A stretch of 64,000 nucleotides of DNA from Alphaproteobacteria bacterium (GTDB taxonomy: Bacteria > Pseudomonadota > Alphaproteobacteria > UBA8366): contig JANQKC010000035.1 of assembly GCA_028281325.1 (NCBI GenBank), positions 124,001-188,000 of the forward strand, given 5' to 3'. Positions 1 through 64,000 of this stretch are shown here, in pieces. The notes under the pieces are model-generated. The model did not search any database and was not told the origin of the DNA. It saw only the letters and a list, made by a program, of their open reading frames with translations. Position numbers and translations under genes: made by a program. Position 1 is the stretch's first letter, and every line of letters starts with the position of its first letter.

Positions 1-435
1 ACGCCGCGCCGTCTCTTCGTCGACGTCGATCTTTCCCTCCAACCGCTCGACCAGCAATTGCGATCCTTCATCGTGCAGCCCGCGACGGGCCATGTCGATC
101 GTCTCGATCTGCGACGGCGACAGCCGTTTGATCGCGTCATAGTAGCTTTCGCAAATTTGGAAATAGTCGCGCACGATGCGCCGGAAAGGCACCAACGGCA
201 ATGTGACACGGCCCTGCTCGCCGCCGTTGGTCCCGCTGATTTGAAAGACCAGTCGGCGGCGGTCCTCGATGCTCAGAAAAACGTGGAAGGGCCCCTGGAA
301 CTTCCCCAGCGGTGCAAACTCGTTGCGTTCCAGGATGTCGTAGATCGCCACATTGAGCTCGTGCTCAACCTCCGGGCTGCGCCGCACCACCGTCCGGTCG
401 TCGAGGGAGATATCGACGATGCAATTCCTAGACAT
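1..435 (-). CDS. UPF0262 family protein (3' end outside window)
   Basis: The reading frame opens at 435 with MSRNCIVDISLDD and runs off the left edge after 145 codons, so only the extreme C-terminus is missing. The content (IVDISLDDRTV near the N-terminus, then a GKFQGPFHVFLSIEDRR segment and the helix FRRIVRDYFQICESYY) matches the alphaproteobacterial UPF0262 family, which has no known function. It lies 6 bp after the hisD stop, so it is probably co-transcribed and translationally linked with hisG-hisD. The hisD-UPF0262 neighbourhood is common in alphaproteobacteria (established knowledge). Function is unknown. Confidence 0.85.
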   Translation of the reverse strand, partial: MSRNCIVDISLDDRTVVRRSPEVEHELNVAIYDILERNEFAPLGKFQGPFHVFLSIEDRRRLVFQISGTNGGEQGRVTLPLVPFRRIVRDYFQICESYYDAIKRLSPSQIETIDMARRGLHDEGSQLLVERLEGKIDVDEETARR

Positions 436-441
436 GCCGCC

Positions 442-1746
442 TTAGCCGGAGCTCTCCTCGTCAAGCCGGATCGAGACGGACAACGCGTGCGCTTCGAGCC
501 CTTCCGCCGTCGCGAGCGTCACCGCCGGCGGGCCGATCCGCGACAGGCTGCCGGCATCGCAACCGACAAGCGATGTCCGCTTCATGAAATCCAGTACGCT
601 GAGTCCGGAAAAAAACCGGGCGCTGCCCGATGTCGGCAGGACATGGTTCGGCCCCGCCACATAATCGCCGACCGCTTCGGGCGTGTGCCGGCCCAGGAAA
701 ATCGCACCGGCGTGCTGAATCCTCTCCGCCAAGGCTGCGGGGTCGGCCACGGCCAATTCCAGATGCTCCGGCGCGATCCGGTCGACCAGCCGCACGGCCT
801 CGTCCCAATCCCGCACCACGATGATGCCGCCATGCTCGCGCCAACTTTCCGTGGCGATCTCACGGCGCTTCAGCCGCTGCAACAGCGCGTCGACCGCCGT
901 CCCGACGGCGTCCGCGAAGTCCGCGTCGTCGGTAATGAGGACCGACTGCGCGGCGGTGTCGTGTTCCGCCTGCGACATCAGGTCGGCCGCGATCCATGCC
1001 GGATCGTTTTCCGCGTCCGCCACGACGAGAATCTCCGACGGGCCGGCGATGAGGTCGATCCCGACGCGGCCGAAAACCTGCCGTTTCGCCGTCGCCACAT
1101 AGGCGTTGCCCGGCCCGACGATCTTATCGACGGCGCCGACGGAGTCGGTTCCGTAGGCGAGCGCCGCCACCGCCTGCGCCCCGCCGACACGATGAATCTC
1201 CTCGATGCCCGCGATATGCGCCGCCGCCAGGACCAACGGGTTGATCTCGCCATGGGGTGTCGGCACCACCATGGCGATCCGCGGCACGCCCGCCACCCGG
1301 GCCGGCAGTGCATTCATCAGAACCGAACTGGGGTAGGCCGCCAAGCCGCCGGGAACATAGAGACCGACGGAGGATAACGGCGTCCATCTGGCGCCCAGCG
1401 TCACGCCCGCGGGATCGGTATACAGGGAGTCATCGGGAATCTGACGGCGGTGATAATCCTCGATGCGATCCGCCGCCGCCTTCAACGCATCCAGCGTCGC
1501 CGGCTCGCATTCTTCGGCCGCGCCGGCGATCTCATCCGCGGAGAACCGAAACCCGACCGCCGACAGGTCAACATGATCGAAGCGCCGGGTGTATTCCACC
1601 ACCGCCGCGTCGCCGCGCGTCCGAACGGCCGCCAGAATCTCGGCGACGACATCTTCGACATTCGCTTCCGTATCGCGCTTCAGCGCAAGGAAGGCGTCGA
1701 AGGCATCTTCGAATCCCGCATCGGATGTGGTCAGCCTACGCGGCAT
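442..1746 (-). CDS. hisD: Histidinol dehydrogenase
   Basis: This enzyme catalyses the last two steps of histidine synthesis, oxidising L-histidinol to L-histidine with two NAD+ in the cytoplasm. The 434-residue length is normal. Family motifs are present in order: [19 protein letters not shown], the [14 protein letters not shown] stretch, [22 protein letters not shown], the zinc-site segment [11 protein letters not shown] and the PEHLEL catalytic segment, with [15 protein letters not shown] near the C-terminus carrying the last metal ligand. The start overlaps the end of hisG by 11 bp and the stop is 6 bp before the UPF0262 start, so the three genes form a tight operon. Confidence 0.97.
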
Positions 1747-2398
1747 CGGCTACCTCGTGGAACCGGTCGATCCAGTGCCCCAGCTCCTCCGGGCGCGTCT
1801 TGAGCGCGGTCCGGTTCACAACGAACCGGCTCGTGACATCCGCGATCTTCTCGACTTCGACCAGGCCGTTCTCCTTCAGCGTCTGTCCGGTGGACACCAG
1901 ATCGACGATACGGCGGCACAGCCCCAGCATGGGCGCGAGTTCCATCGCGCCGTTCAATTTGATGCATTCGGCCTGAACCCCGCGGGCGGCGAAATGACGG
2001 CGCGTGATATTGGGGTATTTCGTGGCGATCCGAATATGGCTCCAACGGCTCGGGTCGTCCGATTTCAGCAGGTCGGGCCGGGCCGCCACGGAAAGCCGAC
2101 AGCGACCGATGTCCAGATCGACCGGCGCATAGATTTCCGAATAGTCGAATTCCATCAGGACGTCGTTGCCGGCCACGCCGAGATGGGCCGCGCCATTCGC
2201 GATGAAGGTCGCGACATCGAAGCTGCGGACCCGGATGATATCCAGAGTCTCGATATTGGTCGAAAACCGGAGCTGCCGTGCTTTCGGATCCTCGAAGGCC
2301 GCCTCGGGCTCGATGCCGGCCTGCCGCACCAACGGCATCACCTCGCCAAGAATCCGCCCTTTCGGCAGGGCCATTATCAGCGGTTCATTGGCACGCAC
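1736..2398 (-). CDS. hisG: ATP phosphoribosyltransferase, short form
   Basis: HisG makes N1-(5-phosphoribosyl)-ATP from ATP and PRPP, the first step of histidine synthesis. At 220 residues it is the short (HisG-S) form, which lacks the C-terminal regulatory domain and is known to need the HisRS-like subunit HisZ. No hisZ is in this window. Recognisable segments are the N-terminal [24 protein letters not shown], the [16 protein letters not shown] stretch and the PRPP-binding-type region [19 protein letters not shown]. It is the first gene of the hisG-hisD-UPF0262 operon and overlaps hisD by 11 bp. Confidence 0.96.
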
Positions 2399-2510
2399 GT
2401 CATTCTCCTGTGGGTAAGGCTACCCTGTGGTGATTTGGCGCTTCTTATCGCACACGGCACCGGGCATTACCACACCCCGCAAGGACAGGAACTCGCACGC
2501 CATACGGCGA

Positions 2511-3524
2511 CTATCCGTTATAGAAAACCCGGCCGCGATCCCGCAGCCAAAGCCGGACCAGATGGCGCTTTCGATGCGGCTCGTCGTAATCGCGGAACGC
2601 CGTCCGCTTATGACCGCATCGGAGATTGTCCACGATCTGGATCTGGCCCGGCTCAAAGAAGAATTCCTTCCCGAATTCCGGCTCGTTCATGATCGTTTCA
2701 AGGGCTTCCAGCGCCGCCGCGCCCTCGGGGTCCAGCGTCTCGCCGGAGAGCTTGTAGCCGTTCATCACCTGGAATCGGGAAAGCCGCGCGCTGAGCCGAT
2801 TGCCATCATATTCGAATAACGGATGCTGAAGGGTCATGTCATCGTCCGGCGCGTGTTCCCGCTGGCGGTCGAAGTAAAAGCTCCGATACAGACGCGGCAG
2901 CAGATCGGGATGCCGGCGGAGCATTTCGTTGTGGACCGCCGGGAAACTGACAATCCGGCTGATCCCGCCTTCCTTCGCGGTTTGCAGACACAGCAAGGCG
3001 ACGAAATCGGGCGGACAGAGGTTATAGCTGTTGTCCGTGTGGAAATTCTGCTCGACATTGGTGATGTCCGGCCGAACGCCGTTGCCGGGCTTCTTCCCGG
3101 TGTCGCGCACATCGTAGATCATCCGGCCTTCCCACTTCTGGCTGACCGGCCGCGCGACCATCGACGCCAACAACCAATACAAGGCCGTCATGACGCGACG
3201 GCTGTAACGATCGGCCGGCAATCGGTCGATTAAGGCAAACCCTTGCCCTGTATCGAGTTGCCGGCGCACATCGGCCATCACGTCGCGGCATGCCGACAAC
3301 GCGAAATCGTCCGGGCGGAGCGCAAGCGTTGGGACCGGGTTGTCCTCCAACAGCCGGGCCACGGCATCCAATTCGTCGATGCAGGAATCGCGCAATACGA
3401 CAAGGCCGTCGGCGGGCGCGAGCGTGTTGCCCATCCATGCCACGGGCTCGTCGATTTGTTGATTGAGAACACGCTGCTGCATCGGTCCATCCATCAGTCC
3501 TGAATTCCCCAGCCATCGTATCAC
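2511..3524 (-). CDS. TauD/TfdA-like Fe(II)/2-oxoglutarate dioxygenase
   Basis: This 337-residue protein has the iron ligands of the TauD/TfdA superfamily: an HxD pair in NFHTDNSY (H162, D164), a distal histidine in DNLRCGHKRTAF (H305) and a downstream arginine in HLVRLWLRD (R324) that would bind 2-oxoglutarate. Such enzymes hydroxylate or desaturate small molecules in the cytoplasm. The substrate cannot be read from the sequence, and the N-terminal 60 residues are less typical. Later methionines (about residues 11 and 15) are alternative starts. It lies upstream of hisG on the same strand with a 112 bp gap, so a shared transcript is possible but nothing ties it to histidine synthesis. Confidence 0.85.
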   Translation of the reverse strand: MIRWLGNSGLMDGPMQQRVLNQQIDEPVAWMGNTLAPADGLVVLRDSCIDELDAVARLLEDNPVPTLALRPDDFALSACRDVMADVRRQLDTGQGFALIDRLPADRYSRRVMTALYWLLASMVARPVSQKWEGRMIYDVRDTGKKPGNGVRPDITNVEQNFHTDNSYNLCPPDFVALLCLQTAKEGGISRIVSFPAVHNEMLRRHPDLLPRLYRSFYFDRQREHAPDDDMTLQHPLFEYDGNRLSARLSRFQVMNGYKLSGETLDPEGAAALEALETIMNEPEFGKEFFFEPGQIQIVDNLRCGHKRTAFRDYDEPHRKRHLVRLWLRDRGRVFYNG

Positions 3525-3600
3525 GCCGCCACGCCACCGGGCAGATCGGCGCGCGCCATCGTCGGCCCGTGAGACGCGAGGCCGGATCCGCCTGCGCCAT

Positions 3601-4064
3601 CCTAGATTATCCCGATGCCGACCCGCCTATTTTGACGAGCCGAAGAACGGAATGCACCAATTCGGGCAAAATTTCGGAGGCAACAGCGCCCGTCTAGAAA
3701 TTTCGGATTAATCAATAGCGCTGGGACTCTTGACTTAGGCTCGACAGCGCATGATGCCACACGCATTGTTTTATCCAAAAATTCCCAAAAGAAAATTGCA
3801 TCTCGTTAACTTTTACAATTTTTCAACCGCCCTCGCGCGCGTCTTCAATCATGGAGAATTCAACTTGATATTATGCAGCTTGGTAAATTTTGATGGTTAA
3901 TCCGTACGGTCAATTGCGTTAACCATTGGAAAATTAATAGCTTGTCCCGTCAATACAACTGTGGTTATGGTTAACCGGTACGGTTAATAACGCGGTGGAC
4001 AATCTGCAGACGCGGCATCAAGCTGTAAACGGCCGTACAACCCGGCATTGAGGGGGAGCATACA
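3601..4064. promoter_or_regulatory. AT-rich intergenic region with two palindromic operator-like sites
   Basis: There is no supported gene in these 464 bases, which are much richer in A+T than the neighbours. Two 20-bp sequences at 3895-3914 and 3969-3988 match at 17 of 20 positions. Each begins GGTTAA, has a palindromic core (CCGTACGG in the first, AACCG-GTA-CGGTT in the second) and ends AAT. Their starts are 74 bp apart, close to seven helical turns, so a dimeric regulator could bind both on one DNA face. They lie 77-170 bp upstream of the next gene's start, suggesting control of that gene. The regulator is unknown. Confidence 0.5.
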
Positions 4065-4868
4065 ATGTCACGGCTGACAGACGAAGAGTTCCAAGTAATT
4101 CAGGAGTTCATCGATCGTTCGCGCGCCGAGTTGGATCGACGTGGGTTTACCATTGAGATCGACTCCGATCTCTCAAAGTGGGTAAGGCTTATGCGTCGAA
4201 TTCCCGGCGACTTGGATATCGCCTCGACGCACGACCCCTCGAAGACATACATTCACCCTGCCAACGCCTTCTGGATCATCATTCGCGAGCGCGACCAGAA
4301 ATTGATCCCGCGATTGTTGCGGCGCGAACGGCCGGTCGTGTCTTGCGTTTGTTACCGGATCATCGAAACCGACAACATCGCCGAAGAGATTCGGACCCAA
4401 CGGTTGTTTTTCGACCGCAAGCCGATCCTCGACTTCCGCCCCGTCGAACTGGTCGAACCTGACAAACTGCCCGTTATCGGCGGCAAGGTCGGCCTCGCCG
4501 GCGGGTTTTGGGTTCATCCCAAACTCCGCGGCAGCAAATTGAGCAACATCGTATCCCGCTTGGTCCGCATGCTGGCGGTCCGGCATTACGGTATCGATTG
4601 GCATGTATCGCTGGTGCGCGATACGCCGCGACGCAAGGCAATGATCCACAACACCTATGACATCTCGCACAGCGTGTCGATCACGCGCGGTTTCTACCCG
4701 CCCTACGGCCGACCTTACGACATGCAGATGAGCTATATGCACCGCGACGAGATGATGCGGCGGATCAGGCAGGACAATTTGGAAGCGGCCGGTGAAAAAG
4801 CGGTGGAAGCGGCCAAAAAGCAGGAAGCGCTGCCCGCGCCCGAGGAAAAACGGCGCCTAGTGAATTAG
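4065..4868 (+). CDS. GNAT-like acyltransferase-fold protein, function unknown
   Basis: This 267-residue protein starts after a purine-rich GAGGGGGAGCAT stretch, a good ribosome site. The segment around residues 145-185 (GLAGGFWVHPKLRGSKLS then a helix) resembles the acyl-CoA-binding motif A of GNAT N-acetyltransferases, and the strand-helix pattern around it fits that fold. The classical Q/R-x-x-G-x-G/A loop is not exact, so the assignment is tentative. A C-terminal tail rich in Glu, Ala and Lys looks disordered. The gene is preceded by the paired operators at 3895-3988 and converges on the PAS gene, overlapping it by 12 bp. A relation to autoinducer- or N-acyl-amino-acid-synthase-like GNATs is conceivable but unproven. 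Confidence 0.75.
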   Translation: MSRLTDEEFQVIQEFIDRSRAELDRRGFTIEIDSDLSKWVRLMRRIPGDLDIASTHDPSKTYIHPANAFWIIIRERDQKLIPRLLRRERPVVSCVCYRIIETDNIAEEIRTQRLFFDRKPILDFRPVELVEPDKLPVIGGKVGLAGGFWVHPKLRGSKLSNIVSRLVRMLAVRHYGIDWHVSLVRDTPRRKAMIHNTYDISHSVSITRGFYPPYGRPYDMQMSYMHRDEMMRRIRQDNLEAAGEKAVEAAKKQEALPAPEEKRRLVN

Positions 4869-5432
4869 CGCCATTTCCGCATTCTGTTTCACTTCGAACG
4901 GCGGACGCACGGAACGCACCCCGACCAGCAGCTTGTTGACGCGGTTTTCGGTATCCGACAAGGGCAGGATCAACCGCCGATAATGGCGTGAAATACCGAA
5001 AATGAGCTGTTCGATCTCGTGATACACCGGCGCGGCGCTTTCGCGCGCAATGAAATATTCCGACATCAGCGCTTTCGCATGCATCATGCAGGGATACTGA
5101 CTGACCCGCGTGTTCGTCAGCTCACTTCCCAGATTCGGGTAAGGCGTGTGCCAGTGGGCGACGAAGACGAAATTCCACGGGTTCGGGTCGCTGACGTCGA
5201 TCAACGTGGTTTGCCCGTCGAGCCGCATCGTATTGGTGTTATCGGTCAGAACGTCCTGCTCCAGCGGAATGCGTCCACCGAGACTGAGCGATTTCCAGCA
5301 CTTGTGCAGCAGCCAATTGGTGCTGCCCGGCGGTTCCGCTTCGGCGAATTCATTCATGGAATACAATTCGCGCCGCTGGATGTTATCACCCGATGTATCG
5401 AACGACGTTTCGAGCGGATAACCCATCTTCAA
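4857..5432 (-). CDS. PAS_5-type PAS domain protein
   Basis: This 191-residue protein shows the pattern of small alphaproteobacterial PAS_5 (formerly DUF1457) proteins: a DPNPWNFVFVAHW strand, a GSELTNTRVSQYP turn, a helix with MHAKALMSEYFIARES, and a closing SRHYRRLILPLSDTENRV strand pair. A second member of the same family is encoded at 60368-60964. PAS domains sense small ligands or redox state, and this protein has no visible output domain. It is divergent from the XRE regulator across a 269-bp AT-rich region and overlaps the GNAT-like gene tail to tail. Confidence 0.8.
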   Translation of the reverse strand: MKMGYPLETSFDTSGDNIQRRELYSMNEFAEAEPPGSTNWLLHKCWKSLSLGGRIPLEQDVLTDNTNTMRLDGQTTLIDVSDPNPWNFVFVAHWHTPYPNLGSELTNTRVSQYPCMMHAKALMSEYFIARESAAPVYHEIEQLIFGISRHYRRLILPLSDTENRVNKLLVGVRSVRPPFEVKQNAEMALIH

Positions 5433-5701
5433 TCCTCTCTCCCAAAAACGTTAGCCTGCACCTTGAAACAGACTACCGATTCACATTATATTATACGCGT
5501 AGTTATTGTAAAACCAACGGAAAAACACAATTCACTTGGGTTAGTACCACAGAAAAGCTCAACGTTGTGCTTTTATAATGGTGTTTATTATAAATTGTAT
5601 AGTATACAATCCTAGCACTTTTCGAGTGATATCTCATTCAAGCGGCAAATAGTTCGGTCTGGTGACCCCAAGATCGCATCAATCAGAGGAATTTCAGAGC
5701 A
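5433..5701. promoter_or_regulatory. Divergent promoter region with a 17-bp palindrome
   Basis: This AT-rich region lies between the PAS gene (leftward) and the XRE gene (rightward). A near-perfect palindrome, ATTGTATA-G-TATACAAT, occupies 5594-5610, with 8-bp arms and a 1-nt spacer, about 92 bp before the XRE start. Its shape fits the two-fold operator of an XRE-type dimer, so autoregulation and control of the PAS gene are plausible inferences. Short reading frames here have no coding character. Confidence 0.5.
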
Positions 5702-6106
5702 GTGACGCAAGATCAACAATCAAAAGCGCCAGGTAAGAAGGGTCCCAATCCCGTCGACGTGCACGTTGGACGACGTGTCCGGATTCGCCGGGTCTTGTGC
5801 GGTTTGAGCCAGACAGCGCTCGCCGAACAGTTGGGCCTGACCTTCCAACAGCTGCAAAAGTATGAAAGCGGCGCGAATCGGATTTCCGCCAGCCGCCTGT
5901 GGCAAATTGCACAGATTCTCGACGTTCCGATTGCATGGTTCTTCATGGGAATCGACGACGACACCGATCGCCTGGAGGAATTCCGAACCAAACGCGAGAC
6001 GCTGGAACTGGTGCGTAACATCGGCACCTGCCCGCCCGAGGTTCAAAAGCGGTTTCGCGCGCTGCTCCACAGCATCTCCGAGCACACGCAAAAGTCGCAG
6101 TCATAG
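5702..6106 (+). CDS. XRE-family transcriptional regulator
   Basis: This is a cytoplasmic DNA-binding protein of 134 residues starting at GTG. A Cro/C1-type helix-turn-helix fills about residues 22-78: GRRVRIRRVLCGLSQTALAEQL, then the recognition-helix segment LTFQQLQKYESGANRISAS, then LWQIAQILDVPIAWFF. The C-terminal 50 residues form a charged helical tail without a known sensor. A strong intrinsic terminator lies 40 bp after the stop, so it is monocistronic. The palindrome at 5594-5610 is the best candidate operator. Confidence 0.93.
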   Translation: MTQDQQSKAPGKKGPNPVDVHVGRRVRIRRVLCGLSQTALAEQLGLTFQQLQKYESGANRISASRLWQIAQILDVPIAWFFMGIDDDTDRLEEFRTKRETLELVRNIGTCPPEVQKRFRALLHSISEHTQKSQS

Positions 6107-6145
6107 TCACCGCATCGGACCATCCGCCGTCGGTGTTGCAGAAAC

Positions 6146-6175
6146 AAGCCCACCCATTCACGGTGGGCTTTGTTC
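6146..6175 (+). terminator. Intrinsic terminator of the XRE gene
   Basis: A 9-bp perfect stem (AAGCCCACC at 6146-6154, GGTGGGCTT at 6162-6170) with a 7-nt loop is followed by TGTT. It sits 40 bp after the XRE stop and also lies before the convergent MmgE/PrpD gene, so it may serve both directions. Confidence 0.75.
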
Positions 6176-6209
6176 TGCCCGGGTGACGGCCGGCTACAAC
6201 CGCCAAGTG

Positions 6210-7556
6210 CTATGGCGCCAAGCCGGCGACATCGGTACTTTCGTCGAGTGACTTGAGGCGGGACAGTAGTGTTTCCATCGCTCCCTCGCCGAGCCCGCGC
6301 GCCGCGGCCCTGAACTTCCCGTCGAACTCGTCTTCGCTCATCGGCTGAGTCGGCGACCCGCGGAAGTCGTTCAGGACCACTGCCCCCTCGCGGCCGTCTT
6401 TCAACGCCACCCGCGCATGGCACGCCCAGGCCTGTCCGCGTTTCGTCGTCTCGCCGAAATGGTCCAGTTTAATTTTGCGGCTTAGCGCCAGGACCGACGG
6501 GTCCGACAGGTCGGCCTTCAGGAACGACATCGGGTCCATCGGATCATGGAAAAACGACAGGGCCACCGAGAAGGGCACGCTGTACTGCGCCGCCATGAGA
6601 TCCCGCGGCGCCGGGATATCGTGGTTCGCGAGCACCTTGCGGCTCGTCCCGATGGAAATCGCATCCACATCGGCGGCGGTGAAGTCCATCTCGGCGCGCA
6701 GCGCCTCGAAAGCCTGGACCGGGGCGTGCGCCGTGGCATGACAGGCGCAGCGCTTGAAACAGATGGTTCGCGTTTCCCAAATGTCGCCCAACCCGTCCGT
6801 CAGCTTCTCCGTCAGCGGCTCGTGCGCATAGGCGTTCAAGAACCCGAACTCTCCTTCGAGGACCGATGCCGGCCCTTCATATCCGTCCTTCGACAGCGAG
6901 GCGGCCAACACGCCGCCCTCCGCCGCCCGGCCGATATGCAACCGCTTGACCATGCCGCCGCCGCCGCTTTTGGCGAATTCGAGAAGCCCCGAACAGAGCG
7001 AGCCGGCGACGCCCATCGCATTGCACATCTGCGCTGCATTCAGCTTCAACAGCGATCCCGCGGCCACTGTCGCCCCGAAGACTCCGGTCAATCCCGGCGC
7101 ATGAAATCCTTTTTCCTCGCTCGAATGGCGCGTCGACAGGCCGATCCGCGTCATCACCTCCATCCCGGCAACGAAGGCCGTGATCAGATCGCCGCCCGAT
7201 GCGCCTTCCTGCTGCGCCACGGCCAACGCGGCCGGAACGATGCCCCCCGGATGAACGCCGGTGCCCGGTTTGCGCAGACTGTCCATTTCGAAGGCGTGGG
7301 TCAGCACGCCATTGGCCAGCGCGGCGAAGGGCGCGCTGATCTTGACGCCCGGCACGCCGAGCAACGCACTGTCCCCCGCCGCCGCATTGCGCCGCGCGTA
7401 ATCGATGGCGGCCTTGCCCCAGGGCAGGTTCGCGCCGAAGACCGAAATCCCCACCGTATCCTGGATGCACGCACGCGCCCGGTCCCGAACGTCATTGGGC
7501 AAATCTTCGAATCGGAGGCCGGCGGCATAGGTCGCGAGATCCCGTGTCTGTGTCAT
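6210..7556 (-). CDS. MmgE/PrpD family protein
   Basis: This 448-residue protein has the MmgE/PrpD fold signature: an N-terminal helical start (RDLATYAAGLRFEDLP), DTVGISVFGANL, the ANGVLTHAFEMDSL segment, the LSTRHSSEEKGFHAPGLTG stretch and the glycine-rich FAKSGGGGMVKRLHIGRAAE. Known members include 2-methylcitrate dehydratase PrpD, cis-aconitate decarboxylase and immunoglobulin-like decarboxylase relatives. The substrate here cannot be read. The gene stands alone with no prp genes nearby, and a second, quite different family member is at 34656-36026. Confidence 0.9.
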   Translation of the reverse strand: MTQTRDLATYAAGLRFEDLPNDVRDRARACIQDTVGISVFGANLPWGKAAIDYARRNAAAGDSALLGVPGVKISAPFAALANGVLTHAFEMDSLRKPGTGVHPGGIVPAALAVAQQEGASGGDLITAFVAGMEVMTRIGLSTRHSSEEKGFHAPGLTGVFGATVAAGSLLKLNAAQMCNAMGVAGSLCSGLLEFAKSGGGGMVKRLHIGRAAEGGVLAASLSKDGYEGPASVLEGEFGFLNAYAHEPLTEKLTDGLGDIWETRTICFKRCACHATAHAPVQAFEALRAEMDFTAADVDAISIGTSRKVLANHDIPAPRDLMAAQYSVPFSVALSFFHDPMDPMSFLKADLSDPSVLALSRKIKLDHFGETTKRGQAWACHARVALKDGREGAVVLNDFRGSPTQPMSEDEFDGKFRAAARGLGEGAMETLLSRLKSLDESTDVAGLAP

Positions 7557-7691
7557 ATCTTATCGTCTTCCGGTCCGCCGATTAGCCCGCGCAGACAACA
7601 CCGCCGCCGTCATACTGTAAGGCCTCTTGATGCAGCGGAAGTGTAACCGGGGCGATCGGCCCCCGCCAAACGCGGGTTGTGCGGCGCCGGC

Positions 7692-8129
7692 TCAGTCGGG
7701 ATCGTGCCGCGGCACGTGCGTGGTCGGCCAGGGCTCGCCCAAGTCTTCCAGGGCGCAAGCCAGCTTGTCGACATCGAGCCGGATCGCACCCCCACCCGCG
7801 AAATGCAACGACGCGACGCCATCGTCGTAGGCGAGCGTCAACAGCGACAGGAACTGGCCCCGGTCGCGCGTATCGATGTTCCGGTAACGCACCCGCCGCA
7901 CCGTGTCGAAGCGCAGCCCCGCATGCACCCGTTCGCGCCGGTCCGCCTCGCCCTCGTCCTCCCAGCGGAACCGGTTAAGCACAAGGACAAAGGAATGATC
8001 CTCTTTGATGAAGGCGATGTCACCCAGCGGCACGATCGCGTCCTGGACGAGCGAGGCGATGACGGACAAATCCTCCACGCTGCCGGCCCGTAGCCGGACG
8101 GCATTTCCGATCCCGTCGTCTGCCTTCAT
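7692..8129 (-). CDS. DUF2948 family protein
   Basis: This 145-residue protein resembles the alphaproteobacterial DUF2948 family, recognised by the VRLRAGSVEDLSVIASLVQDA opening (an N-terminal strand and helix), FIKEDHSFVLVLNRFRWE and the closing AIRLDVDKLACALEDLGEPW. Its ATG overlaps the murA stop in a TAATG arrangement, which indicates translational coupling. murA followed by DUF2948 and then his genes is a familiar alphaproteobacterial order. Here a 5 kb segment separates DUF2948 from hisG. Function is unknown. Confidence 0.88.
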   Translation of the reverse strand: MKADDGIGNAVRLRAGSVEDLSVIASLVQDAIVPLGDIAFIKEDHSFVLVLNRFRWEDEGEADRRERVHAGLRFDTVRRVRYRNIDTRDRGQFLSLLTLAYDDGVASLHFAGGGAIRLDVDKLACALEDLGEPWPTTHVPRHDPD

Positions 8130-9409
8130 TACGATTTAAGCCGTTCGATATCCACACCGCAGGCCGCGAGCTTCTGCTCCAACCGCTCGTAGCCCCTATC
8201 CAGATGATACACCCGGTTGACGATGGTTTCACCCTCCGCGGCCAGACCGGCGAGCACCAACGACACCGACGCGCGCAGATCGGTCGCCATGACCGGCGCG
8301 CCGGTCAGCCGCTTGACCCCGCGCACCATCGCCGAGGAATCGTGCACGTTGATGTTCGCCCCCATGCGAACCAGTTCGGGCACATGCATGAAACGGTTCT
8401 CGAAGATCGTCTCGGTGATCATCGACGCACCGCGCGCCATCGTCATCAGCGCCATGAACTGCGCCTGCAGGTCGGTCGGGAATCCGGGATAGGGTTCCGT
8501 CTTCACGTCCACACCGTCGACCCGGCCGTTCGGGCAGGTGACCTTCACGCCGCCATCGGTCGCCGTGACGGAGATGCCGCCCTCTTCCATCTTCTCGGCC
8601 AAGGCCGCGATCAAGGAATATTGCGTGTTGCGCAACTCCACGTCGCCGCCGGTGATCGCCGCCGCCACCGCATAAGTGCCGGTCTCGATCCGGTCCGCGA
8701 TGATGCGGTGTTCCGCGGCCCCCAGCGATCCCACGCCCCGAATGGTCAGCGTGTCGGTGCCGAGGCCGTCGATCTTCGCGCCCATCGCGATCAGGCAGTT
8801 GCCGAGGTCCACGATCTCCGGCTCGCGCGCGGCATTGACCAGTTCGGTCTCACCCTTGGCGAGGCAGGCCGCCATCATCAGGTTCTCGGTCGCGCCCACG
8901 GATACCTTGGGAAACTCGACCCGCGCGCCGATCAACCCCTTGGGCGCAGTCACGCGAACATAGCCGCCTTCCAACTCGATCTCCGCGCCCAACGTCTCCA
9001 GTCCGCCGAGATGCAGGTCGATCGGCCGGGTGCCGATGGCGCAACCGCCCGGCAAGGATACTTCCGCATGACCGAACCGCGCGACCAGCGGTCCGAGAAC
9101 GAGAACGCTTGCCCGCATCTTCCGCACCAAGTCGTAAGGCGCGGTGGTGTCCAGGATCTGCGCCGCGGTCATCTCGATGGCGCGGCCGTTCTCGCCGTTG
9201 TTGTCGCCGTCGATGGAGACCTCGACCCCGAACTGGATCAACAGGTTCGCCATGCTGGTGATGTCGGCCAGATACGGCAGGTTGGTCAGCCGCAGCGTCT
9301 TGTCGGTCAACAGCGCGGCGGCCATCAGAGGCAGCGCGGCGTTCTTCGCCCCACTGATCGGAATCGTGCCCGACAGCCGGTTGCCGCCGCGAATGAGAAT
9401 TCGATCCAT
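8129..9409 (-). CDS. murA: UDP-N-acetylglucosamine 1-carboxyvinyltransferase
   Basis: MurA transfers enolpyruvate from PEP to UDP-GlcNAc, the first committed step of peptidoglycan synthesis in the cytoplasm. Key residues are visible: SGAKNAALP near residue 20, the catalytic-cysteine loop GGCAIG near residue 122, and the [14 protein letters not shown] segment with the PEP-contacting arginine. The frame is open further upstream, but the start at 9409 (MDRILIRGG) matches the family and has a GAGGA ribosome site 8 nt away. This gives 426 residues. The retained cysteine predicts fosfomycin sensitivity by this route. The stop overlaps the DUF2948 start. Confidence 0.97.
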
Positions 9410-9481
9410 GCCAGTCGTCCTCGGCAAACGCTCGCTCAGGGGCGCGCGGGCACCCGTGTCCGGTGCAACCATTCTGGGTCC

Positions 9482-10036
9482 TTATATCTTGGGCAGGGTG
9501 ACGCCGCGCTGGCCCATGTATTTGCCGGCCCGGTCCGCATAGGAAACTTCCGGCGCGCCCTCGCCCTTCAGGAACAGGAACTGGCACGCACCCTCGTTCG
9601 CATAGACCTTCGCCGGCAGCGGCGTGGTGTTGGAGAATTCCAGCGTCACATGACCTTCCCATTCGGGCTCCAGCGGCGTGACGTTCACGATGATGCCGCA
9701 GCGCGCATAGGTCGACTTGCCGAGGCAGATCACCAGGATGTCACGCGGGATGCGGAAATACTCCACCGTCCGCGCCAACACGAAACTGTTCGGCGGGATG
9801 ATACAGACATCGGTGTCGCGCTCGACGAAACCCTGGTCCGAAAATTCCTTCGGGTCGACGATGGCGTTGTCCACATTGGTGAAGATCTTGAACTCGGGCG
9901 AGACCCGCGCGTCGTAGCCGTAGGACGACAGGCCGAACGAAATCGCGCCGTCCCGGTTCTGCCGGTCGACGAACGGCTCGATCATCCCATCGGCCCGCGC
10001 CTTTTCGCGGATCCAGGTATCAGGCATTACGCCCAT
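9482..10036 (-). CDS. dcd: dCTP deaminase
   Basis: This enzyme deaminates dCTP to dUTP, feeding dTMP synthesis. The chosen start at 10036 ([13 protein letters not shown]) follows an AGGAGAGGG ribosome site and gives 184 residues, the usual length. A longer open frame upstream is non-conserved. Family segments are [13 protein letters not shown], the catalytic region [11 protein letters not shown], the active-site-type [18 protein letters not shown] and the C-terminal [10 protein letters not shown]. It lies 72 bp upstream of murA on the same strand and is probably in the same operon. Confidence 0.96.
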
Positions 10037-10178
10037 GGCTTCCCTCTCCTCGCGTCGCCTGCTGCACCCCCCGAATGTCGGGGAACGTTGCCGCGCCGCC
10101 CCGGCAAGACTGCCGGATATGCCGGAATGGCGCGCATGACTAGACAATGAGTATGGCGATCACAAGGCGTCCGCAAGG

Positions 10179-10367
10179 TCAGCTTTGGGCCGGACCGTCG
10201 CCCCCGTCCGGCGCACCCGCATCCTCATCCGCCCGATCACGGGACTGTTCCTTACGTTTCAACAGGTTACGGCGCAATTGCTCGGCCTGCCGGCGGCGGC
10301 GCGCGGTTGCCGAGTCCTCGGTTTTTTCCCTCGAATCCGAGCCTTCACCGGCCGGTTTGTCGCCCAT
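10179..10367 (-). CDS. Small charged protein next to dcd/murA
   Basis: This 62-residue protein (MGDKPAGEGSDSREK at the start) has a central basic helix, RRRQAEQLRRNLLKRKEQ, which resembles short conserved alphaproteobacterial proteins often found near murA. The start at 10367 follows a GAAAGGGG ribosome site with good spacing. The frame is open 43 codons further upstream but without conserved character. It has no signal or membrane segment. The role is unknown, and its charged amphipathic nature could fit RNA or ribosome binding, which is only a guess. Confidence 0.6.
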   Translation of the reverse strand: MGDKPAGEGSDSREKTEDSATARRRRQAEQLRRNLLKRKEQSRDRADEDAGAPDGGDGPAQS

Positions 10368-10551
10368 ATCGCCCCTTTCGACGCCCTGAGTCGCGGGCCA
10401 GGGATACGACGCCGACCCGGACCTGCGCAAGCCTGTTTCGATCTCATCGGGGCCGCGCGCCCCAGGAGAAGCGATGCCACCGCTTGCGCGGCCCAACCCC
10501 CTATGGCATAAGGCGGCGGTTCATCCGGCTTTCCCGGTGTTCACCCCAAAT

Positions 10552-10626
10552 GCCGCCGTAGCTCAGGGGTAGAGCGCGCCCTTGGTAAGGGCGAGGCCAG
10601 TGGTTCAATTCCACTCGGCGGCACCA
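10552..10626 (+). tRNA. tRNA-Thr (anticodon GGT)
   Basis: A complete cloverleaf is visible: acceptor GCCGCCG pairs with CGGCGGC, the anticodon stem CGCCC/GGGCG encloses loop TTGGTAA with anticodon GGT, the T-arm is AGTGG-TTCAATT-CCACT, and the 3' CCA is encoded at 10624-10626. It reads threonine codons ACC/ACU. The AT-rich DUF262/HEPN island begins about 250 bp downstream, but no copy of the tRNA 3' end is seen at the far side. Confidence 0.95.
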
Positions 10627-10647
10627 TTCCTTAGAGATTCTTTGAGC

Positions 10648-10872
10648 CTACTCGGTCGCTTGGGCGCTCGCCTCCCGCACCGCGCGCCACACGCGTGGCG
10701 GGGTCAACGGTACTTCCAGATGCTTGGCACCGATGCTTTCCAGCGCGTTGTTGACCGCGTTCATCACCACCGCCAAGGACCCGACCGTGCCGGCCTCGCC
10801 GACGCCCTTAACGCCGAGCGAGTTAGTCTCGTCGGGACCGGGTTGCGCGCTGATGTCGAAGCTGCAGAACCT
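10648..10872 (-). pseudogene. C-terminal remnant of a CoxL/xanthine-dehydrogenase-type large subunit (copy 1)
   Basis: Reading leftward, about 75 codons encode the typical C-terminus of a molybdopterin-binding large subunit: FDISAQPG, then NSLGVKGVGEAGTVGS, VVMNAVNNALESIGAK and VPLTPPRVWRAV, ending at TAG 10648-10650. Everything upstream of about FCSFDIS is replaced by unrelated AT-rich DNA, so more than 90 percent of a normal gene of about 750 codons is missing. A paralogous remnant (12852-13140) lies on the other side of the island in the same orientation. Confidence 0.8.
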
Positions 10873-10976
10873 GGACTCATGGCTAAGATGTAGATGTCTT
10901 CCAGCGCGAAAATGCAACGGATAGACTTGCAATTGCGTTAGTTTGCAAGAGTCGCATCCTAAAGTGCGGTTTGCGG

Positions 10977-10982
10977 TATAAT
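10977..10982 (+). promoter_or_regulatory. Consensus -10 box for the DUF262-HEPN operon
   Basis: A perfect TATAAT lies 51 bp before the ATG at 11034, and no good -35 box is apparent. Its position inside the possible TTG-started extension at 10971 argues that translation starts at 11034 instead. Confidence 0.4.
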
Positions 10983-11033
10983 CTTGTTGCACCATCCGCA
11001 AACCAACCTGTTTCTAATTCAGAGTCGGCAGCC

Positions 11034-12095
11034 ATGAAAGACTTCGATACACGAGTTTACAATATCTCGGATTTCGTTGAGTGGAGAGAAACTGACTTGT
11101 TGGATCTCTCGCCCGATTTTCAACGTCGATCAGTTTGGACAGAAAAAGCAAAATCCTATTTGGTCGATACTGTCATTCGTGGCAAACCAATACCTAAGTT
11201 ATTATTAACTCAGCAATTTGATAAGCGCCGAAACATACGAATAGTGGTCGATGGTCAACAAAGACTGCGCGCTTTATTGGACTACCACGACGGAAATTTT
11301 AGAATTTCCAGGGCTCACAACAAAGAATTTGCAGGAAGGACATTTGAAGAGCTTCCGGACGAAATTAAAAACGATTTTTTGAAGTATGAGATCGGCGTTG
11401 ACCTACTCTACGATATGCCTTACCGCGATATATTGGATATATTTGCAAGAATCAATACATACACAGTAAAACTTAATAAACAAGAATCTCGGAACGCTAA
11501 ATTCCTTGGATATTTTAAACAAACTTCATATTCACTTGGTTACGACTATGTCGATTACTGGATTGATTCCGGAGTGTTATCAAAAACAAACGTAAGCAGA
11601 ATGGCAGAAGCAGAACTCGCTTCTGATCTCTTGGTTGCACTTGTTGGAGGAATCCAAACAAATAAAAACATCGATACTTACTACACTCGATATGAAGATG
11701 AGCCTGGACCAGTTGAAGAAAAACTTGAAATATTCGATCAAGTAATGAGCTACATAGGAGAAATATATCCTAACGCCGATATGAAGGGCACAAATTGGAA
11801 AAGAATTCACCTTTTCTATTCTTTATTCACAGCGATTGCCCATTTCCTTGGAGGCATCGAGAACATTGAAGTAAAGAGAATTTCTATCCGCCCAACCAAC
11901 ATTGGCAAGATGCGAGTCACACTTGATGAGGTAAGCGCACGGTATGATGAATACACGCACTCAAATTATAGTGGTGAAACTCCGGACGATTTCGCAGAGT
12001 TCATCGACAAATCAAGACGAGCCACTACTGACACTGGATCAAGAAAATTTAGAACCGAGTTCATTTGCAAAAAAATAGCTGATTCACTTGCCTAA
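11034..12095 (+). CDS. DUF262 domain protein (ParB/Srx-like NTPase fold)
   Basis: This 353-residue cytoplasmic protein has the DUF262 hallmark DGQQR at residues 73-77, preceded by the usual YNISDFVEW opening and the SPDFQRRSVW segment, and followed by the DIFARINTYTVKLNKQE segment near 135-151. In known families (GmrS/GmrSD, SspE) the DGQQR motif belongs to an NTP-hydrolysing module that controls nuclease activity. No C-terminal DUF1524 HNH nuclease motif is seen, so the effector is probably the HEPN protein encoded 14 bp downstream. The ATG at 11034 (MKDFDTRVYNI) is preferred over a TTG at 10971. Codon use is AT-rich, unlike the neighbours, indicating transfer. Confidence 0.88.
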   Translation: MKDFDTRVYNISDFVEWRETDLLDLSPDFQRRSVWTEKAKSYLVDTVIRGKPIPKLLLTQQFDKRRNIRIVVDGQQRLRALLDYHDGNFRISRAHNKEFAGRTFEELPDEIKNDFLKYEIGVDLLYDMPYRDILDIFARINTYTVKLNKQESRNAKFLGYFKQTSYSLGYDYVDYWIDSGVLSKTNVSRMAEAELASDLLVALVGGIQTNKNIDTYYTRYEDEPGPVEEKLEIFDQVMSYIGEIYPNADMKGTNWKRIHLFYSLFTAIAHFLGGIENIEVKRISIRPTNIGKMRVTLDEVSARYDEYTHSNYSGETPDDFAEFIDKSRRATTDTGSRKFRTEFICKKIADSLA

Positions 12096-12109
12096 AGGGT
12101 GGGCAGACT

Positions 12110-12760
12110 ATGGCTACCCGTCAACGAATCTCCGCAGCACTCCGTGATTTCCGACAAGAACTGAAACGTCTGCGCTCACTTGACAAATACAGCCAAAGTC
12201 GACTGGCATCTTCTTCTGGGCGGCCAGAAAAAGACAGCTTATCAAAAAAGCAACTACACTTAATTGCCGAGGGTATTTTTCTCTCCGCCTACCGAGCACA
12301 TGAGAACTTTACGGAGGAAATCTTTCTTCTCTATTGCATGGGGAAACTGAGTCCAAGTGGATTGAAGGCCCGTAAATCCTATTTGCTCCCAAAGACATAT
12401 CAACACGCAGAGGAAATGATAAAATCATCTCAACCTTTTCTGGATTGGTCGTCTCCTGATCTAGTCCTAAAACGCTCGGAATTGTATTTGAGAGATGGTT
12501 ATCCAATAAAGCAAGTATATGTGTCTAACATGCAAATATTGAGGAAATTAAAATCTCTTCGAAACCATGTTGTTCATAACTCCCGCCAATCAAAAACGCA
12601 ATTTATAAAAATTTTACGTGCCGACATCAAAACAATACCAACCAAAATACCAACACCGGGCGAATTTATTTTGATGAATGATCCAAACAATACGGGCAAT
12701 TGTTTCCTACATACGTATTTGGATGCATTTGAAAATTTGGCTAAAAAATTGGGGCAATAA
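12110..12760 (+). CDS. HEPN-domain protein, MAE_28990-like, putative RNase effector
   Basis: This 216-residue, mostly helical protein carries the HEPN ribonuclease motif R-x4-H as RNHVVH at residues 151-156, after a helix with NMQILRKLKSL. An upstream helix (AEGIFLSAYRAHENFTEEIF) fits the family's first core helices. The overall look resembles MAE_28990/MAE_18760-type HEPN proteins. These domains cleave RNA in toxin-antitoxin, abortive-infection and CRISPR systems (established knowledge). It starts 14 bp after the DUF262 stop with an AGGGTGGG ribosome site, so both are one operon. That DUF262 gates this nuclease is inference. Confidence 0.85.
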   Translation: MATRQRISAALRDFRQELKRLRSLDKYSQSRLASSSGRPEKDSLSKKQLHLIAEGIFLSAYRAHENFTEEIFLLYCMGKLSPSGLKARKSYLLPKTYQHAEEMIKSSQPFLDWSSPDLVLKRSELYLRDGYPIKQVYVSNMQILRKLKSLRNHVVHNSRQSKTQFIKILRADIKTIPTKIPTPGEFILMNDPNNTGNCFLHTYLDAFENLAKKLGQ

Positions 12761-12851
12761 CGAAGACAAATTTCTGTTGGCTGATAACACTATTACTTAG
12801 AGTCTTATTGCCTTGGACGGCTAGAATCCCCTCTATCGACTATTCTCCTGC

Positions 12852-13140
12852 CTATTGCACCGCGCGCCGCACCCTCGGCGTGGTCAGCGGCATTTCCAGA
12901 TGCTTGGCGCCGATGCCTTCTAGCGCGTTATTGACCGCATTCATCATCGCCGCCTACGACCCGACCGTGCCGGCCTCGCCGACGCCTTGGACGCCGAGCA
13001 GGCTTGTCTTAGTCGGGACCGGGTGGGCGCTGATGTCGATGCTGCGGAAATTGTCGGTGCGCGGCATGGTGTCGTCCATGAACAAGCCGAAGACGAACTG
13101 GCCGGTCTCCTCGTAGGCGTGGCAGCCGTTCCGGTAATTG
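12852..13140 (-). pseudogene. C-terminal remnant of a CoxL/xanthine-dehydrogenase-type large subunit (copy 2)
   Basis: Reading leftward, the frame encodes YRNGCHAYEETGQFVFG, MDDTMPRTDNF, DISAHPVPTK, LLGVQGVGEAGTVGS, then an in-frame TAG, followed by MMNAVNNALEGIGAK and MPLTTPRVRRAVQ to a natural stop at 12852. It aligns over its last 75 codons with the remnant at 10648-10872 with many substitutions. The internal stop, the loss of the N-terminal bulk and a decayed tryptophan (VRRAV for VWRAV) show it is dead. The 115 bp between it and the CoA-transferase stop (13141-13255) hold an open stretch I do not recognise. Confidence 0.75.
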
Positions 13141-13255
13141 TTCAGCTATCTGAGGAGGGCGAGCTCGTAGAAGCCCTCCTCCCTCCCATCCAAGGTCTTT
13201 TCCTGGTTAAGAGCCGCAACGGAGACGTCCTGAAACAGGAATAGCCGAAGCGACG

Positions 13256-14686
13256 TTACTCCGCCGCTTCGGCCACCGCCGCGGGCCATTCCGGGGCGTC
13301 GCCGCCGAGCGCGGGCGTCGGGCGGGTCCAGTGGGGTTTGGTTTCGGACAGGTCGAGCACCGGCGCGAAATGGCGCAGCGTGCCGTAGCTTGTGTCCGTC
13401 TGGATGCGCAGCGCGTCGAGTTCCGCCGCCGAGAGGTCGAGATTCGGGTTGGCGACCGGCGCGGTCTGGCCCTGGCGGTAGATATACATGCCCGACTGGC
13501 ACAGCGAGACCCGCACGTGATAGCTGCCGCCCTCGCGGGCGCGGCGCGCGAGCGCCAGCAGGATGCCGTAGGCGCCGAGATAGCCGGTGGTGTAATCGCA
13601 GGCCGCCGCCGGCAACAGCATGGGCCGGTCGGGGCTGCCTTCCTGGCAAATGCCGGTCACCGTCTGCGCTACCTGTTCCCAGCCGCCGCGATGGCTGAAC
13701 GGCCCGTCCGCGCCGAAGCAACTGATCGAGCAGGCGACGATGCCGGGCCGGATTTCCGCAAGCTGTTCCGGCGCAAAGCCGAGACTGGCCAGCATGCCGG
13801 GTCGGTAGCCCTGCGAGAAGACGTCGGCGTCGCGCACCAGGTCTTTCAGCCGCGCGTTGTCCTCGCTGTCCTTCAGATCGAGATAGCAGCTTCGCTTGCC
13901 ATGGCTGGTATCCATGACATGCTCCATGATCTGTGGCAGCCCCTCGGCGGTGACCATCAGAACCTCCGCCCCGTTCTCCGCCAGCGTGCGGGCGCAAATC
14001 GGGCCGGCCAGGATGCGCGTCAGGTCGAGCGCGCGGATGCCGCTGAGCGGACGGTCGCCCTCGGGCATCGGTTCCGGGTCGCTGTCGCCGATCTTGACGA
14101 CCTCGACGATGGGCTTGGCCTGCAGCACCGAGCCGTGGTCGCTGGCGAGCCATTCCGCGTTGCTGCGCACCATGGCGCCGCAAGCGCGCGCCTCGTCGAT
14201 CGCCGCTTCCAGGTCAAGCGCATCCCACTTCGCGACCGCCGCCGAGACGGAGTCGGGATTGGGTTCGCAATCCAGCACCTTCAGCACCCGCGCCTGCAAG
14301 TTCGGGAGGCCGAAATGCGGCAGGAACCAACGGCCATCCTTGGTCGGCCAAGGCTGCGTGATCTGAATCATGCGTTCGTGGTTCTCATTCACCACGAGAT
14401 GGAAATTACCCTTCGCATCCGCCTTCTGCATATAACGGCTGCTGCGCAGCGCGCCCGCGGCAAGGCGCACATCAATGGCGACCTTCTGGCGGCGGCCGGT
14501 CTTGAGTTCCCAGATGTCGTTGACGGCCGTGCCGACGCCCGCCAGCACGGCGGCGCAGGTCTCCCCGATCCTGAACCGGGTCGGCAGGACCGGGTCCGCC
14601 CCGGTGACCGTCACCTCGCCCTCGGCGGGCATGCCCCTGCCGCGCGCGTCCATGACTTCCTTGAAAGCAGATTGCACGGAACTCAT
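13256..14686 (-). CDS. CaiB/BaiF family (class III) CoA transferase with an extra N-terminal module
   Basis: This 476-residue protein moves CoA between carboxylic acids. Residues from about 214 on show the usual class III N-domain order: LSGIRALDLTRILAGP, HGKRSCYLDLKD, RDADVFSQGYRPGMLASLGF, GIVACSISCFGADGPF and a DYTTGYLGAYGILLALARR segment. The first 200 residues are odd. They contain IGETCAAVLAGVGTAVNDIW and TGRRQKVAIDVRLAAGAL, which resemble the C-terminal half of a second CaiB unit. The protein therefore looks like a permuted or partly duplicated CaiB. It is near an SDR gene on the same strand, and substrate acids are unknown. Confidence 0.9.
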   Translation of the reverse strand: MSSVQSAFKEVMDARGRGMPAEGEVTVTGADPVLPTRFRIGETCAAVLAGVGTAVNDIWELKTGRRQKVAIDVRLAAGALRSSRYMQKADAKGNFHLVVNENHERMIQITQPWPTKDGRWFLPHFGLPNLQARVLKVLDCEPNPDSVSAAVAKWDALDLEAAIDEARACGAMVRSNAEWLASDHGSVLQAKPIVEVVKIGDSDPEPMPEGDRPLSGIRALDLTRILAGPICARTLAENGAEVLMVTAEGLPQIMEHVMDTSHGKRSCYLDLKDSEDNARLKDLVRDADVFSQGYRPGMLASLGFAPEQLAEIRPGIVACSISCFGADGPFSHRGGWEQVAQTVTGICQEGSPDRPMLLPAAACDYTTGYLGAYGILLALARRAREGGSYHVRVSLCQSGMYIYRQGQTAPVANPNLDLSAAELDALRIQTDTSYGTLRHFAPVLDLSETKPHWTRPTPALGGDAPEWPAAVAEAAE

Positions 14687-14757
14687 CGTCGGTCCTCCCG
14701 TTTTTTTTGTGTGCTTTCAGTCGTCCCGCCCATGCTAGCCGCCGGGCGGCGGCGCGA

Positions 14758-15606
14758 TCAAATCTGCGAATAACCCGACCCGGCGGAATCGATGCCGCGG
14801 CCGCGCGCGTTCTCCATCCAGCCGAACTCTTCCAGGATCAACTGGCTATAGGTCACCCGGCCATTCACCTTCTCCGGCGGTTCGGTGGCGAGCAGCAAGG
14901 ACGCCCTCGCCATGTAGTCCGGCGACTCGCCCTTGGGATCTTCCATGCCCTCGACCAGCTTGTGGAACACGGTGCCCGGCGTCGGCACCACATGCGAGGG
15001 CGACACGGCGGTCACGCTGATGTTGCCGTAGTGCGCGACCTCCTGCGCGAGGCCCTGGGTGAAGCGTTCGAGCGCCGCCTTGCTGGCCCCATACATGGTG
15101 CCGCCGCGCACGGACTTGTCCTCATACGGTCCGCGCCCATGGCCGATCGCCGCGCCGGAACTGATGTTGACGATGGCGCCGCCGCGCCCGCCGGTCATGT
15201 CGGGCAGCACCGCCTGCGACAGGATGAAGGGCGCATGCACGTTGATCTCGAAGGCCTTGATCCAGCGGTTGATCTTGTAACCCTCGATCGGAACGTAATA
15301 GTTCAGCGCCGCGTTGTTCACGAGGACATCGACCGGGCCATAGGCCGCGCGGGCGTCGTCGACCAGCTTCAGACAGTTCTCGGGCTTGGAGATATCCGCG
15401 GCGACGGCGCAGGCTTCGCCGCCCGCGTCGTTGATCGTCTGGACGGTCCGGGTCAGCGAGCCTTCGAGCATGTGATCGCCTTCCTGCACCGTCCGCGCGA
15501 CGCAGACGACCTTGCCGCCCTCGGCCGCGAAAAGCTCGGCGATCGCCTGCCCGATGCCCCGGCTCGCCCCGGTGACGAGGATGTTCTTTCCGTCCAGTTT
15601 GCCCAT
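14758..15606 (-). CDS. Short-chain dehydrogenase/reductase (SDR)
   Basis: This is a 282-residue NAD(P)-dependent oxidoreductase. The Rossmann motif is VTGASRGIGQAIAELF at residues 11-26, the NNAA motif follows in VDVLVNNAALNYY, the catalytic serine is in IVNISSGAAIG, and the YGASKAALERF stretch gives the Y-x3-K pair. The insert before that tyrosine is somewhat long. The start at 15606 (MGKLDGKNILV) has a GGGAGAGACAGG ribosome site, and a longer upstream frame is not conserved. It is upstream of the CoA transferase on the same strand, 71 bp away, and could act on the same carbon compound. Confidence 0.92.
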   Translation of the reverse strand: MGKLDGKNILVTGASRGIGQAIAELFAAEGGKVVCVARTVQEGDHMLEGSLTRTVQTINDAGGEACAVAADISKPENCLKLVDDARAAYGPVDVLVNNAALNYYVPIEGYKINRWIKAFEINVHAPFILSQAVLPDMTGGRGGAIVNISSGAAIGHGRGPYEDKSVRGGTMYGASKAALERFTQGLAQEVAHYGNISVTAVSPSHVVPTPGTVFHKLVEGMEDPKGESPDYMARASLLLATEPPEKVNGRVTYSQLILEEFGWMENARGRGIDSAGSGYSQI

Positions 15607-15699
15607 GTCCTGTCTCTCCCACGCTGGTTCGACGGACAGTATATCGGAAGACCGCGCGCGACGCCGAACCGGCACGGTAAGACCCGACGGGTTCAACCA

Positions 15700-15773
15700 T
15701 GGATTCCCGCTTGCGCGGGAATGACGCATCACTCAAGACTTGCAACCGTCACTCCCGCGAAAGCGGGAGGCCA
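15700..15773. repeat. Inverted pair of REP-like palindromes
   Basis: Two related imperfect palindromes sit in the 170-bp SDR-DMT gap: TGGATTCCCGC-TTGC-GCGGGAATGACG-like at 15700-15726 and its inverted partner CGTCACTCCCGC-GAAA-GCGGGAGGCCA-like at 15747-15773. Each has a GC-rich hairpin and they face opposite ways. This is the common CGTCATTCCCGCG...GCGGGAATCCA extragenic repeat known from many proteobacteria. It may end or stabilise transcripts. Confidence 0.7.
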
Positions 15774-15778
15774 TTGGC

Positions 15779-16705
15779 TTATTTCGTCCGCGCCTCGCGT
15801 TGCAGGATATAGATGCCGCTCGCCACGACCAGCAAGGCGCCGAGCAGGACAAAGGCGTCCGGCACCGTGTTCCAAACCAGGATGCCGGTCAGGATCGCCC
15901 AGAGCAGCGCGGTGTAACGGAACGGCGCAATCAACGCCGCCTCGCCCAAACGCAACGCCTCGATCATCAGGAAATGCGCCCCGGCGGCCAACAGGCCGGC
16001 GAGCAGGAACCACAAGGCCCCCGCGCCGGTGACCGGTTTCCAGCCGAACGGAATGGAGAAGAGCGAGGCGGCAATGACGATCACCGTCGACCAGAACAGA
16101 ATAGAGATCGACGTGTCGGTCCGCGCCAGTTTCCGGGTCGCGATATCGCGCAATGCGTTGGCGAAGGCGGCGCAAACCGGGATCATCAGCGCCCATTCGA
16201 AACTCGCGCCGGTCGGCCGCACGATGACCAGCACGCCGCCGAAGCCGGCGATGATCGCCGCCCACCGATGCCACCCGACCCGTTCCCCCAACAGGGCCAC
16301 CGATAGCGCTGCGACGAAGATCGGACTGGCGAAGGCGATGGCCGTAACCGTCGCGATGGGCAGCAGGCTCAACCCGAGAACCATGAGGATCGCCGTCGCG
16401 ACGAAGACCGCGCCCCGAAATCCCTGCCCGCCCCAATTGACGATGCGCAAGCCGCGCCATCCCGTCGTGTAGTAAGCGTAGGGCAGGATCACCAAAAGCG
16501 ATGCAGCCTGTCGCAAACCGATGACCTGGCCGACGGGATAACTCTCGGTCAGGAATTTCGACACCGCGTCGTTGAGCGACAGCAACGCCGCGCCGAGGAT
16601 CATGGCGAGAATGCCCTTTACGGGGTTGGACAGAGGCAAGACGCGTGCTTCTTTCGGTAGGCGGCGGCGGGACGCCAACAAAGCATCCCGGCCGCGATGG
16701 GTCAA
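15779..16705 (-). CDS. EamA/DMT-family transporter
   Basis: This is an inner-membrane carrier of up to 308 residues with about ten hydrophobic segments in two EamA repeats (for example ILAMILGAALLSLNDAVSKF and GALWFLLAGLLAAGAHFLMI). The LLGERVGWHRWAAIIAGFGG and LRLGEAALIAPFRYTALLW stretches are typical of the S-adenosylmethionine-carrier/RhaT-like DMT group. The first 22 residues look non-conserved, so a start near residue 23 (a TTG) may be the real one. Its C-terminus GIYILQREAR is shared with the DMT pair at 37992-39733, so all three are related. The substrate is unknown. It is 15 bp downstream of the MATE gene. Confidence 0.88.
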   Translation of the reverse strand: MTHRGRDALLASRRRLPKEARVLPLSNPVKGILAMILGAALLSLNDAVSKFLTESYPVGQVIGLRQAASLLVILPYAYYTTGWRGLRIVNWGGQGFRGAVFVATAILMVLGLSLLPIATVTAIAFASPIFVAALSVALLGERVGWHRWAAIIAGFGGVLVIVRPTGASFEWALMIPVCAAFANALRDIATRKLARTDTSISILFWSTVIVIAASLFSIPFGWKPVTGAGALWFLLAGLLAAGAHFLMIEALRLGEAALIAPFRYTALLWAILTGILVWNTVPDAFVLLGALLVVASGIYILQREARTK

Positions 16706-16720
16706 CGCGCGCCCATTCGC

Positions 16721-18139
16721 CTAGACCGTATCCGGCGCCAACGCCGGCATGTATCCGCGCTTGGACAATCGCCGGAACCGGAGCGTCAGGAAGGTACCCG
16801 CACAGCCCAGGCCGAACACGAAGCCGAGCCAAATGCCGACCCCTTCCATTCCAACCCCGAAGGCGAGCCACAGGCCGGAGCCGAAGCCCACGCCCCAGTA
16901 ACTGACCGCCGCGATGACCATCGGAATGGCGGTATCGTTCAAACCGCGCAGCGCCCCGGCCGCAACCGCCTGCAATCCGTCAGCCGCCTGAAAGAAGGCC
17001 CCATAGAACAGATAGGTCGCCGCCAATGCCAGAACCGCCGGGCTGTCGGCCCGCGCGCTGTCCAGGAAAAGCGACGCGAACAGCTCCGGAATCATAATCA
17101 CCACCACCGTCATCAACGACATGAAGGCGAGAGTCAGTCCCATCGCGATCCAACCAGACCGGTACGCGGCGACCGCGTCGCGCCGACCGACCGCCTGTCC
17201 GACCCGCACGGTCGCCGCCTGGGATAGTCCCATCGGCACCATGAAGGTGATATGCGGCAGTTGGATCGCGATCATATGCGCCGCGATCGCGATCGCGCCG
17301 AACTGGCCCAACACGAAGACGGCGGCGATGAAGAAGCCGGCTTCCAGCAGCATGGTCCCGGCAATTGGCGTCCCGACCCGAAAGATCTGCCGAAACTGGT
17401 ACCAATCGGGCCGCCAGAAGCGTCCGAAAATCGTGTAGCGCCGGAACGGTTTCTGGAACACGGCAATCGACAGTAACCCAAGAAACATCAGCGTGTTCAC
17501 CGCCGAGGTCGCGATCCCCGCGCCGACGAGTTCCAGGCGCGGAAACCCGAAGTTCCCAAAGATCAGCGCATAGTCGAGGAACACGTTGACCACCGCGCCG
17601 CCAACCATGATCCATAAGGCCACGATCGGGCGGTTCAGCGCGGCCACGAAATTCCGCAGCACCCCGAAGGCGACCGCGGGCAGCAAACAGAATTTCAACG
17701 TGCTCATATAGGCGTTGGCATGCGGCAGGGTCTCCACCGGCTGATCGAGCAGGGCAAGAAGCGGTTCGATAAACGTCAGCAAGAAGATCGACGGAACGGT
17801 CAGCAGGATCGTCACCCACAAACCTTGCCGGATCACCCGCCGGACCGTGCGCGGCCTGCGCGCGCCGAACGCTTGCGCGGCCAAACCGGCGGTCGCCATG
17901 ACCACGCCGAAGCACAAGACATACAGCAGAAAAAAGATCATCAGGCTCAGCGATGCGCCCGCCAGCGGCTCCGCGCCCAGCCGGCCGATCATCGCCGTGT
18001 CGGTGATCAGCATGGCGACCCAGGCCAACTGCGTCAGGACGATCGGCGCGGCCAACCGCGCCATCTCGGCCAGTTCCTTGCGCCACCATCGTTGCGTTGG
18101 CGCCTTATCGATCGCGCCGTTCAATTCCGTTCCGTCCAT
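16721..18139 (-). CDS. MATE family efflux transporter (NorM-like)
   Basis: This is an inner-membrane cation-coupled multidrug exporter of 472 residues with about 12 transmembrane helices. Typical pieces are the opening EMARLAAPIVLTQLAW, DTAMIGRLGAEPLAGASL, GLAAQAFGARRPRTVRR and the second-half counterpart GLSQAATVRVGQAVGRRDAV. The start at 18139 (MDGTELNGAIDK) is chosen because the open frame upstream runs into a terminator hairpin. The DMT gene follows by 15 bp, suggesting a two-gene transport operon. Confidence 0.93.
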   Translation of the reverse strand: MDGTELNGAIDKAPTQRWWRKELAEMARLAAPIVLTQLAWVAMLITDTAMIGRLGAEPLAGASLSLMIFFLLYVLCFGVVMATAGLAAQAFGARRPRTVRRVIRQGLWVTILLTVPSIFLLTFIEPLLALLDQPVETLPHANAYMSTLKFCLLPAVAFGVLRNFVAALNRPIVALWIMVGGAVVNVFLDYALIFGNFGFPRLELVGAGIATSAVNTLMFLGLLSIAVFQKPFRRYTIFGRFWRPDWYQFRQIFRVGTPIAGTMLLEAGFFIAAVFVLGQFGAIAIAAHMIAIQLPHITFMVPMGLSQAATVRVGQAVGRRDAVAAYRSGWIAMGLTLAFMSLMTVVVIMIPELFASLFLDSARADSPAVLALAATYLFYGAFFQAADGLQAVAAGALRGLNDTAIPMVIAAVSYWGVGFGSGLWLAFGVGMEGVGIWLGFVFGLGCAGTFLTLRFRRLSKRGYMPALAPDTV

Positions 18140-18175
18140 CACTCGCCTCAAATCGAAACTGCGGGTCCGCGGGGC

Positions 18176-18204
18176 CAAAAAATAAGGCGGACCCAAGGTC
18201 CGCC
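18176..18204 (-). terminator. Intrinsic terminator upstream of the MATE gene
   Basis: On the minus strand GGCGGACC (18204-18197) and GGTCCGCC (18193-18186) form a perfect 8-bp stem with a 3-nt loop, followed by TTATTTTTTGG. It points leftward, so it would end a transcript arriving from above 18204. The only candidate there is the 39-codon frame at 18237-18356. Confidence 0.75.
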
Positions 18205-18236
18205 CGTTCCACGTCGCCGCTGTTCATCAACGCACG

Positions 18237-18356
18237 CTAAGGGCGGAAATCCTCCATCCAAACCACCGGCACGCCATGGCCGGCCGCCGGCATGGACGCG
18301 ATCTGCGAACCTGCCGGGGCGCCGAGGGCGCGGGTTTTCTCAATGATCTTGAACAT
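18237..18356 (-). CDS. Possible small protein (39 residues)
   Basis: The frame runs from ATG (18356) to TAG (18237) and encodes MFKIIEKTRALGAPAGSQ, then IASMPAAGHGVPVVW and MEDFRP. An in-frame stop lies just upstream. No ribosome site is visible, but TATAGT starts 15 nt before the ATG, so a leaderless message is possible. Third codon positions are mostly G/C as in neighbouring genes, and a clear intrinsic terminator follows 33 bp downstream. I do not recognise the sequence. It could also be a relic. Confidence 0.3.
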   Translation of the reverse strand: MFKIIEKTRALGAPAGSQIASMPAAGHGVPVVWMEDFRP

Positions 18357-18490
18357 GACGCCGGACTATACCGGTTCGGCCGGAAAAGGGAAGACGAATT
18401 CGAAGATGCCAATCCGGAAATCGCGGCTGTCGCCAAATTGCATCAGCGGCCTCGGGCGGAGACGACATAGCCGGGCCACGGTGACGGGGA

Positions 18491-19252
18491 TTAAAGGCCC
18501 TCGGCGGCGCGGACGCCGCAAGCCCAAGCGTATGCGGCCTGGGCCAACGCCTCGGTCGGGTCGACGCAGTGCGTCCGCGCCCAGGTATCCTGCATCGGCA
18601 ACCCGGCGGGAATTTCGGTGCAGCCGAGCACGACCGCCTCAGCGCCCTGATCGAGCATCGCCTCGACCGCCCGGCGCAACAGCGGTTCCGCCGCCGCGAT
18701 CCGGTTCTGCTTCACCATATCGATGCCGGGCCGGGCGAACTCCCGCATGATAGCGTCATCGGCCGCAATGCAGCGATACCCGCGCTCGACCAACGGCGTC
18801 TCGAACAGCTTGCCCGCCAGCGTCGCCTCCGTGCCCAAAAGGCCGAGGGTGCCGCCCGACACGCCACGGCGCACCAGTTCGTCCGCCGTCGCATGCACGA
18901 TATGGATGAAGGGAACCGAACAGTCTCGCGCCACCTCGTCATACCAGTAATGCGCGGTGTTACAGGGCATCACGAGACAACGCGCGCCGGCAGCGACCAA
19001 CCGGTCGCGGCGGGCCCGGATGGCCGCCGCGGGCGCTTCGTTATGCACCGGATCGAGAAACGCCGCGACGCGCCGTGGGATATGCGGCTCGGACGACACA
19101 ACCACCGGAATGTGGTCGGGATCCTGTTTGGCCGGCGTGATCGCGATCAACTTGGACAACAGGTCGACCGTCGCCAACGGCCCCATGCCGCCCAACACGC
19201 CAAGGGTGTCCGGCCTGCTATCGACGGAAACCGGCCAATCACGCGCCGCCAT
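18491..19252 (-). CDS. Aspartate/glutamate racemase family protein
   Basis: This is a 253-residue PLP-independent racemase-fold enzyme. Both catalytic cysteines are present: LVMPCNTAHYWYD near residue 85 and AVVLGCTEIPAG near residue 200. The opening LGVLGGMGPLATVDLL is characteristic of the Asp racemase group. The start at 19252 (MAARDWPVSV) avoids a long non-conserved extension. It follows the phosphonopyruvate decarboxylase gene by 55 bp on the same strand, so it may be in the phosphonate operon. Whether it acts on Asp, Glu or a related compound is unknown. Confidence 0.9.
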   Translation of the reverse strand: MAARDWPVSVDSRPDTLGVLGGMGPLATVDLLSKLIAITPAKQDPDHIPVVVSSEPHIPRRVAAFLDPVHNEAPAAAIRARRDRLVAAGARCLVMPCNTAHYWYDEVARDCSVPFIHIVHATADELVRRGVSGGTLGLLGTEATLAGKLFETPLVERGYRCIAADDAIMREFARPGIDMVKQNRIAAAEPLLRRAVEAMLDQGAEAVVLGCTEIPAGLPMQDTWARTHCVDPTEALAQAAYAWACGVRAAEGL

Positions 19253-19307
19253 GCCAAAAACTCCTGATGGAAAGATCGAAAGGGCGGCGATTATGCCTTG
19301 GATCGGC

Positions 19308-20474
19308 TCAACCGCATAGGAAATCACGGAAGCGACGGGCCACCTCCGGCGGCTTGACCGTGGGACGGCCGAGCGCCTTGAGACTGCCGGGCTCGATCCG
19401 GAGATGGATGAGATGCGGCCCCGGTTCCGCCAACGCGGTCTTGAGGGCGGCCGCCAAGCCGGCCGTGCTGTCGCAGGCGCTGCTGCCGGCATACCCGCAG
19501 GCAATCGCGATTGCGGCGAAATCGACGCCGGGCGAAACCGTCGCCTGCCCGCCCGTCGAATCATGCACCCCATTATCGAGGACGATATGGATCAGGTTCT
19601 TTGGCGCTTGCGCGCCGACGGTGGCGAAGGACCCCATCTTCATCAGCGCGGCGCCATCACCGTCCAGCACGACGACCGGTCGGTCCACATTCAAGGCAAC
19701 GCCCAGCCCCATTGCGCTGGCGCAGCCCATCGACCCGACCTGATACAGATGCTGCGGCCGGTCGGCCAGGGTGAACAGTTCACGGCCGCACTTGCCCGTG
19801 GTGGCGATGATCCCGGCCTCGTCGGGAACGCATGCCAAGACCTCCTCGAGCGCCGCATACCGCGTCGGCCGACCGCCACCTTCCGAGCGATCGCGGAACA
19901 CACCCTTCGGGCGCTCGGTCATCGACTGCTCGTCGAGCGCCTCCTCCGCGACGGTTCCCTTACGCACGACGAAGCCGAACGGCAGATCGTTCGACGCCAT
20001 CGACACGCAAGCGGATTCGAGCGCGGCCGCGATCGCGTCGTCGGTTTCCGGGAACGGACCGTTGGGAACGCGGATATCGTCCAGCAACCGAGCGGTGATT
20101 TCACCCATCAGTTCGTGCTGCGGCTCGTCGTTCAAACCCGGCTCGCCGCGCAGCGTCACCAGCATCAGGGTCGGAATGCGAAAGGGCCAGTTCAGCGACG
20201 TCAACGGATTGATCGTGTTGCCGAGGCCGGAATTCTGGCACATGACAACGGTGGACCGGCCGGCCAACCAAGCACCGGATGCAATGCCGACCGCCTCGCC
20301 CTCGCTCGCCGCGCCGACATACTCGGTGCCTTTATCGCTGATGACGCGATTGATGATCGGCGTCAGGAAGGAGCAGGGAACGCCGGTATAGAAGTCGAAC
20401 CCGCGCTCCGCCGCCCGGTCCAAGAAAGTCTGCGCGCGAATCATCGAGGCGGCTGCCCCTTTTTCGATCGGCAT
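19308..20474 (-). CDS. aepY: Phosphonopyruvate decarboxylase
   Basis: This ThDP-dependent enzyme converts phosphonopyruvate to phosphonoacetaldehyde and CO2, the step that makes PEP mutase flux irreversible. The 388 residues show the family opening FYTGVPCSFLTPIIN, the ThDP-activating glutamate region YVGAASEGEAVGIASG, the QNSGLGNTINPLTSL segment, and the Mg/ThDP motif GDGAALMKMGSFA ending about LDNGVHDSTGGQ. The first ATG (20474) has no clear ribosome site, and the next methionine at residue 11 (MIRAQTF, 20444) is an equally good start. It lies 16 bp after the PEP mutase stop. Confidence 0.94.
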   Translation of the reverse strand: MPIEKGAAASMIRAQTFLDRAAERGFDFYTGVPCSFLTPIINRVISDKGTEYVGAASEGEAVGIASGAWLAGRSTVVMCQNSGLGNTINPLTSLNWPFRIPTLMLVTLRGEPGLNDEPQHELMGEITARLLDDIRVPNGPFPETDDAIAAALESACVSMASNDLPFGFVVRKGTVAEEALDEQSMTERPKGVFRDRSEGGGRPTRYAALEEVLACVPDEAGIIATTGKCGRELFTLADRPQHLYQVGSMGCASAMGLGVALNVDRPVVVLDGDGAALMKMGSFATVGAQAPKNLIHIVLDNGVHDSTGGQATVSPGVDFAAIAIACGYAGSSACDSTAGLAAALKTALAEPGPHLIHLRIEPGSLKALGRPTVKPPEVARRFRDFLCG

Positions 20475-20490
20475 TTGGGGGAGGCGGTCC

Positions 20491-22149
20491 TCAAGTGAAG
20501 TTGCGCGCCCGCGCCAAATCGAAAGCGTCGTTCACGTCGAGCCAGTCGCCGGTGATGTACAACACCGCCGGCTTCGCGCCGCGCGCGATCAGCCGATTGA
20601 ACAAGTCGGGCAAGCCGGAATCGGCCAAACTGCCATCGCGTTCCATCGCCTTCAGCTCATCCCGGACGAGCGCGCTGCCTTTCCCGCTCAGCTTGACCAA
20701 ACCGACCCATTCCCCATGCGCTTCCCCCGCCGGCAGATCGGCATCAACCCGTTCCAGCAGAACCGGCGCTTCATCCGCGTAATCCACGGAGTACGGGACA
20801 CTGCACCGGACCAAATCCGCCCTGTGTTTCGGCGCGGAATCCCGCCCGTTCTGCCAATCCGCATCGACGACAACCGCCATGTCCGCATCGGTGTCGAGCA
20901 ACAAGTTGAGCATATAACTCCGGAACAGGATATCGGCGTAGCTGATGATGCACTCGCCTTCGAGATCGTCTACCGCGCACGCCAGCGAGGACGCCTCGCC
21001 CGTCGTCTCGTACTCGTCATTGTTGATCTTCTTGATATTGGACAGATCGATGGCGTCCGACCTGTATCCGGTTACAACGCTGATATTCTGCACGCCGGAA
21101 TCGTTCAACGCTCGTGTGAGCCGCCTAAGCAAAGGCTGCCCCCGAACGTCGAGCATGCATTTCGGTTTATCCTCCGTCAGTTCGCGCAAGGCGCTGCCGC
21201 GCGACGCGCCGAGAACGACCGCGTTGATGTCGCTGCGCGACGCCAGATAGCGATCCTCCGCGTCGGACAGCTCCTTGTTGCCGGCCAATCCAAAGACGTC
21301 GCTGAGACCGGCCACCCGCCCTTCGACGCTGTGAAGGTTTTCTTCCTCGAAGATGCGCTTGCTCGTCGTCCGCATGGCGTTGATCGCGGCGCGTAAATTG
21401 TGGTTGGCCCAAATGATCAGCGAAATCCGCTCATCGCGGAACCGGTCGGTCGGCGTCGATGCGTAGGTGGTCGGAACGATCACGACCGGGCACCGATTGT
21501 CCCATTCCTTCGCGAAGGTGAGAATTTCATCGGCATTCGATTTCTTCGAATGGATCAGGACCGCATCCGCACCCGCGTCGTGATAGGCTTCGGCCCGGCG
21601 CAACGCTTCGTCCATCCCCCACCCCGAAATCAGAGCCTCTATTCGCGCCACGACGGAGAAATCCCCGCTTTGCTGCGAATCCTTGCCGGCCTTGATCTTG
21701 CCGCAGAATTCATCAATGTCGGCCAAGGGTTGGTTGCTGCCCAGGAACGAGTTGGTTTTCGGAAACAGCTTGTCCTCGATGCACACCGCCGCCACATCGC
21801 GCTGTTCGAGCTTCCGCACTAAGCGACGGAAATTGTTGAAGTTCCCGTAGCCGGTATCGCCGTCGAGCATGATCGGAATCGAACTCGCGTCGGACATGAA
21901 CTCAAGCACTTCCAAAACCTGGGTCCACGACGCCTCGTTGCTGTCGCGCACGCCCAGCGCCGACGAGATCGTCAAGCCGGACGCCCAAATCCCTTTGAAT
22001 CCAGTCTCTTCGACGATCTTCGCCGAAAGGCCGTTATGGGCCTCCATAATGAATTCCAAATCCGGCGACGTCAGCATCTGTCGAAACTGGGCGGCTTTAC
22101 TCATCCGCTCCGGCTGCGGCTGCTTAAGTTGCGTTACATTTTCCGGCAT
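20491..22149 (-). CDS. aepX: Phosphoenolpyruvate mutase fused to a nucleotidyltransferase domain
   Basis: PEP mutase isomerises PEP to phosphonopyruvate, forming the C-P bond that founds nearly all phosphonates. The diagnostic EDKxxxxxNS motif is present as [10 protein letters not shown] (residues 125-134) and the metal-site DGDTGYGN is at 96-103. From about residue 315 a second domain begins with [20 protein letters not shown], a nucleotidyltransferase motif like those that cytidylylate phosphonates for attachment to lipids or glycans. The start at 22149 follows GCGAGGAAAACC. The 552-residue fusion and the absence of any aminotransferase here suggest a surface phosphonate made with help from genes elsewhere. 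Confidence 0.95.
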
Positions 22150-22458
22150 GGTTTTCCTCGCTCCGAATCCGCAGGTACAGGGCTCCAGCGGTCGAGGAAA
22201 CAATGTGCGGAACACACGACAGGTGCAACAGAAATGTCATACTACCCAATTCGATACACTATCATAGGTAGAAATTTAATAGAAAAAACATCAATAAGTG
22301 ATGCTGCGACCGCCCGCGAAATGCGCAGCCAATTCCGGATTAACGCCGAAGTCGGTTGGCCGGAAACGGTTGCGCCAGCACCCCGCGGGTGGCGCGCCGC
22401 GCGCGGGCGGGAAGGATGGCGGGAGCCCCTACCAGCAATATCTCGCGCAACCTAGGCA
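22150..22458. promoter_or_regulatory. Intergenic region upstream of the PEP mutase gene
   Basis: No gene is supported here. The half next to aepX is AT-rich (22225-22300) and should hold its promoter. The other half is GC-rich and contains a possible hairpin (GCGCCA...TGGCGC, about 22374-22397) that could end the transcript of the binding-protein gene. Confidence 0.35.
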
Positions 22459-23349
22459 TCAATACGGCAAGGCCTGAATCTCGAACGCCGTTTCCAGTGT
22501 CGAACTCATGGGCATCTTGATCCTTGTCGGGCCGGGGTTGAACCACTTGTCATAGATGTCGGTGGCCTCTCCCGATCGCATCAGGTCCGCCAACACCATG
22601 TTGCCGATTCGGCGGTAGGCGGAATCGTTGCGCGGAACCATGATCCCATAGGGTTCGTAGCTTAGAAATCGGCCGGTCACCTGGAATTGGTCCGGATACT
22701 CGGATTTGCTGATCAATCCAAACAGCAGCACGTCGTCCGTCGCATAGGCGTCCGCACGGCCGGTCTCCAAGGAACGCCATCCCTCCGAATGGTCTTTCAC
22801 CATCAAGAAATTCACCTTGATGCCCCTTTCCTTGGCGACGCGCTTGATCGACTTCTCGTTTGTCGTGCCGAGCGCCACGGCGACGACCTTACCGCTCATA
22901 TCTTCGATTTCCTCGATTCCCGAGCCTATCTTGCTGGCCAGCTTCGTGCCGGTGATAAAGGTCACCGCGAGGTAATCGACCTGATTTTGGCGGGTCAGAT
23001 TGTTCGTCGTAGAACCGCATTCGATGTCGATCTTGCCGTCGACCATCATGGGAATCCGAGTCTGTGCGGTGACCGTCACGAACTTCACCTTCAAGTTGGG
23101 GATTTTCAGTTCCGCTTTGACGCGGTCGATGATCTTCATGCAGAGGTCTACCGAATAGCCCTGCGGCTTGCCGTCTTCACCCAGATAGGAGAACGGTATC
23201 GAGGCCTCGCGATGCCCGACGTTGATGACGCCGCGCTCCTTGATCCGCTTCAGGACGTGGGATTCGTCCGCCGCGGACGCCTGACCGTTCGTCGTCCCCG
23301 CCAACAACGCGGCGACAGCGGCAACGGCGAGAATTCCCAATTGTGTCAT
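22459..23349 (-). CDS. GltI-like amino-acid ABC transporter binding protein (orphan)
   Basis: This 296-residue periplasmic protein has a signal peptide at residues 1-27 (LGILAVAAVAALLAG then ASAADES). The mature part starts HVLKRIKERGVINVGHREA, typical of family 3 solute-binding proteins, with FSYLGEDGKPQGYSVDLC, the IECGSTTNNLTRQNQVDY segment and GRADAYATDDVLL as in GltI/GlnH-type glutamate/aspartate binders. A GAGGCAATC ribosome site precedes the ATG. No permease or ATPase of this family is adjacent, so it must work with components elsewhere or as a sensor. It lies between the phosphonate and glycerophosphodiesterase genes. Confidence 0.9.
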   Translation of the reverse strand: MTQLGILAVAAVAALLAGTTNGQASAADESHVLKRIKERGVINVGHREASIPFSYLGEDGKPQGYSVDLCMKIIDRVKAELKIPNLKVKFVTVTAQTRIPMMVDGKIDIECGSTTNNLTRQNQVDYLAVTFITGTKLASKIGSGIEEIEDMSGKVVAVALGTTNEKSIKRVAKERGIKVNFLMVKDHSEGWRSLETGRADAYATDDVLLFGLISKSEYPDQFQVTGRFLSYEPYGIMVPRNDSAYRRIGNMVLADLMRSGEATDIYDKWFNPGPTRIKMPMSSTLETAFEIQALPY

Positions 23350-23415
23350 GATTGCCTCGATTTAATGATTGAAAATCAAACCGTTCTTCAATGACTCCGG
23401 TTTCGAGGCCCGAAA

Positions 23416-23434
23416 ATATACGCTTAAGGTATAT
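23416..23434. promoter_or_regulatory. Inverted repeat upstream of the binding-protein gene
   Basis: ATATAC and GTATAT are separated by 7 nt (GCTTAAG in the centre) in a strongly AT-rich stretch about 70 bp before the ATG at 23349. This is a candidate operator or promoter element, and the regulator is unknown. Confidence 0.3.
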
Positions 23435-23529
23435 ATTTTATTTATTTTTCAACTTTTAATATATGCACGCACCCTGCGGCGATCACCCAACGTATCGCCC
23501 AAACGACCGGTTCCATCGGCGGGTCGGCT

Positions 23530-24264
23530 TCACCCGGCCGTCAGCCAATCCGGCCAGTTTACCGTCATGCCGTCGCACTCCGCGGCCACCGCTTGCGCGA
23601 CATCGGCCTTCGTCTTAACGCCATGCGCCCGAATTTCCGGGATACGCGATTTCGCATCGGCGACGCGATCCGGCGTCATCTCGTCGGCCCGCGGGCAGAA
23701 TTGAAAGAACCCCGCGGCCACGGCTTTTTCGACATTCTCGACGGAAAAGCCGCCCTCGCTGACCAGCCATCCGACGCGCTGCGCCGGCGCCTGCGCCCGC
23801 ACGTACAATAGAATGTCATAGTCGAACGACGTCACGATCACGCGGTCCCGGTAGCCACGATCCTCGACCAAGGCGAGCAGATCATCGGCAAGCGCATGGC
23901 TGGGGGCCTTGATTTCGGCGTGATAGACGAAGCCTTCGCCGAAGGCGTCGAAAATCTCGGACACGGTGACGATCCGCTCGCCGGCGAAGCCGCCGCCGTC
24001 GAACCAGCTTCCCATATCCAAGGACTTCAGCTCCGCAAGCGTCATCTCGGCAACAGCACGGTTGGGAAAACCGAACCGGTCCAGGGTTGCGTCATGAATG
24101 ACCACGAGCGCGCCGTCTTTCGAGAGCTGTATGTCGAACTCGACTTCCGACACCCCCATGGCCACCGCTTGCCGAAACGCCGCCAGCGTATTTTCCGGCG
24201 CGTAGCCGGACGCGCCGCGATGCGCGATGATACGGAAATGTGTCGGAACGGAGAGGGCCTGCAT
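23530..24264 (-). CDS. Glycerophosphodiester phosphodiesterase (first of two)
   Basis: This 244-residue enzyme hydrolyses glycerophosphodiesters to glycerol-3-phosphate and an alcohol. The GDPD signature is clear: IIAHRGASGYAPENTLAAF (catalytic His and Arg, metal-site Glu), then EVEFDIQLSKDGALVVIHD with the second catalytic histidine, and HAEIKAPS supplying a metal-site glutamate. No signal peptide is seen, so it is cytoplasmic like UgpQ. It follows the second GDPD gene by 8 bp in one leftward operon, divergent from the RpiR-ABC transporter cluster. Confidence 0.94.
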   Translation of the reverse strand: MQALSVPTHFRIIAHRGASGYAPENTLAAFRQAVAMGVSEVEFDIQLSKDGALVVIHDATLDRFGFPNRAVAEMTLAELKSLDMGSWFDGGGFAGERIVTVSEIFDAFGEGFVYHAEIKAPSHALADDLLALVEDRGYRDRVIVTSFDYDILLYVRAQAPAQRVGWLVSEGGFSVENVEKAVAAGFFQFCPRADEMTPDRVADAKSRIPEIRAHGVKTKADVAQAVAAECDGMTVNWPDWLTAG

Positions 24265-24272
24265 GCGGAGGG

Positions 24273-25013
24273 CTATGACGACGACATTGCCGATCGCCGG
24301 ACCTTCATCGCCAGCACCGGATCGTTGACGAGAACACCATCCACCGCCAAGCCGAGAAGTCGGCGCAACCGTTCATCATCGACCGCGCCCGGCGGCTCGA
24401 TTCCCTTACCGCGGCGGGTCGTGACCCAGACCGCATGGTCGCCGCAGCGGGCCTCTTCGAGACGCCGTTCGGTGAGATGTTCCTCCCAGAGACGGGCGAT
24501 ATCGCCGCCCTCTTGGTAAAAGTCCGGGAAATCCTCGTAATTCGGTAACAGTCCTAGGATAACCACGTCCTCGGACAGGCTTCGCACGGTGCGAACCTGC
24601 GCAACGCTTCGGACGCCGAGAACGATCTGGCGACCAAGCGACCGATTCAAGATGGATTTCACAACCGTGGACGCAAACGCCGGTGTATCGATCTTCAAAT
24701 CGAGCAACAACCTCGCCCGCCCCGTCAGTCGGTCGAACACCTCTTCCAATGGAACGATGCCGCGCGCTGCAAGATCGCCCGCGTTCAGGGACGAGACATC
24801 CTCGCCGCCCGTCGTCGGATCATGATGACAGACAAAAACGCCATCGGAGCTGAGACGAATGTCCGTTTCCACCAAATCCACCCCGACATCGACCGCCCGT
24901 TCGAATGCTTCATGGGTGTTTTCGGGATACGCCGCCGAGAATCCGCGATGGGCGATCACAGCCGTTGACGGGCTTTTGCCTCGTTCGCGCAATGATTCCG
25001 TCGACAACGTCAT
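24273..25013 (-). CDS. Glycerophosphodiester phosphodiesterase (second of two)
   Basis: This is a 246-residue cytoplasmic GDPD with motifs AVIAHRGFSAAYPENTHEAF, LVETDIRLSSDGVFVCHHD and LLLDLKIDTPAF (an aspartate-lysine context where the paralogue has EIK). The start at 25013 follows AAGGACGGAAG, and an upstream open extension is not conserved. Its overall sequence differs from the gene at 23530, so the two are not a recent duplication and may prefer different head groups. It is the first gene of the leftward operon, opposite the RpiR regulator. Confidence 0.93.
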   Translation of the reverse strand: MTLSTESLRERGKSPSTAVIAHRGFSAAYPENTHEAFERAVDVGVDLVETDIRLSSDGVFVCHHDPTTGGEDVSSLNAGDLAARGIVPLEEVFDRLTGRARLLLDLKIDTPAFASTVVKSILNRSLGRQIVLGVRSVAQVRTVRSLSEDVVILGLLPNYEDFPDFYQEGGDIARLWEEHLTERRLEEARCGDHAVWVTTRRGKGIEPPGAVDDERLRRLLGLAVDGVLVNDPVLAMKVRRSAMSSS

Positions 25014-25165
25014 CTTCCGTCCTTCGCTTCGCTCTTGGCGCTGCACATCAGCACCGGTGTCCCGTGTCATATTTCTGCAATGAAATGTGCAAAAAACTTT
25101 AGTCTGCACAGTTTATTGCATAATGCAGAACCGGGTTGTAGCATAAATCCATCGAAACGCGAAAA
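25014..25165. promoter_or_regulatory. Divergent promoter region between the GDPD and RpiR operons
   Basis: An AT-rich stretch at 25065-25130 holds a perfect 11-bp palindrome, TGCATAATGCA (25117-25127), and several TGCA/TGCAA half-sites (near 25076, 25087 and 25105). Repeated half-sites between divergent operons suggest that the adjacent RpiR-type regulator binds here and controls both sides. Confidence 0.45.
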
Positions 25166-26023
25166 ATGACGCAAGAACGGTCGAAAATGACCTTTGAGCA
25201 AGTGATCGAGCAGTTTCCCGGCCGTTTGACGAAAACCGACCGCCGGATCATCGAGGAACTGCTGACGAATCCGCGGGAAAGCGCCTTGCTGTCGCTGCCG
25301 GAGATCGCCAACCGGGCGAACGCGCATCCGACAAGCGCAGTCCGACTGGCGCAGAAGCTTGGATACAGCGGATATCCGGAACTGCGGTCGCAACTTCAGT
25401 CCGAAATGCTCGACGTTCCGACGCCGGCCGAACGCGTCCGCGCGCGGCTAGAGCATATGGATGGTCCATCGATCCTGTCGGCGCTTGTCGAAAGCGAGAT
25501 CGCGGCGCTGCAGGACCTCCCACGGAAGATTTCACAAAAAGACATCGAGACGGCGGCGCACGCGATCATACGCGCCCGCCGAATCTACGTCTTCGGCCGC
25601 AACCATGCGGCGACGCTGAAACAGCTTCTGACGCTGCGTCTGCAACGGTCCGGCTACATGGCGACGGCGATCGACAAGCATGGCAAGGAATTGGCCGACG
25701 AGCTGATCGATATGCGGGAGACCGATCTGGTGATCGGCTTCGCCTTCACCAAACCGCCCGAGGGCCTAGAGGACGTGCTGCAATATACGCAGGACGCCGG
25801 CGCGCTGAGCCTCGTGGTGAGCGATTATACCGGCGCGACGCTCAGGCCGAACCCGGACATTCTGCTGGCGGCGTCCCGGGGCGAACGCGGCGAATCGCAG
25901 TCGCTGACGGTTCCTTTGGCGGTCTGCAACACGCTGATCCTGGAAATTTCCCGGCTCGACGACGGCAAGTCGCTGACGTCTTTGGAGAAGTTGAACGAAC
26001 TCGAAGAGAAGTTCGGCAAATAA
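25166..26023 (+). CDS. MurR/RpiR family transcriptional regulator
   Basis: This 285-residue regulator has an N-terminal RpiR helix-turn-helix (about residues 20-85; SLPEIANRANAHPTSAVRL, LGYSGYPELRSQLQ) and a C-terminal SIS domain (about 125-255) that normally binds a phosphosugar, beginning ARRIYVFGRNHAATL and including DLVIGFAFTKPP. The second methionine at residue 8 is an alternative start. It sits 76 bp before the ABC transporter genes and is divergent from two GDPD genes, so glycerol-phosphate-type ligands are a plausible guess. Confidence 0.92.
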   Translation: MTQERSKMTFEQVIEQFPGRLTKTDRRIIEELLTNPRESALLSLPEIANRANAHPTSAVRLAQKLGYSGYPELRSQLQSEMLDVPTPAERVRARLEHMDGPSILSALVESEIAALQDLPRKISQKDIETAAHAIIRARRIYVFGRNHAATLKQLLTLRLQRSGYMATAIDKHGKELADELIDMRETDLVIGFAFTKPPEGLEDVLQYTQDAGALSLVVSDYTGATLRPNPDILLAASRGERGESQSLTVPLAVCNTLILEISRLDDGKSLTSLEKLNELEEKFGK

Positions 26024-26099
26024 GAAGCGCCGAACGCAAACGCGATGCCGGTCACGCCGGCGCCTACGATCCACTGTTACCGATTGGGAGTACAGAGGT

Positions 26100-27767
26100 A
26101 TGTTGAAACTTAAGACACTTACACGGCCGCTCGCCGCCGCGGCAATCGCCGTAGCGATGATCCTGCCGGCAAGTCAGACGGTGAAGGCCGACAACCGGCC
26201 CGACCTGACCATTGCAGTGAACAAGTTGCCGCGCGGACTGGAACCCGCCGTGCGCAGCGGCAATGTCGACGTCCGGGTCACCTATTCGATTTTCGACACG
26301 CTGATCCGACGCGATTTCCGCACCAAGACAGCCGACGGCAGCCCGAAACTGATCCCCGGCCTCGCCACGTCATGGAAACGGATCGATCCCAGCACGCTGG
26401 AACTGGACCTTCGCCAAGGCGTGAAATTCCATGACGGCGGCGCCTTCACCGCAGACGATGTGCTGTTCACCTTTTCGAAGGAACGCTTGACCGGTAAAAA
26501 CTCCGCCATCCCGCGCGGTCGCGCCTTCCTCGGCAATATCGACCGCGTGGAAAAACTGGGCGATCACAAGGTTCGCATTGTGACCAAGAAGCCCGACCTC
26601 GTGCTTGAACATCGGCTTTCCTCCTATGCGTCTTGGATCGTCAGCAAGGCGTCCTACTACAAATACAAAGAGCAGGGTGAAGAGGCGGTCGCGGCGGCAA
26701 AGGCCAAGATGGCGGCCAGCGGCGACGCCAAGAAGAAAACGCCGCATTGGATGCAGACGGCGATCAAGGAACTGACCTGGAATCCGGTCGGCACCGGCCC
26801 GTATAAATTCCGAGATTGGAAGTCCGGCGACTATGTCGCCTTCACCGCGAACGACGACTACTTCATGGGCAAGCCGGCGGCGAAATCCGTCACCTTCAAG
26901 GTCGTGCCGGAAACCTCCGCCCGGATCGCCGGCCTCGTCAGCGGCGAATACGATATCATCGTCGAAATTCCGCCGGATCAGATTCCGGTCGTGAAGAACT
27001 ACGAAGATCTGCAAGCCAAATCCGTGGTGATCGACAACTCGCATGTCGTGGTGTTCAACACGAAGCATCCGTCGCTGAAGGACAAGCGGGTCCGCCAGGC
27101 GCTCAGCCTTGCCATCGACCGCAGCAAATTGATCAATGCATTGTGGGGCGGCGAGACCTTTACGGCCAATGGCCATCAATTACCGTCGTTCGGCGCCCTG
27201 TACGACAAGAACCGTGTCGGGTACCGCTTCGATCCGGAAGCCGCCAAGAAACTGTTGCAAGAGAGCGGCTATAAGGGTGAGACGGTGAGCTACCGCTTCA
27301 TCCCCGGCTACTACACGAACAGCACCGAAGCGGCGCAGATCATCCAGGAAATGTGGAAAGCCATCGGCTTCAACATCAAGCTGGACCCGGTCGAGAATTT
27401 CAAGGCCGTCCGCGCCGAGGGCGTTGCGATCTACCCCTGGTCGAACACCTTCCGCTATCCCGACCCGGTCGGATCCATTTTCTTGAATTGGGGTCCGCTC
27501 GCGGCGGTTCAGCGCAAGCATAAGCTTTGGGAAGCGCCCGCCGCGTTTAATGACGGGATGATGACGCTGCTCGGCTCGGGCGATCAGGCGGAACGGCGAA
27601 AAGTCTTCCAGAAGACGCTAGATGTCTTCGAAGACGAGATGCCCGGTACGCTTCTGTACAATCCGATCTCGACCTATGGCGTCCGCAAGGGCATCGATTG
27701 GACGCCTTACACGCTGTACTACATGGATCTTCGGCCCGATAACCTGAAGATCACGGCGACCAACTAG
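26100..27767 (+). CDS. Dpp/Opp-type ABC transporter substrate-binding protein
   Basis: This 555-residue periplasmic family 5 binding protein has a signal peptide at residues 1-30 (RPLAAAAIAVAMILPAS, cleavage near VKA-DN). The mature part has the family features YSIFDTLIRRDF, LRQGVKFHDGGAFTADDVLF and the KDKRVRQALSLAIDRSKLI segment. This family usually binds peptides but also nickel, sugars, opines and glycerophospho-compounds. The flanking GDPD genes suggest a phosphodiester. A GGAGTACAGAGGT ribosome site precedes the ATG. A 14-bp hairpin follows the stop. Confidence 0.93.
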   Translation: MLKLKTLTRPLAAAAIAVAMILPASQTVKADNRPDLTIAVNKLPRGLEPAVRSGNVDVRVTYSIFDTLIRRDFRTKTADGSPKLIPGLATSWKRIDPSTLELDLRQGVKFHDGGAFTADDVLFTFSKERLTGKNSAIPRGRAFLGNIDRVEKLGDHKVRIVTKKPDLVLEHRLSSYASWIVSKASYYKYKEQGEEAVAAAKAKMAASGDAKKKTPHWMQTAIKELTWNPVGTGPYKFRDWKSGDYVAFTANDDYFMGKPAAKSVTFKVVPETSARIAGLVSGEYDIIVEIPPDQIPVVKNYEDLQAKSVVIDNSHVVVFNTKHPSLKDKRVRQALSLAIDRSKLINALWGGETFTANGHQLPSFGALYDKNRVGYRFDPEAAKKLLQESGYKGETVSYRFIPGYYTNSTEAAQIIQEMWKAIGFNIKLDPVENFKAVRAEGVAIYPWSNTFRYPDPVGSIFLNWGPLAAVQRKHKLWEAPAAFNDGMMTLLGSGDQAERRKVFQKTLDVFEDEMPGTLLYNPISTYGVRKGIDWTPYTLYYMDLRPDNLKITATN

Positions 27768-27788
27768 GACGGTTCCGGAAACCTACCG

Positions 27789-27823
27789 CGTGCTGGTCCC
27801 TGTCTCTTCCAGGGGCCGGCACG
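27789..27823 (+). terminator. Long intercistronic hairpin after the binding-protein gene
   Basis: A 14-bp uninterrupted stem (27789-27802 with 27810-27823, two G-T pairs) encloses a 7-nt loop. It is followed by a pyrimidine stretch without a U-run, so it is more likely a partial terminator or 3'-end stabiliser. Such hairpins let the binding protein be made in excess over the membrane components. Confidence 0.65.
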
Positions 27824-27850
27824 TTCCTTCCCTCCCGTTCGTGGCGGCCG

Positions 27851-28822
27851 ATGGCAAACCTGCTCGAAATCGATGATCTACGCATCCACTTCGACACCGA
27901 AGACGGTGTCGTGCCGGCGGTCGACGGGGTGACGCTGCATGTCCCCGAAGGCAAAACACTCGGCCTCGTCGGCGAAAGCGGCTGCGGCAAATCCGTCACC
28001 TGCCATGCGATCCTCCGGCTGACCCCGCCCAACGGCCGGGTCGTTTCCGGCAACATCCGCTTTCAGGACGAGGACTTGTTGTCCTTCGGCGACGCAAAGC
28101 TCAACACGATCCGCGGTCGCGACATTGCGATGATTTTTCAGGATCCGATGAGCGCCCTGAACCCGGTTCACCCGATCAGTCGGCAACTCACCGAAAGTCT
28201 GTCGCTTCATCAAGGTTTGTCGGGCGACGCGGCGAAGAAAGAGGCGCAGCATCTCTTGGAAATGGTCGGCATTCCCGACCCGGCCGCGCGTCTCAAGGAG
28301 TACCCGCACCAACTATCCGGCGGCATGAGCCAGCGCGTCATGATCGCGATGGCGCTCGCCTGCCGTCCCAAACTGTTGATCGCGGACGAACCGACCACCG
28401 CGCTGGACGTCACCATCCAGGCGCAGATACTCGATCTCCTGCGCGATCTGCAGCGCGAACTCGGCATGTCGATCGTCCTCATAACGCACGACCTCGGCGT
28501 CGTTGCCGAGATGGCCGATGTCGTCTCCGTCATGTATTGCGGCCGCATCGTCGAAGAAGCGCCCGTACGGGATCTTTTTCATCGGCCGCGCCACCCGTAC
28601 ACGATCGGGCTTCTCGGGTCCTTACCGCGTGTCGATCAGGATGTCGACGCACTCACGCCCATTCAGGGTTGGGTGCCCTCCCCCGCCGATCTGCCGGCCG
28701 GCTGCAGCTTTGCGCCGCGCTGCCCGCATGCCTCGTCGGTCTGCGATGAGACTATCCCCGGATTGAATGGCGCGACGCCGGCACACCCCGTCGCCTGCCA
28801 CCATCCGCGGGGGATCAACTGA
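27851..28822 (+). CDS. Dpp/Opp-type ABC transporter ATPase (DppD-like)
   Basis: This 323-residue cytoplasmic ATPase has Walker A GESGCGKS (about residue 39), the [12 protein letters not shown]-loop, signature [15 protein letters not shown] (about 155), Walker [13 protein letters not shown] and the H-loop ITHDLGVV. The C-terminal oligopeptide-type extension contains [13 protein letters not shown], whose cysteines are conserved in this subfamily. Its stop overlaps the ATG of the next ATPase by one base. Confidence 0.95.
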
Positions 28823-29820
28823 TGGACGGGTATGTCCCCGCCAACGCGCCTTTGCTCGAAGCCGACGACCTGACGCGTCATTTCCGGGTCGGCGGCGGCA
28901 GTCTGTTCGGCCGGACAGCCCGTTTGCGCGCCGTCGACGGCGTCCGTTTCGCATTGAACCGCGGCGAAACGCTCGGCCTCGTCGGCGAGAGCGGCTGCGG
29001 CAAAAGCACGGCGGGCCGGCTCGTCCTCGGCATCGACACGCCGACATCGGGCACCGTGCGCTTCGAGGGCCGACCGCTTACAGACCTGTCGGTCGACGAA
29101 TGGCGGCGGTTGCGATGCGACATGCAGATGATCTTCCAGGATCCCTTTGGATCGCTCGACCCCCGGATTTCGGTGGCGTCGCAGATCCGGGAGCCGTTGG
29201 ATATTCACGGTATCGGCTCCACCGCGGACCGGAACGCCCAGGTGGACGACATGCTCGACGCCGTCGGCCTGCCCCGCGCGGCGAAGGACCGGTTCCCGCA
29301 CGAACTGAGCGGCGGCCAGCAACAACGGGTCGTCATCGCCCGCGCGCTCATCCTACAACCAAAACTCATCGTCTGCGACGAGCCGGTCTCCGCCCTGGAC
29401 GTATCGGTCCAGGCGCAGGTCGTCAACCTGCTCAGCGATCTGCAAGAACGCTTCAACCTCGCCTATCTGTTCATTTCGCACGACCTCGGCATCGTCCGGC
29501 ATATCTGCGAACGGGTTGCGGTGATGTATGTCGGACAGATCGTCGAACTGGCCGACCGGCCCAGTCTCTTCAAGCAGCCGCTGCATCCCTACAGCCAGGC
29601 GCTGATCTCCGCCATTCCCATTCCGGACCCGGACGTGACCCGCGAGACGATGCTGCTGCAAGGCGATCCGCCCAGTCCGATCTCGGTGCCGAGCGGCTGC
29701 CGCTTCCATACACGCTGTCCTTTCGCGGAAGACACGTGCCGCACCGAGGAGCCCGCGCTTCGCGACATCGCGCCAGGCCGGACCGTGGCCTGTCATTTTG
29801 CCGAACGGTGGTTGTCGTGA
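28822..29820 (+). CDS. Dpp/Opp-type ABC transporter ATPase (DppF-like)
   Basis: This is a 332-residue ATPase with Walker [12 protein letters not shown], the QDPFGSLDPR Q-loop, signature LSGGQQQRVVIARAL, Walker B IVCDEPVSALD and H-loop SHDLGIV. The extension CRFHTRCPFAEDTC follows. It pairs with the preceding ATPase to drive one transporter. It ends GTGA, where the GTG starts the next permease gene. Confidence 0.95.
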   Translation: MDGYVPANAPLLEADDLTRHFRVGGGSLFGRTARLRAVDGVRFALNRGETLGLVGESGCGKSTAGRLVLGIDTPTSGTVRFEGRPLTDLSVDEWRRLRCDMQMIFQDPFGSLDPRISVASQIREPLDIHGIGSTADRNAQVDDMLDAVGLPRAAKDRFPHELSGGQQQRVVIARALILQPKLIVCDEPVSALDVSVQAQVVNLLSDLQERFNLAYLFISHDLGIVRHICERVAVMYVGQIVELADRPSLFKQPLHPYSQALISAIPIPDPDVTRETMLLQGDPPSPISVPSGCRFHTRCPFAEDTCRTEEPALRDIAPGRTVACHFAERWLS

Positions 29821-30755
29821 ACTTCCGGTTTCTATGCATAAAACTGCTGCGCGCCTTGGTCACGGTGATGATCGTCCTGACCTTCGTCTTCATCGTTCTG
29901 CGGGTTTCGGGCGACCCGGTCGAAACGATGCTCGGCGACGAAGCCGACCCGGAAGTCGTCGAATTCTATCGCGACAAATACGGGCTCGACCGACCGATCT
30001 ACGAGCAGTATTTCCTATACTTCAAAGGCGTCTTCAGCGGCGACCTCGGATTCTCCTTCAAGGACGAGCGCGACGCCATCGAAGTGGTCGCCGAGCGTAT
30101 TCCCAGAACCTTGCAACTCGGCCTGGCCTCCTTTGCCTTCAGTATCTTCCTCGGTGTGCCGCTCGGCATACTGGCGGCGCTCAACCGGAACACGGCGCTG
30201 GACCGGTTCACGATGGGGTTCGCCGTTTTCGGCTACAGCATCCCCAATTTCTTCCTTGGGATCGTACTGATCCTCATCTTCGCGATGTGGCTGCGCATGC
30301 TGCCGAGTTCGGGCAGCGGCACATGGCTGCATTTGATCATGCCGGTCATCACATTGGGCACGGCCGGCGCGGGATCGCTCGCCCGTTTCGCACGCTCGTC
30401 GATGCTGGAGGTCCTGAACAAATCCTATATGCGGGCGGCCACGGCCAAGGGCGTGCCGCGCTCGCGGCGGATCGCCTGGCACGCGCTGCCGAATGCCGCC
30501 ATCCCCATCGTGACGATCATCGGATTCCGGCTGGGCGATATGGTGGCGGGCTCGGTCATCACCGAAACGGTCTTCGCCTGGCCCGGGGTCGGCAGGTTGC
30601 TTGTCACCTCGGTCAGCGGCCGCGATCTCGCGATCGTGCAGACTATCCTGATCCTGGTCGCACTGACCATGGTGACGGCAAACCTGATCGTCGACTTGAT
30701 TTACGGATGGATCGATCCGCGCATCCGCGTCAGCAGTTCGATGGACAAGGACTAG
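29817..30755 (+). CDS. Dpp/Opp-type ABC transporter permease (DppB-like)
   Basis: This 312-residue inner-membrane protein has about six helices. It starts at GTG 29817 within GTGA, overlapping the previous stop by 4 bp, as expected for a coupled operon. A longer open frame that runs upstream through the ATPase gene is rejected. Features are LRALVTVMIVLTFVFIVLRV (first helix), the GDPVETMLGDEA segment, DRPIYEQYFLYFKGVF, and the EAA-loop-like RAATAKGVPRSRRIAWHALP that contacts the ATPase. Confidence 0.94.
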   Translation: MNFRFLCIKLLRALVTVMIVLTFVFIVLRVSGDPVETMLGDEADPEVVEFYRDKYGLDRPIYEQYFLYFKGVFSGDLGFSFKDERDAIEVVAERIPRTLQLGLASFAFSIFLGVPLGILAALNRNTALDRFTMGFAVFGYSIPNFFLGIVLILIFAMWLRMLPSSGSGTWLHLIMPVITLGTAGAGSLARFARSSMLEVLNKSYMRAATAKGVPRSRRIAWHALPNAAIPIVTIIGFRLGDMVAGSVITETVFAWPGVGRLLVTSVSGRDLAIVQTILILVALTMVTANLIVDLIYGWIDPRIRVSSSMDKD

Positions 30756-30758
30756 GTC

Positions 30759-31637
30759 ATGGCGGAGATCACCCATGAACCACGCTTCCGCATCACCCCA
30801 CGCGTCTGGGCGAAGTATCCGCCGCTGGTGCTGGTCTGTTTCCTGTTTATCGCCGCCGTCCTGTTCGTCGCGATCTTCGCGGACTTCCTCGCGCCGAAAC
30901 TCTATACGACGCAGGACTTGCTGAACCGGCTCAAGCCGCCGTCATGGCTGGGCGGGCCGGAGCAATACCTGCTGGGAACCGACGAGTTGGGCCGCGATAT
31001 ACTGAGCCGGCTGTTCTTCGCAATCCGGGTCAGCGTCTTCGTCGCCATCCTGGGCACGATCATCGGTGCGGTTATCGGCACATTCCTCGGCTTCCTCGCG
31101 GCGCATTCACGCGGCTGGATCGAGGAAGGCATCATGATGATGGTCGACGTGCAGGCCTCCGTGCCGTTCCTGATCATCGCGCTGGCGGTGCTCGCCTTCT
31201 TCGGCAACAGCCTGACGCTGTTCATCATCATCATGGGCATCAACGGATGGGAAGCCTATGCCCGCCTGACCCGCGGCATGGTGCTGTCCGCCACGACGCA
31301 CGGTTACGCCGTCGCCGTGCGGTCGCTCGGCGCGCGGCCGCTGCGGATTTACGGCCGCCATATTCTGCCGAATATCGCCAGCGCCCTGATCGTGCAGTTC
31401 ACGCTGAACTTTCCCTCCACGATACTGCTGGAGACCTCGCTCAGCTTTCTCGGCCTCGGCATTCAGCCACCGCTAACCAGCCTCGGGCAGATGCTTGGCG
31501 CCGGGCGCGACCATCTCATCCTGGCATGGTGGATTTCCGTCATTCCCGGCTTGACGATTTTCTTCACCACCCTGTCGATCAGCATCGTCGGCGACTGGCT
31601 GCGTGATAGACTGGATCCGACCCTGCGCGGACGGTAA
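30759..31637 (+). CDS. Dpp/Opp-type ABC transporter permease (DppC-like)
   Basis: This 292-residue inner-membrane partner of the preceding permease starts 3 bp after its stop. It shows a cytoplasmic N-terminus, a first helix (PLVLVCFLFIAAVLFVAIF), the family motif LLGTDELGRDILSRL and the ATPase-coupling loop AVRSLGARPLRIYGRHILP. It completes a full five-protein importer (26100-31637). Confidence 0.95.
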   Translation: MAEITHEPRFRITPRVWAKYPPLVLVCFLFIAAVLFVAIFADFLAPKLYTTQDLLNRLKPPSWLGGPEQYLLGTDELGRDILSRLFFAIRVSVFVAILGTIIGAVIGTFLGFLAAHSRGWIEEGIMMMVDVQASVPFLIIALAVLAFFGNSLTLFIIIMGINGWEAYARLTRGMVLSATTHGYAVAVRSLGARPLRIYGRHILPNIASALIVQFTLNFPSTILLETSLSFLGLGIQPPLTSLGQMLGAGRDHLILAWWISVIPGLTIFFTTLSISIVGDWLRDRLDPTLRGR

Positions 31638-31654
31638 CCGAAAGGCGACGGAAC

Positions 31655-32077
31655 GTGAGCCAAAAACCAGACTGCAAGTTTTGCCAACTCGAAAGCAATG
31701 CCGACACCAACCCTCGATGGGTTGCCGCGTTCGACCATAGCTTCGCCATCGTGGATTCCCGGCAAACCTTCCGCGGCCGCACCACGCTGATCGTCCGAAA
31801 CCATTACGAAGACATGCTTGCCGTTCCCGAGCCTGAATTCGCCGCCATCAATCACGAACTCCGCGTCTTGGCGACGGCAATCCAAACCGCCTTCGCTGCT
31901 CAACGCATGAACTATGCGAATTACGGCAATGTGGTGCCGCATCAGCACTGGCATGTCGTCCCGCGATACGAAGGGGACTTGCGGTGGGGCGGCCCGCCGA
32001 TCGAACCCGACGCCGTGGAAAAGCTCGCCGATCACGAGTATGAAGAAATCGCCGAGAAGATTCGGTCGGCGCTTTAA
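31655..32077 (+). CDS. HIT family protein
   Basis: This 140-residue protein starts at GTG after an AAAGGCGA ribosome site. The histidine triad is PHQHWHVV (H96, H98, H100), preceded by NYGNVVPH. HIT enzymes hydrolyse nucleoside phosphoramidates, dinucleoside polyphosphates or other phosphoanhydrides. A CKFC pair at residues 7-10 near the N-terminus is seen in several HIT proteins. It follows the ABC permease by 17 bp and precedes a metallophosphoesterase by 37 bp, so it likely belongs to the same phosphoester-utilisation operon. Confidence 0.92.
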   Translation: MSQKPDCKFCQLESNADTNPRWVAAFDHSFAIVDSRQTFRGRTTLIVRNHYEDMLAVPEPEFAAINHELRVLATAIQTAFAAQRMNYANYGNVVPHQHWHVVPRYEGDLRWGGPPIEPDAVEKLADHEYEEIAEKIRSAL

Positions 32078-32114
32078 CGAACGAGACGACCGAAACTCGA
32101 TCATCGAGTCCCGC

Positions 32115-32972
32115 ATGCCACCGCTCCGCATCGTCCAGGTTTCGGACACGCATCTCAGCCGGACCCACGCTTACTTCCAGGACAACTGGGACGTATTCGT
32201 GGACTGCATGGCCGAGGAGAAACCGGATTTCGTGTTCGTCACCGGCGACATATGCCTGAACGGGCCGAAGCATCCCGAGGATCTGTTATTCGCGCGAACC
32301 CAGATGGACCGGTTGCCCGTTCCCTGGCGCGCCATCCCCGGCAACCACGATATCGGCGATACGCCGCCGGACACCCGGCTCAAGGGACCGATCACGAAAC
32401 CCCGGCGCGCCGCCTATCGCACGGCTTTCGGCGACGATTACTGGGTGCAGGATTTAAGCGGCTGGCGCTTCATCGGCCTCAACGCGCAGTTGATGGAAAG
32501 CGGCCTGCCGGGCGAAGCGGCGCAATGGGCGATGTTGCTGGATGCCTTGCAGGACGCAGAGGCGCGACGGTGCGTCCTCCTGATCCACAAGCCGCTCTAT
32601 ACCAAGTCGGTCACCGAACGCGGGTGCTCGCTTCAGGCCCTCTGGCCCAAGAGCCGGAAACGCGTGCTCGCGTTGTGCGAGAAGTATAAGGTCAAGTTGG
32701 TGGCGAGCGGCCATCGCCACTGCTACCGCAGCCTGCGGCGCGGCGACACCCGCTTGGTCTGGGCGCCCGCCACGTCCTTCATCGACACCCGGAAGCCGAA
32801 GGACGGCCTCCGCCTCACCCGCCGTGTCGGCTACATCCGCTATTTCTTTGACGGCGCGACAGTGAAGCACGAATTCGTCGAACCGCCGCTCTTCGTCAAC
32901 ACCGACATGCGCAACTGGATGGCCGCGCACAAGTCGACGACGAAACTGCCGCCGCGCCCGCTCAGGCGTTAG
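32115..32972 (+). CDS. Calcineurin-like metallophosphoesterase
   Basis: This 285-residue protein has the dimetal phosphoesterase motifs VQVSDTHLS (D-x-H), FVFVTGDICLNG (GD), AIPGNHDIGD (GNHD), VLLIHKPLY and VASGHRHCY (GHxH). This set fits 3',5'-cAMP phosphodiesterase CpdA-like and glycerophosphodiesterase GpdQ-like enzymes. The context of two GDPDs and a transporter favours phosphodiester breakdown, but the substrate is not proven. The start at 32115 (MPPLRIVQVSD) is set by the first strand. The tail overlaps the convergent amidase by 11 bp. Confidence 0.92.
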   Translation: MPPLRIVQVSDTHLSRTHAYFQDNWDVFVDCMAEEKPDFVFVTGDICLNGPKHPEDLLFARTQMDRLPVPWRAIPGNHDIGDTPPDTRLKGPITKPRRAAYRTAFGDDYWVQDLSGWRFIGLNAQLMESGLPGEAAQWAMLLDALQDAEARRCVLLIHKPLYTKSVTERGCSLQALWPKSRKRVLALCEKYKVKLVASGHRHCYRSLRRGDTRLVWAPATSFIDTRKPKDGLRLTRRVGYIRYFFDGATVKHEFVEPPLFVNTDMRNWMAAHKSTTKLPPRPLRR

Positions 32973-34599
32973 GAAAACGCCAGGTGTTCGCCGGCTCGTC
33001 CTTGAATCCGTGTTCCCGCGGGATGCGCCCGGCCAAGGCCAACGCATGCGGCGCGGCCTCCAAGACCTGACGATAGATCTCTTCCGGCAGGTCGAGACCC
33101 GCCTGCGCCAACGCCATATCGACCCGCGCCCGCGTCGCGTCGTCGACATCGGAAATGTCGGTCGACATATCGGGCGTGCCCACCGGCAGCGGATCGTCCC
33201 CCGGCGTGAGGTCAGGCCGGCGGTCGCGCCACGGCGTTGCCTTCTCGAAGGCATATCCCGCTTTCAGGACGGTCGCGTCCTCGAAGGGCCGCCCGACGAT
33301 CTGCATCGGCAACGGCAACCCGGACTCGCTGAAGCCCGCGCAGAGCGATAGCGCCGGCCCCGCCGTGACATTGAACACGGTGGTGATCTTGGGTTTCTGC
33401 CAGAAGCTGACGGTCGAATGGTCGTCGAGCCGCGATGCCGGACCGTAGGTCGACGGCGCGATCAGCACATCGTATTTTTCGTAGATCGGACGCATCGCGT
33501 CGACCAGCTTGCGGCGCTGCTTTTGCGCCTGCACGTAGTCGTCGGCGGTGAACAAGCAGGCCGGAATCACGCGGCCCCGAAAATCGAAGCCGAAATCCTG
33601 CGGCCGTTCGCGCAGCATCGGGCTATGGATCGAGAACAGTTCCGATTCTGCGATCAACAATTTCACGTCTGTATAGACTTGCATCGGTTCGAGACGAACA
33701 TCCTCGACGACCGCCCCCAACCCTTGGAACACCTCTACCGCCGCGTCCATGGATTGGCGCGTCTCCTCGTTGGCCGGCAGTTCCTCTTCCCAAAAATGGC
33801 GCACGGCGCCGATGCGCAACCCGCGTATATCCTCGCCCAACCCGGCCCGGTAGTCCGGTACCGGCCGGCCGGCGCTCGCCGGGTCGCGCGGATCGTGCCC
33901 CGCCAGGACCTGGAGCATGATCGCGCAATCCTCGACCGTCCAGGTCATCGGTCCGCAGGTGTCGAAGGTGAAAGAGTTCGGCAAAACACCGTAGCGGCTG
34001 ACCAATCCGTAAGTCGGTTTCAGCCCCGCCAGACCGCATAGACCCGCCGGCGTGCGGATCGATCCGCCCGTATCACTGCCGAGCGCGCCCGGCAGCATGC
34101 CCGCCGCCACCGCCGCCCCGGACCCGCTGCTCGACCCGCCGGTGAAACAATCTGTCTTCCACGGGTTGCGGGCCGGCGGCCAGGGCAGGTCGAAGGACGG
34201 TCCGCCATGCGCGAATTCATGGGTGGACAGTTTGCCCATCAGGATCGCCCCGGCGGCCAGCAGCTTCGCGGTCGTCGTGGCGTCCTCCGCCGGGATGCGG
34301 TCCGCGCAGGTCTTCGAATGGCCCGTCGTCAGGACGCCCTTGGTGTCATAGATATCCTTCAACCCGAACGGCACGCCGTGCATCGGCCCGAGATAGACCC
34401 CACCGGCGATATCGCGTTCCGCCTCGCGCGCGGCGTCGAGCGCCGCATCCGCCGTGACGGTGATGAAGGCGTTGAGTTGCGGATTCAGCGCCTCGATCCG
34501 GCGCAGCAGGGTTTCGGTCAGGTCGACCGGCGAGAGCGTCTTGGATTCGAGCGCGGCGGCCATTTCCGTAATCGTCATGAAATGCATGTCGGCACTCAT
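32962..34599 (-). CDS. Amidase signature family enzyme
   Basis: This 545-residue amidohydrolase has the Ser-cisSer-Lys triad: lysine in PFGLKDIYDTKG (about residue 87), the serine-rich GGSSSGSGAAVAAG (about 165) and the nucleophile loop SDTGGSIRTPAGLCGLAGLK (about 185-204). The LMGKLSTHEFAHGG segment is also typical. It resembles GatA-like amidases that act on small amides or carbamates. Methionines at residues 5 and 8 are possible starts. It is followed on the same strand by nothing, and preceded by an MmgE/PrpD gene 56 bp away. Confidence 0.93.
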   Translation of the reverse strand: MSADMHFMTITEMAAALESKTLSPVDLTETLLRRIEALNPQLNAFITVTADAALDAAREAERDIAGGVYLGPMHGVPFGLKDIYDTKGVLTTGHSKTCADRIPAEDATTTAKLLAAGAILMGKLSTHEFAHGGPSFDLPWPPARNPWKTDCFTGGSSSGSGAAVAAGMLPGALGSDTGGSIRTPAGLCGLAGLKPTYGLVSRYGVLPNSFTFDTCGPMTWTVEDCAIMLQVLAGHDPRDPASAGRPVPDYRAGLGEDIRGLRIGAVRHFWEEELPANEETRQSMDAAVEVFQGLGAVVEDVRLEPMQVYTDVKLLIAESELFSIHSPMLRERPQDFGFDFRGRVIPACLFTADDYVQAQKQRRKLVDAMRPIYEKYDVLIAPSTYGPASRLDDHSTVSFWQKPKITTVFNVTAGPALSLCAGFSESGLPLPMQIVGRPFEDATVLKAGYAFEKATPWRDRRPDLTPGDDPLPVGTPDMSTDISDVDDATRARVDMALAQAGLDLPEEIYRQVLEAAPHALALAGRIPREHGFKDEPANTWRFPNA

Positions 34600-34655
34600 T
34601 GCTCACTCTCCGATGTGAATTGTGCATTGACGATCCGGAAGCAAAACCCGAAACG

Positions 34656-36026
34656 CTACCCGCGGCAAAGCGCTGCAATCTCGGTCAGCGATGCCTGGTC
34701 TTCCAGCTTGCCGACGGCCTCGATAACCGCGTCAGCCTTGTCCGCGCCGATCTTTTCCTCGGCCATGTCGCGGAACTTGGAGGAAAGCCGGAACCATTGG
34801 CGTTCCTGGTCGTCTTCCGGGATACTGGCATCGCCAAGCTGCCGCAGAACCAAACCGTCCTGCGTCGACACGATCACCTCCGAATTCGCGTGCTCGAATT
34901 TCGCTTCCGGCACCACGGTCGTCTTGTCGCGCAGATTGACGATGGTGTCGTCTCGGCAAAGCGCTTCGTTGTAGTTGGCGATCTTGCCCGTGTTTTCGCC
35001 GGCCAGCGCCATGGCGGCCGTGACGCGCAGACTGAACTTCGCCTCCAACCCGGTAGTGGGTTCCAAGATGTTGCACATCTTCGTGTAGCTTTCCGGTACG
35101 CGCAGTTCGATCTTCTCGATTCGCTCCGGCGTCAGGTTATGCTCCGCGCGGATTTGCGACGCCGCCTCGATCGCCGCATGCGTGCCGTAACAAGCGGCGT
35201 GATACTTGAACAGGATGCCGCGCGCATGGAAGCGTTCGCCGAGCCCGTCGAGGGCAAGGTCGGGCTGGAACTCCTCGGTCTGCGTATCGCCGAATCCCTG
35301 CACGCATTCGAGAATTTCGGGATTGCTCGTGAAGCCCTTCGCGCCGAGCAGCGCCGCGTACAACCCGTTGGCCGCCGCCTTGCCGGCGTGCAGCGGCTTA
35401 CACATGGTGCCGAAATTGCTTTTCAAACCCGCCGCCTGCGTTCCGGCGATGCCGTAGACGGTGACGCAGGTATCGGTGTCCAGCCTCAGCATATGTGCCG
35501 CGCCGGCCGCCGCCCCGAAGGTGCCGACTGTACCCGTCGTATGCCACCCTTTCTGGTAATGGGATTCGCCCATCAGCGCGCCGATCCGGCACTCCGCCTC
35601 GACGCCCGCGATGAAGGCGGTGATGAACGCCTTGCCGTCGGTCCCGTCGCGTTCGGCAAGCGCCAGAATCGCCGGCACGACCGGCACCGTCGGATGGCCC
35701 GGCATCGTCAGGTTGACATCGTCATAGTCGAGCGCATGCGAGGCGGACCCGTTCAGCAAAGCTGCCTGGGTCAGCGAGGACTTGAAGCCACCGCCGATGA
35801 TGGTTGCCTGCTCCCGCGCGCCCTCGTCCTTGGCCTGTTCCTGCAGCATGACGCTCAACGGCTCGGTGACCCCGGCCAGCGTGACGCCAAGCCAGTCGAT
35901 CAGGCAGCATTTCGCGATGGAGACGACATCCTTCGGCAGCGCGTCGAAGGTCAGGGATGCGCTGTTTTCTGCGATTTTCCGGGTAAGACCGGACGCGTCG
36001 GGCCGATCGAAAGCAGGTTGGGCCAT
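34656..36026 (-). CDS. MmgE/PrpD family protein
   Basis: This 456-residue protein starts at 36026 (MAQPAFDRPD), which follows an AAGGAG site at 7 nt. The open frame continues 7 codons upstream without support. Family features are CLIDWLGVTLAGVTEPL, the LNGSASHALDYDDVN segment, the HPTVPVVPAILALAE stretch and the KSNFGTMCKPLHAGKAA glycine/lysine loop. It resembles 2-methylcitrate dehydratase/aconitate decarboxylase relatives. It lies between an aldehyde dehydrogenase and an amidase on one strand, suggesting a short catabolic route whose substrate is unknown. Confidence 0.92.
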   Translation of the reverse strand: MAQPAFDRPDASGLTRKIAENSASLTFDALPKDVVSIAKCCLIDWLGVTLAGVTEPLSVMLQEQAKDEGAREQATIIGGGFKSSLTQAALLNGSASHALDYDDVNLTMPGHPTVPVVPAILALAERDGTDGKAFITAFIAGVEAECRIGALMGESHYQKGWHTTGTVGTFGAAAGAAHMLRLDTDTCVTVYGIAGTQAAGLKSNFGTMCKPLHAGKAAANGLYAALLGAKGFTSNPEILECVQGFGDTQTEEFQPDLALDGLGERFHARGILFKYHAACYGTHAAIEAASQIRAEHNLTPERIEKIELRVPESYTKMCNILEPTTGLEAKFSLRVTAAMALAGENTGKIANYNEALCRDDTIVNLRDKTTVVPEAKFEHANSEVIVSTQDGLVLRQLGDASIPEDDQERQWFRLSSKFRDMAEEKIGADKADAVIEAVGKLEDQASLTEIAALCRG

Positions 36027-36060
36027 GAGGGGACTCCTTGCTTGCAAATTTCGCTTTATT

Positions 36061-37548
36061 CTACCGCATCACGAACGGGTTCGGCACCTCGGTCGCGGTG
36101 CTGATCCAGACGCTTTTCGTCTGCATGTATTCCTGGATCGCCTGTTGGCCGCTTTCCCGGCCCAGGCCCGACCGTTTATACCCGCCGAAGGGCGACAGGA
36201 AACTGACCGCACGGTAGGTGTTGACCCAGACCGTCCCGGCCTGGATACGGTTGGGAATCTCGATCGCCTTGCGGATATCCTGCGTCCACACGCCGGCGGC
36301 CAGGCCGTAGACCACGTCATTGGCGATGGCGACCGCCTCTTCCTCGTCGCGGAAGGGAATGATCGACAGGACAGGACCGAACACTTCTTCTTGCGCGATC
36401 CGCATTTGGTTGTTCACGCCGGTATAGATCGTCGGTTCGACGAACCAGCCGTCGCCGCATTCCGGCCGCGTCGCCTTCGACCCGCCGAGCACGCATTCGG
36501 CGCCGTCGTCCTTCGCCACATCCAGATAGCTGAGGATTTTCTCGAATTGCGGTGGCGTGGTGACCGGTCCGACCTGCGTGTCGTAGGACATGGGATCGCC
36601 CATCTGCGCCGTCTTGGCGAAGGTCACCAGCTTGTCGACGAATTCATTATGGATCGACTCCTGCACGAGCAAGCGCGAGCCGGCGATACAGGTCTGGCCC
36701 GAGGCGGCGAAGATACCGGAGATCGCGCCCTTCACCGCATTCTCGATCACCGCATCCTCGAACACGATGTTGGGCGACTTGCCGCCCAGCTCCAGGCTGA
36801 CTTTCTTCAGGCCGCTCGCCGCCTTTTCGTAGACACGCTGGCCGCTCATCGAGCCGCCGGTAAACGCGACCTTGGCGACGCGGTCGTCGGTGACCAACGG
36901 CTCGCCGACTTCAACGCCGTACCCGCCGATGACGTTGACGACCCCCGGCGGGAAACCGGCCTCCTCGATGATGCGGACCAGTTCGAAAGCCGAGGCCGAG
37001 GTGAACTCGGACGGTTTCAGGACCACGGTGTTCCCGGCGGCGAGCGCCGGGGCCAGTTTCCAGGCGGTCAATAGCATCGGCGAGTTCCACGGCGTGATCG
37101 CCGCCACGACGCCCAGCGGCTCGTGCCGCGTGTAGTTGAAGGTCGCCGGCTTGTCGATGGGGATCACCGCGCCCTCGATCTTGTCCGCGAGACCGCCGAA
37201 GTATTGATACCACTGAGGCACATAGGCGTTCTGCGCCGCCATCTCGGCGATCAGCTTGCCGTTATCCGCCACTTCGATCTCGGCCATGTGGTCGGCGTGT
37301 TTCGCATACACGTCGCCGAGTTTGCGGACCAGCGCCCCGCGTTGCGTCGCCGTCATGGCGGGCCAATCGCCGCTTGTGAACGCCTTATGCGCGGCGGCGA
37401 CCGCACGGTCGGCATCCTCCGCGTTGCCGCGCGGGAATAACGCCCATGGTTTGCCGGTATAGGGATTATGGGATTCGAACCATTCGCCCGACGCCGGATC
37501 GACCCATTCGCCGCCGATATACTGCTGATATTTCTTTAGGTTCGCCAT
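36061..37548 (-). CDS. NAD(P)+-dependent aldehyde dehydrogenase
   Basis: This 495-residue enzyme oxidises an aldehyde to an acid in the cytoplasm. Motifs are ITPWNSPMLLTAWKLAPAL, VLKPSEFTSAS, FTGGSMSGQRV, the general-base segment SLELGGKSPNIV and the catalytic cysteine in ASGQTCIAGSRL. The C-terminal PFGGYKRSGLGRESG is also typical. Its first codons MANLKKYQQYIGGEW match the family start. The MmgE/PrpD gene begins 34 bp downstream, so both are likely co-transcribed. Confidence 0.95.
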   Translation of the reverse strand: MANLKKYQQYIGGEWVDPASGEWFESHNPYTGKPWALFPRGNAEDADRAVAAAHKAFTSGDWPAMTATQRGALVRKLGDVYAKHADHMAEIEVADNGKLIAEMAAQNAYVPQWYQYFGGLADKIEGAVIPIDKPATFNYTRHEPLGVVAAITPWNSPMLLTAWKLAPALAAGNTVVLKPSEFTSASAFELVRIIEEAGFPPGVVNVIGGYGVEVGEPLVTDDRVAKVAFTGGSMSGQRVYEKAASGLKKVSLELGGKSPNIVFEDAVIENAVKGAISGIFAASGQTCIAGSRLLVQESIHNEFVDKLVTFAKTAQMGDPMSYDTQVGPVTTPPQFEKILSYLDVAKDDGAECVLGGSKATRPECGDGWFVEPTIYTGVNNQMRIAQEEVFGPVLSIIPFRDEEEAVAIANDVVYGLAAGVWTQDIRKAIEIPNRIQAGTVWVNTYRAVSFLSPFGGYKRSGLGRESGQQAIQEYMQTKSVWISTATEVPNPFVMR

Positions 37549-37662
37549 GATATCCTCCCGCGTGGCATCGCTTGCCGGTGAGCTGCAAGCGAATTACAAC
37601 CCTTTCCCCGGCTCGGACGCAAGTCGTCCAAATTTTTGCGGTTGCACGGTTGATTTCGGCCC

Positions 37663-37869
37663 ATGAATTTCAACACAGACAGCTATATCTATCTCGCCAT
37701 CGCCGCGGCGATCGTAGCCTTCTGTTTCTGGAAACCGAATTTTCCGAAAACCGTGGCCGCGCGGATCGGGCTTCGCGGCGAGACGGCCGTCCGCCGTTTC
37801 TTAGTGGTTTATTGGATCGCGATCCCCGTTGTCATCTACCGGTTTCTCTACTTGGCGACCGCGCCGTAA
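37663..37869 (+). CDS. Small two-helix membrane protein, unknown
   Basis: This 68-residue frame encodes two hydrophobic segments, YLAIAAAIVAFCFW (about residues 10-23) and FLVVYWIAIPVVIYRFLYL (about 46-64), joined by a basic loop with KTVAARIGLRGET. Its GC-rich codons fit the neighbours and it occupies an otherwise empty 440-bp gap. The ribosome site is weak. I recognise no family. Confidence 0.5.
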   Translation: MNFNTDSYIYLAIAAAIVAFCFWKPNFPKTVAARIGLRGETAVRRFLVVYWIAIPVVIYRFLYLATAP

Positions 37870-37991
37870 CGGCGCACCGCACAGCCTGTTGCCTAAATTT
37901 CGGTCATGGTCGTGTGTACCGATTTAGGGCTATGATCGACGTTCCATCGATCGAATTCCCTTACACCTGACGATTGGCTCGCTGCCCGCCC

Positions 37992-38861
37992 ATGTCCGCC
38001 GCTGTCTCCATTTCCCCATTGCGCGGCATCCTATGCATGGTGTTGTCGCTGTTCTTCTTCACGATGAGCGATGCGGTCTCCAAGTGGCTGACCCAGGGAT
38101 ATCCCATCGGCGAGATCGTTTTCGTTCGCAGCTTCTTCATGTATGCGCCCATCGCCTTCATGATGTGGCGTCAAAAGGAACGGTTTTCGTGGCGCGTACG
38201 AAGCTGGAATTGGCATTTCGCGCGGTCGCTGCTGTTCATCGCGTCGAGCTTCCTGATCATCACCTCGATCAAGCACCTGCCGCTCGCCACCGCCATCGCC
38301 TTCCTGCACGCAGCGCCCTTGATCATCACCGCGCTGGCCATGCCCTTGCTCGGCGAACGGGTCGGCGTCCATCGCTGGTTCGCTGTGTTCGTGGGATTCG
38401 CCGGCGTCCTCGTCATGGCGCGGCCGGGCAGCGACGCCTTCGACCTCGCGGTGCTGGTCCCCATCGCCGCCGCCGTCGCGACCGCGCTGCGCGACATCGT
38501 CACGCGCCGGATGAGCGCCTTCGAATCGACCAATGTGGTCCTGACATGGTCGATCGTCGGTCTCATCATCGCCTCGGGCGCCACCTTGCCCTTCGCGTGG
38601 AAGACGCCGACCATGCTCGACTTCCTGCTGATGGCGGCGTCCGGCGTGTTGCTCGGCATCGCGCACTACCTGATGATCGAAGCCTACCGGCTCGCGGAAG
38701 TCGCGATCGTATCGCCGTTCAAATACACGTCCATCGTTTGGGGCGTCATCCTCGGCTATCTGATCTGGGCGGAACTGCCCAATATCTACATCATCGTCGG
38801 CTCCGCGCTCATCGTCGGCAGCGGGATCTATATCCTGCATCGCGAGGCGCGGCGGCCATGA
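37992..38861 (+). CDS. EamA/DMT-family transporter (tandem copy 1)
   Basis: This 289-residue inner-membrane carrier has about ten helices. The ATG at 37992 (MSAAVSISPLRG) is preferred over an in-frame TTG 18 bp upstream. It opens GILCMVLSLFFFTMSDAVSKW and ends GIYILHREARRP. The shared TMSDAVSKWLTQGYPIG pattern recurs in the next gene and in the DMT at 15779. Its stop overlaps the next start as ATGA, so the two could form a hetero-oligomer or separate carriers. The substrate is unknown. Confidence 0.92.
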   Translation: MSAAVSISPLRGILCMVLSLFFFTMSDAVSKWLTQGYPIGEIVFVRSFFMYAPIAFMMWRQKERFSWRVRSWNWHFARSLLFIASSFLIITSIKHLPLATAIAFLHAAPLIITALAMPLLGERVGVHRWFAVFVGFAGVLVMARPGSDAFDLAVLVPIAAAVATALRDIVTRRMSAFESTNVVLTWSIVGLIIASGATLPFAWKTPTMLDFLLMAASGVLLGIAHYLMIEAYRLAEVAIVSPFKYTSIVWGVILGYLIWAELPNIYIIVGSALIVGSGIYILHREARRP

Positions 38862-39733
38862 GCGCGGCGGCTCAATCCACGAATCTTCGCGGCATCATGC
38901 TGATGATCGCCGGCGGCGTGCTGCTGACGGTCAGCGACGCCATGACGAAATGGTTGACCGCCGGCTATCCGGTCGGCCAGATCATGACGATCCGCTGCGT
39001 CTTCACATTGCTGCCGATCGCCGTGTTTGCCTGGCACGCAGGGGGGCTTCGGTCGTTGCGCCTCGGTAACGTGCGGCTGCAATGCCTGCGGGCGGGCTGC
39101 GCGGTCGCATCGTCTTTTCTCTTCGTCACCGGACTCGCCTATCTGCCCTTGGCGGACGCCATCGCCTTCGCCTTTTCCGGGCCGCTGTTCGTCACGGCGC
39201 TCGCCCACCTGATGCTGGGGGAAATCGTCGGATGGCGCCGGTGGACCGCGGTGACGGTCGGTTTCGTCGGCATCCTGATCATGCTGCGCCCCGGCGGCGA
39301 CGCCATCCAATGGTTTGCGCTGCTGCCGCTGTGCGCGGCGCTTTGCGGCGCGTTCCGCGATATCCTGACCCGCAAGATCCGCACTTCGGACTCACCGGTG
39401 GCGATCCTGGCCTTCACCATGCTCGCCATCGCGCTGGCCGGCTTGACCACACTGCCGTTCGGATGGAACGCGGTGCCGTTGCAGGACCTGCTGCTGCTGG
39501 CGACCGCCGGCGTCGTCGTCGGCGTCGCGCAATACCTGATGATTCAGGCCTTTCACGACGCCGAGGCCTCGCTGATCGTCCCCTTTAAATACCTGACGCT
39601 GATCTGGGGCGCCGGGGCCGGCTACATCGTCTGGGGCGATATCCCCGATTTTTGGGTGGTCGTCGGGTCGCTCGTGGTGGTCGGCAGCGGCCTCTACATC
39701 ATGTATCGCGAGACCCGGCGACGCCGGACTTAA
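38858..39733 (+). CDS. EamA/DMT-family transporter (tandem copy 2)
   Basis: This 291-residue paralogue of the preceding gene starts at the ATG inside the ATGA overlap. It has the same ten-helix plan: GIMLMIAGGVLLTVSDAMTKW at the start, a central HLMLGEIVGWRRWTAVTVGF, and a C-terminal GSGLYIMYRETRRR. It converges with the MFS gene, overlapping it by 4 bp. A longer frame upstream within copy 1 is rejected. Confidence 0.92.
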   Translation: MSAAAQSTNLRGIMLMIAGGVLLTVSDAMTKWLTAGYPVGQIMTIRCVFTLLPIAVFAWHAGGLRSLRLGNVRLQCLRAGCAVASSFLFVTGLAYLPLADAIAFAFSGPLFVTALAHLMLGEIVGWRRWTAVTVGFVGILIMLRPGGDAIQWFALLPLCAALCGAFRDILTRKIRTSDSPVAILAFTMLAIALAGLTTLPFGWNAVPLQDLLLLATAGVVVGVAQYLMIQAFHDAEASLIVPFKYLTLIWGAGAGYIVWGDIPDFWVVVGSLVVVGSGLYIMYRETRRRRT

Positions 39734-40935
39734 ACGGGGTGTCGCCGCCGCAGCGTCAACGGCAGCACGACGACGAGCGTCCCGAGCAATAGACTGCCGA
39801 AGGCCCAGGACCATGCCGTCGCGTCGTCGCGACCGCCGGCGATATCGAGAACGATCCCGAACACGACCGGCCCGACCATGCCGCCGATAAACCCGGAAAG
39901 CGCGTACGCCGCGAGCGTGACGCCGCGAAAGCGGTCCTCCGCCGCCCCGACGATGCCGTTGGCAAGCGTCGCCGTGTCGCCGAAACCCGCCATCAAATAC
40001 GCGCCGATGAAGACCACGATGAGGAGGAACGGTCCGGTTTTGAAAAACACAAGCAGAACGACCAGCAGGACCGTCGCAGCCGACGCGAAACAGATCGTCC
40101 GGACCCGTCCGAACCTTGCCGCGATTTCCGCGACGCCGACGCTGGTCGGCATCATCAGCAACGACACCGCGCCGGAGAGGATCGCCATGTTCCACCCGGT
40201 GAAGCCCTCGTTGCCGATCTGCGCCGCGCTGAACGTCAACAGCGCGACCGACCAGCCCCGCATGGCGAAAACCTCCCAGACATGGCCGCAATAGGCGATC
40301 ACATAGCGCATCGCCGGACCATTCCGGAAGACCGGCTGAAAATCCGGCAGCAATCCGATGTCCTTCGGCGCGGTCGTTGGACGCGACGGGACGATAAGAG
40401 CCACCAGGAAAAGCGCCAGCACCGCACAAATGCCCGACACCGTGAACACGGCTTTCCAATGGAGGAATTCGACGATCACGCCGGCGCCGATGAAGGACGC
40501 CGCGCCGCCGACGCTGAACATTGAGATATACACCGCCGATCCGCGCTCGCGCGCCGCCCCTTCCAGCCGGTCCGCGATGAGCTTGAGGCCGGGAAAATGA
40601 ATGCCCGCCAACCCGATCCCCGCCAGGATTCGAAAGGCCATCCCGCTCCACAGTCCATCGGCGAGGAACGCGAAGCCGAACCCACCGATTGCGCTGAGCG
40701 CGAAGGCAAAGAGCATGACTCGGCGCGAGTCCATGCGGTCGGTCAACGGCAGCAACAACGGCACGCCGGCCGCATAGCCGCCGAAGAAAACGCCGTTCAG
40801 CCAGCCGGCTTCGGTTTCGGTGATCCGCCAATCGGCGAAGATTTCCGGCAGGACCGCCGCGACCGGCATGAAGCCGGTCATGGTGAGGACGAGCGCCGTA
40901 CAGAGCGCGACGACAAGCGTCCGGGGCGCGGTCAC
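39730..40935 (-). CDS. MFS transporter
   Basis: This is a 401-residue inner-membrane secondary carrier with about 12 helices. The first-half motif is VFFGGYAAGVPLLLPLTDRMDSRR (shortened here: GVPLLLPLTDRMDSRR is the motif A loop), followed by GIGLAGIHFPGLKLIADRL. The second half includes IAARFGRVRTICF as the repeated loop. It starts with LVVALCTALVLTMTGFMPV, which fits the drug/cyanate-type MFS group. The substrate is unknown. The ABC exporter gene lies 9 bp upstream on the same strand. Confidence 0.92.
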   Translation of the reverse strand: MTAPRTLVVALCTALVLTMTGFMPVAAVLPEIFADWRITETEAGWLNGVFFGGYAAGVPLLLPLTDRMDSRRVMLFAFALSAIGGFGFAFLADGLWSGMAFRILAGIGLAGIHFPGLKLIADRLEGAARERGSAVYISMFSVGGAASFIGAGVIVEFLHWKAVFTVSGICAVLALFLVALIVPSRPTTAPKDIGLLPDFQPVFRNGPAMRYVIAYCGHVWEVFAMRGWSVALLTFSAAQIGNEGFTGWNMAILSGAVSLLMMPTSVGVAEIAARFGRVRTICFASAATVLLVVLLVFFKTGPFLLIVVFIGAYLMAGFGDTATLANGIVGAAEDRFRGVTLAAYALSGFIGGMVGPVVFGIVLDIAGGRDDATAWSWAFGSLLLGTLVVVLPLTLRRRHPV

Positions 40936-40944
40936 GACAACCGT

Positions 40945-43900
40945 CTACTCCGCCGCGGCGCCCGAAATCTGCCGCGACACGAGCTTGGCATACAGCCCGC
41001 CCCGCGCCAACAGTTCCTGATGCGATCCCGTTTCCACGACGCGCCCTTCGTCCATCACGACGATCAGGTCGGCGGAGCGAACCGTCGAGAGCCGATGCGC
41101 GATGACCACGGTAGTCCGGTCGCTCATCAATTCCGAGAGCGCGCCACGCACCGCCTGCTCGTTCACCGCGTCCAGATGCGATGTGGCTTCGTCGAGGATC
41201 AGCACCGGCGCGTCTTTCAGGAAAGCGCGGGCGATGGCGACGCGCTGCCGCTGCCCGCCGGACAACCGCATGCCCCGCTCGCCGACACGGGTTTCGAGTC
41301 CTTCGGGGATGCTGTCCACGAAATCGCGCAACGACGCCCGGTCGACGGCCAACTGGACATCGGCTTCCGTCGCGTCGGGGCGCGCGATCAAGATGTTGGC
41401 GCGCAGCGTGTCGTTGAACAGATACGTGTCCTGCGCGACCAAGGCCATCCGGCCCCGCAGGTCGTCGAGTTTGTAGTCGGTCAGCGCGTGCCCATCCATC
41501 CGCACGACACCGTCGTCCGGATCCCAGAAGCGCATCAAAAGATGGGCCAGCGTCGTCTTGCCCGCGCCGGACGGCCCGACAAGCGCGATGGTCCGTCCGG
41601 CGGGCGCGGCGAAGGTGATGTCACGCAGGGCCGCGCGATTGCCGCCATGATAGCTGTAACTTGCGGCCTCCAGCTCCAACGCCGCACCGCCGGCACTTGC
41701 CGCCGCGGACGGCACACCGGATCCGTCGCGCACGATGACCGGTTCGTTATGCACCGCATACAGCCGCCGGGTCGACGCCAGCGTGTCGGCGAGTTGGCGG
41801 CCGATATGCGCGATTTCCGAAATCGGCAGGAAAGCGGCCATCGCAAGCAAGGACAACAGCGGCAGATAGGCGCTGTCCAACGAGCCGGCACCGACCAACG
41901 TTGCGCCGGTCACGATGACGGCGAGACCGCCGAGGCCGGTCGCGCCTTCCAGGATCGCCATCTGCGCGGTGAGGTCGCCGAAATACGGCATTCGTACACG
42001 ATGATGCTGTTCGATCTTCTCGATGAAGATATCGCGACGCCGGTCCGATTGCTGGAAGGCAAGGATTTCGCCAAGTCCTTGCACCGAGTCCGTGGTGAAG
42101 GCGTTGAGATCGCCGAGCACCTCGCTCGCCCGCGACCCCAGTTCGTCGATACGCTTACGCATGAAGAACGGGCTGAACGCGACGACCGCCAGGAAGGGCA
42201 GCAACACGGCGGCCAATTGCCAACCGAAGGCGATCAGGGTCGCCAGGACCAGGGTCGGAATAAGCACGGCGACGAAGGCTGGCGCGATGGTATGGGCGAA
42301 GAAATACTCCACCTTCTCGACGTCCTGCGTCGCCATGCCGGTCAGGTCGCCGGTCCGGCGGCGCAGCAAGTAGGCGGGCGCGAGCTGGTCGAGCTTGCGG
42401 AACAGATCGATCCGCATGTCCGACAGAAGCCGGAAGGCCATGTCGTGCGCCATCCAGGACTCGAGCCAATGCAGAATACCGGCGGCCGGCGCGGCGATGG
42501 CGAGCCAGATCAGATAACTCTCGTAGGGCGCGCCATTCTTGATCGCCGCGACGGTCAGCGCGCTGAACACACCGACGCCGATAAACGCCAGCGTCCGCGC
42601 GACGCCAAGAACGAAGGTGAACGTGAGCTTGCCTTTCCACGGCATCACGAAGGTCATGAGCTCCCGGACACAATCGGCCCACCCCATACCTTCGGCCCGC
42701 AGGATCGCATCGGTCGGCTCCATCTGCGCCGAGTCGATCATGCCGGGAACCGTATCTTCCGTCGGCGGCGGATCGCCCGCTTGCGCCACGAACAATTCGG
42801 CCTCGCCCGGATCGCGGTCCTGCGCCTGCCCGGCCATGAGACGGTGATACGCGCCGCCCTGCGCCATCAACGCCGTATGCGAGCCGGACTCGCTGACGCG
42901 GCCGTCCTCTATCACCAGGATACGGTCCGCCCCGATGACGCTGGACAAACGGTGCGCCAGGATCAGGGTCGTCCGTCCCTCCATCAATCGATCGAGGGCA
43001 TCCTGGATAATCGCCTCGTTTTCCGCATCGACCGCCGACAGCGCCTCGTCCAAAACCAGAATCGGCGCGTCGCGCAGCAGGGCGCGAGCGATGGCGATTC
43101 GCTGCCGCTGCCCGCCCGACAACCGCAAGCCCCGTTCGCCAACCACCGTCTCGTAGCCGTGCGGCAACCGGCGGATGAACTCATGCGCGTTGGCCGACCG
43201 CGCGGCTTCTTCCAACTCCGCCTGCGTCGCATCGGGTTTGCCAAGGCGTAGATTGTCCTCGACCGTGCCATGGAAGAGGTATGTGTCCTGATTGACCACC
43301 GCGAGCTGACTGCGGATGGCGTCCAGGCTCAGCGCGCGCAAGTCCTTACCGCCGATCCGCACGGCCCCCTGCTGTGGATCGTATTGTCGCAGCAACAGCC
43401 GAACGATCGACGACTTGCCGCACCCGCTCGGTCCGACCACGCCGATCCGCTCGCCGGCGGCAACCTTGAACGCCAAGCCGCTATGCGCCGGGCTACGGCC
43501 GCTGGGATAGGAGAAAGTGATATTGTCGAACTCGATGGTCGGGGCCAATTGTTGCGATGCCGACGCGTCCTCGGCATCGCGCACGATCGGCTTGGAATCG
43601 AGCAGACCGAAGACCGCCTGCGCCGACGCCTGCGCGACCATGCCCTGATGCATGAGCGCCCGCAGTTCCCGGAGCGGCCGGAAGGTCTCGACCCCCATCA
43701 TCAAAATGATCAGCAGCGCGGCCAGCGTCATGTCGCCCTCGGTGACGCGATAGGCGCCGACCGCCAAGGTCGCCGCCGCCCCGACGGCGATACCGATATC
43801 GGTGATGCCGCGCGCCAAGGCGTTGGTCGCCAGCACCCACATCGTGCTTTGGAACAGATCATGGGCTTTCTTGGCCAACATACGCGCCCGCGATCCGCTT

Positions 43901-44538
43901 TGCCCGAACGCCTTGAGCGTCGCGAGCCCCTGCACCGAATCCAGGAATTCGGCCGCAAAGGCCTTGTAGGATGCGGAGCGCCGTTTGCTGTTCTTGCGGT
44001 CCATGCGGTGGAAGGCCTGCGGCGCGATCAGCGTGAACAACGCGAACGCCGTCAACGTGAGCGCGACCGGCAGGTCGAGGAACATGACGAACAGGAAGAT
44101 GCCGACCGGGGTCAGCGCGGCGACGAAGAGCTGCGGCAGATACTGACCGAAATAGGTTTCAAGCTGCTCGACCCCATCCACCATCGAGGTGATGACCGCG
44201 CCCGTCCGCTCCAGCCCCAGATAGGCCGGTCCCAACTCGGTCATCTTGTCGAAAAGTTGCTTCCGGATGTGAAGTTGCACGATCGCCGCGGTCCGATGCG
44301 CGATCATGATGCGGAGATACTCCAAACCGCCGCGCAACACCATCACCACGGCGACGCTCACAAAGGGCCACAGCAAGTCTTCCAGCGGCGCGCCCTGGAA
44401 CACCATCGCCAGCAACCATCCCAGCATCGCCAGCCGGGCGACGCCGACGGCGGCAGCCAGGACGCCGATCAGGACCGACCACGCGATGCGCCCGCGAACG
44501 CCTTTCGTGAAACCCCAAAGTCTTGTGTCGAAATACAT
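40945..44538 (-). CDS. Fused double ABC exporter (CydDC-like, two TMD-NBD units in one chain)
   Basis: This 1197-residue protein joins two half-exporters. Unit 1 has membrane helices in about residues 15-310, Walker A GPSGCGKSS, signature LSGGQRQRIAIARAL and Walker B ILVLDEALSAVD. Unit 2 has helices in about 650-910, Walker A GPSGAGKTT, LSGGQRQRVAIARAF and Walker B VLILDEATSHLD. In CydDC, which exports cysteine/glutathione for cytochrome bd assembly, the two units are usually separate, and the resemblance is only general here. No cydAB genes are nearby. It is divergent from a LysR regulator 155 bp away and precedes an MFS gene. Confidence 0.93.
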   Translation of the reverse strand: MYFDTRLWGFTKGVRGRIAWSVLIGVLAAAVGVARLAMLGWLLAMVFQGAPLEDLLWPFVSVAVVMVLRGGLEYLRIMIAHRTAAIVQLHIRKQLFDKMTELGPAYLGLERTGAVITSMVDGVEQLETYFGQYLPQLFVAALTPVGIFLFVMFLDLPVALTLTAFALFTLIAPQAFHRMDRKNSKRRSASYKAFAAEFLDSVQGLATLKAFGQSGSRARMLAKKAHDLFQSTMWVLATNALARGITDIGIAVGAAATLAVGAYRVTEGDMTLAALLIILMMGVETFRPLRELRALMHQGMVAQASAQAVFGLLDSKPIVRDAEDASASQQLAPTIEFDNITFSYPSGRSPAHSGLAFKVAAGERIGVVGPSGCGKSSIVRLLLRQYDPQQGAVRIGGKDLRALSLDAIRSQLAVVNQDTYLFHGTVEDNLRLGKPDATQAELEEAARSANAHEFIRRLPHGYETVVGERGLRLSGGQRQRIAIARALLRDAPILVLDEALSAVDAENEAIIQDALDRLMEGRTTLILAHRLSSVIGADRILVIEDGRVSESGSHTALMAQGGAYHRLMAGQAQDRDPGEAELFVAQAGDPPPTEDTVPGMIDSAQMEPTDAILRAEGMGWADCVRELMTFVMPWKGKLTFTFVLGVARTLAFIGVGVFSALTVAAIKNGAPYESYLIWLAIAAPAAGILHWLESWMAHDMAFRLLSDMRIDLFRKLDQLAPAYLLRRRTGDLTGMATQDVEKVEYFFAHTIAPAFVAVLIPTLVLATLIAFGWQLAAVLLPFLAVVAFSPFFMRKRIDELGSRASEVLGDLNAFTTDSVQGLGEILAFQQSDRRRDIFIEKIEQHHRVRMPYFGDLTAQMAILEGATGLGGLAVIVTGATLVGAGSLDSAYLPLLSLLAMAAFLPISEIAHIGRQLADTLASTRRLYAVHNEPVIVRDGSGVPSAAASAGGAALELEAASYSYHGGNRAALRDITFAAPAGRTIALVGPSGAGKTTLAHLLMRFWDPDDGVVRMDGHALTDYKLDDLRGRMALVAQDTYLFNDTLRANILIARPDATEADVQLAVDRASLRDFVDSIPEGLETRVGERGMRLSGGQRQRVAIARAFLKDAPVLILDEATSHLDAVNEQAVRGALSELMSDRTTVVIAHRLSTVRSADLIVVMDEGRVVETGSHQELLARGGLYAKLVSRQISGAAAE

Positions 44539-44693
44539 GGAAAAGAGACCTTACACGCTGCGACGTCGTTTGACACTGATTCTCAGTTGGCGATCTAACC
44601 ATTAAGATAAATGTTGATCTCCACTCAAATTCGCATAGCCTTTAAACAATTCTGTATAGATGATGTTCGCCAGTTTTCTATTAGGATCGGCGC

Positions 44694-45611
44694 ATGAGCT
44701 TGAGTTGGGATGACATGCAAGTGTTCCTCGCCGTTGCCCGTGAAGGCAACCTCTCGGCGGCGGCACGGGTGCTGAAGGTGACGCAACCGACGGTTGGCCG
44801 GCGCTTGAAAGCCTTGGAACAAGGTCTTTCCGCACGGTTGTTCGACCGCCTGCCGGATGGTTTCGTGCCGACGCCGGCGGGTGAAGAGCTGCTGCCGCTG
44901 GCCGAGGCAATGGAACAAACCGCCGAAGCCATTCAGCGCCGACAAGCCACGCTCGCCGACCGGGTCAGCGGCACGATTCGCCTGTCGGTGTTCGAGGTCG
45001 CCGCGCAGTTCCTGACCGATCACCTGTCGGATTTGCAGGAACGGCTTCCCGAAGTCGAGTTCGAAATCGCCATCAGCCACTCCAACGCGAATCTCTCCAA
45101 GCGAGAAGCGGATCTGGTGCTGCGCGCCTGCCTCCCGGAAAACCCGGCGTTGATTGCCCGAAAGCTCGGCGCGATTTCCTATGCCGTCTATGGCGAGACA
45201 GCCTTGGTCCGACGATATCCGGCCGCCCAATCCGATGCGCGTTATCAGGACTGTCCCTGGGTCGGCTATGACGGCGATCATGCCCGATTCGATACGCAGA
45301 TTTGGCTGGCCGGCAAACTCGCCGGACGACAGCCGGCGGTCCGCGTCAACAACGGCCTGGTGTTATACGATTCGGTCCGCAAAGGGGTCGGTTTGGGCAT
45401 CCTGCCCTGTTTTACCGCGGACAGCGATCCGTCGCTGCTGCGGCTGACGCCGCCCATCGAGGAGCTTGAGAGCGAGCAGCATCTCATCGTGCATCCGGAC
45501 TTGCGGCGGGTGCCGTTGGTTCGGGCCGTCATGGACGAATTGGTCGACCTGTTCAAACGCGAAGCCGCCACCTTGACCGGGGAAACCCGACGCCGCGCGC
45601 CGGCCGCGTGA
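44694..45611 (+). CDS. LysR-type transcriptional regulator
   Basis: This 305-residue regulator has an N-terminal helix-turn-helix (MQVFLAVAREGNLSAAARVL, then VTQPTVGRRLKALEQGL) and a LysR effector domain from about residue 90 (SGTIRLSVFEVAAQFL). It is divergent from the fused ABC exporter and very probably regulates it and the downstream MFS gene. The 155-bp divergent gap (44539-44693) is AT-rich, as expected for LysR boxes. A run of about 10-12 cytosines begins at its stop. Confidence 0.93.
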   Translation: MSLSWDDMQVFLAVAREGNLSAAARVLKVTQPTVGRRLKALEQGLSARLFDRLPDGFVPTPAGEELLPLAEAMEQTAEAIQRRQATLADRVSGTIRLSVFEVAAQFLTDHLSDLQERLPEVEFEIAISHSNANLSKREADLVLRACLPENPALIARKLGAISYAVYGETALVRRYPAAQSDARYQDCPWVGYDGDHARFDTQIWLAGKLAGRQPAVRVNNGLVLYDSVRKGVGLGILPCFTADSDPSLLRLTPPIEELESEQHLIVHPDLRRVPLVRAVMDELVDLFKREAATLTGETRRRAPAA

Positions 45612-45644
45612 CCCCCCCCCCCAGCCGTTGACGCATGTCAATGT

Positions 45645-45700
45645 CCGCGCCATCCGGCGCGGTAGAATTCCTCCGAGAAACTGCAGAGGAGCAATCGAAC
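45645..45700 (+). promoter_or_regulatory. Candidate RNA thermometer in the hsp20 leader
   Basis: The leader can form two hairpins. CCGCGCC (45645-45651) and GGCGCGG (45656-45662) pair over a 4-nt loop. TCCTC (45669-45673) then pairs with GAGGA (45686-45690), masking the GAGGAG ribosome site 9 nt before the ATG. A final hairpin that hides the ribosome site is the design of ROSE-type thermometers common on alphaproteobacterial small heat-shock genes. Classic ROSE sequence features are not fully present. Confidence 0.45.
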
Positions 45701-46234
45701 ATGGCGAAACAAAAAGCCGCTGGGGATACCGGCACGACGCTTGCCGCCAACACGCCATCGGCGGCGATGCCGCTTAGCCTGTTGCGCGACGATATCGACC
45801 GCGCCTTCGACCGGATGTTCGCGGATTGGCCGAGGTTCGGCGACCTGACGCGCCGCGGCATCTTCGACAACGACGCGTTTTTCGCGAAGCCCGACGTCGC
45901 GGCGCCGATCGTCGACGTCAGCGAGGACGACAAGGCCTACCGTATCGAAGCCGAGTTGCCGGGCGTTGACGAATCGGACATCGACGTCACCGTCACGGGT
46001 AACCGGCTGTCCTTGCGCGGCGAAAAGAAATCCGAAACGGAAAAAAGGGATAAGAACATCCACATGTCGGAACGCCGGTATGGGTCGTTCGAAAGAACCT
46101 TTCAGCTCCCGGACGATGTCAATGCGGACAAGATCAAAGCGAAATTTTCCAATGGCGTTTTGAAATTGAAGTTGCCGAAAAGCGCCAAGGCGAAATCCAA
46201 GGAGCGGAAAATTTCCGTGAAATCGCAGAAGTAG
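45701..46234 (+). CDS. Hsp20/alpha-crystallin family small heat-shock protein
   Basis: This 177-residue ATP-independent holdase chaperone starts at 45701 after GAGGAG. The alpha-crystallin domain spans about residues 65-160: APIVDVSEDDKAYRIEAELPG, then VTGNRLSLRGEK, RRYGSFERTFQLP, and the FSNGVLKLKLPK strand with a lysine-rich tail. The N-terminal region (PLSLLRDDIDRAFDRMFADW) matches class A/B bacterial Hsp20 proteins. Its leader may sense temperature. It stands alone before the efflux operon. Confidence 0.94.
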   Translation: MAKQKAAGDTGTTLAANTPSAAMPLSLLRDDIDRAFDRMFADWPRFGDLTRRGIFDNDAFFAKPDVAAPIVDVSEDDKAYRIEAELPGVDESDIDVTVTGNRLSLRGEKKSETEKRDKNIHMSERRYGSFERTFQLPDDVNADKIKAKFSNGVLKLKLPKSAKAKSKERKISVKSQK

Positions 46235-46361
46235 GTGTGCCATTCTCCCAATGCCGCCGTTCTCGGATCCTCCCGACGGTGAGCCGGCCCTTATGCGCTC
46301 GAACAGAATGCCCGGCCCTCCGGAAATGCACCCAGGTCCAAGGTAAAGCAGGCGACAACTG

Positions 46362-47354
46362 ATGACACGCTATCGGGTAATCCTAACTGTCGCCATTCTT
46401 GTCCTTGGCGCTGCGGGCGGCGGCTATTATTGGTGGCACCAGCAACAGAACCAATTGCCGGCGGACATCGCATCCGGCAATGGCCGGATCGAAGCGGAGG
46501 AAGTGCACGTAGCCGCCAAGTATGCGGGCCGCGTGGCGGAAGTCACCGTCGAGGAAGGCGACACGGTCGCCGCCGGTCAGGTTCTAGCCCGTATGGATAC
46601 GGCTGAGTTGGACGCAAGCCTCGCCCGCGCGAAGGCCTTGGTTGCGCAAGCCCAACAGGACGTTGCCGAGGCGCGCGCCCAGATCGCCAAACAGGAAAGC
46701 GAGCTGAAATTCGCCGACCAGGAACTGGGACGTGCGAAATTCCTCGTCCAGAAGGGGCATGTTTCCCGCGAGCGCCTGGACCGGCGGCAATCAGAGTACG
46801 ATACCGCCAAGGCCGTCCATACGGCCGCTATCGCCCGTTTGGTCAGCACGCAGCGCGCCGTCGAATCGGCCGAGGCGGAAGCCAAGCGGATCCAAACGCA
46901 GATTGACGACTCGGTGCTTAAGGCCCCTCGCGCAGGACGCATCCAGTACCGGCTTGCCGAGCCGGGTGAGGTCTTGCCCGGCGGCGGCAAGGTCGTGACG
47001 TTACTCGACCTGACGGACGTGTACATGACGATCTTCCTGCCGACGGCCCAGGTCGGTCGAGTCCTCGTCGGTTCCGACGCCCGTATCATTCTGGATGCGA
47101 TTTCGCAATATGTGATACCGGCGCAAGTCTCTTTCGTGGCTGCGGAAGCCCAGTTCACGCCGCGCGCGGTGGAAACGCGCAGCGAACGGGAGAAGCTGAT
47201 GTTCCGAATCAAGGTCAAGATCGACCCGGCGCTTCTGCGGCAGCATATGCAAAAGGTAAAGACCGGCGTCCCCGGCGAGGCCTACGTCCTGCTCGGCCCC
47301 GATGCGACCTGGCCGGATAGCCTACAGGTGAAACTGCCGCCGCCGGGGCAATGA
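46362..47354 (+). CDS. HlyD-family membrane fusion protein (YhiI/YbhG-like)
   Basis: This 330-residue periplasmic adaptor is anchored by one N-terminal helix ([20 protein letters not shown]). A biotinyl-lipoyl-like half ([19 protein letters not shown]) and its counterpart ([20 protein letters not shown]) flank a long coiled-coil hairpin (about residues 90-180). It bridges an inner-membrane ABC pump to the outside. Its stop overlaps the next start as ATGA, coupling it to the RbbA-like protein. Confidence 0.94.
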
Positions 47355-50083
47355 CCAAGGACGAACAGACCGCCGCGAGTCTCCAGGCCGTTTCGCATCG
47401 GTATGGCGAAACGGTGGCCCTCGACGACGTCACGCTCGCTCTCCCCGCCGGCGGCATGGTCGGCGTGATCGGACCCGATGGCGTCGGCAAATCGACTTTG
47501 CTCGGCCTCGTCGCCGGCGCCCGCAAAATCCAGTCCGGGACGGTCAACGTGCTGGACGGTGATATCGCCGACGACAAACATCGAAAACGTGTATGCCCGC
47601 GGATCGCCTATATGCCGCAAGGTCTCGGCAAGAACCTCTACATGGACCTCACCGTCTTCGAGAACCTGGAGTTCTTCGGCCGCCTGTTCGGGCAGGACCG
47701 CGCGGAGCGTCGACGCCGCATCTCCCAACTTCTAAAGAGCACCGGTCTCGACCCGTTCCCCAACCGGCAAGCGGGGAAACTGTCCGGCGGTATGAAACAG
47801 AAGTTGGGACTCTGCTGCGCCTTGATCCACGACCCGGATCTTTTGATCCTCGACGAACCCACGACCGGCGTCGATCCGCTCTCGCGCCGCCAGTTTTGGG
47901 ACCTCATCGATAGCATCCGGAAACAGCGGCCCGGCATGGGGGTGCTGGTTTCGACCGCCTACATGGACGAGGCCGAACGCTTCGATTATCTCGTCGCCAT
48001 GAACAGCGGCGCGGTCTTGGCGACCGGGAGCGCAGCGGACATCAAGCGCGGTGTCGGCGCGGAGACCCTCGAGGATGCCTTCGTCAAGCTGCTGCCCGAG
48101 ACCGACGGCCGAGAGCGCAAATCCTTCGAAATACCGGCGCGGCCCGTTCACGACGGCGCACCCGCGATCACCGCGCAAGGCCTGACACGACGTTTCGGCA
48201 AATTCACCGCCGTCGACAATGTCAGTTTCGAAATCGAGCGCGGCGAGATATTCGGATTCTTGGGCTCGAACGGCTGCGGCAAGACGACAACCATGAAGAT
48301 GCTGACGGGTCTGCTGCCGGCGACATCGGGCAAGGCGTGGTTGTTCGGCGAAGAGACCAAGGCGTCGGACCTCGAAACGCGCAAGCGCGTCGGGTACATG
48401 TCCCAGTCCTTCTCGCTGTATACGGAACTCACGGTCGCGCAAAATCTCGACCTTCATGCCCGGCTGTTCCACCTGCCGCGCCATCGCATTCCCGACCGGA
48501 TCGACGACCTGATCGCCCGGTTCGGCCTTGCCGACTACGTCGATGACCTCGCCGAGAAACTGCCCTTGGGCGTGCGCCAACGGCTCTCCCTCGCCGTCGC
48601 GGTCATCCACGAACCGGAAATGCTGATCCTGGACGAGCCGACGTCCGGGGTCGATCCGGTCGCCCGGGACATGTTCTGGGAACTGTTGATCGATCTGTCC
48701 CGAAACCAAGGCGTGACGATCTTCATCTCCACGCATTTCATGAACGAGGCGGAGCGATGCGACCGGATATCCCTGATGCATGCCGGTCTCGTGCTGGCCG
48801 ACGGCACGCCTGCCGAGCTCATGCGACGGCGTAGCGTCGAGACGCTGGAAGACGCCTTCATCGCCTACCTGCAAGAAGCGGACAGTGAACCCGCACCAAC
48901 CGAATCGCTGACAGACGCGGCAGCGCAGAACGGCAAAGCGGCCCCGCCGCGCGACGGATTCAGTCTGCGGCGGCTGATGGCCTATTGCCGGCGCGAAACG
49001 ATGGAGATTTCCCGTGATCCGATCCGGCTTGCCTTCGCGGTTCTCGGAACGGCGATCCTCATGATCGTGTTCGGATACGGCATCACGTTCGATGTGGAAA
49101 ACCTCAGGTATGCGGCCTTCGACCAGGATCAAACGCCGGAGAGCCGCACCTACCTCGAAGGGTTCGCCGGGTCGCGGTATTTCCTGCGCGGCGCGCCGAT
49201 TTCGAGTCATGCCGAGATGGACCTTCGCCTCCAGAGCGGCGACATCACGCTGGCCATCGAAATTCCACCGGGGTTCGGCAAGGCGCTGCTGCAAGGCCGC
49301 AGCCCTGCGGTATCGGCCCGAATCGACGGCGCCATGCCGTTCCGCGCGGAAACCATCCGCGGCTATGTCGAAGGGCTGCATCAACGCTATTTGGACGACC
49401 TGTCGCGCGACTCCATCGGCCTGCCGCCTGTTCTGCCGCTCGCGGCGATCGAACCCCGGTTCAAGTACAACCAAGACTTCAAAAGCGTCTTCGCGATGGT
49501 CCCCTCGACGATCGCGCTGCTTCTCATGCAGATACCGGCAATCCTGATCGCCCTGGGCGTCGTACGGGAAAAGGAACTCGGGTCGATCACCAACCTCTAT
49601 GTCACCCCGGTCACGCGGCTTGAATTCCTACTCGGCAAGCAACTTCCGTATATCGCGATCGCGCTGATCAACTTCTTCATATTGGTGGCAATGGCACTCT
49701 TCCTGTTCGAGGTGCCGATCAAAGGAAGCTTTGCGGCATTGTGCCTGGGCGCCGCGCTCTTCGTATCGGCGTCCACGGGCGTCGGCCTGTTGATCTCAGC
49801 GTTCACCCGGACCCAAATCGCCGCGCTGTTCGGCACCGCCATCGCGACGATCGTCCCGTCGATCCTGTTCTCCGGCATGATGCAACCCGTTTCGTCACTC
49901 GAAGGCGGCGCGGCATTCACAGGCAAAATCATTCCCACTACATATTTCATGAATATCAGCGTCGGAACGTTCACCAAGGGTCTCGGGTTTCGCGATTTGT
50001 CGACCGAGTTCATAGCACTCCTGATCTTCCTTCCGATCCTGACAGCCTTGAGCGTCATCCTCCTGAAGAAGCAGGAGCCATAG
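47351..50083 (+). CDS. RbbA-like ABC transporter: two ATPase domains fused to a permease
   Basis: This 910-residue fusion has ATPase 1 (Walker [12 protein letters not shown], signature [11 protein letters not shown], Walker [13 protein letters not shown]), ATPase 2 ([36 protein letters not shown]) and a C-terminal ABC-2 permease with about six helices starting near residue 560. This is the plan of E. coli RbbA (YhiH), flanked by YhiI and YhhJ as here. RbbA was described as a ribosome-associated ATPase, but this arrangement also fits a drug or metabolite exporter. The start lies within the ATGA overlap. Confidence 0.93.
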
Positions 50084-50084
50084 C

Positions 50085-51212
50085 ATGGGCCGCCTGGAGA
50101 ACATCTACCGCCTAGGCGTCAAGGAATTGTTCAGCCTACGCCGGGACAACGTCATGCTCATCCTCATCGTGTGGGCATTTTCGCTATCGATCTATACGGC
50201 GGCGACCGGCCTGTCCCACGACCTTCGAAACGGGTCTATCGCGATCGTCGATCAAGACCGCTCGCAATTATCGACTAGGATTAGACAAGCTTTCCTGCCG
50301 CCCTATTTCCGCAAACCCGAGTTGATTTCCTTTGACCGGATCGATCCGGCGATGAATGCCCGCGAGTACACATTCGTCGTGGTCATCCCCGGCAACTTCG
50401 AGTCCGACATCCTCGCCGGGCGCCACCCGACCGTCCAGATCAATATCGATGCTACCGCCATGATGCAGGCCGGGATCGGGAACGGCTATATCAACGCTAT
50501 CCTACTGCAGGAAATCGACCGGTTCGTTGGTTCCGGCACGCCGAGACCGCCCCCCGCGGTCGAGCTACGATCGCGCTATGCCTTCAACCCAAACGTTGAG
50601 AGCGCTTGGTTCACCGGCATCATGCAGGTTATCCAGCAGATTACGATGCTTTCGATCATCTTGAGCGGCGCGGCCCTGATCCGGGAACGCGAGCATGGCA
50701 CGCTCGAGCATCTGTTGGTGATGCCGCTGACGCCTCTGGAAATCATGATGGCGAAGGTCTGGGCCAACGGTCTCGTGATCCTGGTGGCCACGGGGCTGTC
50801 CATGGCATTGGTCGTCGAGCTGTTGCTGCAAGTGCCTATCGCCGGATCACGGCTGCTCTTTCTGGCGGGAACGGCGAGCTACCTCTTCTTCTCGACGGCC
50901 CTGGGCATTTTCCTGGGAACGATTGCCCGGTCCATGCCACAGTTCGGCCTTCTGTTCATGCTGGTCGTCCTGCCGATGAACCTGCTGTCGGGGGCCAACA
51001 CGCCGCTTGAGAGCCAGCCGGAACTCCTCCAGACGATCATGCAGGCCGCGCCGCCGACCCATTTCGTGAGCTTCGCCCAGGCAATCCTGAACCGGGGCGC
51101 GGGTTTCGACATCGTCTGGCCGCAATTCGCCCTGGTCGTCGCGATCGGCGGCATCTTCTTCGCCTTCGCCGCCGCCCGCGTGCGGAAGAGCCTCACCGTC
51201 GCGCACGTTTAG
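50085..51212 (+). CDS. ABC-2 type permease (YhhJ/YbhR-like)
   Basis: This 375-residue inner-membrane protein starts one base after the RbbA-like stop. It has an N-terminal helix (VMLILIVWAFSLSIYTAA), a large extracytoplasmic domain (about residues 45-170) and five C-terminal helices with the ABC-2 motif region EREHGTLEHLLVMPLTPLE. It is the second membrane half of the exporter encoded with the HlyD and RbbA-like genes. Confidence 0.93.
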   Translation: MGRLENIYRLGVKELFSLRRDNVMLILIVWAFSLSIYTAATGLSHDLRNGSIAIVDQDRSQLSTRIRQAFLPPYFRKPELISFDRIDPAMNAREYTFVVVIPGNFESDILAGRHPTVQINIDATAMMQAGIGNGYINAILLQEIDRFVGSGTPRPPPAVELRSRYAFNPNVESAWFTGIMQVIQQITMLSIILSGAALIREREHGTLEHLLVMPLTPLEIMMAKVWANGLVILVATGLSMALVVELLLQVPIAGSRLLFLAGTASYLFFSTALGIFLGTIARSMPQFGLLFMLVVLPMNLLSGANTPLESQPELLQTIMQAAPPTHFVSFAQAILNRGAGFDIVWPQFALVVAIGGIFFAFAAARVRKSLTVAHV

Positions 51213-51233
51213 CCGCCGGCGCGCCTTTCTTTA

Positions 51234-52130
51234 TCAAGCGGGCGTGTCGGTCGCGCCCAGCGATTCCAGCAAAGCGGCGTTGAAGGCCTCGGCTTGCTCG
51301 TACATCACCCAATGCCCGGCATCGGCGACGATCCGCGTCTCGATATCGGGATGCGACCGCCGCATCACGCCGACCCGCGCGTCGCGCCCGCCCACGGCGT
51401 AGACGTCGCCGTCCCCCCAGATGCAGGACAACCTGCAGCGCACGCCCGGCAGACTATCCTTCAGCAAGGTATTGATGCCGCTGCGGGCGATCCGGAACCG
51501 CATGCGCAACCCATTCTCCCGCTGCAGATGCACCGCCAGATCGTCGATCCGCGAGTTGTCGTGAAACATGATGACGCCGAGATTGTTGCGGTGCCGGCGG
51601 TCCAGGACCTCTCGCGGCAGGTCCGGCCGCCAACGCTGCAGCCCCGTGATCTTTTGCGACGGCACGCCCAGCCCGCCGGGTCCGACCACGACGAGGTTGT
51701 CGAGCTTGCCGCCATGCGCCAACGCGATGGCTGCGGACAAATTGGCCCCCATGGAAAACCCGGCAACATCGTAGACCTGCTCCCTGCCGAAAAGCTGGTC
51801 GAGCCCCGCGCCGACGGCATCGGCCATCGCATCGCGAGTCGGGCGGCCCGGCAACGCGTCGGAGTCGCCATGCGACGGCATGTCCGCCGCGAAAACTTGG
51901 AAATGCCGTGACAATGGCAGGACAGTCTTGATCCAATGCGTCCAGCTCCCATACCCGCCGTGAAACAGCACCAGCGGGCGGCCCTGTCCCCACACCCGCC
52001 AGACCATCTCGCCGCCGTCGAAGCGGGTGCGGCGCTGCTCGGACAATGCGTCGATCCGCGCCACGATTTCCGCCGGCGTTTCATCGGCCGCGACCGTTGG
52101 CGCGGACGGCCGGGCGATCGCGTCATCCAT
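51234..52130 (-). CDS. Alpha/beta hydrolase (tandem array, member 4 in transcription order)
   Basis: This 298-residue alpha/beta-fold hydrolase has oxyanion/HG motif LVLFHGGYGSWTHWIKT, nucleophile elbow AGFSMGAN (serine at about 129), an acid loop GDGDVYAVGGRD and the catalytic histidine in ADAGHWVMYEQAEAF. The start at 52130 (MDDAIARPSAP) overlaps the previous gene by 8 bp. All four proteins of this array share the pattern W-R-x-W/F-G-x-G-x-P then LHGG-x-G. The substrate is unknown. Confidence 0.93.
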   Translation of the reverse strand: MDDAIARPSAPTVAADETPAEIVARIDALSEQRRTRFDGGEMVWRVWGQGRPLVLFHGGYGSWTHWIKTVLPLSRHFQVFAADMPSHGDSDALPGRPTRDAMADAVGAGLDQLFGREQVYDVAGFSMGANLSAAIALAHGGKLDNLVVVGPGGLGVPSQKITGLQRWRPDLPREVLDRRHRNNLGVIMFHDNSRIDDLAVHLQRENGLRMRFRIARSGINTLLKDSLPGVRCRLSCIWGDGDVYAVGGRDARVGVMRRSHPDIETRIVADAGHWVMYEQAEAFNAALLESLGATDTPA

Positions 52131-53010
52131 GGTCGCCGCCCTGCACGCCCAGCGCTTCCAGCAAGACCGCATTGAACCTGTCGGGCTGTTCATAGATCAC
52201 CCAATGCCCCGCGTCTTCGATGATCCTGAAGTCACAATCCGGCTGGATCGAGCGGAACAGCGCGATACGGTCGTCCATGAAGTCCTTCGCATAGCAATCC
52301 AACGCCCCGAAAATGGGGACGATCCGCGCCGTGACATCCGGCAACGCCGCCGCCAGCGCATCGGTCACGGCGATCAGCCGCCCTTTGATCCGCGCATCCG
52401 GCACATTGGTGGTTTGCAGGTAGACCGCGAGTTCGTCGATCCGGTCCGGGTCGGCGAACATCACGATTTCAAGATTGTTGCGATGGACCGCGGCGAGTTC
52501 GTCCGGGTCCGTAACGCCGCGCCAGTGGCGCAGTCCGGTAATCGCCCCCCGCCGCAACCCCAAACCGTTGGAGCCGCAAATCGCAAGCGTTTCGACCCGC
52601 GGGTACTGCGCCGCCAAACAGCCGCCGATAATGCCGCCGAACGAAAACCCGGCGACGGCGAGCGGCTGGCGGCCGGGGATCAACGCCTCCAGTCCCTCTT
52701 TGATCTGCGCGGCGATCGACAAGCCGGTATAGGGTTCCGGCGGCATGGCGGAATCGCCGTGACCGGGAATGTCCGGCAGATACAAGGTGAAGTACCGGGC
52801 CAGTTCCGGAATATTCCGAATCCAATGGCTCCACCGGCCGAAGCCGCCATGCAGCAGAACCAACGGCGGGCCGTCACCGAAAATGCGCCAGACCAGATCG
52901 CCCCCGCCGCACGGGGTGGTTCGATGTTCCGCCGCCGCCACGAAACGGCGCACGCAGGCCTCGGGCGATTCTCCATTCTGTATGGGGTCGGGAGCCGCGC
53001 GGCCGCTCAT
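52123..53010 (-). CDS. Alpha/beta hydrolase (tandem array, member 3)
   Basis: This is a 295-residue paralogue with LVLLHGGFGRWSHWIRN, nucleophile elbow AGFSFGGIIGG, acid loop FGALDCYAKDF and catalytic histidine in EDAGHWVIYEQPDRF. Its stop region overlaps the start of the next gene and its start overlaps the third gene's stop by 4 bp, so translation is coupled. A conserved VHRNNLEIVMFADPDRIDEL stretch recurs in all members (for example HRRNLATIMIADPNRID in the neighbour). Confidence 0.93.
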   Translation of the reverse strand: MSGRAAPDPIQNGESPEACVRRFVAAAEHRTTPCGGGDLVWRIFGDGPPLVLLHGGFGRWSHWIRNIPELARYFTLYLPDIPGHGDSAMPPEPYTGLSIAAQIKEGLEALIPGRQPLAVAGFSFGGIIGGCLAAQYPRVETLAICGSNGLGLRRGAITGLRHWRGVTDPDELAAVHRNNLEIVMFADPDRIDELAVYLQTTNVPDARIKGRLIAVTDALAAALPDVTARIVPIFGALDCYAKDFMDDRIALFRSIQPDCDFRIIEDAGHWVIYEQPDRFNAVLLEALGVQGGDHG

Positions 53011-53900
53011 GCGGAAGCGCCCTCGGGCGCGGCGGCGCGTAACGCCTGGATCAGCACATCGTTGAACGCGTCCGCCGCCTCATACATCACCCAATGCCCG
53101 GCATTGTCGATGACGTGGAAGGGCGTCCCCGGCTGAACGGCATGGAACGCCGCCTTCCGTTCCGCCATGCTGTCGACCACATACACATCCGCCGCCCCCG
53201 AGATGCAGACGAGCCGCGCCTTGATCGCCGGCAACGCGCGGCGCAAGGCATCCGACCGGGCGATCGCGCTGCCCTTTATCCGGGCCTTCACCGTGTTGGA
53301 CATCTGAAGCTGTAGAGCCAAACCGTCGATCCGGTTTGGATCGGCGATCATGATGGTCGCGAGGTTCCGGCGATGTATGTCGCGCAGCACGTCGTCCGGC
53401 ATATCGGCGGTCCATTTCTGCAAGCCGCCGATATTCGCCCGCGGCAGATCGAGCCCGCCGGAACCGATAACGACGAATGTATGAACGCGCGGCCCCAGCA
53501 AGGCGGCGGCGCTGCCGCCCACGATACCGCCGAGCGAGAACCCAGCCATCGCGCAGGTCGTCTCGGGCGGCAGCACGAGATTGACCCCGTCCGCGATAAT
53601 CTCGCCCAGGCACTCCGACGTGTGCGGCTCAGCCGGCGTGGCGGACTCGCCGTAGCCCGGCAGGTCCGGCACGTAGAGTCGGTAATGCACCGCCAAGTCG
53701 GGAATGTTCCGGATCCAATGGGTCCAGGCGCCATGCCCCCCGTGCAGCAACACAAGCGCCGGCCCTTCGCCCCAGATACGCCAAACCATGTCGCCGTCAC
53801 CGCAGGGCGTAAGGCGCCGTTCCGCCGACGCATCCAATCGGGCCACCAGTGTATCGGGATCGGCTACGCCCCCACTATCTTTCATCGTTTCGCATCCCAT
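53007..53900 (-). CDS. Alpha/beta hydrolase (tandem array, member 2)
   Basis: This 297-residue paralogue has LVLLHGGHGAWTHWIRNIPD, elbow MAGFSLGGIVGG, acid loop SGAADVYVVDS and histidine DNAGHWVMYEAADAF. It may start at residue 6 (MKDSGG, 53885) and still overlap the neighbour. The conserved PCGDGDMVWRIWGEGP preamble is near-identical in the four proteins, a sign of repeated gene duplication. Confidence 0.93.
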   Translation of the reverse strand: MGCETMKDSGGVADPDTLVARLDASAERRLTPCGDGDMVWRIWGEGPALVLLHGGHGAWTHWIRNIPDLAVHYRLYVPDLPGYGESATPAEPHTSECLGEIIADGVNLVLPPETTCAMAGFSLGGIVGGSAAALLGPRVHTFVVIGSGGLDLPRANIGGLQKWTADMPDDVLRDIHRRNLATIMIADPNRIDGLALQLQMSNTVKARIKGSAIARSDALRRALPAIKARLVCISGAADVYVVDSMAERKAAFHAVQPGTPFHVIDNAGHWVMYEAADAFNDVLIQALRAAAPEGASA

Positions 53901-54768
53901 ATCGCTTCAGCGCATCCAGCAGCAGGTCGTTGACCGGCTCCGCGGCCTCGTACATCGCCCAGTGACCGACGCCGTCGAGAAGGTGTATCGCCACGTCCGA
54001 CTGGGCCGATCGGAACACCGCCTTCCGATCCGCAAGTCCGGGTTTAGCAAAAACATCCTCCGCCCCCCAAATGACCGTCATCGGGGCCGTCACATCCGGC
54101 AGGACTCGCGCCAGGGTATCCGTGCCGGCCACCACATGGGACCGCATCCGCGCGCGCTTGACGTTCTCGACCTGCAACCACACCGCAAAATCGTCGATCT
54201 CCGCCGGCGGTTTCGCCAGCATGATGGCGTTCAGGTTGTGCCGCTGGACCTCCCCGACTTCCGCGTCGGACATCCCGTCTTTCGCCGCCTGCAGCGGTTT
54301 GGACAACCCGGGCCAAGGCACGCCGAGCGCGGCCGCGCCGATCAAGGTAAAAGAGGCCAGGCGCGCGCCCTCGCGGCGCGCCAGATATCCCCCCATCACG
54401 CTGCCGAAGGAAAACCCGACGAGATGGTAGCGCGCGGGCGGCGGCAACAATTCGGCCAGCCCTTGGCAGACGATCTCCGCGATATGGTCGGTCGATTCGG
54501 GAAGCCGGCCGATATCGTACTCCTGCGGCGCCAAGTCGGAGTCGCCGAAGCCCGGAATGTCCGCGACATAGAGCCGGTACTTGTCCTCCAGCACCGGCAG
54601 ATTGCGGATCCAATGGGTCCACGACCCGGACCCGCCATGCAACAGGACCACCGGTTCGCCCGCGCCCCAGATGCGCCACACCATGCGGCCATCGCCGCAA
54701 GGGGTCGTTCGCTTTTCGCACCGCCCGTGAATACGGTCCGTAACGACCGACGGATCGTCGTCGTTCAC
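53875..54768 (-). CDS. Alpha/beta hydrolase (tandem array, member 1)
   Basis: This 297-residue first gene of the array has VVLLHGGSGSWTHWIRNLPV, elbow VGFSFGSVMGG, acid loop GAEDVFAKPGLAD and histidine DGVGHWAMYEAAEPV. It has no signal peptide, so it is cytoplasmic. It overlaps the next gene by 26 bp if the longer start there is used. The four genes share one promoter region at 54769 and above. Confidence 0.93.
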   Translation of the reverse strand: MNDDDPSVVTDRIHGRCEKRTTPCGDGRMVWRIWGAGEPVVLLHGGSGSWTHWIRNLPVLEDKYRLYVADIPGFGDSDLAPQEYDIGRLPESTDHIAEIVCQGLAELLPPPARYHLVGFSFGSVMGGYLARREGARLASFTLIGAAALGVPWPGLSKPLQAAKDGMSDAEVGEVQRHNLNAIMLAKPPAEIDDFAVWLQVENVKRARMRSHVVAGTDTLARVLPDVTAPMTVIWGAEDVFAKPGLADRKAVFRSAQSDVAIHLLDGVGHWAMYEAAEPVNDLLLDALKRYGMRNDER

Positions 54769-55124
54769 GCCGGGTCCCTCTCAAACTCAATCGTCCACGC
54801 GGGGACGCCACCGCTTACCATGCGCAAACCGCCGATGCTGACAAGAAAAGCGCCGTCCGGTCAAAGCCCGAACGGCCAGGGTGCGCCAAGGTTACGAGAT
54901 ATCGCTCGGGCGTTAAAGTCCCAAGCGGTTCCTGTCACGATACTGTCCTGTGAGCGTACGACACTCCAGTCCCCGGCACACAGTTCCGCCGGACAGAATT
55001 TTGTGCGACAGAGGGATACTCCTTGGCCTTCGTTTCTCCCTGCACGCCGTTTCCGTGCTGTCGTGATCAGGTTGATTGATCCTAACAGAAACAGCGGCCC
55101 AATGCACACCGCGCCATCGATTGA
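54769..55124. other. Intergenic stretch without a supported gene
   Basis: The 356 bp between the hydrolase array and otsA contain short open frames with no conserved character. The segment nearest 54770 should carry the promoter of the hydrolase operon. A terminator of the otsA transcript is expected but no clear hairpin-plus-T-run was found. Confidence 0.4.
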
Positions 55125-56528
55125 TCAGTTCGGCAGACCTTGCCGCGTGCTGTAGGGCGCCCGTGTTAGGACCTCGATAAAGGATTCGCGCCAAGCGGTG
55201 ATATCGTGTCGGCAGAGCTGATCATACATAGCCTGCCAGCGTTCCCGACGCTCCTCCAATGACATTGTCAACGCATGCTGCAGCGCTTCCGCCACCCCTT
55301 CCGTATCGAACGGGTTCACGATCAGGGCCTCGGGCAACTCGTTCGCAGCCCCGGCGAATCGCGATAGCACAAGCACACCGGGATCCTTGGGATCCTGCGC
55401 GGCGACGTACTCCTTCGCCACCAAATTCATCCCGTCGCGCAGCGGCGTCACGAAACCGACCTTGCTGGTCCGGAAGAAACCGCACAGGGTGCGGCGGTTG
55501 AACCCTTTGTTGAGATAACGCGTCGGCACCCAATCGAACTCGGCATAGCGGCCGTTCACACGCCCGGCCACGGCCTCCAATTCACGCTGGATTTGTTGAT
55601 ATTCGGGCACGTCGCTGCGCGATGGCGGGGCAATCTGGAGCATCACGATATGGCCGCGGTGCTCCGGATAGGCTTCAAGCAGATGTTCGAACGCTTCGAG
55701 CCGCTGGGTCAGCCCCTTGGAGTAATCGAGGCGGTCGACGCCGATCAGCAAGTCGCCGCCGCCGAGGCTGCTTTTCAAGCGCTGCGTCGTCCGGGAGTCG
55801 ACCGCGGAAGCGGCAAAGCGGGTCACGGTTTCCGTATCGATCCCGATTGGAAAGACACCGGTTTTCACGGTGCGGCCAAAGGCCCGCACCAAACCGTTAT
55901 CACCGATCAATCCGCCGGCTTCCTCAAGGATATAGCTGCAGAACGCCTTGCGGTCGCTCTCGGTTTGGAACCCGACGACATCATAGGTACACATCGCCCG
56001 GACAATTTGGCGATGCTGCGGCAGCGCCAACAGGACCTGCGGCGTCGGCCAGGGGATATGCAGAAAAAATCCAAGGCGCTGCTCACATCCCGTATTACGC
56101 AACTCTTCGGCCATGGGGATCAGGTGATAGTCGTGCACCCAAATCAGGTCATCCGGCTCCAACAAAGGCCGCAGCCGGCTCGCGAACAGCCGGTTGGTCC
56201 GTCGGTATCCTTCGTAGTCGCGGCGGTTGAACTCGGACAGATCCAGCCGATAGTGAAAAAGCGGCCACAACGATCGGTTCGCAAACCCGAAGTAATACTC
56301 GTCATAGTCCGTTTGATTGAGGTCCACGGTCGCGTAGGTCAGCCGGCCCGCCGATACGATCGAAGGCTTCTGCGCCGATTGCTCCGAGATATTGCCGTTC
56401 CAGCCGAACCAGATACCGCCGCGATCCCGCAACGCGGCCAGGATGCCGACGGCAAGTCCGCCCTGACTGCCGGGCCGCGGCTGTTTGACAGGGGCAACTC
56501 TATTCGAAACAACGACAAGACGGCTCAA
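55125..56528 (-). CDS. otsA: Alpha,alpha-trehalose-phosphate synthase (GT20)
   Basis: OtsA joins UDP-glucose and glucose-6-phosphate to trehalose-6-phosphate. It has SRLVVVSNRVAPV at the very start, QGGLAVGILAAL, IWVHDYHLIPMAEEL, DRLDYSKGLTQRLEAF and RDGMNLVAKEYVAAQ. I place the start at a TTG (56528) that overlaps the previous stop as TTGA, because the conserved first strand begins there and upstream residues are non-homologous. This gives 467 residues. No otsB phosphatase is in the window. It is coupled to the GH15 gene. Confidence 0.94.
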   Translation of the reverse strand: MSRLVVVSNRVAPVKQPRPGSQGGLAVGILAALRDRGGIWFGWNGNISEQSAQKPSIVSAGRLTYATVDLNQTDYDEYYFGFANRSLWPLFHYRLDLSEFNRRDYEGYRRTNRLFASRLRPLLEPDDLIWVHDYHLIPMAEELRNTGCEQRLGFFLHIPWPTPQVLLALPQHRQIVRAMCTYDVVGFQTESDRKAFCSYILEEAGGLIGDNGLVRAFGRTVKTGVFPIGIDTETVTRFAASAVDSRTTQRLKSSLGGGDLLIGVDRLDYSKGLTQRLEAFEHLLEAYPEHRGHIVMLQIAPPSRSDVPEYQQIQRELEAVAGRVNGRYAEFDWVPTRYLNKGFNRRTLCGFFRTSKVGFVTPLRDGMNLVAKEYVAAQDPKDPGVLVLSRFAGAANELPEALIVNPFDTEGVAEALQHALTMSLEERRERWQAMYDQLCRHDITAWRESFIEVLTRAPYSTRQGLPN

Positions 56529-58312
56529 AAAGCCTGCTCCCACGGCTTCGAGAGCCGCATCGCAGAGTTGACGATTCCGACCATCGAATAAGTCTGTGGG
56601 AAATTGCCCCACAATTCTCCGGTCTTGGGGTCGAGGTCCTCGGACAACAGCCCGACGGAATTACGGCAAGCTAACATATTCTCGAATAGCGCGCGGGCCT
56701 CATCGGTCCGGCCGACCATCGCAAGGGCGTCGATATACCAAAAGGTGCAGATGTTGAACGCATTTTCCGGACAACCGAAATCGTCCTCGTTACCGTACCG
56801 GAACAAATGCATGCCTTTCTTCAATCGGTTTTCGACCAACGCCAACGTGCCGTGGAACCGTTTGTCATCCGGATCGATAAACCCGATTTCCGGCATCAGA
56901 AGAAGGCTGGCGTCCACCTCGTCGCCTTCGAAGGTCCCGGTGAAGCTGTTAAGCGACGCGTTCCACGCCTTGTCGAGAATGCCGTCGCGGATCAACTGCG
57001 CCTTATCCTCCCAGTAAACCTGCCGGTCCGTCAAACCGAGGCGGTCGGATATCCGCGCCAGCCGGTCGCAAGCGGCCCAGCACATGACGCTCGAAAAGGT
57101 ATGGACGCTTTGCCGCGTGCGCAATTCCCACATGCCCGCATCCGGCTTGTCCCATAAGGCTACCGCCCGCGCGCCGAGTTTCTCCAACTGCCGGAACTGA
57201 TCGATCGTGCCCGGCCGACGCAACCGAATATCGAAGAAGCTCTGCGCACCGGCGAGGATGACGCTGCCGTAGCCATCATTCTGCACCTGCGTATAGGCGT
57301 GGTTGCCGACGCGCACCGGTCCCATGCCGCGATATCCTTCGAGCGAATCGACTTCCCACTCGTCAAGCTTATGCGCATGGGCGATCCCGAAGACGGGTTG
57401 CAGGTCATTGTCGGTATCGACGCTGGCGACGATATTGTTGATGTAACTAAGGTAGCCTTCCATCGTCCGGGTAGCGCCCAACCGGTTCAGCGCCTGCACC
57501 ACGAAATAGGAATCGCGAAGCCAGCAGAACCGGTAGTCCCAATTGCGCGCCGAATCCGCCGCTTCGGGCACCGACGTCGTCATCGCGGCGATGATCGCGC
57601 CGGTTTCCTCGAAATGGCAGAGTTTCAGCGTAATCGCCGCCCGTACGACGGCGCCCTGCCATTCGAAGGGCAACGCAAGATAGCGGCACCATTCGAGCCA
57701 ATAGTCATCGGTCTTCTCGAAGAAATCCCGTCCCGTCTGGGCAACGGGACGTTCGAGGCTCTCGTCCGGGCCGAGCACCATCGTTATCGGTCGATCGAGG
57801 TTGAAGGGAATCTCGTCGGCGACATAAACCACCGGCGCGTCGGTGGTCAGCCGCAAGGTCATTTCCGGCATGACGTAGCGAAGGTGATTCGACCCCCGGG
57901 TCATTTCGGGGCGATGACTGCCGTAGTCGTAAGCGGGCCGCAGCCGGATGCGAAGACGCGGATTGCCAGCCCGCGGGCGAATGTGTCGGATCAACATGGT
58001 CGGCCGGAAGGACCGCCCGAACTGCTTAAAGCGCGGCGAGAAGTCGGTGATCTCGACGCAAGAGCCATCCGTACTGTACAGCTTGGTTAGGAGAATCGCG
58101 GAGTTCGGCCGATAGGACTGCTCGGCGCGTTCGAAATCCACCAGTTCGATATCGAAAAAGCCATGCGCCGGCTCGCCGTGATCCTTAAGGAGCGAACAGA
58201 ACACGGGATCGCCATCGAAACGTGGGAAGCACCCCCAGACGATACGTCCCTTCTGGTCGATAAGGGCCCCGATGCTGCCGTTCCCGATCAGAGCCAAATC
58301 CAACGAGCTCAT
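56525..58312 (-). CDS. Glycoside hydrolase family 15 protein
   Basis: This 595-residue cytoplasmic enzyme (no signal peptide) starts at 58312 after GAGGAAGGC. An N-terminal beta-sandwich (MSSLDLALIGNGSIGALIDQ) is followed by an alpha/alpha barrel with the RNWDYRFCWLRD segment, GYRGMGPVRVGNHAY and the acid-residue region SVGLLSEDLDPKTGELWGNF, as in GH15 glucoamylase/trehalase proteins. Bacterial members next to otsA include real trehalases, so it may break down trehalose or a glucan. It overlaps otsA by 4 bp. Confidence 0.93.
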   Translation of the reverse strand: MSSLDLALIGNGSIGALIDQKGRIVWGCFPRFDGDPVFCSLLKDHGEPAHGFFDIELVDFERAEQSYRPNSAILLTKLYSTDGSCVEITDFSPRFKQFGRSFRPTMLIRHIRPRAGNPRLRIRLRPAYDYGSHRPEMTRGSNHLRYVMPEMTLRLTTDAPVVYVADEIPFNLDRPITMVLGPDESLERPVAQTGRDFFEKTDDYWLEWCRYLALPFEWQGAVVRAAITLKLCHFEETGAIIAAMTTSVPEAADSARNWDYRFCWLRDSYFVVQALNRLGATRTMEGYLSYINNIVASVDTDNDLQPVFGIAHAHKLDEWEVDSLEGYRGMGPVRVGNHAYTQVQNDGYGSVILAGAQSFFDIRLRRPGTIDQFRQLEKLGARAVALWDKPDAGMWELRTRQSVHTFSSVMCWAACDRLARISDRLGLTDRQVYWEDKAQLIRDGILDKAWNASLNSFTGTFEGDEVDASLLLMPEIGFIDPDDKRFHGTLALVENRLKKGMHLFRYGNEDDFGCPENAFNICTFWYIDALAMVGRTDEARALFENMLACRNSVGLLSEDLDPKTGELWGNFPQTYSMVGIVNSAMRLSKPWEQAF

Positions 58313-58405
58313 GCTTGTGCCTTCCTCATCGCGCAAAGGCGCCTTAATACGCCGTCCTCTCACGGGGAACAAAGCAAAATATGAGCCAATCATCCGCCCA
58401 TTTGG

Positions 58406-59302
58406 TTAAAACTTCCCTCCCCCAGGTAACTGTTCCGCATAGATGGCCAGGGCCTGTTTCAACGTGCGGCTGGTATCGACCGTCTGCCGCGTTTCCTGCG
58501 CGATCGGCGTCTTCACCAACAGTTCGAAAACATCGGCGGCCCCTTTATGGAAGTTCGGCGTTACGCCCGTCCCTTCCAAGGTATGCGCGATCTCATGCAT
58601 TTCGCCGATCCAACGCCCAGCATCCAACGGCATGCGCGGCACCATCCGTTCCATTTCGGCGAAGTCCTTAGGCCGGCTGAACTGGATCTCATCATGCAGA
58701 TCGTCGGTTACGCCGAGCGCCTCGGCCGCCATCAGCGCCGCCGTGTACAAGGTCCAAGTTCCCTTCGTCACCGCCGCGTAACACATCTTGATCGCCGACG
58801 CGTTCCCCAGATCGGGACCCATGTCGATGACGTCGATATGCGGACCTTCCAGCATCTCCATCACCCCCGCATGCGGCCCGCTGACATAGAATCGCGTCGG
58901 CTTTTCACGCGTCCCCGGCCCGGGTCCGATGATACCGGCGTCGACGAAGGGTGCGCCGGCGCTTTGGATGACATCAGCCACCGCGAGCGCCGTCTGCGGC
59001 GAGACCGCGTTGCAATCCGCATAGGTTGGCATCGATCCTGCCGCCGTCATCGCCGCTGCATAGGTCTTGGCCGATTCCACGGCCAGCGACGGCGGCATGA
59101 TCGACAGCACGAGACCCGCCTCGCCCATGACCGCCTCGAGCGACGGCAAATCCTCGATCGCCGCAGCCTCGGCAAGGGCCCGGGTCCGATCGCTTCGGCC
59201 CGCGAGGCACGTGATCGTCCGAAGGCCTTCCTTTTTGAGCACCTTGGCGACGTTGTGGCCCATATCGCCGGGGCTGAGAATGGCAACTGTCTGAGACGAC
59301 AT
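58406..59302 (-). CDS. NAD(P)-dependent dehydrogenase with DUF1932 C-terminal domain
   Basis: This 298-residue protein is related to 3-hydroxyisobutyrate/6-phosphogluconate dehydrogenases. The Rossmann opening is VAILSPGDMGHNVAKVL, where the usual G-x-G-x-x-G is altered (S-P-G-D-M-G). The catalytic-lysine-type region reads GNASAIKMCYAAVTKG. A DUF1932 helical domain follows (IQFSRPKDFAEMERMVPRMP). It is divergent from the SMP-30 gene with a 120-bp gap, so both may act in one sugar-acid pathway. Confidence 0.9.
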   Translation of the reverse strand: MSSQTVAILSPGDMGHNVAKVLKKEGLRTITCLAGRSDRTRALAEAAAIEDLPSLEAVMGEAGLVLSIMPPSLAVESAKTYAAAMTAAGSMPTYADCNAVSPQTALAVADVIQSAGAPFVDAGIIGPGPGTREKPTRFYVSGPHAGVMEMLEGPHIDVIDMGPDLGNASAIKMCYAAVTKGTWTLYTAALMAAEALGVTDDLHDEIQFSRPKDFAEMERMVPRMPLDAGRWIGEMHEIAHTLEGTGVTPNFHKGAADVFELLVKTPIAQETRQTVDTSRTLKQALAIYAEQLPGGGKF

Positions 59303-59422
59303 ATTCGTCCTCCTTGATAATCGTGAATGAAGGCTCCGAGCATCCGGAGGCCCCGACTTTCGCTTCGTCCAATGATGATATCAAATGGTGGCGAGAGGCA
59401 GCCCGCACCCCGAGGAGCAACC

Positions 59423-60346
59423 ATGAGCCTATACCCGCCGCCGGAGACACTCGAAACCGAGGTGTTCGCCGAACTTCCCCAGAGATACAGAAAGGAAGAG
59501 ACCTACTCAACCTGGTCCAGCGCAAACAATAAGGGCGAGACGATCCATTCCTTCATCGAGGGCCCGGCATTCGATCGCGCGGGCAACCTGTTCATCGTCG
59601 ACATCCCATGGGGGCGGATCTTTCGCATAAGCCCCGAGGGCGCGTTCGACGTGGTGGCGGAGTATGACGGCGAGCCGAACGGCCTGAAGATCCACAAAGA
59701 CGGCCGCCTATTCGTCGCCGACTACAAGAACGGAATCATGACGGTCGACCCGGCAAGCGGTTCGGTCACCCCGCATTGCGACCGTTACCGCGTGGAAGGA
59801 TTCAAAGGGGTCAACGATCTGACGTTCGCCAGCACCGGCGACCTGTACTTCACCGACCAGGGGCTGACCGGACTGCACGATCCGACGGGACGGGTCTATC
59901 GCCTGAAACCCGACGGACGCCTGGACCTGCTGATCGATACGGGACCTAGTCCGAACGGACTGGTCCTCGACCCGTCCGAGCGGTGGCTCTATGTCGCCAT
60001 GACCCGCGCCAATCAGGTCTGGCGAATGCCGTTGCTGCCCGATGGCGGCACGACCAAGGTCGGGAATTTCGTTCAGTTATCCGGCGGCAGCGGTCCTGAC
60101 GGGATGGCGGTGGATACCGATGGCAATATCCTGGTCTGCCATGCGGGCGGCGGATCGGTCTGGATGTTCAGCCCGCTGGGCGAACCATTGTATCGAATCA
60201 AATCCTGCCGCGGTCTCTTCCCGACCAATGTCGCCTTCGGCGGGCCGGACAACCGGTCGCTGTTCATTACGGAATCGGAGTCCGGCGCGATCCTGCGCGC
60301 CGAACTGCCGACGCCAGGCCGGACGCTGTACTCGCATATGGACTAG
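59423..60346 (+). CDS. SMP-30/gluconolactonase/LRE-type beta-propeller protein
   Basis: This 307-residue six-bladed propeller starts at 59423 after GAGGAGCAACC. Family features are IEGPAFDRAGNLFIVDI (metal-site glutamate), EYDGEPNGLKIHKDGRLFVA, KGVNDLTFASTGDLYFTD, SPNGLVLDPSERWLYV and GPDGMAVDTDGNILVCH. Such enzymes hydrolyse sugar lactones with a divalent metal. The substrate is unknown. It is divergent from the DUF1932 dehydrogenase, with which a lactone-forming route is conceivable. Confidence 0.93.
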   Translation: MSLYPPPETLETEVFAELPQRYRKEETYSTWSSANNKGETIHSFIEGPAFDRAGNLFIVDIPWGRIFRISPEGAFDVVAEYDGEPNGLKIHKDGRLFVADYKNGIMTVDPASGSVTPHCDRYRVEGFKGVNDLTFASTGDLYFTDQGLTGLHDPTGRVYRLKPDGRLDLLIDTGPSPNGLVLDPSERWLYVAMTRANQVWRMPLLPDGGTTKVGNFVQLSGGSGPDGMAVDTDGNILVCHAGGGSVWMFSPLGEPLYRIKSCRGLFPTNVAFGGPDNRSLFITESESGAILRAELPTPGRTLYSHMD

Positions 60347-60367
60347 CGCCGGGAACACCGGCGAGGG

Positions 60368-60964
60368 CTACAGGTCCTTCAACGCTTCCGACTTCGGGTC
60401 CGCATAGCACCCGATCAGAAAGCGAACGACACTGCCCGACTCATCGGCCAACGGCAGCAGGAGCCGGTGCCACCGGCGAAAATTTGACATATCGGTCGGA
60501 TAATGATGCGTGTAGACCGGACACCGCCGGACCAGGGCCGCTCGATAGATGACATAAAAGAAATGCGCCGCCAGTCCCTCAAAGTCGATAACGCATTGGC
60601 CGGTCTTATCGCCGCTGCTGATGAAGGCGATCGCCGATCCATAGAGCCGATACCGAAAGTTGCGCCCGTCATCGATCACGTCGACCAGCATGATGTTGCC
60701 AAGCGCCGGTCGCAAATCGACGGGGTCCAGGTCGGCGGCGAGCGGCAAGGCGCCCTCACGAGCCATCCCGTCCCAATGTGTCAGGAGAAACCGCAGGCCG
60801 TCCCGGGGCAAATCGTCGACGGACGGTTGCCATTGCACCTTCGGCGGCTGATGTCCGCCGCTCAGGAACAGTTGATCCAAGGCATCCTGATCACCGCCGC
60901 TCAAATCGACCGCGACGGCATCCAAGATACCAAAATCAAACCCATTCTGTTCGACTGCCGCCAT
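60368..60964 (-). CDS. PAS_5-type PAS domain protein
   Basis: This is a PAS protein of about 198 residues in the same family as that at 4857-5432. Core segments are LTHWDGMAREGALPLAADLD, IMLVDVIDDGRNFRYRLYG, GDKTGQCVID and SNFRRWHRLLLPLADESGSV. The ATG at 60964 (MAAVEQNGF) is preferred over a TTG at 61030 whose only ribosome site abuts it. No output domain is present, so the role in signalling is unknown. Confidence 0.8.
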   Translation of the reverse strand: MAAVEQNGFDFGILDAVAVDLSGGDQDALDQLFLSGGHQPPKVQWQPSVDDLPRDGLRFLLTHWDGMAREGALPLAADLDPVDLRPALGNIMLVDVIDDGRNFRYRLYGSAIAFISSGDKTGQCVIDFEGLAAHFFYVIYRAALVRRCPVYTHHYPTDMSNFRRWHRLLLPLADESGSVVRFLIGCYADPKSEALKDL

Positions 60965-61110
60965 TCTGTCGGCTGCGCTCCAATTCTTGGACCGTGGTAA
61001 CCCCGACCATGTCTTGGAGACATTAAACAACCCTTAAAATTCGGCTTTTCGCACAAATAACAGGCGGATTTCCGCCGCGCTTTGCCGCGCGGCGGGGTTG
61101 AACCGTCCCT

Positions 61111-61151
61111 GAGAAAGAGAGAGTCCCGCCTACCGGCTTCCCGGCAGGCGG
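61111..61151 (-). terminator. Intrinsic terminator after the UGSC gene
   Basis: On the minus strand the stem CCGCCT/AGGCGG (61151-61146 with 61131-61126) is extended across one mismatch by CCGG/CCGG around a 4-nt loop. A pyrimidine-rich tail (TCTCTCTTTCTC) follows. It begins about 30 bp after the UGSC stop codon. Confidence 0.6.
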
Positions 61152-61182
61152 CGCCCCGTCAACGCACCGGTCAGCGCGTGGG

Positions 61183-61734
61183 TTAGTTCCGGCCCAGCCA
61201 GATCTTCACGGCCTGCTCGGCCGCCTGTCGGGCTCGTTCCGTGATTTCCTCATCGGACAAGGTGCTCAACGGATGCGTGATGACGACCGGTTCGAGATCA
61301 TTCATACCCAGCGCGGCCCGCTGGACTTCGGCCTCATGGACGAATTCCGTGGTCACGATAACGGCGGTCGGCCGGTCTTGTCCTTCGAGAGAGACGGCGT
61401 CATGCATACAGCACGACGTGCAAGACCCTCAGTCGCCGATAGCGGTGAGGACGATATCGTTCTCGGCGATGATATCGCCCAGAAGACCCGGATCCGCATT
61501 CTTCGAGAAACTCTCCTTCTCGTAGAAGCGTATTTCCGAAAAATCGATATCTTCCTCCAGGATCGCCTGCGTCTTGCGGAGCAGGTTGTTCCCGTTCCAC
61601 TTCTTGTTGCTGAGTATGCCGAGACGCAGACCGTTCAGCGCTTCGACGCGCTTGCCGATCGGCACCGGCACCGCCTCGACCGTGCCGCGCGGGTCGTACA
61701 CGGTCTGGCCCGTTTGGGGGGCATCAAGTGGCAT
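61183..61734 (-). CDS. UGSC-family selenoprotein, TGA-encoded selenocysteine at residue 102
   Basis: Translation through a single in-frame TGA (61429-61431) gives 183 residues. The sequence reads ENDIVLTAIGD-U-GSCTSCCMHDAV, so the TGA falls exactly at the U of the U-G-S-C motif that names this family, followed by C-T-S-C-C. A perfect AAGGAGGT ribosome site precedes MPLDAPQTGQTVYDP, while the part after the TGA has no ribosome site of its own. A SECIS-like stem-loop starts just after the TGA. The protein is thioredoxin-scale and probably redox-active, but its substrate is unknown. It lies 54 bp after its partner gene in one operon. Confidence 0.85.
61374..61431 (-). promoter_or_regulatory. Bacterial SECIS element and UGA codon
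   Basis: Directly after the UGA, mRNA bases 61418-61411 (CGUCGUGC) pair with 61405-61398 (GCAUGACG), giving 8 pairs including one G-U, around a UGUAU loop (61410-61406). The loop begins 18 nt after the UGA and has G as its second base, which satisfies the published bacterial SECIS model (loop 16-37 nt away with a G in the first two positions). A 7-bp outer stem (GGUCUUG 61427-61421 with CAAGACC 61380-61374) encloses it. Confidence 0.8.
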
Positions 61735-61788
61735 GTGACCTCCTTGTTTGGTAATCCCGTTCGTTCAACGGCGGCCGTTGGACGGCCG

Positions 61789-62922
61789 CTAGAGATGGCA
61801 TGTTCCGTCTTCGCAGATCATCCCGCCGGCCGCCGGCGCGCGGCCGTTCAGTTCGCGCAACACCGGGCTTGCCATATGGCCCCAGCCCGGAATGAAGGCG
61901 GAGAACCGGCCGGCCTCGCCGCCGGCGCAGAACAGATGGATGTGGTCGGGCGTCGGGACGACCGGAATGCGGGCGTCCACGTCGCGCTTGTACCATTTCG
62001 GCAGGCTGCGGTTATAGACCTTGCCGTAGCGGTGCTGGAACGCCACGTCGCCGAAGGTGTTGGTCGCCTGATACCACAGGTAATGGCGGATATCGTGCCG
62101 GGTCCACTGATACTTCGCCATCACCTTGGCGTGCTCCGGTCCGATGACCACGGCGCAATGTCCGGCGCTGACGGCGTTGTTATGGGCGATGGTGCTCATC
62201 GCCGAGACGATGCTGTCGAGGATGCCTTCCGGATCGTCCGAGACATGGTTGGTGACGCTATGTGGCGGCTCGGCGGGCATCACGAAGACCGTCGAGTCCT
62301 CCTGATCGAACCCCTTCTCCACGTGATAGGGCGCAAGGCAGCCGATCTCTTCGTTTTCGGCGATGCAATAGGTGTATTTCGCGGGAGAGCCGAGGGTGCT
62401 CTTGTCCAACTCCCCGGGCCAACCGCCGCCGACATTCAACAAGACCATCCGGATCGCCCGGCCGATCGTCGCGTTCGCCCGATTGCCCGAGCCGAAGGCA
62501 TTGTGGCCGCTGTTCATGCCGATCTCGTTCCGGATCGGTCCGTTCACGACCAGGAGCGGCGACGCCATATGTGTCGTCGCCTGCACGCCGACCAGGTTGA
62601 ACGCGGTGGAGCACAGCGCCAGCATCGCCGCCCGAACGACCGGCGCGTATTCCGGCTTGCAACCGGCCATCACCATGTTGATCGCCAGCACCTCGCGGGT
62701 GAGGTTGCCCCACCGGGGCGGCACCCGGGCTTCGACGTAATCCGGGTCACCGCCGAGGGCCGCGATCATCGCCTCGACCTTCTCCGGCGTCGGCGGCGCG
62801 ACAGGGAAGCCGTCGGAATATCCCTTATCATAGTACCACTCGACCAGGTCGGTATCGTTGGGCACCGCCGACGGCTCGGCATCCGTATCGGCGCTGCGTT
62901 TCGCGAGGGCTTCACCCGTCAT
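61789..62922 (-). CDS. Partner protein of the UGSC selenoprotein, unknown function
   Basis: This 377-residue cytoplasmic protein starts at 62922 (MTGEALAKRSADT) after GAGAGAAG. I do not recognise a named family. Visible features are DLVEWYYDKGYSDGFPVAPPTP, a glycine/asparagine-rich middle (GMNSGHNAFGSGNRANATIG), conserved-looking histidines and tryptophans, and a C-terminal ICEDGTCHL ending in a C-x4-C pair that could exchange electrons with the selenoprotein. It precedes the UGSC gene by 54 bp and is divergent from a LysR regulator, so the three form a locus. Confidence 0.85.
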   Translation of the reverse strand: MTGEALAKRSADTDAEPSAVPNDTDLVEWYYDKGYSDGFPVAPPTPEKVEAMIAALGGDPDYVEARVPPRWGNLTREVLAINMVMAGCKPEYAPVVRAAMLALCSTAFNLVGVQATTHMASPLLVVNGPIRNEIGMNSGHNAFGSGNRANATIGRAIRMVLLNVGGGWPGELDKSTLGSPAKYTYCIAENEEIGCLAPYHVEKGFDQEDSTVFVMPAEPPHSVTNHVSDDPEGILDSIVSAMSTIAHNNAVSAGHCAVVIGPEHAKVMAKYQWTRHDIRHYLWYQATNTFGDVAFQHRYGKVYNRSLPKWYKRDVDARIPVVPTPDHIHLFCAGGEAGRFSAFIPGWGHMASPVLRELNGRAPAAGGMICEDGTCHL

Positions 62923-63047
62923 CGATTCTTCTCTCATTGGTGGCGGAGTTCGATGCCCAACTATGCGCACAACACGGTAATGCTTCAATACTTTCCTAAT
63001 TTCCTTTATTATTCCATTTTATGCATAAATACGATTGATGCTCACCG
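62923..63047. promoter_or_regulatory. Divergent promoter with a 12-bp palindrome
   Basis: The AT-rich gap between the UGSC operon and the LysR gene holds the perfect palindrome TTTATGCATAAA at 63018-63029, 19 bp before the LysR start. LysR proteins bind imperfect palindromes between divergent genes, so this is the best candidate operator. It lies close to the regulator's own start and would allow autoregulation. Confidence 0.45.
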
Positions 63048-63974
63048 ATGCCCGCCGACGCCGACAAACAGGATCTCAGCTCCCGACAACTCCGCTGTGT
63101 CGTGTCGCTGGCGCGGTACGGCAGCTTCGTCGCCGCCGCCGCGGACTTGAACATGTCGCAACCTGCCTTGACGCGGGCCATCATGCGGGTCGAGGAAACG
63201 CTGGGTGTGCGGCTGTTCACCCGCAGCACGCGGCGGGTCGCGCTGACCGGGGCGGGCGGGGAGTTCGTGCCGGTTGCGGAGCGCCTGCTCGCGGACCTGG
63301 AAATCAGCGTGCAGAACATGCGGGCGTTGCAGAGCCGCGAGCGCGGTCAGCTGGTGATCGCCTGTCTCATGTCGGTCGCCTATGGCGTGCTGCCCAAGGT
63401 CATCGCGGACTATCACCAGCGCCATCGCGGCGTCGACCTGGAAATCCGCGAAGGCCTGTTGAGCACCGTCATCGAAGACGTGCGCAGCGGCCTTGTCGAT
63501 TTCGGGATCGGCGACATCACCAACTCCCCCGCCCTGCCCGATGCGATCGAAGCGACCCCGTTGCGCGACGAACGGTTCCGGGTGGTGCTGCGCACCGACC
63601 ATCGTCTGGCCGCGCGGCGGCGCCTGGGCATGAAGGATTTGCGGGACGAAACGGTAATCACGATGCCGTTCGGCGCGGGCATGCGGCGGCTGATCGACGG
63701 CAGCGCCGCGACGGCAGGGATCGGCTTCGATCGCACAATCACAGTGAGTCAGTTCGCCACGGTCTTTTCGCTGGTGCGGTCCGGGATCGGCGTGTCGATC
63801 GTACCCGAATCGGCGCTGGCGATCGAACCGGACCCGTCCGTGCGCTCGCTGCCGCTCACCAATCCCGCGATTACACGGAAACTCGGATTGCTGCGGATCC
63901 GCAACCGCCCGACATCGCCCGCCGCCGAAGGTTTCCTCGACCTTCTTGGAATCGCGCCTTCGCCAAACCTCTAG
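63048..63974 (+). CDS. LysR-type transcriptional regulator next to the UGSC operon
   Basis: This 308-residue regulator has an N-terminal helix-turn-helix (RQLRCVVSLARYGSFVAAA then MSQPALTRAIMRVEETLG) and an effector-binding domain from about residue 95 (RGQLVIACLMSVAYGVLP). It is complete, stopping at 63972-63974. It probably regulates the divergent partner-UGSC operon through the palindrome at 63018-63029. The effector is unknown. Confidence 0.93.
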   Translation: MPADADKQDLSSRQLRCVVSLARYGSFVAAAADLNMSQPALTRAIMRVEETLGVRLFTRSTRRVALTGAGGEFVPVAERLLADLEISVQNMRALQSRERGQLVIACLMSVAYGVLPKVIADYHQRHRGVDLEIREGLLSTVIEDVRSGLVDFGIGDITNSPALPDAIEATPLRDERFRVVLRTDHRLAARRRLGMKDLRDETVITMPFGAGMRRLIDGSAATAGIGFDRTITVSQFATVFSLVRSGIGVSIVPESALAIEPDPSVRSLPLTNPAITRKLGLLRIRNRPTSPAAEGFLDLLGIAPSPNL

Positions 63975-64000
63975 CTTAACGGCCCGGCGGCATGTTCTCG

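Follow-up and report, generated by a model that had tools for sequence, protein, structure and literature searches.

A conserved row of four diverged alpha/beta hydrolase genes near a DUF1932 dehydrogenase gene in Alphaproteobacteria

We analysed a 64,000-nucleotide stretch of alphaproteobacterial DNA, called the window below, and found on its minus strand, reading from position 54768 to 51234, a row of four alpha/beta hydrolase genes transcribed in the order W4, W3, W2, W1. An earlier note on this DNA had placed four overlapping paralogous hydrolases at 51234-54768, and the four minus-strand open reading frames there indeed all encode alpha/beta hydrolases. The first gene, W4 (53875..54768), begins with GTG and encodes 297 aa with the triad S120, D238 and H269; it is followed by W3 (53007..53900, 297 aa), W2 (52123..53010, 295 aa) and W1 (51234..52130). 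The longest open reading frame of W1 spans 51234-52193 and adds 21 residues before an internal ATG at 52130. These residues are disordered in the predicted model, in which residues 1-4 and 6-29 have pLDDT values below 50, and because this covers most of the first 29 residues, the modelling makes the internal ATG at 52130 a more likely start than 52193. Counted from this ATG, the overlaps between the four genes are 26, 4 and 8 nt. Convergent genes for an HlyD-type protein, RbbA and an ABC2-type permease (46362..51212, plus strand) lie outside the array.

Upstream, a GH15 gene and otsA, encoding trehalose-phosphate synthase (together 55125..58393, minus strand), lie between the array and a DUF1932/NAD_binding_2 gene for a 6-phosphogluconate-dehydrogenase-like protein (58406..59302, minus strand). 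The neighbours of the array in the window are thus GH15, otsA and exporter genes, with no importer or CoA-enzyme gene adjoining it. A terminator-like hairpin (54852..54876, minus strand), located 83 nt before W4 and 3' of a structured RNA described below, separates W4 from otsA and makes co-transcription of the array with otsA appear less likely. Two such hairpins were observed in the region against 0.8 expected, and in the second genome of the genus the scan found none at the corresponding position, though the sequence there is nearly identical.

The array enzymes are members of a very common superfamily, that of the alpha/beta hydrolase fold: all four proteins score above the gathering thresholds of both Abhydrolase_6 and Abhydrolase_1 (Pfam PF12697/PF00561), the mean pLDDT of the predicted models is 95.4 for W4 and 88.8 for W1, and the 50 structural matches listed for the W4 model have Z scores of 25.7-28.0. 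Each copy keeps a complete Ser-Asp-His triad, as the earlier note had stated, and the triad is invariant in 48/48 aligned relatives. The WRxWGxG/LHGGxG pattern that the note ascribed to all four is matched exactly by W3 and W4 alone, W2 having WRIFG and W1 having FHGG.

To see how widely the arrangement occurs, we searched 43 genomes of the window's order. Strong matches (E <= 1e-60), one or more per genome, were present in 21 of them, and four adjacent copies were present in six of the 11 genomes of the family (G000, G001, G002, G004, G006 and G008) and in none of the 32 genomes outside it. The five family genomes without the array are 64-87% complete and the six with it 94-100%. In a set of 385 genomes of the class (five from the window's order, including its own genome, and 380 from outside), 28 gave a match at E <= 1e-65, the window's own counted; with the best six candidates scored per genome, the other 27 had no adjacent matches. 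A search of genome contigs that took 80 of 181 relatives gave four loci with arrays of four and 76 with one strong copy within the stretch covered. Elsewhere the window's genome carries one further relative (contig C4) and a more distant pair (C39), and G001 has a similar distant pair (C30). A duplication limited to the window's genome, the unique local expansion that the earlier note had set against its own proposal, is ruled out, since a second genome has the array in synteny and four more have a related one. Full-text literature searches for an operon of this form gave no relevant paper among the titles listed; tandem paralog clusters are already known, and it is the conserved row of four that is unusual.

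The arrays are of two types, one in both genomes of this genus (G000 and G001) and the other in G002, G004, G006 and G008. The second type has the order DUF1932 gene, four hydrolase genes, ABC exporter (length 1201-1204 aa across three loci that were read), aldehyde dehydrogenase and MmgE/PrpD, with tctC, tctB and tctA divergent; its transporter genes were identified in locus L051, and clustering assigned their counterparts in L046 and L054. GH15 and otsA separate the DUF1932 gene from the array in both genomes of this genus and in none of the four second-type arrays. The gene-neighbourhood search that had been proposed for the locus thus recovered the array in 6/11 family genomes with a DUF1932 dehydrogenase gene upstream each time (6/6), and the window's DUF1932 gene is 56-57% identical to the one directly upstream of the second-type arrays. 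A DUF1932 gene is also found no more than 1.8 kb from a lone hydrolase gene in five other loci from metagenome-assembled genomes (L058, L059, L082, L083 and L085), at 17 nt in L059 and 40 nt in L085, and the hydrolases of these five loci form one clade. The array's upstream dehydrogenase-like protein matches the DUF1932 proteins of PDB entries 1i36, 4ezb and 3qsg, whose entry names state no tested function.

The four copies have clearly diverged, as noted before: they are 36-51% identical to one another over their whole length and 32-53% region by region, and within the alignment of 48, identity between W4 and single-copy relatives is 35-47%. In a comparison with the syntenic orthologs of G001 (locus L041), dN/dS was 0.157 for W4, 0.130 for W3, 0.102 for W2 and 0.091 for W1, and these ratios indicate that all four are maintained as working proteins by purifying selection. 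Degenerating copies are ruled out by the dN/dS values and the intact triads, and a chance arrangement by the synteny of the four genes in a second genome together with the dN/dS range of 0.09-0.16.

Relatives that stand alone as one copy are found in other Alphaproteobacteria and on plasmids of Burkholderiales, and their neighbours are often TctC, CoA-enzyme or MmgE/PrpD genes; we annotated neighbours at chosen loci among 82 and examined five plasmid relatives among 137 matching records. The plasmid hydrolases (Cupriavidus, Comamonas, Paraburkholderia, Sphingomonas) align with 84-92% of the length of W3 at 33-38% identity. They share with the array the Phe elbow, the His discussed below and the triad (5/5), and in three of the five all 17 signature residues that we examined are present; they differ from it in having a single hydrolase gene per region viewed. 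In Cupriavidus necator pENH92 the hydrolase gene adjoins genes for an acyl-CoA dehydrogenase, TctC-type proteins, an acetate-CoA ligase, a succinate-semialdehyde dehydrogenase and a dehydrogenase that is of the NAD_binding_2/NAD_binding_11 kind, whereas that at the arrays is DUF1932. In Comamonas endophytica the adjoining genes are MmgE/PrpD, acyl-CoA dehydrogenase, TctC and acetate-CoA ligase, with a DOPA 4,5-dioxygenase family gene at 1.5 kb; in Paraburkholderia caribensis they are MmgE/PrpD, enoyl-CoA hydratases and CoA transferase. The C. metallidurans pMOL30 relative adjoins TctC near metal efflux genes, and the Sphingomonas paeninsulae relative adjoins an acyl-CoA dehydrogenase gene, the surrounding region also holding Rieske and SRPBCC genes. 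Three of the five therefore adjoin TctC, two of these also acetate-CoA ligase and acyl-CoA dehydrogenase. The paralogs in the window's own genome have CoA transferase, enoyl-CoA hydratase, TauD and MmgE/PrpD neighbours, and a relative in a metagenome-assembled genome of the same order (L048) lies near genes for a D-2-hydroxyacid dehydrogenase, an RraA-like aldolase, a DHDPS-family protein and TauD.

An MmgE/PrpD neighbour, which we considered as proof of a pathway, lost weight on counting: the family is expanded in the array genomes, each of which has 22-45 copies, or 0.09-0.25 expected per 20 kb, so that its presence nearby is weak evidence. In our judgement the links to TctC and CoA enzymes across orders weigh more, the background having been computed for MmgE/PrpD only.

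Taking gene context and sequence together, we favour the reading that the array consists of translationally coupled, old paralogs that are independently active, act on different substrates and provide a hydrolytic step in organic-acid catabolism, and we put its probability at about 0.55. It builds on the observed gene order, overlaps, intact triads, divergence, selection and conserved dehydrogenase gene. Each of the four would be an independently active serine hydrolase with the usual Ser-Asp-His mechanism, and all four would have been retained since each handles a different small carboxylate ester, lactone or C-C substrate of a related set. Expressed jointly, they would perform the hydrolysis within a module for organic-acid catabolism, which would also employ the DUF1932 dehydrogenase and, in relatives, the TctCBA importer, the aldehyde dehydrogenase and MmgE/PrpD. 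Activity, substrate class, differing specificities and common expression are the parts that we infer.

An alternative that we regard as unlikely is that W1-W4 are meta-cleavage product hydrolases, cleaving a C-C bond in an aromatic ring-cleavage pathway. The array proteins share with the C-C hydrolases HsaD, BphD, MhpC and CarC the fold, the triad, the size and the Trp after the catalytic His; in BphD W266 follows H265, and the matching Trp is present in 48/48 aligned relatives. HsaD, BphD and MhpC are also the best-scoring solved relatives by profile, and the best VIA-align match of the W4 model is CarC (Z 28.0, rmsd 2.4, 245 residues aligned). However, haloperoxidases and esterases come within 1 Z unit of CarC. 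Foldseek ranked a bacterial phospholipase A first, followed by 6gxf_B, which we take to be a fluoroacetate-dehalogenase entry, and then BphD, and the top match in a single-sequence search with W3 was a soluble epoxide hydrolase. The DOPA 4,5-dioxygenase family gene near the Comamonas endophytica relative and the Rieske/SRPBCC region in Sphingomonas paeninsulae would suit a ring-cleavage role, but no extradiol dioxygenase was found among the annotated neighbours of the arrays.

The active-site residues further separate the two groups. The array elbow reads GFSxG, as opposed to GNSxGG in the C-C hydrolases, and the Asn before the nucleophilic Ser (N111 in BphD), which we assume to be family-defining for C-C hydrolases, is replaced by Phe in 48/48 relatives and in 5/5 plasmid relatives. 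N111 appears in a ligand-contact list for BphD in PMC7034887. In the SWT(N/H) stretch the Asn of HsaD (SWTN) is replaced by His in the array, again in 48/48 and 5/5. For the cap Arg of C-C hydrolases, R190 in BphD, the profile alignment sets the QRFA of HsaD beside a gap, and Arg is present at the adjacent column in 2/48. All four proteins miss the NCBIfam curated cut-offs, the best of them scoring 50.3 against 400 bits for HsaD and 47.3 against 462.15 bits for BphD. Because these cut-offs are missed and the active-site Asn is Phe in 48/48, the array proteins fall outside the C-C hydrolases on the features tested, although they may act like that group.

We give still less credence to a lineage-specific amplification that would serve dosage, the four copies sharing one function. 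Against it, the copies resemble one another about as much as W4 resembles single-copy relatives, a second array type exists, and the best tree holds the four genes of this genus apart; in its favour, a single clade of these four genes remains acceptable under an AU test (p 0.121). We built a quick tree of 99 rows and a second tree of 54 chosen rows, which leaves out, among others, the long-branch L090, L100, L103, L113, L116, L118 and both L122 sequences. In the 54-row tree, genes three and four of the second array type are mutual sisters (support 100/100), and W1, W2 and W3 form a weak group with its second gene (87/76). W4 tends to pair with the first gene of that type, with support 70/94.6 in the analysis that included the AU tests. 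The quick tree places W4 and the second type's first gene in a set with SH-aLRT 98 that includes L118, and puts W1 apart from W2 and W3. Orthology of W4 to this first gene is thus favoured, though not firmly. AU tests gave p 0.305 for a single clade of all array genes and p 0.424 for a clade of W1-W3 with their orthologs, so the trees are compatible both with one array origin followed by later change and with separate expansions. The duplications, which the earlier note proposed to date by phylogeny, are old, the copies being about as distant from one another as from single-copy relatives, and the trees neither reject nor demonstrate a single origin.

A hetero-oligomer such as a heterotetramer working as a single enzyme, for which the overlaps and the co-occurrence of the four genes in six genomes would fit a fixed stoichiometry, is very improbable, since the array types lack a one-to-one gene match, the sister pairing of the second type's third and fourth genes is unexpected for a fixed four-subunit complex, and the full triad in every copy speaks mildly against a split into catalytic and non-catalytic subunits.

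Among these explanations, coupled paralogs with different substrates remain our preference, and we read the array as four serine hydrolases that probably do not duplicate one another's role and that would act on small carboxylate esters, lactones or C-C substrates. The sub-functions on related esters suggested in the earlier note are the likeliest reading because the duplicates are old and all conserved; that the functions differ is deduced from their divergence. In favour of this reading, the W4 cap is 32-34% identical to those of W2 and W3, compared with 44-47% for its two core parts. Against it, this contrast nearly disappears between W4 and W1 (cap 34%, core 37-38%), and region-by-region identity shows none among W1-W3. 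The array is probably an ordinary means of broadening the range of small acids and esters degraded. It offers a clean, small example of tandem duplicates that have diversified and been retained by bacteria beside one conserved dehydrogenase gene, and it defines a hydrolase subfamily and genomic module whose natural variants are suited to assays.

Upstream of W4 we also observed a structured RNA core of about 108 nt (54955..55062, minus strand). The structure is supported by covariation, and eight copies were found; the search of the class covered 385 genomes, with the best 10 candidates scored in each, and a comparison with Rfam gave no match. The two genomes of the genus share a 73-base identical run in this RNA, and the synonymous sites of the neighbouring coding genes differ between them at 41-56%. 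We think it very doubtful that the core and the hairpin form a new regulatory leader or riboswitch switching the four hydrolases on or off, a reading disfavoured by the other copies, which lie beside genes for an amino-acid-type ABC importer, response regulators, a trehalose phosphatase and MFS/enolase-superfamily proteins. The structured RNA may hold wider interest than the hydrolases beside it.

We located eight copies of the structured RNA, spread over five genomes and three families. The window copy lies at 54955-55062 (-), upstream of the hydrolase array, and the syntenic array locus of the second genome of the genus (L041) carries another at 7131-7238; the remaining copies were found at further loci, namely L148 (8769-8877), L149 (8162-8270), L150 (743-851, -), L151 (3481-3588, -), L161 (7554-7661) and L162 (8296-8403, -). 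Two copies in one genome (G225) were recovered at 85.6 and 79.1 bits with a model built without them, and a 27-bit match in G283 was left out of the count.

Across the 23 pairs counted in the alignment 92.9% of cells are paired, and eight of these pairs show changes on both sides. The covariation score was reached by none of 500 shuffles, with the structure derived from the same alignment; individual copies folded no better than shuffles. Searches against Rfam 15 returned chance-level hits only and no family match. The hairpin scan placed a terminator-like hairpin 3' of the RNA, on its own strand, in three of the eight copies (L148, L149 and the window, at 54852-54876, -). The neighbouring genes differ between copies and include otsA with the hydrolase array, an ABC importer, a trehalose phosphatase, response regulators and MFS genes. 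The element is probably a small RNA gene, perhaps with a link to stress.

In the window, GH15 (trehalase-like) and otsA genes (55125-58393) separate the DUF1932 gene from the array hydrolases. Both genomes of the genus have this arrangement, which the second array type lacks; it looks like the result of an insertion or a rearrangement. Convergent with the array are HlyD-like, RbbA and ABC2-type permease genes (46362-51212, +), the RbbA assignment scoring 1505 bits against a cut-off of 1050.

A second tandem pair, of hydrolases similar in kind to those of the array but more distantly related (G000:C39:145887-147472, L122), adjoins enoyl-CoA hydratase, CoA transferase and MmgE/PrpD genes, and a similar pair is present in G001:C30. 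The MmgE/PrpD family is strongly expanded among the 13 genomes counted, with 22 copies in the window's genome, including the two in the window at 6210-7556 (-) and 34656-36047 (-), and 45 in a 3.7-Mb relative.

Follow-up and report, generated by a model that had tools for sequence, protein, structure and literature searches.

GrdB of glycine reductase and PrdB of D-proline reductase are found in amino-acid fermenting clostridia, whereas the hosts of the UGSC selenoprotein family are mostly aerobic or marine bacteria. The UGSC family was first reported from marine metagenomes and from Hyphomonas in the GOS paper, where it ranked as one of the marine selenoprotein families of highest abundance and had no known function (PMC2398784). 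It was found once fused to a domain called Unknown_1, and its fold was described as 'likely' thioredoxin-like (PMC2398784; PMC13188914). No biochemistry on the family was found in the literature searched. Regarding the RNA signal, the bSECIS model places the apical loop 16–37 nt after the UGA, with a G within the first two loop positions (PMC13188914).

The window analysed here is a 64,000-nt stretch of an alphaproteobacterial genome (C24:124001-188000; hereafter the own genome). On its minus strand, positions 61183..61734 carry a 183-aa frame running from the ATG at 61734-61732 to the TAA stop at 61185-61183 and interrupted by a single in-frame TGA at 61431-61429, exactly where the earlier note had placed the U of UGSC. 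Read as selenocysteine, this codon (61429..61431, U102) stands in the context ...TAIGDUGSCTSCCMHD..., and a TGA or Cys codon is aligned with it in all homologues. The readthrough product matched the UGSC family models over their full length and above both cut-offs, with 144 bits for NF041046, 'UGSC family (seleno)protein' (cut-off 125), and 180 bits for PF24696 (cut-off 25). The signal is therefore not something unknown, as the earlier note had presented it, and the gene itself is one more member of an already listed, curated family. The ribosome site said to be perfect is indeed strong (AAGGAGGT, 61738..61745, minus strand), but lies only 3 nt from the ATG, which is a close spacing; the ATG of the second ORF (61407) has no ribosome site in the sequence preceding it, as had been claimed. 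The reading of the two ORFs as one UGSC family selenoprotein gene, presumably translated by UGA readthrough, is very well supported at the sequence level.

A search of the whole window against Rfam at the gathering threshold returned one tRNA and no other RNA family, so the SECIS element was judged by comparison. When 61371-61440 (minus strand) was folded, the predicted hairpin was recovered: its 8-bp stem begins at nt 11 past the TGA and its UGUAU loop at nt 19, with 18 nt separating TGA and loop, and a 7-bp outer stem surrounds it. The putative bacterial SECIS hairpin thus spans nt 11–31 after the TGA (61398..61418, minus strand), and its loop at +19, with G as second loop position, agrees with the bSECIS model, a feature which is conserved. 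The folding energy did not stand out (z −0.99; 28 of 200 shuffled sequences did equally well), and it is the comparison with homologues that raises the hairpin above chance. For this comparison, 95 UGA homologues were aligned without indels and 8 Cys-form stretches served as contrast. Among the UGA homologues the apical loop lies at +19/+20, G20 is found in 95/95 and U21 in 94/95, and the inner stem (positions 14–18 with 24–28) is paired in 93 to 95. Overall, the fraction of paired cells reached 0.85 in UGA members, versus 0.78 (maximum 0.80) when partners were shuffled and at most 0.44 when the 3' side was slid. In Cys members it fell to 0.58, and U21 was lost in 7 of 8. The outer stem, although present in the fold as the earlier note had it, is not conserved among UGA homologues: 0.52–0.56 of its cells are paired, a fraction that rose as high as 0.58 when the 3' side was slid.

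At pair 18–24 of the hairpin, 57 of the 95 UGA homologues have C-G and 37 have G-C, a swap which, from the aligned sequences, is compensatory in the RNA and at the same time changes the protein. Codon +6 after the selenocysteine, TGC (Cys) or TGG (Trp), switches together with the 3' pairing partner of this pair. The position corresponding to residue C108 is variable, being W, G or S in many relatives. Hairpin and protein appear to constrain each other at residue U+6, as judged from this alignment.

The sel genes expected in the organism were all matched in the own genome. A tRNA-Sec (C24:188565-188655; 76.7 bits, cut-off 47), selB (C24:189843-191732; 451.6 bits, cut-off 242) and, directly upstream of selB, selA (601 bits, cut-off 268) lie 0.6–5.2 kb past the end of the window, and two selD genes scored 411.7 and 303.7 bits (cut-off 125). 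The better-scoring selD (L023, C17:10982-11911) has an in-frame TGA of its own, in the motif GGGUGCK; the second, on contig C33, is without TGA. In locus L017, an AhpD/YciW-like peroxidase-related gene (L017:4980-5531) is located between the UGSC module and the tRNA-Sec; it gave 33 bits with a '(seleno)protein' model (cut-off 310) and has no TGA inside. Five UGSC genes, including the present one, were found in the own genome, with one in-frame TGA each. Within the class, 38 of 385 genomes carry UGSC, most of them in several copies; a single TGA is present in almost all of the copies. In 103 distinct stretches from fetched loci, the site is a UGA in 95 and a Cys codon in 8, in agreement with the earlier expectation of Cys or Sec; the Cys forms include loci of Parapusillimonas, Cupriavidus, Achromobacter, Candidimonas, Roseicella and Natrialba. 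Of 18 UGA-bearing genomes searched for selB, 16 gave a match over the cut-off, a seventeenth matched over the full length at 235 bits, and the last, a MAG, gave no match. A rule that Cys forms go with the loss of the Sec machinery was rejected, since 5 of the 8 Cys-form genomes keep a full-length selB; in Candidimonas and Natrialba, any selB score stayed within the range of ordinary elongation factors. Taken together, family profiles, sel genes and comparative conservation of the hairpin support the selenoprotein interpretation with its matching SECIS.

Upstream of the UGSC gene, on the same strand, lies a second gene (61789..62988, minus strand) encoding up to 399 aa, the conserved part of which starts near residue 42 and has D59, G60, C110 and R177 among its conserved residues. 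Searches of this partner against Pfam and NCBIfam returned no family even at E 5, apart from a single Pfam match at 0.15 regarded as noise. Six relatives of the partner are encoded in the own genome, one beside each of the five UGSC genes and one, on contig C26, without UGSC. For the collection scan the partner-wide alignment A2 was too divergent, and alignment A3 was used. In the 80 loci collected via the partner, a UGSC gene is present on the same strand within 400 nt in 68, before the partner in 35 and after it in 33; it lies further off in three and is out of reach in nine, of which six are from Poribacteria and two are at contig ends. The Poribacterial homologues (L089, L095, L104, L106, L109, L131) have no UGSC in reach, and those of their genomes that were tested have selB. 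Conversely, among loci chosen only for UGSC, the partner is adjacent in 27 of 29. This gene order supports a constant gene pair, made of UGSC and the 399-aa partner, in most relatives. A thioredoxin-like N-terminal stretch with a CxTC motif is found on partner chains in 11 collected loci (L067-L146) and in three of the own genome.

Families of other neighbours were counted after codon-position filtering, plain ORF clustering being polluted by antisense ORFs. TctC receptors (15) and CoA-transferase III (13) were the commonest among 212 filtered neighbours, along with LysR regulators and acyl-CoA dehydrogenases. These neighbours point to organic-acid catabolism, with variation from locus to locus and no single substrate indicated. 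In the window, a divergent gene for a LysR-type regulator (63048..63974, plus strand), assigned from family profiles and position, possibly regulates the UGSC module, given its position and the recurrence of LysR genes near relatives. In a few loci, selA/selB genes lie next to the UGSC module.

An AlphaFold2 model of UGSC, built with 72 sequences (pLDDT 92, pTM 0.84), showed five strands strictly alternating with helices, with Sec102 following strand 3, where a helix begins. The thioredoxin fold follows a different order (beta-alpha-beta-alpha-beta-beta-alpha, with CxxC/UxxC after the first strand). According to the model, UGSC adopts an alternating alpha/beta fold of five strands, not one of thioredoxin order. 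Solved structures matching it were generic alpha/beta proteins, with Z scores up to 11.2, the second-ranked being chain H of 8s7v, a methyl-coenzyme M reductase activation complex (134 residues aligned with an rmsd of 3.6, Z 10.8); family assignment from such generic matches was rejected. For the partner, no fold is claimed: Foldseek placed class I fumarases and cyclic amide hydrolases on top, with an E value of 2e-3 and a TM near 0.2, and VIA gave Z scores of at most 6.3. Sequence searches of the PDB with the UGSC protein and the partner returned nothing meaningful for either.

A probable remote relation to GrdB/PrdB emerged from profile comparison. The plain Pfam model PF07355 did not match the UGSC protein even at E 5. 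When the UGSC profile was aligned by hhalign with 27 PF07355-type UPxC selenoproteins, the score was 38.8, with Sec on Sec, and 37.6 with the UxxC columns masked; as controls, 150 column shuffles gave a highest score of 22.3 and 341 unrelated neighbour proteins or families one of 26.8, and the probability given by hhalign itself was 62–68%. The own genome has five matches to the C-terminal part of PF07355 (GRDB), which proved to be UPxC readthrough selenoproteins wherever they were read. These PrdB-like genes (PF07355 C-terminal half) are located at C14:370568, C14:371798, C20:60449, C26:74892 and C33:80402 (L147-L151, L036); the one on C26, read through, matched no NCBIfam model. The C26 partner gene adjoins this PrdB-like gene and not a UGSC gene, and in locus L044 a PrdB-like gene directly follows UGSC. 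Both arrangements add to the link. From these profiles, UGSC is a probable remote homologue of the Sec-bearing half of GrdB/PrdB, and not a member of PF07355.

By analogy with these reductases, we consider it rather probable that the single UGSC gene encodes the redox half of a GrdB/PrdB-like, two-protein enzyme completed by the product of the upstream gene. Decoding of the UGA would depend on tRNA-Sec, SelB and the SECIS hairpin that immediately follows it, and the UGSC product would most likely associate with the upstream gene product, UGSC acting as the redox half. Sec102-x-x-Cys105, at the helix start, may then attack or reduce an organic substrate held by the partner or shared with it, following the GrdB/PrdB analogy. 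The resulting selenenylsulphide of Sec102 and Cys105 would be recycled by a thioredoxin, a step which the CPTC thioredoxin-like domain present on some partners could carry out in cis. The neighbouring genes suggest that the substrate may be among organic acids; we infer substrate, reaction and electron donor alike, as we do the two-subunit reductive selenoenzyme itself, in which the pairing of UGSC with its partner rests on gene order. More tentatively, UGSC might be the compact catalytic subunit of a widespread class of two-subunit selenoenzymes, distant kin of glycine and proline reductases, with a new 399-aa partner family that sometimes brings its own thioredoxin domain, and with a role in the breakdown of organic acids in numerous bacteria and some archaea.

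Other explanations were weighed against the same data. That the frame represents two separate genes, a pseudogene or a sequencing error, with TGA being either a genuine stop or a misread TGC/TGT, has in its favour only the stop codon that breaks the frame. Such readings have a negligible probability: the same TGA recurs in the four paralogues and in about 95% of homologues, so that an error, which the earlier note had named as a possible refutation, is ruled against by each of the five own-genome copies and nearly all copies in the 37 other genomes of the class, the sel machinery is complete and the second half is devoid of a ribosome site. UGSC might also be a stand-alone thiol oxidoreductase of thioredoxin-like fold, with the neighbouring gene as a mere frequent passenger, as the marine metagenome paper suggested for the protein (PMC2398784) and as its UxxC motif, typical of redox proteins, would allow. 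We regard this as unlikely in view of the alternating beta-alpha order in the AlphaFold2 model (pLDDT 92), which puts Sec after the third strand, and of the tight, two-way pairing with one partner family.

Alternatively, the Sec/Cys pair could be a site for binding or delivery of a metal or of selenium, rather than a catalyst, and the partner a receptor. In other families Sec is regarded as a metal ligand (review PMC13188914), and sel genes stand beside UGSC modules in several loci. However, the neighbours are catabolic and not metal-resistance genes, and selenium delivery is improbable because Candidimonas and Natrialba carry Cys forms while lacking a full selB; we accordingly give little credence to either form of this explanation. 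The two-protein enzyme remains our preferred reading. With the partner gene, the corrected fold and the GrdB/PrdB link, what was an 'unknown redox protein' becomes a testable two-protein enzyme. The partner pairing, the predicted fold and the GrdB/PrdB profile match are new here, the UGSC family itself being already known.

Compared with the UGSC family as defined by NF041046/PF24696, the gene has in common the UxxC motif, the position of the SECIS and the habitat in free-living bacteria, and does not differ substantially in itself; what is noted in addition is the presence of five copies in the own genome and of a constant partner gene. Unlike GrdB/PrdB, UGSC is a short, single domain, has the motif GSC instead of P-x-C and escapes the PF07355 model. 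GrdE and PrdA are the pyruvoyl-forming partners of GrdB and PrdB, and the UGSC partner has no assigned relation to them. Like GrdB of glycine reductase and PrdB of D-proline reductase, UGSC has its Sec in a UxxC motif, and the profile comparison suggests that this motif takes an equivalent position in a probably similar strand-Sec-helix unit. GrdB/PrdB also works with a second subunit, and PrdB-like UPxC genes share the partner family of UGSC in at least one locus.
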